Source of the DNA: a virus
IMG/VR virus record: IMGVR_UViG_3300025120_000514
Span: 1-24,758 of that record
Strand: one strand, 5' to 3'
Length of the DNA: 24,758 bases
The translations under genes and the position numbers were made by a program. Shown piece by piece: positions 1 through 24,758 of the stretch; position 1 is the first letter of the stretch, and each line of letters opens with the position of its first letter. The notes below the pieces were generated by a model. That model had not been told where the DNA came from, ran no database searches, and was given only the letters and a program-made list of their open reading frames with translations.

Positions 1-503
1 ATGGTAAAAATGCTTTTACATTTACAGCAGGATTATTTAGAATGATTTGTGAAAATGGTTTAGTTATTGCAGATACAGAATTTGAAGATGTAAAAATGCG
101 TCATATGGGTTATACATTTGAAGATCTACAGTCAATGATTAAAGAAATGGTTGAGAAATTACCTTTAACAGTTGAATCTATGAATAAAATGAAGAATATT
201 GAATTAGAAGAAAATCAAGTATTAGAATTAGCAAAATCATTACTTGATATTAGAGTTAAAGGAACAGATAATACATTTAATGATGTTGCAATTACTAATG
301 TGTTAGAATCTCAACGTAATGAAGATAGAGGTAATGGATTATGGGAAGTATTTAATAGAGTACAAGAAAATATTATTAATGGTAATTTTCATTACAATAC
401 TAAATCAGGAAAACAAAGACAGGCTCGTATAATTAAGAATTTCAAACAGGATCTAGATTTAAATAGAAACATGTTTGCAAAAGCTTTAGAATTTGCTTGT
501 TAA
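1..503 (+). CDS. DUF932 family protein, 3' part (5' end outside window)
   Basis: The reading frame is open to the left edge (first full codon at base 3), so the gene starts upstream; the ATG at 42 is internal. About 166 residues are visible. The piece has DUF932 (phage/plasmid-like protein) signatures: a segment reading FTAGLFRMICENGLVIA near the left edge, then RHMGY, and later a GLWEVFNRVQENIINGNF stretch followed by basic residues and a helical tail. The family is common in plasmids and large phages. Its biochemical role is not established; it often sits in replication or recombination neighbourhoods. Arg is often encoded by CGT here, unlike the AGA-dominated structural genes downstream. 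A strong hairpin terminator follows the stop, so this gene ends a transcription unit. The family call rests on remembered motifs, without a profile search. Confidence 0.72.
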   Translation, partial: GKNAFTFTAGLFRMICENGLVIADTEFEDVKMRHMGYTFEDLQSMIKEMVEKLPLTVESMNKMKNIELEENQVLELAKSLLDIRVKGTDNTFNDVAITNVLESQRNEDRGNGLWEVFNRVQENIINGNFHYNTKSGKQRQARIIKNFKQDLDLNRNMFAKALEFAC

Positions 504-516
504 TAAATTAATATAT

Positions 517-553
517 GCGCATATAACCGCGTTTTTTTGCGGTTTTTATGCGT
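517..553 (+). terminator. Rho-independent terminator after the DUF932 gene
   Basis: An inner stem AACCGC (525-530) pairs with GCGGTT (539-544) around a T-rich 8-base loop. An outer stem GCGCATA (517-523) pairs with TATGCGT (547-553), with one G-T pair and a small bulge of T residues. A run of five T (543-547) follows the GCGG arm. It lies 14 bases after the stop at 501-503 and separates this gene from the accessory cassette starting at 615. It is the only convincing terminator hairpin I see in the window. Confidence 0.75.
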
Positions 554-614
554 TGTATAATATATATAATATGAATGTCACATAATAATGCAAAATAAAT
601 AAAAAATTTAATAT

Positions 615-1649
615 ATGAGTTGGGAAAAGTTATATCCAAAAGAAAAGAATTTAGTTAAATTATCTTTAAAGCATGGGGGTAGTATAAAACCCTTAATAAT
701 TCCAAGTAAATTCACAGGAGGAACAGGGTTATGCAACGCTACTGTTTATAATGATAAAAAAGAAGGATTAATAGTTAATATAAGACATGTAGGGTATGTA
801 ATGTATCATAATGAATTTGAACAAAAATATTGGGGTATGTGGGGATGTATGCAGTATATGAATCCTGAAGAATTTCAATTTTTAGAAACAGTTAATTATA
901 TGTGTCATTTAGATGATGATTTAAATATAAGTCGATCAAGTAAAATTAATACTACTAAATATGATAAATCACCACTTTGGGATTTTATAGGACAAGAAGA
1001 TGTAAGATTGTTTAGGTGGGATGATAAACTATATACTTGTGGTGTAAGAAGAGATATTGATGAAATAGGAACAGGAAGGATGGAAATGTGTGAAATTGAA
1101 TTAGGTGATGATGGGTTTGTTGAAGTTACAAGAGATAGAATTGAAGTACCTCAAAAAGAAACATATCTTGAAAAAAATTGGATGCCGGTTTTAGATATGC
1201 CTTATCATTTTCTTAGACATGCTGATCCTGTAGAATTAGTTAAAGTTGATTGTAAAAATAAAAATTGTATACCTGTAGTTAAGAGGGATTGGAGTGAAAA
1301 AATATCTACAACAAAATTAAAAACAGGAGATTTAAGAGGGGGATCACAAGTAATACCTTTTGGAGAATATAGGTTATGCATTACACATGAATGTTTTTTT
1401 CCTTATCATCCTGTTGGAAATGGAAAAGATGCTCATTATAATCATAGATTTGTTTTTTATGACAAAGATTGGAATATAGTTAAAGTATCTAAACCTTTTA
1501 AATTTATGGATGCTATGATAGAATTTAATTGTGGGTTAGCTGAAGTTGGAGATGATTTATTGATTACCTTTGGTTTTCAAGATAATGCTGCATATATACT
1601 TAAAATGCCTAAAATAATATTAGAAAAAATTGAATATGAAAAATTATAA
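615..1649 (+). CDS. GH130/GH43-like beta-propeller glycoside hydrolase/phosphorylase-type protein
   Basis: A 344-aa protein built of strand-rich repeats like the five-bladed beta-propeller enzymes of the GH130/GH43/GH32 superfamily. Visible landmarks are EDVRLF at residues 128-133 (compare the ED-R-LF signature of GH130), KNWMPV at 187-192, RGGSQ at 241-245, THE at 258-260 and EFNCGL at 303-308. Enzymes of this fold act on mannosides or other glycans by hydrolysis or phosphorolysis; the substrate cannot be read here. No signal peptide is visible, so it probably acts inside the infected cell. It overlaps the next gene by 14 bases and opens a cassette with a TPR protein, a family 2 glycosyltransferase and an oxygenase-like protein. 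That suggests a role in glycan building or trimming. It could also be a non-catalytic sugar-binding propeller. No Shine-Dalgarno is present; an AATAAATA box at 594-601 lies just upstream. Confidence 0.55.
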   Translation: MSWEKLYPKEKNLVKLSLKHGGSIKPLIIPSKFTGGTGLCNATVYNDKKEGLIVNIRHVGYVMYHNEFEQKYWGMWGCMQYMNPEEFQFLETVNYMCHLDDDLNISRSSKINTTKYDKSPLWDFIGQEDVRLFRWDDKLYTCGVRRDIDEIGTGRMEMCEIELGDDGFVEVTRDRIEVPQKETYLEKNWMPVLDMPYHFLRHADPVELVKVDCKNKNCIPVVKRDWSEKISTTKLKTGDLRGGSQVIPFGEYRLCITHECFFPYHPVGNGKDAHYNHRFVFYDKDWNIVKVSKPFKFMDAMIEFNCGLAEVGDDLLITFGFQDNAAYILKMPKIILEKIEYEKL

Positions 1650-2247
1650 ATTAGAAGAAAAATTAAACAATTATATCATAAATCCCAGAAAGGATATATG
1701 TAATTTTGAATTAGCATGTAGTTATTTTGATTTAGGACAATATGCTTCAGCTTTATCTTATTATTTAAGAAGTGCTGAATTATCTAAAAATGGTGATTTA
1801 GTTTATGAAAGTTTATTATGTTCTTGGGATTGTATGGCTAAAGTGGGAGGTAGACCTATATTTGAAAGAGGACAAATATTTCAAGCAATATCACATTCCC
1901 CACATAGACCTGAAGCTTATAATACTATGTGTTTGTGGTTAGAATTTTGTGGGGATAGAATTGCATCTCCAGAAGAAAAATATCTTACAATGTATTCATA
2001 TGCTTGTATAGGAATTTCTAACATACTAAGTGATAGAAATTTTAAATACTATAATAGGTATGATGGATATTTTGTATTTTTATATTATAAAGCTCTTGCA
2101 GGGTGGCATATAGGAAAAACACAAGAAAGTACGGATTTATTTTTAGAATTAGTTAATAATCCTAATAATAATTTAAATGAAAGATATAAAACATTAATAA
2201 AATCAACTATAGAAAATTTAGAACTTTCACATTTAATTAAAAAATAA
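1636..2247 (+). CDS. TPR-like repeat protein of the carbohydrate cassette
   Basis: A 203-aa protein, predicted all-helical. The segment at residues 16-50 (NP.KD..NFELACSYFDLGQYASALSYYLRSAEL) has the residue spacing of a tetratricopeptide unit. RPEAYNTMCLWLEFCGD near residues 91-107 resembles another unit. This arrangement is familiar from phage and bacterial proteins where TPR units are fused to, or encoded beside, glycosyltransferases and beta-propeller domains. Here it is a separate gene between a propeller and a GT2 enzyme. A role as scaffold or partner of those enzymes is inference. I chose the ATG at 1636 over an in-frame TTG at 1630. The start lies inside the end of the previous gene (14-base overlap), implying translational coupling. 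Confidence 0.5.
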   Translation: MKNYKLEEKLNNYIINPRKDICNFELACSYFDLGQYASALSYYLRSAELSKNGDLVYESLLCSWDCMAKVGGRPIFERGQIFQAISHSPHRPEAYNTMCLWLEFCGDRIASPEEKYLTMYSYACIGISNILSDRNFKYYNRYDGYFVFLYYKALAGWHIGKTQESTDLFLELVNNPNNNLNERYKTLIKSTIENLELSHLIKK

Positions 2248-2252
2248 AAAGA

Positions 2253-3050
2253 ATGGGAAATAAAAAAAGTATACCTGTTATTGGGGTACCAGTAGTAAAT
2301 GGAGTTCATTGGGTAAAAAGACTAATGTTATCAATTGATTATCCTGTAGATAATTTATTTATAATCAATAATAATGGAAGAGGTGAAATTACTAAAGAAT
2401 TAGATAAGTTAAAAAATATATCTAACAAATTTATTAAAAATATACATATAACACATTTACCTTCTAATTTAGGGGTCCCAGCAGCTTGGAATTTAATAAT
2501 CAAATCCTTTCTAATGGAACCCTATTGGATAATTTCTAACCATGATGTTGCTTTCTCACCAGGTTTATTAGAAGAATTTTCAAATATAGCTCAAGATAAA
2601 GATCTAAGTATGATTCATCCTAGAGCTGGTGATAATAATATAGGTACATATGATTTATTTGCCATAACTGAAATAGGAGTAAAGGTAGTAGGATTGTTTG
2701 ATGAAAATTTATATCCGGCTTATGGGGAAGATACAGATTATATAATGAGAGTTTTAAATTTAGACCCAAAAGTTTGTAGAGGGTTGGATAATACTTATTT
2801 ACATGGAAAAGAAATAGCTGACTGTGTTAATTATGAAAAAAATGGTCGACAAACATCTAAGGAAGAACCTCAAATGAAAGAAAAATTAGATAGAGTTGAT
2901 GAAAAAAATTATGAGTACTTAACTAAAAAGTGGGGAAAAGGTTGGAGAGAATTATCTCCTTGTAAATATCCTTTTAATAATAAAGAATATTCTAATTCTT
3001 ATACTTCATGGGATTTAGATTATATAAGAAATAAGTATTTAGGGTTTTAA
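2253..3050 (+). CDS. Family 2-like (GT-A fold) glycosyltransferase
   Basis: A 265-aa protein with GT2 landmarks in order: an N-terminal strand IPVIGVPVVNG (7-17), an INNNGRG turn (38-44) where the nucleotide sugar usually sits, SNLGVPAAWN (71-80), and SNHDVAF (95-101) in the place of the metal-binding DxD. GLFDENLYPAYGEDTDY (147-163) follows, with the acidic ED pair expected of the catalytic region, then a late LHG (183-185). The family transfers a sugar from an NDP-sugar to an acceptor. Acceptor and sugar are not predictable. It has no membrane segment, so it should be cytoplasmic. It sits 5 bases after the TPR gene and is followed by the oxygenase-like gene, so the four are probably co-transcribed. 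The DxD is replaced by an HD-type motif, so metal use is uncertain. Confidence 0.75.
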   Translation: MGNKKSIPVIGVPVVNGVHWVKRLMLSIDYPVDNLFIINNNGRGEITKELDKLKNISNKFIKNIHITHLPSNLGVPAAWNLIIKSFLMEPYWIISNHDVAFSPGLLEEFSNIAQDKDLSMIHPRAGDNNIGTYDLFAITEIGVKVVGLFDENLYPAYGEDTDYIMRVLNLDPKVCRGLDNTYLHGKEIADCVNYEKNGRQTSKEEPQMKEKLDRVDEKNYEYLTKKWGKGWRELSPCKYPFNNKEYSNSYTSWDLDYIRNKYLGF

Positions 3051-3078
3051 AATATATATTAATTTAATAAAATTAAAA

Positions 3079-3747
3079 ATGAAAAAAATTTATAATAAAG
3101 ATTCAAATAAAAAATCTGATTGGGGTGTAATTGAAACTAATCAATTTAAGGCAAATAAAAAATCAAATAAAAGAGCATGGATAATTGATAATTTTTATGA
3201 AGATCCAGATGCTGTTAGACAATATGCTTTAGAACAAATGTATTGGGATAAAGGTCATGGAGGGGTTGGTTGGAGAACTAGAAAACAATTTATATTTGAT
3301 GGAGTTAAGGAAAAAATTGCAGAAACAATGGGTTGTAATATTACTAATTGGACTGATGTTTATTCTATTTGTGGGGTATTCCAAAGTGGGTTTTGTAGTG
3401 GAAATGTTCCACCCTTAGTTTATCATGCTGATGAACAGCAATGGGCTGCTATGGTATTTCTTACACCAAACGCACCATTTGAAACAGGGACTAAAGTTGT
3501 TGCTAATAAAAAGTCTAAAGTATACCACACATCCCAAAGTGATGATATATTTGATTATTTCCCCCAACAAGAAACCTTTGTAGATGGAACGTTATTTGAG
3601 GATGTTGATACATTTGGAAATGTTTATAATAGAATGGTAATTTTTGATGGACAAACTATCCATAGTTCAATGGGATATTTTGGGCATAGTATAGAAACTG
3701 GTAGATTATGGCAGATGTTCTTTTTTGATACGGATTTGCCAAGATAA
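3079..3747 (+). CDS. 2OG-Fe(II) oxygenase-like protein
   Basis: A 222-aa protein with a plausible facial triad: YHADE gives H116-x-D118, IHSS gives H195, and R209 in GRLWQMFFFD would bind 2-oxoglutarate. The surrounding pattern (AAMVFLTPNAP after the HxD, GNVYNRMVIFDG before the distal His, YFG before the Arg) is typical of prolyl-hydroxylase-like and DUF6445-like double-stranded beta-helix proteins found in marine phages and bacteria. Such enzymes hydroxylate proteins, small molecules or nucleic acid bases; the substrate is unknown. It closes the carbohydrate cassette, 28 bases after the glycosyltransferase, so a hydroxylate-then-glycosylate sequence is a testable idea but only inference. 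The start follows an A-rich leader without a Shine-Dalgarno. Confidence 0.6.
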   Translation: MKKIYNKDSNKKSDWGVIETNQFKANKKSNKRAWIIDNFYEDPDAVRQYALEQMYWDKGHGGVGWRTRKQFIFDGVKEKIAETMGCNITNWTDVYSICGVFQSGFCSGNVPPLVYHADEQQWAAMVFLTPNAPFETGTKVVANKKSKVYHTSQSDDIFDYFPQQETFVDGTLFEDVDTFGNVYNRMVIFDGQTIHSSMGYFGHSIETGRLWQMFFFDTDLPR

Positions 3748-3763
3748 TAATTAATTTAAAAAA

Positions 3764-3964
3764 ATGGATAAATTTCAAGAAGAGTTTTTAGATAAAGTAG
3801 GAAGTGAAGAAATTATTAAAATTTCTGAAATACTTAATAGAATAAATAAACAAGAAAAATTAGTTGAAGTTGTGTATTATGCTTTAACAACAATGTCTAA
3901 ATCAGATGGGAATATGTCTCCTCTTTTAGCTCTACAGATTGCTGAAGAAGATTGGGATATATAG
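3764..3964 (+). CDS. Small helical phage protein, function unknown
   Basis: A 66-aa acidic protein that I do not recognise. It is predicted mostly helical, with no cysteines, no membrane segment and no DNA-binding motif that I can see. It starts 16 bases after the oxygenase-like gene, behind a run of seven A with no Shine-Dalgarno. It is followed by a short AT-rich gap carrying a copy of the recurrent ATATTTATA element. Coding status is supported by tight packing and an uninterrupted frame with codon use like its neighbours. Confidence 0.55.
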   Translation: MDKFQEEFLDKVGSEEIIKISEILNRINKQEKLVEVVYYALTTMSKSDGNMSPLLALQIAEEDWDI

Positions 3965-3976
3965 TAAATTTTTTGT

Positions 3977-3985
3977 ATATTTATA
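3977..3985 (+). promoter_or_regulatory. Short copy of the recurrent ATATTTATA element
   Basis: The nine bases ATATTTATA match the core of the element upstream of 6662, 10193 and 22965 and end 13 bases before the ATG at 3999. The match is shorter than at the other sites, being followed by CC rather than AT. The same nine bases also occur inside coding sequence (about 14752), so this single site could be chance. Confidence 0.25.
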
Positions 3986-3998
3986 CCATATGGTAAAT

Positions 3999-4412
3999 AT
4001 GGATAATATATTTGATTTATTTGGACCAAATGATGACTTTAATGGGGCAGATAATGGTACTACTTATATGGATTTTAAAAATACTCCTATATATTGGGTA
4101 GGAATGTATAAAAAATTAATATTAAACCATATAAATTTTAATAAAAAAATAATAAAGTTCTTCCAAAAATCAAATAAGGATTTAGATTTAAAGGATGTTA
4201 AAGAAGCAGGAGAATATGTAACATACAATAAAGCTTGGTTATATATTAAAAAAATAGATTTATCAAAAGAAGAACATATAAAAGGAATTAAAACCTATAA
4301 TGATGAGTACCTAAATGTAGCATTAAAATTAGGTATTTCTTTTTTTATAGAAACAGAAGAATATGAAAGGTGCGCCCATCTCCAAAAAATTCTAAATAAT
4401 CTTTCAGAGTAA
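3999..4412 (+). CDS. Phage protein of unknown function with a C-terminal UVR-like motif
   Basis: A 137-aa protein from the ATG at 3999. In-frame ATGs at 3990 and 3939 also exist. The 3939 start would overlap the previous gene by 26 bases and put the ATATTTATA element inside the coding region, so I prefer 3999. The N-terminus is acidic and polar (MDNIFDLFGPNDDFNG). The body is lysine-rich and helical. The last residues, EEYERCAHLQKILNNL, resemble the short UVR helical hairpin of UvrB/UvrC and ClpC-type proteins (E-Y-E-x-C/A-A-x-L-x-x-x-I), here as a single motif. No enzyme domain is visible. A 151-base gap follows. Confidence 0.55.
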   Translation: MDNIFDLFGPNDDFNGADNGTTYMDFKNTPIYWVGMYKKLILNHINFNKKIIKFFQKSNKDLDLKDVKEAGEYVTYNKAWLYIKKIDLSKEEHIKGIKTYNDEYLNVALKLGISFFIETEEYERCAHLQKILNNLSE

Positions 4413-4563
4413 CTTGGATTCCCAAATAACTTTATATATCTTGGATATAAATTAATATTAGGTATTAAGGTACAAATGTTAATAAGAGATATTAGATAAT
4501 AAATATTAAATAATAGAGATAATAAGTATTAAAATATAAGACATACTAACATACTAAATAATT
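4413..4563 (+). other. 151-base AT-rich non-coding gap
   Basis: No reading frame of useful length and no tRNA-like cloverleaf is visible on either strand. The 5' third holds two CTTGGAT copies and a TATAAATT box (4446-4453), one base from the T4 late octamer. The middle holds imperfect direct repeats of the type AATA(A)GAGATA (about 4481-4494 and 4512-4525). The 3' end has a perfect tandem octamer. It is the longest gene-free stretch in the window and a plausible regulatory region for the block starting at 4564, but no site is proven. Confidence 0.4.
4541..4556 (+). repeat. Perfect tandem duplication of ACATACTA
   Basis: The octamer ACATACTA occurs twice back to back, ending 7 bases before the ATG at 4564. 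This is where an operator or a translation-control site could act. It may also be slippage in AT-rich DNA; no function can be assigned. Confidence 0.5.
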
Positions 4564-4746
4564 ATGAGAAATAAAAACACATGTGTAAGATTAATGGATA
4601 AACTAGAGAACAAATTACAAACTCTAAAATTTATTCTAAGCAGACCTAACGCTAACATTCAAGAATTTCAAGAGGTAATAGATGAATGTAAGGATATAGT
4701 TCAAGAAACAAAATCATTTATAGATCGCGAACAAGAAACAATGTAA
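4564..4746 (+). CDS. Small coiled-coil phage protein, function unknown
   Basis: A 60-aa protein predicted as two helices with coiled-coil heptads: LMDKLENKLQTLKFILSR (about 10-27), then FQEVIDECKDIVQETKSFID (about 35-54). Small proteins beginning MRNKNTC.RLMD.LENKLQ are familiar to me from T4-like marine phages, but I know no function for them. It precedes the HD-domain gene by 14 bases and probably shares its transcript. There is no Shine-Dalgarno. The tandem ACATACTA repeat lies immediately upstream. Confidence 0.6.
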   Translation: MRNKNTCVRLMDKLENKLQTLKFILSRPNANIQEFQEVIDECKDIVQETKSFIDREQETM

Positions 4747-4760
4747 TTAAAATAAAAGTT

Positions 4761-5528
4761 ATGAAATTAACAGCAGAAAAAATACAATCTAATTGGATAG
4801 ATTTTATGAGTAATATTGATACTTATATTTCATCACCTCGTAAAGAACAATTAACTAAATTTTATGAAACGTATGCAGAACGTATTATGCTTATGCCAGC
4901 TGCTCATAAAAAAGAATACCACTCAGCATTTCCTGGTGGATACGTTGATCATGTTAATAGAGTAGTTCATGCAGCCTTATCAATGTCAGATGTTTGGAAA
5001 TCGTTTGGGTGTAATATGGATACATTTACAGAAGAAGAATTAGTATTTTCAGCAATTAATCATGATTTAGGAAAAATGGGTGATGCAGACCATGAATCAT
5101 ATATTCCTCAAACAGATAAATGGAGAAAAGATAAATTAGGTGAAGATTATATGTTTAATAAAAAATTAGCATTTTCATCTGTGCCTGATAGAGGTTTATT
5201 TCTACTCCAGGATAATAATATTAAATATACTTTTAATGAAATGGTAGCCATACAAACACATGATGGGTTGTATGATTCAGCAAATGATAAATATTTAAAG
5301 GGTTATATGCCAGAGCAAAAACCTCGTACGTCTTTACCTTTTATATTACATCAAGCCGATATGATGGCAGCTAGAATTGAGTTTGAAATTGAATGGTTAT
5401 CAAAATTCAAAAATCCAACTCCAAAACAATCAAACAATTTTTCAATAAATTCTAATAAATCAACAAAATCTAAGGCTTTAGGTAATTTATCAAGCCCAGG
5501 ACTTAAAAATATGTTAAATAATCTATAA
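4761..5528 (+). CDS. HD-domain phosphohydrolase
   Basis: A 255-aa protein with the HD superfamily metal ligands in order: H64 in GGYVDHV, the H101-D102 pair in INHDLGKMGD, H167 in QTHDGLYD, and D200 in LHQADMMAARIE. These coordinate one or two divalent metals in hydrolases acting on nucleotides, (p)ppGpp or cyclic nucleotides; the substrate cannot be assigned. The last 40 residues are low-complexity, rich in N, S and K, and look disordered. Arg is often CGT, unlike the AGA preference of the structural genes. It is separated from the next ORF by one base, so the two are probably translationally coupled. In a phage it could adjust host nucleotide pools or alarmone levels; that is inference. Confidence 0.78.
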   Translation: MKLTAEKIQSNWIDFMSNIDTYISSPRKEQLTKFYETYAERIMLMPAAHKKEYHSAFPGGYVDHVNRVVHAALSMSDVWKSFGCNMDTFTEEELVFSAINHDLGKMGDADHESYIPQTDKWRKDKLGEDYMFNKKLAFSSVPDRGLFLLQDNNIKYTFNEMVAIQTHDGLYDSANDKYLKGYMPEQKPRTSLPFILHQADMMAARIEFEIEWLSKFKNPTPKQSNNFSINSNKSTKSKALGNLSSPGLKNMLNNL

Positions 5529-5529
5529 T

Positions 5530-5808
5530 ATGGAAATAATATTAATATCAATTCTATCAGCATTATCTATTGTATTAGGATTTGCAGTTTTTAATTTAAT
5601 GAAAAAAAACGAACAACAAGAAGATATTCTAGTTGAATATATGAAATATTTAAATAAAATATCAAAAGCAATAGAAGTATCAGATACAAGATTAAAAAAA
5701 TTAGATGCTCAAGGAAGGTTTAAGAGTGATGATGAAATAGGTTTTTTCTTTAAAACAGTTATGACAATACAAGATTTACTAAATGGATTTAAAATTAAAG
5801 ACTTATAA
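5530..5808 (+). CDS. Small single-pass membrane protein, function unknown
   Basis: A 92-aa protein. Residues 3-24 form a hydrophobic helix (IILISILSALSIVLGFAVF), followed by KK and a cytoplasm-type coiled segment. The C-terminal block FKSDDEIGFFFKTVMTIQDLL (about 64-84) resembles a motif shared by small proteins in marine T4-like phages, where I know no assigned role. It starts one base after the HD gene stop, suggesting coupled translation and perhaps membrane tethering of a partner. It lies directly ahead of the gp55-like sigma gene. Confidence 0.6.
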   Translation: MEIILISILSALSIVLGFAVFNLMKKNEQQEDILVEYMKYLNKISKAIEVSDTRLKKLDAQGRFKSDDEIGFFFKTVMTIQDLLNGFKIKDL

Positions 5809-5817
5809 TTGTGATAA

Positions 5818-6627
5818 ATGGATAATATAATAAAGGCCGCTAAGAAAAAAAGACAGAAAAGAAATTATTTTACTCAAGAAACAGAAGATGCTATTGTTCA
5901 GTATAATTTAAGTAAAGATAAAAAGTTTAAAAGTAATATATATTCTAAAGAAATACATTATCCTTTTTATAAATTAACAGAAAATATAATACATACCTTT
6001 AAATTTTACTATACAGATAATGTTGAAAATTTAGAAGATTTACAACATGAAATTATGGTTTTTCTTTTAGATAAAATTCATTTATTTGATCCCTTAAAAG
6101 GTGCTAAAGCCTATTCTTATTTTGGAACTATTGTAAAAAGATGGTTAATAATTTATAATCAAAAAAATTATAAAAAGAAAATAGACTCTATTGATATGGA
6201 AGATATTACTAAACACCAAAATTTAGATGTAGGTGATAATACTTTTTTTATTCTAAACCCTAAATTAGAACAATCATCACAAAAATTTATAGAATCAGAT
6301 AGTAATTTTGGGGATGAATTATATACTAAAGGGTATAAAGAAGGTGATAGATTATCTATTTTTATTGATTTATATGTGAAATATATGACTGAAAATATTT
6401 ATGGTTATTTTCCTAAAGAATATGATGCTCAAATAGCTGATTGTATCTTAGAATTATTTAGAAAAAGGGATGCTATAGATGTTTTTAATAAAAAAGCACT
6501 TTATATTTACATAAGGGAAATGATTGACGTTAAAACTCCTAAAATTACAAAAATAGCTAATAAATTACACAAAGTATTTAAAGTAAAATATTTAGTGTAC
6601 CATGAAAAAGGTTTTTTTCCATCTTAA
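5818..6627 (+). CDS. 55: gp55-like late-transcription sigma factor
   Basis: A 269-aa protein. Residues about 45-112 resemble sigma-70 region 2 as found in T4-type gp55: PFYKLTENIIHTFKFYY, then NLEDLQHEIMVFLLDKIHLFDP, then KGAKAYSYFGTIVKRWLI, which corresponds to the core-binding and -10-recognition helices. T4 gp55 directs host RNA polymerase to late promoters together with the sliding clamp and gp33. This protein is longer than T4 gp55 (185 aa). The extra C-terminal part contains NKKALYIYIREMIDVKTPKITKIANKL (split by a helix-turn-like VKTPKI), which might be an additional DNA- or polymerase-binding module. It sits directly before the structural block it would be expected to switch on. No regions 3-4 typical of bacterial sigma are evident. 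There is no Shine-Dalgarno; the start is 9 bases after the previous stop. Confidence 0.72.
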   Translation: MDNIIKAAKKKRQKRNYFTQETEDAIVQYNLSKDKKFKSNIYSKEIHYPFYKLTENIIHTFKFYYTDNVENLEDLQHEIMVFLLDKIHLFDPLKGAKAYSYFGTIVKRWLIIYNQKNYKKKIDSIDMEDITKHQNLDVGDNTFFILNPKLEQSSQKFIESDSNFGDELYTKGYKEGDRLSIFIDLYVKYMTENIYGYFPKEYDAQIADCILELFRKRDAIDVFNKKALYIYIREMIDVKTPKITKIANKLHKVFKVKYLVYHEKGFFPS

Positions 6628-6642
6628 AAACCTAAAGATTTA

Positions 6643-6658
6643 ATATTTATAATCAAAA
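6643..6658 (+). promoter_or_regulatory. Recurrent ATATTTATAAT element before the baseplate block
   Basis: The 11 bases ATATTTATAAT (6643-6653), followed by CAAAA, lie in the 34-base gap between the sigma gene and the gene at 6662. The same 11 bases stand before 10193 and 22965. Read on + it contains TATAAT; read on - it contains TATAAATA, the T4 late octamer. Position at the head of the structural block supports a promoter role; orientation and sigma class are unproven. Confidence 0.35.
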
Positions 6659-6661
6659 ATT

Positions 6662-7018
6662 ATGGGACAACTAGATTCAATAATATTTGGTAACAAAAAA
6701 TTTTCAGATATTCTCCATGAGATATATGATAATCAAACTACCAAAAAACAACAAATTACATCTTTAATAAGTGAATTAAAACCTTTAATTCAAGAAATAG
6801 GGGATGCTACTTTAATAGTACCTCTAATAAAAGAGTATTTAGAAATTGGGGTTAAAAATGATGAGCAATTAATAAAAATGGCTACAATTATTCAAAGAGC
6901 TGTTAATAATACTAACGATGAAGGTGAATTTGGGATAACAGAAGAAGAAAAAGCCGAATTATTAGCAGAAATGGATAAACTAGAAAGAGCAAATAAAGAA
7001 ATTAAAAATAATGGCTAA
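6662..7018 (+). CDS. Helical protein of unknown function heading the baseplate block
   Basis: A 118-aa, acidic, mostly helical protein with no recognisable enzymatic motif. The N-terminus MGQLDSIIFGNKKFSDILHEIYDN precedes two or three amphipathic helices; the C-terminus is a charged coil (EEEKAELLAEMDKLERANKEI). It overlaps the spike gene by 8 bases, and conserved small proteins in this position in T4-like marine phages are probably structural or assembly factors. That placement is inference. It is the first gene downstream of gp55 and has its own ATATTTATAAT element. Confidence 0.55.
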   Translation: MGQLDSIIFGNKKFSDILHEIYDNQTTKKQQITSLISELKPLIQEIGDATLIVPLIKEYLEIGVKNDEQLIKMATIIQRAVNNTNDEGEFGITEEEKAELLAEMDKLERANKEIKNNG

Positions 7019-8255
7019 AATTCCAACGGGTTTAAATTCTTTAAAATCACCCTCTACTTCTACATCACCCCTACAAGAAATTACTCCAGTAAGAGTAAAA
7101 TTTGTTTCTTTAAATGGAGATGATTACCCTCTTAATTGGAAAAAATACGGAGAATATGCGGGTATTGGGGGGATTTTATATGAGGAAATAAATAATCCTG
7201 GGGATCAAACCTTAGAATCTTTAAGTTTTGCAAAACCTTTATATTCTAATATTAAATTTTTACCATTAGTAAATGAAATTGTTTATATAATTTCAATGCC
7301 TAACCCAAATACTCAAGAAAATACTAGTGCAGGTAAACAATTTTATTATTTTCAATCAGTTAATATTTGGAATAGTGTTCATCATAATGCTTTACCTAAT
7401 ACATTAGTTGGTGATCCTACAAATGCCCAAAAATATGAAAGTACTGAAGCTGGTGTTGAAATTCAATCTGATGTACCTATTAGTAATATTAATTTAGGGT
7501 TAACTTTTCAAGAAAGAACAGGAATAAGAAATTTACAACCTTATGAAGGTGATGTTTTAATTGAAGGGAGATGGGGTAATACTATAAGGTTTGGTAGTAC
7601 TGTTAATAATAGTATACCTTTAAATCCTTGGTCTAATAGTGGAGTTAATGGTGAACCTATTACTATTATAAAAAATGGGCAAACAGAAACACAAGATGAT
7701 CCTTGGATCCCTCAAGTAGAAAACATAAATACTGATAAATCTTCAATTTATTTAACTTCAAATCAGCAAATACCTATAGGAGCAGCTAGTACTGATTATA
7801 GTTCATACACACCTGCTTTTGGTGAAGTTCCTAGCTCACCTAGTTCATATAATGGTTCTCAAGTTATTGTTGATTCAGGACGTTTATTATTTAATTCTAA
7901 AAGTGACCACATTTTACTTAGTTCTGCAAGAACAATATCTTTTGGAGCCCAAAAAGGCTTTAATTTTGATACTCCTTCTAATTTTGTTGTTAAAGTCGGA
8001 ACTAAAATAATGTTAGGGGATAAAGAAGAAAGTACTACTGAACCCTTAATATTAGGGGATAAATTTTTAGCCGATTTTCAAAAATTACTAACTAACGTAA
8101 TTTCTTTAACATCAGCTTTAGGTACTGTAGGTACACCTATACCCTTTACTCCAAACATAGCAGTAGCACAAACAGCAACAAAAGTAGGATTACAAGCTCA
8201 AACTATGTTAACTTCAATTGAATTTTATAAATCTAAAACAACAAGAACTTTATAA
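7011..8255 (+). CDS. gp5-like baseplate hub / central spike protein (no lysozyme domain)
   Basis: A 414-aa protein. The middle part reads like the OB-fold of contractile-tail hub proteins: YEGDVLIEGRWGNTIRFGST (about 178-197), then DPWIPQVENI and SSIYLTSNQQIPI (about 230-255). The C-terminal third has short repeating strands, SGRLLFNSKSDHILLSSARTI then FVVKVGTKIMLGD and EPLILGDKFL, as in gp5 or VgrG/gpV-type spikes that form a triple-stranded beta-prism. T4 gp5 carries a lysozyme between these parts; none is visible here. It would form the membrane-piercing axis of the tail. It overlaps the gene before by 8 bases and the gene after by 1 base. It could alternatively be a hub adaptor rather than the spike itself. 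Confidence 0.58.
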   Translation: MAKIPTGLNSLKSPSTSTSPLQEITPVRVKFVSLNGDDYPLNWKKYGEYAGIGGILYEEINNPGDQTLESLSFAKPLYSNIKFLPLVNEIVYIISMPNPNTQENTSAGKQFYYFQSVNIWNSVHHNALPNTLVGDPTNAQKYESTEAGVEIQSDVPISNINLGLTFQERTGIRNLQPYEGDVLIEGRWGNTIRFGSTVNNSIPLNPWSNSGVNGEPITIIKNGQTETQDDPWIPQVENINTDKSSIYLTSNQQIPIGAASTDYSSYTPAFGEVPSSPSSYNGSQVIVDSGRLLFNSKSDHILLSSARTISFGAQKGFNFDTPSNFVVKVGTKIMLGDKEESTTEPLILGDKFLADFQKLLTNVISLTSALGTVGTPIPFTPNIAVAQTATKVGLQAQTMLTSIEFYKSKTTRTL

Positions 8256-10147
8256 TGGCTTTAGCAAAATTCATATCTAAAATAGTTGAAAGTATAACTA
8301 AAACTACATTTCAATTTAATAAAACTTTAGATGTACTAATCGAAAGATTTAAAGATGGTTGTCCAACAACTCGAGAATTAGAATCATTAATAGATCAAAA
8401 AAACCAAATTAATGGTGCTTTAGATCAAATAAATCAAAAAATAGCTTTATTGAATAAAGTAGCTAAAGGATCTGAAGTAGCAGTCCAAGCATTAAGCGCG
8501 GGAAAAACTATAATAAAACAACTACCCATACCTTCATCTGTTCCACCAGGTATAGGATTACCTTTATCTATAACTAATAATTTAGCTGATTCTTTAGATA
8601 ATTTAGGAACATTAATAGAAAAAGAAGAAGCATCTTTAGAATCTATCCCTGAAGCTTTAAAATTAATTAGTAATGATGTTGGGGAAGTAATTACTAAATT
8701 AAATGAATTTGATGTTGTCCTAAATCTTTGTATAGAAAAAGATCCCAATATTAATGCTGATAATTTAAATGACTTAGATTTTGCAATTTCAGGATCAGGG
8801 TTAAGTGAGGCAGAATTAGAAAAAATACTACTTACCCCTCCAGGATTATTATATGGGGATTATTATTTAAGGTTATCATTTCCTCAAACAGATACTTTAT
8901 TAATAAAAAAACAAATAATAGCTCAAAATAAAGAATCAGTTCTACCACCAGGAGAATTTTATAATGAAAATATACCTGTAGAAGAATTATTAGGAGATGA
9001 ATCCTTTTCATCATCTAATGTTGTTCTAGTTAATGAAATGAAATGGTTAATTGATACTAAAGATTTAATATTCCCACCACCACCACCACAAGAAGATCCC
9101 CTTAAGGCTATTTATAGAGAAAATCAAATTATTATATTAATGAGTCTTTTTGGTGCCAACAGAGAAGAGGCTGAAGAATTATATGAATTAGCTTGGGAAT
9201 TATCCCAAAATAAAGGCCCAACAGCTTTTTATTACGACCAGTTAGTTCAAGAAGCATTTGATAATTCTAGAACTGTTTTAGAACAAGCTGTAGCTAATGA
9301 AGGATTTGAATGGCAACAAGGTGATAGGGTATTAAATGCAACTATAAAAACTTTATTTTTATCAAATTATGCTACTACTGTAAGTGAACAAGAATTAATG
9401 GGGGCTATAAGCCAAATAAGAGCTCAAGCTCGTAATTTGGTAAATAAAGCTAATGATGTAGGAGGAGGATATAATCCCACTACTAAAAGATGGAGTAAAG
9501 ATGGAGATTTTGCAAGTGTAGATAGTAAATTATATCCTTACTCTGAAAGATTAGCTTTAACAGCAGAAAATCAATTTAATAACTTAGGACCTTTTGAGAG
9601 TTTAAGATCAGAAATGGCTAGAAGAAAACCACTTATGCAAGCTATTTTTGAAATAGCTAACTATCAATTTTTAGCAGGTAGACCCTATAACTTTAATGAT
9701 CCTTTAGAAGATTATTTTTTAGAAATAAATTTAGGTTACAATCAACCTATAATTAATGAAATTCCAATAAGTGGTAATGCTAATGAACCTATTACATCCG
9801 AAGAATTAAATGACATTTACCAATCTGAAATAAATATAGCTACGGATTATTATTTTAATAATACAATACCTCCTAATTATGATGAAACTAGTAATGAATT
9901 AACATTTGATCAAATAAATGCATATTCTAAAACTCAAATTTATTTAAAATTAAAAGATGCTTTAGGAATGGCATGGTATAACCAGAATGCACAGAGAACT
10001 TCAGAATTTGTATTTTGGTCAGTTGGTAGTGGTAACCCTCAATCAAATTCATATAACCAAAATAATATAAATAATGGTTTAACAACAGCTAATAAGTGGT
10101 ACTTTGAATTTGGTAGAAATGGATTACCTATACCTACAGGTTCATAG
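8255..10147 (+). CDS. Large baseplate-block structural protein, function unknown
   Basis: A 630-aa protein. Residues 1-170 form long amphipathic helices with heptad-like spacing (for example LESLIDQKNQINGALDQ and INQKIALLNKVAKG). A short polyproline run sits near residue 274. A helical middle follows, from LKAIYRENQIIILMSLFGA to about residue 500, then a polar, Asn-rich end. I recognise no domain. It starts on the last base of the spike stop codon and lies two genes before gp25, so a baseplate hub, hub-to-tube adaptor or tail-fibre attachment role is likely by position. T4 gp29, the tape measure and hub protein, is 590 aa and helical, but I see no sequence signature to claim homology. Confidence 0.55.
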   Translation: MALAKFISKIVESITKTTFQFNKTLDVLIERFKDGCPTTRELESLIDQKNQINGALDQINQKIALLNKVAKGSEVAVQALSAGKTIIKQLPIPSSVPPGIGLPLSITNNLADSLDNLGTLIEKEEASLESIPEALKLISNDVGEVITKLNEFDVVLNLCIEKDPNINADNLNDLDFAISGSGLSEAELEKILLTPPGLLYGDYYLRLSFPQTDTLLIKKQIIAQNKESVLPPGEFYNENIPVEELLGDESFSSSNVVLVNEMKWLIDTKDLIFPPPPPQEDPLKAIYRENQIIILMSLFGANREEAEELYELAWELSQNKGPTAFYYDQLVQEAFDNSRTVLEQAVANEGFEWQQGDRVLNATIKTLFLSNYATTVSEQELMGAISQIRAQARNLVNKANDVGGGYNPTTKRWSKDGDFASVDSKLYPYSERLALTAENQFNNLGPFESLRSEMARRKPLMQAIFEIANYQFLAGRPYNFNDPLEDYFLEINLGYNQPIINEIPISGNANEPITSEELNDIYQSEINIATDYYFNNTIPPNYDETSNELTFDQINAYSKTQIYLKLKDALGMAWYNQNAQRTSEFVFWSVGSGNPQSNSYNQNNINNGLTTANKWYFEFGRNGLPIPTGS

Positions 10148-10171
10148 ATGATATAAAAACAAAAATTAATA

Positions 10172-10187
10172 ATATTTATAATAAAAT
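10172..10187 (+). promoter_or_regulatory. Recurrent ATATTTATAATAAAAT element before 10193
   Basis: This 16-base sequence is identical to that at 22938-22953 and shares its first 11 bases with 6643-6653. It lies in the 45-base gap before the ATG at 10193, ending 5 bases upstream of it. Such AT-rich 16-mers could recur by chance, but both exact copies fall in the very small intergenic fraction. Possible phage promoter; the minus-strand reading carries TATAAATA. Confidence 0.38.
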
Positions 10188-10192
10188 TAAAG

Positions 10193-10546
10193 ATGAAGTT
10201 AACAGAATTAAAAAAAGTACTAAAAGAAACTGTTAGAGAAGTAATACAAGAGGAATTAAAAGATATACTTTTAGAGGCTGTAAAAACCCCTAAAATAGTA
10301 ACTCAAACCCCAGTAATGGAATCTTATAATCCTTCATCTCCCCCTCCTTCCCCTACTACTCCTGTAATGTCTTCTCAAGATAAAAGAGATGCTTATAAAA
10401 ATATTTTAGGAGAAACAGCTGCTTCTTTTAATACTAATAACGCCCAAACTTTTAGACCTAACCCAGGAATGGATGTAGCTAATGGAGCATTACCTGATGG
10501 AAATGTAGGTATGGATCAAATAATGAATTTAATGAATAGTAAATAA
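10193..10546 (+). CDS. Small helical, proline-rich virion-type protein
   Basis: A 117-aa protein. The N-terminus is an amphipathic helix (MKLTELKKVLKETVREVIQE then ELKDILLEAV), a pattern frequent at the start of phage structural proteins. A Pro/Ser/Thr linker follows (SSPPPSPTTPV), then a polar tail with NPGMD and GMDQIMNLMN. No enzyme motif is visible. Its stop overlaps the gp25 start by one base (TAATG), placing it firmly in the baseplate operon. A role as a wedge or hub accessory or assembly factor is inference from position. Confidence 0.6.
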   Translation: MKLTELKKVLKETVREVIQEELKDILLEAVKTPKIVTQTPVMESYNPSSPPPSPTTPVMSSQDKRDAYKNILGETAASFNTNNAQTFRPNPGMDVANGALPDGNVGMDQIMNLMNSK

Positions 10547-10953
10547 TGGCAAGGATAATAAATAATGCTTTTCCTACTATTAATAGTGGTAGTGCAGCTT
10601 TAGGATTTAGTTTTCCTTTATCTGGAAGAGCTGTATTTAATCCTACCTATACTACTAAAGAAGTAGTTAAAACAAATTTAATTAATTATTTATTAACTAA
10701 TAAAGGTGAAAGGGTATTTAGACCTAATTTTGGAGCAGATTTAAGAGCATTACTTTGGGAAGGTATCAATGATGGTGCTACATCAGCTTTAGAAGCAAGA
10801 ATAAGAGATAATATAAGTTCAAATTTCCCTTCAGTAGAAGTAAGGAAAATTCAATTTAATAACCAACCAGATCAAAATATTGTAAATTTTATTTTAGATT
10901 ACATAGTTCGTAATATAGGAGCAGAAGATCAAATTAATATAGCATTATCATAA
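10546..10953 (+). CDS. 25: Baseplate wedge protein gp25 (GPW_gp25 family)
   Basis: A 135-aa protein, the usual length for the family (T4 gp25 is 132 aa). Residues 32-66 carry the family core: NPTYTTKEVVKTNLINYLL, followed by NKGERVFRPNFGADL. gp25 (P2 gpW, TssE in type VI secretion) clamps the gp6 dimer to the tail sheath and helps start sheath assembly. The C-terminus (EVRKIQF... VNFILDYIVRN) has the expected final strands. It is joined by one-base stop/start overlaps to the genes on both sides, gp6 being next as in other wedge operons. Confidence 0.92.
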   Translation: MARIINNAFPTINSGSAALGFSFPLSGRAVFNPTYTTKEVVKTNLINYLLTNKGERVFRPNFGADLRALLWEGINDGATSALEARIRDNISSNFPSVEVRKIQFNNQPDQNIVNFILDYIVRNIGAEDQINIALS

Positions 10954-12815
10954 TGGCAAATTTAAATAGAAATATAACATATACAAATAGAGATTTTAAT
11001 ACATTTAGAAATGCTCTTATAAATTATTCTAAAACCTATTTTCCTAATACATTTAATGATTTTACTTCTGATTCAACTGGGATGTTATTCATTGAAATGG
11101 CTTCATATGTGGGTGATGTTTTATCTTTTTATTTAGATAACCAAATTCAAGAAACTTTTATACAATACGCAAGACAAGAAAAAAATCTATTTGATTTAGC
11201 TTATATGTTAGGTTATAAACCTAAAGTAACAACAGCAGCAACAGTAGATATTTCAATATATCAACAATTACCCTCAAAAGATGTAGGGGGAACATTTATA
11301 CCTGATTTTGATTATGCTTTAAAGATTCCATCTAATTTTCAAATAACATCAAATGAAAATAGTTCAGTTAAATTTATTACAGAAGATGTTTGTGATTTTT
11401 CGGTTTCATCATCTCAAGATCCAACAGATATTTCTATTTTTTCACTAAGTGGTACAGATCCAGATAGATTTTTACTGAAAAAAACAAGAAAGGCAATTTC
11501 AGGAACTATAAATGTTACAACAGCAGCTTTTTCTGCCCCTACAAAATATTCAACAGTTGATTTAAATGCTACTAATGTAATTAATGTGTTAGACGTATTT
11601 GATAGTAATGGAAACCAATGGTACGAAGTACTAAATCTAGCACAAGATACTGTTTTTACAACAAAAATAAACGCAAGCTATACAGACCCAAATGCAGTAC
11701 AAGATGACGCTCCTAATTTATTAAATTTAAAACAAGTTCAAAGAAGATTTACAACAAGATTTTTAAATTCAACAACACTGCAATTAGGTTTTGGGGCAGG
11801 AACTGTAAGTGATAATGATGAAAACTTAGTACCTAACCCAGATAATGTAGGAACAGGCTTAGCTTTTTCTAAAGATAAATTAACAGCAGCTTATTCTCCT
11901 TTAAATTTTATGTTTACTGATACTTATGGTATAGCTCCTGCTAATACAACATTAACAATAAGATATTTAACAGGTGGAGGATTATCATCAAATGTAGCAT
12001 CTGGGACTTTAACTAATTTTAATACTACGGGAATATTTTTTTTAAATCCTAATGTTTCTAATGCTTTATCATTAGCCGATCAAATATTTGCATCTGTAGC
12101 TGTTAATAATATTTTAGCAGCAGATGGGGGACAAGGAGCAGATACTATAGAAGAAATAAGACAAAATGCTTTAGGTAATTTTCAAAATCAATTAAGAACT
12201 GTTACACAACAAGATTACTTAATTAGAGCTTTAAGTATGCCTGCTAATATAGGTACTATAGCAAAAGCATATATTCAACCTACTAAAGTAGCAGAATATC
12301 AACTGGGTGAATTACCTACTATTTTAGATATGTATGTATTATCTTATAATTCTCAAAAACAATTAAGAACAGCTTCATCTACTTTAAAACAAAATTTAAA
12401 AACCTATTTATCTGAATATAGGATGATAAATGATTCTATTAAAATAAAAGATGCATATATTATTAATATAACATGTAATTTTGATATAATAGTATTACCT
12501 AACTTTAATAATAATGATGTAATTTTACGCTGTATAGAAGGATTAACAAGTTATTTTAACATTGAAAATTGGAATATAAATCAACCAATTTTGTTAAAAG
12601 ATATAAGTATACTTTTAGATAAAGTTGAAGGAGTTCAAACTGTAACTGATGTACAAATTAAAAATATAGCAGGAGCTAGTAAAGGGTATAGTGATTATTC
12701 ATATGATACAATAGCAGCCACAGATAGGGGAGTAATTTACCCTTCAGTTGATCCTATGGTTTTTGAATTAAAATATCCACGAGTTGATATTATAGGAAGA
12801 GTAGTACCTTTATAA
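10953..12815 (+). CDS. 6: Baseplate wedge protein gp6 (BaseplateJ-like)
   Basis: A 620-aa protein, close to T4 gp6 (660 aa). The N-terminus matches phage gp6: ITYTNRDFNTFRNALINY, then DSTGMLFIEMASYVGDVLSFYLDN (split by the 20-residue rule) and LAYMLGYKPK (about 84-91). Around residues 390-430 the J-like block appears: GADTIEEIRQNA, then LRTVTQQDYLIRAL. The C-terminal part (LSEYRMINDSIKIKDAYI) is also gp6-like. gp6 (P2 gpJ, TssF) forms the dimer at the heart of each wedge that opens the baseplate iris. It overlaps gp25 by one base and is followed after 11 bases by a polar protein. Confidence 0.9.
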   Translation: MANLNRNITYTNRDFNTFRNALINYSKTYFPNTFNDFTSDSTGMLFIEMASYVGDVLSFYLDNQIQETFIQYARQEKNLFDLAYMLGYKPKVTTAATVDISIYQQLPSKDVGGTFIPDFDYALKIPSNFQITSNENSSVKFITEDVCDFSVSSSQDPTDISIFSLSGTDPDRFLLKKTRKAISGTINVTTAAFSAPTKYSTVDLNATNVINVLDVFDSNGNQWYEVLNLAQDTVFTTKINASYTDPNAVQDDAPNLLNLKQVQRRFTTRFLNSTTLQLGFGAGTVSDNDENLVPNPDNVGTGLAFSKDKLTAAYSPLNFMFTDTYGIAPANTTLTIRYLTGGGLSSNVASGTLTNFNTTGIFFLNPNVSNALSLADQIFASVAVNNILAADGGQGADTIEEIRQNALGNFQNQLRTVTQQDYLIRALSMPANIGTIAKAYIQPTKVAEYQLGELPTILDMYVLSYNSQKQLRTASSTLKQNLKTYLSEYRMINDSIKIKDAYIINITCNFDIIVLPNFNNNDVILRCIEGLTSYFNIENWNINQPILLKDISILLDKVEGVQTVTDVQIKNIAGASKGYSDYSYDTIAATDRGVIYPSVDPMVFELKYPRVDIIGRVVPL

Positions 12816-12826
12816 AAAATAAAAAT

Positions 12827-13414
12827 ATGAAAAGTTTATTAGAAAGATATAATGACCAAAATGAATCTCAACCAATAGATGGTACTCCTATAGATGGTGG
12901 AACTACAAATGATCCACAATCAAATTTTACTCAAACCTACTCATCAGAAAATCCTTATTATTCTAAACAAGAAGGTATAATAAGAGCTAATATGGATAAT
13001 CCTTTAAATAAGTCCTTAAAAACAACAGCTTTAGACATAGAAAGTTCAGAAGCTGGAGTAAAACAAGGAGCAAGTGGAGGACCAAATAGAACATCAGCTG
13101 CAAATGGAGAAAAATCTTCATTTTTAGATGGTGGTAATTATAAAGTTTTAAGATATCCTACAAGAGCTAAGTTTATAGATACTAATGTTAATAGTGAAGA
13201 TGCAGGAACATTAGAAACAATGACATTACAGCAATATACACCTAATAGAACTTATTTAGAAGTACTAGCAGATCCTAGTTTAGAAATTGAAGAAGTAGTT
13301 AACAGTAATAAAGAACAACCAACTCAAGGGGGTATACCTACAGACATTGATGAAAGTATAGTTTCTAAGGATGCTATACCAGACATAGATAAGTTAAAAA
13401 ACTTTAAAATATAA
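12827..13414 (+). CDS. Polar low-complexity protein of the baseplate block, function unknown
   Basis: A 195-aa protein rich in N, S, T, G, D and E, with few hydrophobics and no clear fold for residues 1-110. It begins with a short helix (MKSLLERYNDQ). A more ordered patch, YKVLRYPTRAKFIDTNV (about 105-121), is followed by ETMTLQQYTPNRTYLEVL. I do not recognise a family. Its place between gp6 and the DNRLRE-like gene suggests a structural or assembly role, perhaps a flexible linker in the wedge. The start follows TTTATAAAAAATAAAAAT without a Shine-Dalgarno. Confidence 0.55.
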   Translation: MKSLLERYNDQNESQPIDGTPIDGGTTNDPQSNFTQTYSSENPYYSKQEGIIRANMDNPLNKSLKTTALDIESSEAGVKQGASGGPNRTSAANGEKSSFLDGGNYKVLRYPTRAKFIDTNVNSEDAGTLETMTLQQYTPNRTYLEVLADPSLEIEEVVNSNKEQPTQGGIPTDIDESIVSKDAIPDIDKLKNFKI

Positions 13415-13418
13415 TTAA

Positions 13419-14870
13419 ATGGCAATTTATAAATTATTTCCTGAAAAAGACGCTACATTATATACCCAAAATATAAAAATGAATACTGGGTTAGATGAGA
13501 TATTAGAAGCATCTACTTATATATTAGATGATGTAGCCCAAACTAGTAGATATTTAATTAAATTTTCTCAAAATGAAATAAATAGTGCATATACTAGTTA
13601 TATATCAGGATCAGGTATAAGTTATTTATCAACAGCAGATGGAATTTTAAATGGATCAATTACAGAAAACCCAACAGACTTAGTTGATAAAGTTTATAAT
13701 AATGTTCCCTTTACAAGCTCTACAGGAGGAGGAATAGGAGCAATAGGAGATATAACAGTATCAGGAAATACTATAACAAATATTAAAATTAATAATAGGG
13801 GAAAAAATTATAGAATTGGTAATGTATTAATTACAACACCTTTATCTCAATCATTTCAAGTAAATGGGTTAGTAGCACAAACAACAGGCTCATTAACATT
13901 AATAGGTAATAATTTTAAAAAAAGAAAATGGGGGGCTGATTTAAGAAATTATGCTGCTGTAGTAACAAATTTAAATTCAACTTCATATTTAAAGGTTTAT
14001 CCTGTTTCTCAAAGTTGGGATATGGGAACAGGAAGATTTGGAAATTCACCTGTTACTACAAATGGGTGTAGTTGGAGTGATAAAACAGAAGGAGTAAATT
14101 GGACTAATGGAACCTTTGTATCTAGAACTACTGGATCATATTCTCAAAATCAAGGAACAGCAGTTGGAGGAGGAACATGGTTTACAGGATCTGTTACTGC
14201 TAAAGTAGTAACTGCTTCCCAAGCTTTTACTTATAGTGATCCTATAGATTTAAATGTAGATGTAACTTTTACTGTAGATGTTTGGTTTAGTCAATCAAAT
14301 GGATTAGGTGCTGGTGATATTCCAAATGAAGGGTTTATAGTAAAACAAACATCTTCAGTTGAATTAATCCCTTCACAATCACAAGCATCAACTTTTAAAT
14401 ATTACTCTGTAGATACTAATACAATTTATCCCCCAACATTAGAAATAAAGTTTGATGATTTTTTCTATGGTACATCATCAAAAATGCAAACTTTATCTCA
14501 ACCAGAAGCTTTTATATCTACCTATAATAATGATGGGGTTTATTATCCTCAAAGTGTACAAAGATTTAGAATAGCAGCAGTTCCACAATATCCTAAAAAA
14601 GTTTTTCAAACGGCATCTGGTTATCTAACTAATTTTTATTTACCAAAACAAGCACAATACGCTATAAAAGATTCAGAAACTAATGAATATGTAATTAATT
14701 TTGATAGTCAATATACTAAAGTTAGTGCAGATACAACTTCTAGTTATTTTGATATTTATATGGGAGGATTAGAACCAGAGAGATATTATACAATTTTATT
14801 AAAAACAAAAATTGATGGTACTACTAAGGTATTTGATGAAGATATGATGTTTAAAGTATTAAATGGATAA
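13419..14870 (+). CDS. DNRLRE-like virion structural protein with an inserted glycine-rich domain
   Basis: A 483-aa protein. The start MAIYKLFPEKDATLY and NTGLDEILE (about 1-30) and the block SYLKVYPVSQSWDMGTGRF (about 189-207) match structural proteins of marine T4-like phages with a DNRLRE-type beta-sandwich. Residues about 61-165, with a Gly-rich run and INNRGKNYRIGNVLI, appear inserted between SAYTSYISG and KWGADLRNYAAVV, as though a separate beta-rich domain entered the sandwich. The C-terminus (about 385-483) looks Ig-like and ends YYTILLKTKIDG then MFKVLNG. It is probably a baseplate or fibre-attachment component. It starts 5 bases after the previous stop and overlaps the next gene by one base. 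Confidence 0.62.
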   Translation: MAIYKLFPEKDATLYTQNIKMNTGLDEILEASTYILDDVAQTSRYLIKFSQNEINSAYTSYISGSGISYLSTADGILNGSITENPTDLVDKVYNNVPFTSSTGGGIGAIGDITVSGNTITNIKINNRGKNYRIGNVLITTPLSQSFQVNGLVAQTTGSLTLIGNNFKKRKWGADLRNYAAVVTNLNSTSYLKVYPVSQSWDMGTGRFGNSPVTTNGCSWSDKTEGVNWTNGTFVSRTTGSYSQNQGTAVGGGTWFTGSVTAKVVTASQAFTYSDPIDLNVDVTFTVDVWFSQSNGLGAGDIPNEGFIVKQTSSVELIPSQSQASTFKYYSVDTNTIYPPTLEIKFDDFFYGTSSKMQTLSQPEAFISTYNNDGVYYPQSVQRFRIAAVPQYPKKVFQTASGYLTNFYLPKQAQYAIKDSETNEYVINFDSQYTKVSADTTSSYFDIYMGGLEPERYYTILLKTKIDGTTKVFDEDMMFKVLNG

Positions 14871-15304
14871 TGGAAAAACTAACATTAAAAGCACAAAGAT
14901 ATAATAAAGATAAATTTAATGAAACAGTAAACAAAGAATTTTCTCAATTAGTTAATGTACCTGACCCTTCATTTTTTGATAGAGATTTAGCTGTGTTAGA
15001 TGATTTTTGGTATCTTTATGATAAATTCTTTTACATTATACCTAAGCTTGGAGAAATAGAATCTCATCAGTATCTTGCTAAAACTAGTGGAGAATATGCT
15101 GATTTTTCAAACATTAATAGTGAAATACAAGCTTTATTAGATGAAATAGCTGAATTAAGAAAAGAAAATTTAGACTTAATTAAAGAAGCTACTAATTTAG
15201 AGGATGCAATTGATCCTAATGATAATAATATACAATTTTCAGGTACTGGAAGATTAAATCTTAATACTACTGAAGAGGTACAAGTTGAAACAACAATTAG
15301 ATAA
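14870..15304 (+). CDS. Coiled-coil structural protein, function unknown
   Basis: A 144-aa protein. A conserved-looking block, FWYLYDKFFYIIPKLGE then SHQYLAKTSGEYADF (about 44-78), is familiar from small proteins preceding giant wedge proteins in marine phages. Residues 80-110 form a coiled coil (EIQALLDEIAELRKENLDL). The C-terminal 30 residues are polar. Position between a structural beta-protein and the 2524-aa wedge protein, with a one-base overlap upstream and a 10-base gap downstream, makes a wedge subunit or chaperone role likely, but this is inference. Confidence 0.6.
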   Translation: MEKLTLKAQRYNKDKFNETVNKEFSQLVNVPDPSFFDRDLAVLDDFWYLYDKFFYIIPKLGEIESHQYLAKTSGEYADFSNINSEIQALLDEIAELRKENLDLIKEATNLEDAIDPNDNNIQFSGTGRLNLNTTEEVQVETTIR

Positions 15305-15314
15305 ATAATAACAA

Positions 15315-18300
15315 ATGGCAATACCAGTTTCTGCATCAATTAATCCAATAAACGCTGAAGTTTTTATTCAAGAAGGGTACGAATTAAGTTTGGACGCTAT
15401 TGTTCCTTCAATTGAATTAACAGGTTCATTTTCTCCAACTACTAGTAAAACACAGTTTTATATATATAATTATGCAAAAACTTTATTGCATGAAAATTTA
15501 GATTATAATGCTAATGGTTCTTATTTAAGCCCTGAATCTACAAATGTTATCTCTAATTCTACATCAAGTTATAATCAATTTGAATTAAACCCAATTGAAG
15601 ATATCTATAATCAAGGATACTCTTCAGGAAATTATTATGCTTTATATAATTTTATAGATTATGAATTAGGATCTGAATTTAATAAAATTGATGATTCCGA
15701 AGACTATAATGGTCATCCTTATTTTATAAAAGATATATCTGGAGATAGAACAGAACTAAGAATTCAAAATAATTTTCTTACTCAAAATCAAATTGAAACA
15801 TATTACCAACAATTTTCAAATAAAATTAATGCTAGAGAAAATGCTGATGAATTTTATATTTCATTTAGTAATAATAGAAATTTTATAGCAGTAAATAGTC
15901 AATTAGAAACTCCTACATCTGGTTCAACTACTCCAACTTCTATATTAATAAAATTATATAAACCTTTACCTTTAGATTTTGAAATTGAACAACAATTACA
16001 AATTATTTCAAAAGTAGGAGAAACACAGGTTTTTTCAATAGATTTTAAACCTAATTTAGAATTTATAGATAATTTATTACAATTAAAAGGACCTAACTAT
16101 AATATAGATATTAAAGATAGAATAAATAATTCTACAAATTTTAAAAGTTTAGATGATTTAATTAATACTAATAGTTCACAATCCTATTATCAGTTTAATT
16201 CATTAAGAAATGAAAAGGGTATTATTTTAAGAAAAAATTGGGGAGATTGGAACCAATTTGTAAAATACTCATCAGCTGAACAAAGGTTAGATAATTTTAA
16301 AGATAAATTAACCTCAATTGAAAGTTTTGAAGATGAATTATTAGGACTTAATACTATAACAGGTGGTACTCCTGCATCGTCTGATTATTCTTCTAGTTAT
16401 AATAGTATAACAAATAATATAAATAAAATAATTAGTAAATTTGATAGTTATGAATATTTTTTGTATTATATAACTGGATCAGAATCATGGCCTAAACGTA
16501 CCACAACTTATCCTTACGCAAATTATTCTGTTACAAGTTCTGAAGGATTAAATTGGTTGGGTAGCACTAATGAAAATAGTGCTTATTATAACTCAGGAAA
16601 AAATCAAATTTATTCTGCCTCAAGATATGATAATAGCAATCAAGATTATTTATATTATTTAATCCCTCCTTTTATTACAGAAAATTCAAGTAATGATCAA
16701 TATATTAAATTTGTAAATATGGTTGGTCAAACATTTGATGAAATGTACTGTTATACAGAAGCAGTAGAACAAGTTAGAAATACAAATTCAGGACTAACAG
16801 GATCTGTTTTACCTTTAGGATTAGCTGATGAAGTAATAGAATCATTAGGTTTTGATACTTATGGCAATTCCTTTAATTCCGTAGGATTTAATGTAAATGG
16901 GATAGGCGTATTTCCTGCAGCAGGATCTGGATTAGAATATATTGATCGTTATGTAGATATAGCTTCTGGATCAGTTATTAATTATTATGATCAACAACAA
17001 TCTACATTAGGGTATGTTATAGCTTTAGCTGATCCATCTTTTCCATATCCTATAGAAAATTCATCTCAGGAAATTTATAAAAGAATATTTCATAATATGG
17101 TTTCTTTAGTAAAAAGAAAAGGAACGGTAACAGGATTAAGACAATTGATTAATATATGGGGTGTTCCCAATACAATGCTTCGTATAAGTGAATTTGGGGG
17201 AAAGAATAAAGATGATGAAAATGATTATGATTTATGGATGAATCGTTATAGTAATGCTTTAACTACCTATAATTATAAAAAAGGAGCATTATTACCTAGT
17301 GGGTCTATAAGAGTTCCTTGGCTACCCTTAACTGGTAATTATTATGAAGATAGTGGTGGAAACCCACCAGATATAGCAGTTCCTGATTGTATTCAATTTA
17401 GATTTAAAAATGAAAGACCTATAAGTCAAGAACCAGGAAATGCTGATTCTTTATTTACTTCTTCTTTATTAGTAACAAATAATTCCAATGCTGTAAGTTA
17501 TAGTAATTTTGGTATTGTATTACAATACTCTGGATCTAATTCTGGATCATTTTCTGGGGCAGCTTTACCAACAGATTATCAGTATGGGACTATGCAATTT
17601 ATAATATCAGGATCTGTAGCTCAAGGAGCTAAGTCACCTGGATATTTTGAAAGTGATCCTATTTCATTACCCTTTTTTGATGGGGGTTGGTGGTCTGTTC
17701 AACTACAAAGAAAAACTCACGTATCAGCATCAAACCAAAATAGTACAAATAATGAGTTTGAATTAAGAGTAGCAAATAATATATATGATGGTTATGATGG
17801 TAATCAAATAGGATTTCAAGGAGTATCAACAATTATAACTGTTGGAGATAATGGAGTTAATGAAGCTTGGAATAAATTTTCTTCTACATTATCCTCACTC
17901 TCATCAACACGAGGAGTTATACTAGGGGGATATATGACATTCCCTAATGGCTCAGGACTTAATAATACTATAATTGGTGGAGCTGGAGGAAGAAACTTAG
18001 GAACAGGATTTTCAGGATCCTTTCAAGAATTTAGATATTATAGAAGAGCTATGTCTGCTTCTTCATTTAATGATTATGTAATGAATCCTGAATCAATACA
18101 AGGACATTCAAATTCAAATACAGGAAAAGGCAGTTCCTATGATTTATTATCCTATAGATTGCCTTTAGGAAATGAATTAGAATATGTAGAGGCATCAGGA
18201 TCTGCTGGTTTTCAAACTACTACTGAAAATACAAAAGCTGTTGGAATTTTAAAATTTGGTGGAACACCTTCACCCATTAGTACTTTTCCACAATTTGGTT

Positions 18301-21300
18301 CTAATGCTTTAGGTTCAATTCATCCTTCTTTAGTTGATAAAAAAGGAACATTATATACTTCATCATTTCTTTATTTAAATGGTTATAAAACTGGAAGTGG
18401 ATACTCTATTGTATATCAAGGGTGGGATGGAACAGACACATCAGCAGTTACAGCATCATATTTGGAACCTAATACCCAAATAAACTACATGGATCAACCT
18501 GCAGCTGGTATCAGGAATAGAATTAAAAATAAAATTCAAGTAATTGATGATAATGAATATGGTACTGTATTATCACCTTTTAGAAGTATACAACAAGAAT
18601 TTGAACAAAGCGGAAGTTATACTGAGGATTTAAATTCATTAGAAGTTGGATTTTCATTTCAAAATGAAATAAATGATGATATAATAGGTACTTTTGGACA
18701 TGGTGTTGTATCAGATGCAATAGCTGATCCTAGATTTATATCTGGAAGCTCAGATAGATATCCTGAATTAACTCGTATTGCAGAAGATTATTTTAAAAAA
18801 TATCAGGGAGTTACTATTACTGATCCTACCTATAATGGGGGATTACCCACTATAATAGAAAAAGAATATGATTATAATAGATTAATTAAATTTTACGAAA
18901 CATCATTATTTAAAGCAATTAAAAACTATGTACCCGCTCGTACTAGTTTAAGCACAGGAATCATCGTAAAACAACATCTATTAGAGCGTAATAAAGCAAA
19001 CACAGCGATTGGTATTAATTTTAATACGGTTGTAGCTAAAACGCCGGAAAACGGTTCAACAAATGGGTTATCAAATGCACCTCAAAGTAATAGTAATAGA
19101 ATACTAACAGGCCAGTCAGGATTTAATTCAGCTATTCAACAAGAAAATTTATTAATTACTTCTAGTATAGAAATGTACTCTTTAACAGGAAGTGCAGGAG
19201 GAAGTGTTAATAAATATAATATAATAACTAATGAAGGACAATTTTATAAGAGTGAGTCAGATAATTTAATATTAACGAATGGCGTATTAACAGCATTATA
19301 CCCAGACCTACCACCTTCTTCACCTGCTCAAAATATAAAAATATTTACAGATATAGATTATGAAAATAAAGTTTATGTTCAATCAGAAGTAGCATTTAGA
19401 TCACAATTAAGATTTAATGGTCTTTTTACAGGAGTCCCATCATCAGCAGTAAATATAAAATTTGAAGCAACCTCAAGTAAAAGAGGAGGTATATTTGATA
19501 CCACATTTTCCAATATAACAGTTGCAGATCCACCAGGGTTAGTGTCAGATAATTATATGGAAATATATCCTGATGAAAGAATATATTGGAATATAATAGC
19601 ATCTGGGGCTACTGTTACTTTAACAGCATATATTGTTAATTTTGGGGAAGCTGATGGATTTACAAAACCTGAACCTTCATCTTCACAACAAGTTAATTGG
19701 TATATAGATGATTTTACAGGTGAGTATAAAGTAGATGATCATCAAACAGAATTTTATGATGGTGAATTTAGTGGTAGTAATTTTGAAGTTATTCCTCCTC
19801 AATATAATCCTTATAGGATATTTGCTGATGGAAATGATATTACACCTGATGAAGCTGCACCCCAACCTTTTGTTGATTTTACAAAAGGTGGAGGGAATTT
19901 TAATGATAGATTTGATAAAACTAAAAATACTGTAAGTTTAGCTTCTGGGTATGCAACTACAGGGACTTTTGCATATGTTACAGGATCTTTTTTCAACTTA
20001 ATAATTGGAGAAGAATATACAGTAAACTTTACAATAACTAATCTCTCACCTTCTCCCCCAAATGCTTTAGACGGCAATTTAATTTCTGTAGCCGTAGCGC
20101 AACATAATACTCCTACTAATTGGAGTGAATTTACTATTAATGGTACTAATGGTACATTTGGGGAACCAAATTTAGCAAATGGTAGTTATTCTTATACTTT
20201 TACAGCTACAGATAATTTTGAATCAGGTGTAGCAGATAGTGGGGGTATTTTTGCTAGTCTTACAACTACAGGAACTACTATTACAATAACAGTTGATTCT
20301 ATAACAGGACCAGGACCACTTGGTTTAGGTCCTAAACATTTTTATAAAAATGATGGGTTTACTATAATACCTTCTCAAAGTTTATTATTTCAAAATTCAC
20401 CTTATAATCCTATAATTAATAATGTAAGTGGCAGTAGAAAAAGTTCATTTTACTTTGATATGGATTTTGATCCTGTAAACCCAGGGTCTAAACTTAAAGA
20501 AGGAATACCATCTGACTACACGTTATTAGTTTCTGCATCTCAATTGGGTTGGGAGGGAGCAACCCCAACAGCAGATAATTTATTAGAATATGCTGAAGTA
20601 CCCGATAGTAATTACACAACTAAAGCAATTATTAATCCAAGATATATAGGAACTACATTACAAAGTGCAGATTATAATTTTTACACAGGTATACCTTCTG
20701 CTAGTCAACTTATAAATCGTTCTCCTCTTTTTGGTGCTACAGGAGTAGCAAATCTTCCATCATTATTAGCTGTAAATAGAGTTAGATATATTGGTGGTGA
20801 AACTGGAAGTTGGGCAGGTGATGTTTCATATGGTAAAAATGCTGTTATTGATAAAAATCCTATTTATTTAGGTCATTTTAAACAATCTTTTTCAGAACCA
20901 TCTATATTTAATACTACTACATTTATATTAGATCAATTAATTCAAATACCTTTTGATGATATAACAGGTGAACAATCTCCTATTATAACATCATCATTAA
21001 TTAATGGAAATAATGAAAATTTAATTCAAGTATCATCAACTTTTGAACCTGGAAGAGAGGCATCAGTTATTTTTACTAACGCTTTTAAACAATTTGCTCA
21101 ATATAATTTAACTCTTAATTATGCTACTATAGGTATAGGATCCTACTCGATTTTCTCTCCTACTTCGAATTATAAAACCTTATTTTCAAATCAAATCAAT
21201 CAACTAAACCTTTCAATCACAAATTCATTTTATCGACCTCCATTTCAAAGATGGTTTTCAGGAGTAAGTCCATCAATAAATATTTTTAGAGGAAGTTATA

Positions 21301-22889
21301 ATGGTCTTCTTGATGATATTGATTCTACTGATTTAGTACCAAATAGAAGTGATTTAGAATTATTATCCCCAAACTCACAATCTGCTATAAATATATTTAC
21401 AACAGGTAGTTCTGCTTACGCTGAAAGTAGAGGATTAGGAATACTTACATTGCTAGGCCCAACTTTTGGATCATTAGGTAGAGTTAATATTTCTAATCCA
21501 GCTTTTGATTCCCTTGGTGGAACCAATAAACGGGGTATTAGTTCAAATATTGTAGGCCCATCTTTTGCATTTTACAATTCAGTAAATATAAATAGTAGAA
21601 GAGGAGATCAATCCTACTCAGCATCAGCAATTGATAATATAACATCATTTAATGCTGTTGAGGGTGTTGTTCTACCCCAATTAATATCTACTACTGGTTA
21701 TACTAATGATAATGGTGGAGATCCTAAACTTGAGATGGGACGTACAGGTTCACATTGGGGTTCATTTGCATACGTTCCCCAAACTAGAGGTCTTGCTATA
21801 AATGGTGATGGTTCTGCTCCATATTTCCAACAGCCTGCTCAAGTTGGTGATTCTACTGTTCCTGTAATAGCCAACCCTGAAAGCAATCTTCAATATTATA
21901 GATATCAAATGTCACAATCAAAATTAGATGAGTATGAAGATTTTGACACACCATTTGAAATTAAGAAAGGTGATGAAATAAGAGTAGCATACAGATTTCC
22001 ATCTCAAGTTGCAACTTCTAGTTTTGCTACTACTGATAATAATCAAAATTATGAAGTAATAAATCAAGATTTTACAGTAATAGGATATGAAATTGCCCCT
22101 CCAGCTGTTGTTACAGAACCATTTTCCATTCCTGGAGGAAGTTCATTTGTTGTAGATATTCCTAATTTAATAACATCATCTGCACCACAGTTTAAAGGTT
22201 TAGCCCTTCAAATTGATGAGTATTATGATAGAATGAAAATTGCTGTACAAAATGAAGTTTGTTTTTATATAATGAATGATAATCCTGGAAATGCTATTCA
22301 AGATGGGTGTGGTAGTGGATCATTTGTAACTAATGTAGCATTTAATAGTTTTGTAGTTAATAATGAGGGAGAAAATAGACCTACTAAAATTAGACTTAGT
22401 GTCGATAAAACTAAGATGAGATTACCAACATCATTAACTAGTAGAGCTTGGGCATTAGGTACTAATATGAGTGGCGTAGATGATATTTATCCAATTAAAG
22501 GATTAATATCTCCAAGGTTGTATGGTGGGGGTGGACTTAATTTTCAAAGAAAATTATATGCTACTGATGGTGAAATATTTGCTTTAGCACTTGATGCTGG
22601 GTTTGTATGGAATAGATTATTAGTATTTCCTGCACCAAAGTCTTTACCAAAACCTATTCCATCTGGAAGTATAAATGCTGTTACAATAAGAAGAAGAACA
22701 GATGATGACACAAGAGTTATGTTATCTATACCAGAGTTATCAGGATCAAAAGGTATTCAAACTCCCTCTGGTGAAGGGTATGTAATACCAAATGATTTAA
22801 CACCAACACAACAAGGAAATATTCAAAAAATAATTAATAAATTACAATCAGAAAATGTATTTCAACAAAATACATCTAATAATGATTAG
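15315..22889 (+). CDS. Giant baseplate wedge protein: gp7/gpI-like core, LamG-like domain and long C-terminal extension
   Basis: A 2524-aa protein. Residues 1-460 are a beta-rich N-terminal region (SGDRTELRI at about 142-150). Residues about 469-635 resemble phage tail protein I and T4 gp7: GQTFDEMYCYTEAVEQVRN, LPLGLADEVIESLGFD, and IYKRIFHNMVSLVKRKGTV with LRQLINIWGVPNTMLRISEFGG. Residues about 693-925 look like a concanavalin/LamG sandwich ending GSFQEFRYYRRAMS. VPARTSLSTGIIV (about 1206-1218) usually closes the core. Some 1300 more residues follow, including a CBM-like jelly-roll near 1520-1670 (GEEYTVNFTITN then GSYSYTFTATD). T4 gp7 is 1032 aa and P2 gpI under 200. Following gp25 and gp6, it completes the wedge core and may also expose sugar-binding modules. 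Confidence 0.7.
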   Translation: MAIPVSASINPINAEVFIQEGYELSLDAIVPSIELTGSFSPTTSKTQFYIYNYAKTLLHENLDYNANGSYLSPESTNVISNSTSSYNQFELNPIEDIYNQGYSSGNYYALYNFIDYELGSEFNKIDDSEDYNGHPYFIKDISGDRTELRIQNNFLTQNQIETYYQQFSNKINARENADEFYISFSNNRNFIAVNSQLETPTSGSTTPTSILIKLYKPLPLDFEIEQQLQIISKVGETQVFSIDFKPNLEFIDNLLQLKGPNYNIDIKDRINNSTNFKSLDDLINTNSSQSYYQFNSLRNEKGIILRKNWGDWNQFVKYSSAEQRLDNFKDKLTSIESFEDELLGLNTITGGTPASSDYSSSYNSITNNINKIISKFDSYEYFLYYITGSESWPKRTTTYPYANYSVTSSEGLNWLGSTNENSAYYNSGKNQIYSASRYDNSNQDYLYYLIPPFITENSSNDQYIKFVNMVGQTFDEMYCYTEAVEQVRNTNSGLTGSVLPLGLADEVIESLGFDTYGNSFNSVGFNVNGIGVFPAAGSGLEYIDRYVDIASGSVINYYDQQQSTLGYVIALADPSFPYPIENSSQEIYKRIFHNMVSLVKRKGTVTGLRQLINIWGVPNTMLRISEFGGKNKDDENDYDLWMNRYSNALTTYNYKKGALLPSGSIRVPWLPLTGNYYEDSGGNPPDIAVPDCIQFRFKNERPISQEPGNADSLFTSSLLVTNNSNAVSYSNFGIVLQYSGSNSGSFSGAALPTDYQYGTMQFIISGSVAQGAKSPGYFESDPISLPFFDGGWWSVQLQRKTHVSASNQNSTNNEFELRVANNIYDGYDGNQIGFQGVSTIITVGDNGVNEAWNKFSSTLSSLSSTRGVILGGYMTFPNGSGLNNTIIGGAGGRNLGTGFSGSFQEFRYYRRAMSASSFNDYVMNPESIQGHSNSNTGKGSSYDLLSYRLPLGNELEYVEASGSAGFQTTTENTKAVGILKFGGTPSPISTFPQFGSNALGSIHPSLVDKKGTLYTSSFLYLNGYKTGSGYSIVYQGWDGTDTSAVTASYLEPNTQINYMDQPAAGIRNRIKNKIQVIDDNEYGTVLSPFRSIQQEFEQSGSYTEDLNSLEVGFSFQNEINDDIIGTFGHGVVSDAIADPRFISGSSDRYPELTRIAEDYFKKYQGVTITDPTYNGGLPTIIEKEYDYNRLIKFYETSLFKAIKNYVPARTSLSTGIIVKQHLLERNKANTAIGINFNTVVAKTPENGSTNGLSNAPQSNSNRILTGQSGFNSAIQQENLLITSSIEMYSLTGSAGGSVNKYNIITNEGQFYKSESDNLILTNGVLTALYPDLPPSSPAQNIKIFTDIDYENKVYVQSEVAFRSQLRFNGLFTGVPSSAVNIKFEATSSKRGGIFDTTFSNITVADPPGLVSDNYMEIYPDERIYWNIIASGATVTLTAYIVNFGEADGFTKPEPSSSQQVNWYIDDFTGEYKVDDHQTEFYDGEFSGSNFEVIPPQYNPYRIFADGNDITPDEAAPQPFVDFTKGGGNFNDRFDKTKNTVSLASGYATTGTFAYVTGSFFNLIIGEEYTVNFTITNLSPSPPNALDGNLISVAVAQHNTPTNWSEFTINGTNGTFGEPNLANGSYSYTFTATDNFESGVADSGGIFASLTTTGTTITITVDSITGPGPLGLGPKHFYKNDGFTIIPSQSLLFQNSPYNPIINNVSGSRKSSFYFDMDFDPVNPGSKLKEGIPSDYTLLVSASQLGWEGATPTADNLLEYAEVPDSNYTTKAIINPRYIGTTLQSADYNFYTGIPSASQLINRSPLFGATGVANLPSLLAVNRVRYIGGETGSWAGDVSYGKNAVIDKNPIYLGHFKQSFSEPSIFNTTTFILDQLIQIPFDDITGEQSPIITSSLINGNNENLIQVSSTFEPGREASVIFTNAFKQFAQYNLTLNYATIGIGSYSIFSPTSNYKTLFSNQINQLNLSITNSFYRPPFQRWFSGVSPSINIFRGSYNGLLDDIDSTDLVPNRSDLELLSPNSQSAINIFTTGSSAYAESRGLGILTLLGPTFGSLGRVNISNPAFDSLGGTNKRGISSNIVGPSFAFYNSVNINSRRGDQSYSASAIDNITSFNAVEGVVLPQLISTTGYTNDNGGDPKLEMGRTGSHWGSFAYVPQTRGLAINGDGSAPYFQQPAQVGDSTVPVIANPESNLQYYRYQMSQSKLDEYEDFDTPFEIKKGDEIRVAYRFPSQVATSSFATTDNNQNYEVINQDFTVIGYEIAPPAVVTEPFSIPGGSSFVVDIPNLITSSAPQFKGLALQIDEYYDRMKIAVQNEVCFYIMNDNPGNAIQDGCGSGSFVTNVAFNSFVVNNEGENRPTKIRLSVDKTKMRLPTSLTSRAWALGTNMSGVDDIYPIKGLISPRLYGGGGLNFQRKLYATDGEIFALALDAGFVWNRLLVFPAPKSLPKPIPSGSINAVTIRRRTDDDTRVMLSIPELSGSKGIQTPSGEGYVIPNDLTPTQQGNIQKIINKLQSENVFQQNTSNND

Positions 22890-22937
22890 ATAACATTTAA
22901 TTTTAACTATAATTTGGAATAAAAATAAAAAATACAT

Positions 22938-22953
22938 ATATTTATAATAAAAT
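22938..22953 (+). promoter_or_regulatory. Recurrent ATATTTATAATAAAAT element before 22965
   Basis: This copy is identical over 16 bases to 10172-10187. It lies in the 75-base gap after the giant gene, ending 11 bases before the ATG at 22965. A new transcript start here would make sense after a 7.6-kb gene. Orientation is ambiguous because the minus strand carries TATAAATA. Confidence 0.38.
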
Positions 22954-22964
22954 ACTAATAAAAA

Positions 22965-23618
22965 ATGGGATATTTAAATAATCAAGTAGTAACAGTAGAT
23001 GCTATTTTAACTAAAAAAGGAAGAGAATTACTGGCTCAGGGTGGTAATGCTTTTAATATAACACAATTTTCTTTGTCTGATGATGAAGTAGATTATTCTT
23101 TATATAATCCAAATCACCCATCAGGATCAGCATATTATGGTGAAGCAATTGAAAATATGCCCGTATTAGAAGCTTTTCCTAATGAATTACAAACTATGAA
23201 ATATAAGTTAGTTACATTACCTAGATCAACAGCAGTAATGCCTACTTTAACTATTGGAACTAGTACAATTCAATTAGTAACAGGAGAAACAACCACACCA
23301 GCAATAACTCCTCAAACAACAACATTTGAAGGAACTTCTCCAGAAACAGAAGGATATACAGTAACTTTTTCTAATATTACTTATGCTAACATTACAGGAG
23401 GAGGAGCTAATTCTAGTAATACTTTAAATGCCCAACAAACTTTAGGAACTAATGTATCTAAAACAGTAACGGGTACTAATTTTACATTAGCTGCAACCTC
23501 AATTAATATATTTGGATCAGCTACTATATTATATGCTACTTTAACTATTGTAGGTAGAGGTACAGGAGCAAGATTACAAGTTCCATTCGAGCTGAGAAAA
23601 TCACCTGGAATGCAATAA
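22965..23618 (+). CDS. Conserved phage virion-type protein, function unknown
   Basis: A 217-aa protein. The first 90 residues are the recognisable part: MGYLNNQVVTVDAILTKKGR, then FNITQFSLSDDEVDYSLYN, NHPSGSAYYGEAIENMPVLEA and MKYKLVTLPRSTAVMP. This block recurs in structural proteins of marine T4-like phages. The rest (about 100-217) is Thr/Gly/Asn-rich and strand-forming, like an Ig-type or other beta-sandwich. I know no assigned role; a tail or fibre component is likely by context. It begins a new block after the giant wedge gene with an A-rich leader. Confidence 0.65.
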   Translation: MGYLNNQVVTVDAILTKKGRELLAQGGNAFNITQFSLSDDEVDYSLYNPNHPSGSAYYGEAIENMPVLEAFPNELQTMKYKLVTLPRSTAVMPTLTIGTSTIQLVTGETTTPAITPQTTTFEGTSPETEGYTVTFSNITYANITGGGANSSNTLNAQQTLGTNVSKTVTGTNFTLAATSINIFGSATILYATLTIVGRGTGARLQVPFELRKSPGMQ

Positions 23619-23644
23619 AATTTAAAAATTTAAAACAAAAAAAC

Positions 23645-24700
23645 ATGGCTAACGGAGCTTTTACCCAATTTCAACCAAGTGATATAATTAATAGTATAGA
23701 TTCTGTAACAGGAACTGTGTGGAGTGGTAATGCTCCTCGATTAACAGAAGTTTATACATCATCAGTTCAAAATGCATCTAATTCAGGACAATATTATGTT
23801 CATGTTTACCAAACATCATCTACAGAAACTACAGCAGCAGTTCAATTTGATATAGCTTATGCTGATGAAGTAGGTAGTGGTAGTTTAGATTATAATGCTT
23901 TAGTTACAGGTAAATCACCTTCATCAACAATATTTGGACAATATCAAAATATTGCTTTGGGAGATGATACAGAAGATTTTGTATTTGGTAATGCTTCATC
24001 ATCATATTTTTATGCCTTATCAGTTGAAAGAGCTAGATATAAAGAATCGTTAGCTTTAGGTACAATGGCATTAGTATTAAATGATGGTACTGCAGCTGGT
24101 AATAATAATTTACATTTAACTGATAATAGTAATATAAGTACAGGTAATGTTTTCGGAAATGCTGGAAGGGTTTATCAAGTAGTATCAGGATCTGAAGGAA
24201 ATGTATATACTGGTACTAATGCTAACGGTTGGACTGCAACTAAAGGATCATATGGTTTATATCTACCTGATGTAGGCTTAATTTTATTAAATGGTGAAGC
24301 ATTAGATTTAAGTATAGGTAATGGTGGGATTGGATTAACTACGGGAAGAAATACTAATACAAATGATGCTAATATGGGTAAATTATTTAGTAGATTTTCA
24401 TCAAGTATATTTGTTAATAGTGATCCTTTTAGATTAAATTCTCAAGAAACTCTAGCATCTGATTTTTATTTTGTAAGAGCTCAAAATGCAGACTTTAATT
24501 ACTCTTCAAACCCATCATTTGTTTCAGGTTCAACAGGTCAATTATTATGGGCTACAATGCAAAATAACCCACAAACATTTATAACAACAGTTGGTTTATA
24601 CAATGATTCAAATGAATTATGTGCTGTAGCAAAACTAAGTAGACCATTAACTAAAGACTTTACAAAAGAATTACTTGTTAGGATTAAATTAGATTATTAA
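23645..24700 (+). CDS. Conserved phage structural protein, function unknown
   Basis: A 351-aa protein, strand-rich with many S, T, N and G residues. The C-terminus is the most recognisable part: FYFVRAQNADFNYSSNPSF, then TFITTVGLYNDSNELCAVA and KLSRPLTKDFTKELLVRIKLDY (the last split after 20). This ending recurs in virion proteins of T4-like phages of marine hosts and probably mediates packing in a baseplate or tail assembly. Residues 100-135 (YQNIALGDDTEDFVFG then SSYFYALSVERARYKE) also look conserved. It has no enzyme motif. It follows the previous gene by 26 bases and is 5 bases from the next. Confidence 0.65.
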   Translation: MANGAFTQFQPSDIINSIDSVTGTVWSGNAPRLTEVYTSSVQNASNSGQYYVHVYQTSSTETTAAVQFDIAYADEVGSGSLDYNALVTGKSPSSTIFGQYQNIALGDDTEDFVFGNASSSYFYALSVERARYKESLALGTMALVLNDGTAAGNNNLHLTDNSNISTGNVFGNAGRVYQVVSGSEGNVYTGTNANGWTATKGSYGLYLPDVGLILLNGEALDLSIGNGGIGLTTGRNTNTNDANMGKLFSRFSSSIFVNSDPFRLNSQETLASDFYFVRAQNADFNYSSNPSFVSGSTGQLLWATMQNNPQTFITTVGLYNDSNELCAVAKLSRPLTKDFTKELLVRIKLDY

Positions 24701-24705
24701 AATGT

Positions 24706-24758
24706 ATGTCAGCTTACAAACAATTCACTACAAAAGATATTGTAATAACTCCTTTTTC
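24706..24758 (+). CDS. 5' end of a further phage structural-type gene (cut by the window)
   Basis: Only 17 codons are visible from ATG at 24706 (MSAYKQFTTKDIVITPF). Starts of this shape (aYK.FTTkDv.iTPF) are familiar from virion proteins of marine T4-like phages. An alternative ATG at 24703 is in another frame and gives no familiar start. The rest lies beyond the right edge. Confidence 0.55.
   Translation, partial: MSAYKQFTTKDIVITPF

Follow-up and report, generated by a model that had tools for sequence, protein, structure and literature searches.

The window, a viral contig of 24.8 kb (24,758 nucleotides), contains a frame of 2524 aa whose product is probably a gp7/gpI-type wedge subunit of a contractile tail, covalently continuous with two further baseplate units. 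The genes around it form a contractile-tail baseplate operon (Table 1). Three features of this giant protein are new: the fusion of three units in one chain, a LamG insert within the wedge core, and recurrent switching between one gene and several genes. That a wedge protein can carry carbohydrate-binding-type modules was known before from Herelleviridae, and giant proteins at this gene position are already known from marine cyanophages (S-PM2). The family studied here comprises hundreds of contigs, so far carried as 'hypothetical protein', and no published description of it was found in open-access text. With our analysis, this unannotated family can be read as a baseplate cassette in which three units and two joints are mapped.

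The frame of 2524 aa is genuine and conserved. More than 12 independent IMG/VR contigs contain orthologues of 2398-2849 aa that are uninterrupted and in frame, so it is neither a chance reading nor an assembly error. It starts with ATG and has no internal stop, and the earlier note was right to read it as a single chain that follows gp25 and gp6. Three small genes lie between gp6 and the giant gene in the window, and the order gp25-gp6-x-x-giant-MGYL is common to the window and its relatives. The gp6 gene of the window is 43-45% identical to its orthologues in the phages immuto and Mel-JY01. The MGYL gene adjoins in all relatives checked, immuto and Mel-JY01 included. The genes 3' of it (window 23645-24700; relative L013 19500-20666) share similar end motifs, AVAKLSRPL..DFTKELLVRIKLDY and AIGKLSVP.., and the two post-MGYL genes are possibly paralogous virion proteins.

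Table 1. Features of the giant gene and its neighbourhood in the window. Identities are mean pairwise values among eight close relatives.
Feature	Position	Strand	Evidence and remarks
gp25-type wedge protein	10546..10953	+	PF04965 E 2.6e-10; PHROG baseplate wedge 4e-15
gp6 / P2 gpJ-type wedge protein	10953..12815	+	PHROG baseplate wedge 1e-17
Structural gene, 483 aa	13419..14870	+	syntenic with immuto gp159
Small coiled-coil-like protein, 144 aa	14870..15304	+	syntenic with immuto gp160
Giant protein (probable baseplate protein), three units in one chain, 2524 aa	15315..22889	+	ATG start, without internal stop; full-length orthologues
Unit 1, N-terminal alpha/beta domain, residues 1-430	15315..16604	+	alignment; 69% identity
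Unit 1, putative gp7/gpI-type core, residues 436-640	16620..17234	+	TIGR02242 in 15/49 members; 85% identity
Unit 1, predicted LamG / concanavalin-A-like insert, residues 643-1058	17241..18488	+	VIA Z 14.0; 53% identity
Unit 1, closing segment, residues 1071-1225	18525..18989	+	'VPARTSL..GIIVKQHLLERN' at residue 1206; 89% identity
Variable beta module 1, residues 1341-1444	19335..19646	+	all-beta in model; 27% identity
Conserved hinge 'Q.EFYDGE.SGSN...QYNPYRI', residues 1470-1505	19722..19829	+	unit 1 end, junction A; 70% identity
Likely CBM4/CBM16/CBM22-like jelly roll, residues 1513-1666	19851..20312	+	Foldseek, VIA; hypervariable, 23% identity
Unit 2 conserved motif 'QNSPYNP..NN...VPDSNYT...SADYNF', residues 1680-1790	20352..20684	+	ends at junction B; 69% identity
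Unit 3, residues 1791-2524	20685..22886	+	two variable beta modules, GDEIRV motif, C-terminal helix 'GYVIPNDLT..Q...QKIINKL'
'MGYL..VTVDAILTKKGRELL' protein, 217 aa	22965..23618	+	constant downstream marker, all configurations

Conserved and variable parts alternate along the chain. Among eight close relatives, the scaffold parts have mean pairwise identities of ~55-90%, against 23-29% for the variable modules, which are gained or lost as a whole. The closing segment is the most constant part of the protein, and the motif that the earlier note had placed near residue 1207 lies within it. The core is marked by 'LIPPFI..F..M.GQ..D' from residue 449 and by a KGT motif at residue 602, and the C-tail of unit 3 is 55% identical. 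One relative (L010) lacks variable beta module 1 altogether, and L010 as well as L009 carry ~270 extra residues at the position of the CBM-like module. The LamG domain is present neither in immuto nor in one clade of short relatives, and is therefore an insert. A constant scaffold with fast-diverging modules that come and go fits the pattern expected of surface-binding parts; high divergence is compatible with adhesion and no proof of it.

Structure prediction gives some of these modules a putative identity. The models of the N- and C-terminal parts have mean pLDDT values of 61 and 57, respectively. Missed by the sequence models, the LamG domain is firmly predicted as a LamG / concanavalin-A fold: its model aligns to PAPP-A LamG with a VIA Z of 14.0 (rmsd 3.6, 216 residues), and Z values of 12-14 over 170-216 residues are obtained with PAPP-A LamG, laminin LG and pentraxin. 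Resemblance extends to 4dqa and a Bacteroides carbohydrate-binding protein. The sandwich foreseen earlier is thus upheld as a fold, with its extent moved from residues 690-930 to 643-1058. A CBM-like module had also been proposed in the C-terminal half, and a jelly roll is predicted there, for which Foldseek returns CBM22, CBM4 and CBM16 (E 7.6e-6, probability 1.00). VIA Z values reach only 6-7.6 and are similar for MAM and Eph domains, so that a CBM4/16/22-like fold is likely and the sugar-binding-type label is putative. The core is poorly modelled, with pLDDT of about 30-70. The Foldseek list for the N-terminal model contains no wedge chain, which counts neither for nor against the assignment, and none of the solved wedge structures was matched by sequence or fold. 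A profile search of solved structures gave no match, scans of the whole giant protein with Pfam, NCBIfam and PHROG gave no usable match, and the matches in BFVD are proteins without names.

Gene position says that the core is of the gp7/gpI type, and the residues themselves say that it probably is. TIGR02242 ('phage tail protein domain') matches 15 of 49 diverse cores, with a best E of 0.0058, and no other NCBIfam model matches the core recurrently. When whole genomes were scanned, TIGR02242 gave a single match per genome in three giant-bearing genomes of 164 kb (G001-G003), in immuto and in S-PM2. Each time the match was the KGT segment of the gene at this position (2723, 1265 and 3048 aa), always below the curated cut-off; because G001-G003 are near-identical, these amount to three independent cases. 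T4 and four further records gave no match to this model. Compared profile against profile, the core reaches no significance with T4 gp7, P2 gpI or S-PM2p084 (P 0.13, 0.14 and 0.014), although hhalign places the KGT segment of the core in register with all three; the P2 gpI profile is poor because its relatives are near-identical. The gp7/gpI-like block that the earlier note had set at about residues 469-635 is thus backed by position and by a KGT signature that is itself weak, and its bounds are now 436-640. Neither PF09684, nor phrog_964 (gp7), nor a second TIGR02242 match was found in the three near-identical 164-kb records, the window record being a fragment. A clear gp7 encoded elsewhere had been named as an observation that would tell against this assignment; in relatives of complete size no T4-type gp7, gp8 or gp10 was found, and gp25 was found once in each.

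The giant protein might instead be a long tail-fibre or spike protein that is merely encoded beside the wedge genes, with a chance KGT-like segment. LamG and CBM-type domains, like a high beta content, are common features of fibres and spikes, and the scores of the gpI family are weak. We consider this improbable, since the most constant parts are the KGT core and the closing segment (85-89%) and not the termini, and since TIGR02242, across three unrelated groups of phages, matches only the gene at this position. Moreover, a relative has a separate collagen-like tail fibre elsewhere in its genome. This is G001, in which a 3007-aa protein with GTSGTSG repeats matches tail-fibre PHROGs (G001:C1:134108-143128; L379 6609-15629); one codon register of three in its gene is 77% Gly. 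An 846-aa fibre-like protein is encoded beside it. In view of these genes, a replacement of all fibres by the giant is not supported, and neither is the proposal of the earlier note that the wedge core may take over separate T4-type gp8-gp12 functions. Because G001 carries fibre genes elsewhere, proteins other than the giant are also candidates for contact with the host.

Among known systems, S-PM2p084 of cyanophage S-PM2 is also giant (3048 aa), is encoded immediately behind gp25 and gp6, with gp8 following, and has a KGT-type segment with a TIGR02242 match. It belongs to phrog_4406, which is related to phrog_2885, under the labels virion structural protein and 'baseplate wedge subunit'. However, its KGT lies at residue 197, at the extreme N-terminus, instead of residue 602, its sequence has no detectable similarity to our protein in the N-terminal domain, the closing segment or the C-terminal half, and S-PM2 has a separate gp8, unlike the giant-bearing genomes. 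Membership in this cyanophage family (phrog_4406/2885) was not found, either by PHROG search or, at significance, by hhalign with S-PM2p084. T4 gp7 (phrog_964) also follows gp6, has a KG-type motif and the expected role of a wedge subunit, yet it comprises 1032 aa, lacks LamG and CBM domains and has no significant similarity to the giant; neither phrog_964 nor phrog_977 (gp8) was found in giant-bearing genomes. In P2 gpI, TIGR02242 and Tail_P2_I, 'KRAVIRDAYFIHCHKGTIGAIRRVVEPLG' aligns with 'KRIFHNMVSLVKRKGTVTGLRQLINIWG' of the core, but P2 gpI has only 176 aa, its score is not significant and PF09684 finds nothing. The earlier statement that known counterparts are far smaller holds for T4 gp7 and fails for the S-PM2 protein.

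The modules of the giant recall those of Herelleviridae. Baseplate wedge 3 of this family (Vp4 Gp119, Deep-Blue Gp177) occurs in two size classes, the Deep-Blue homologue being short, and Vp4 Gp119 contains CBM16/xylanase-CBM folds and binds host cells (PMC11406892). Compared by description, it differs from the giant in its size (831 aa), with neither a LamG insert in the core nor a three-unit fusion reported. A purely structural role of the modules, as spacers or virion decoration without receptor binding, appears unlikely to us. LamG and jelly-roll folds do also serve as plain interaction domains, and other fibres exist in a relative. On the other hand, the modules are the fastest-diverging and most often gained or lost parts of an otherwise constant protein, and Vp4 Gp119 is a wedge protein with CBM folds for which host binding is experimental.

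In relatives, the giant is matched by as many as three adjacent genes, and the configurations 1-2-3, 1|2-3, 1-2|3 and 1|2|3 all occur. The description in the earlier note, a wedge core with extra domains, was in this respect incomplete: the C-terminal half consists of two units for which relatives have separate, adjacent genes. In immuto, a cultured Flavobacterium phage, gp161 (1265 aa) is the core, and gp162 (403 aa) matches the profile of the C-terminal half (E 1.7e-10, small database) and is followed by the MGYL gene, as in the window. These two are direct homologues of unit 1 and the C-terminal half in the same synteny, differing by their separation into two genes, by the absence of the LamG insert and by an annotated tail fibre and spikes just downstream. 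In L135, which sits beside giants in the tree, a 1330-aa core gene is followed after 14 bases by a 755-aa homologue of the C-terminal half (profile E 1e-68) within the same gene order, and L025 has three genes of 1187, 333 and 467 aa. The MGYL marker lies downstream of 124 core genes; it follows directly in 102 cases, after one intervening gene in 16 and after two in 6. The joints recur in many lineages: the end of unit 1 falls shortly behind the hinge region (junction A), unit 2 ends at 'DSNYT..RY.GS..SS.DFN', corresponding to window residues 1762-1789 (junction B), and unit 3 ends with the same helical tail across forms. Sequencing error is an unlikely source of the splits because the separate genes have proper starts, the same joints recur and four immuto records agree. 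Immuto gp161 is annotated as hypothetical and gp162 (L001 18746-19957) was deposited as 'putative nucleic acid binding protein'; given its homology to the C-terminal half of the giant, the latter annotation looks wrong.

On an unrooted tree of 89 cores, the one-chain or split state requires at least 7 changes and the four configuration states require 11. These counts exclude L003, L002 and L076. In L062, a 254-aa gene directly behind the fused giant-family gene (after 12595) looks like a GIY-YIG endonuclease of the homing endonuclease type, and L062 was not coded as split. Fusion and fission are indistinguishable because the tree is unrooted. The long form may be ancestral, with the split forms arising by fission where stop and start codons newly appeared at joints between domains; we rate this as a serious contender, slightly short of even. 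In its favour, 69 of 86 rows have the one-chain form, which makes it the commonest, and the split forms occur at scattered places in the tree, with L135 beside giants. Against this, the relatives that are furthest removed (immuto, Mel-JY01, LR756508) are either split or without the C-terminal half, and the separate units have their own starts.

An equivalence of unit 2 with T4 gp8, suggested by sizes of 333 and 334 aa, was rejected, as no similarity to T4 gp8 or phrog_977 was found. T4 gp8 is a dimer present in twelve copies. T4 gp7 is a monomer present in six copies (PMC3004832). A fusion implies equal copy numbers of its units, so that by this analogy, too, unit 2 probably does not correspond to gp8.

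Returning to the wedge reading, we propose that unit 1 (1-~1505) would dock with its core on the gp6 bundle, with LamG looped out of the core at a point behind the KGT helices and ahead of the closing segment. The CBM-type jelly roll and the conserved NSPYNP/SNYT segment would be combined in unit 2 (~1505-1790), and unit 3 (1791-2524) would add two more variable beta modules and the helical C-tail. The constant parts would assemble the wedge, and the LamG, CBM-like and variable modules would protrude from the chain at three places and contact glycans on the host surface. Fusion would fix the three units at 1:1:1, presumably with six copies per baseplate as for T4 gp7. A broader picture, possible though somewhat doubtful as a whole, is that of a widespread contractile-phage lineage which holds the wedge, peripheral and adhesive baseplate layers in one covalent chain. 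Its cassette would have been fused and split repeatedly at two fixed joints, with glycan-binding modules swapped and host recognition built into the wedge. Variable modules on a constant wedge scaffold suggest a possible seat of host specificity in these aquatic phages besides the classical fibres. In addition, the split forms indicate between which proteins contacts are to be expected in the wedge, and the cultured phage immuto makes these contacts testable.

Relatives of the giant infect Flavobacterium and Microcystis. Two core homologues (L381, L382) lie on contigs of a Winogradskyella MAG and a bacterium MAG, which are probably phage contigs binned with their hosts, or prophages. Directly downstream of the giant gene, just two small structural-looking genes precede those of DNA metabolism in L013 and G001, in suggestive contrast to immuto with its annotated fibre and spikes there. 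Further along, L013 (23724-26939) encodes a 1071-aa protein with a plastocyanin/azurin copper-binding domain (PF00127, E 3e-13), which is odd for a phage, and the N-terminus of this protein resembles a cytidylyltransferase-like protein of G001.
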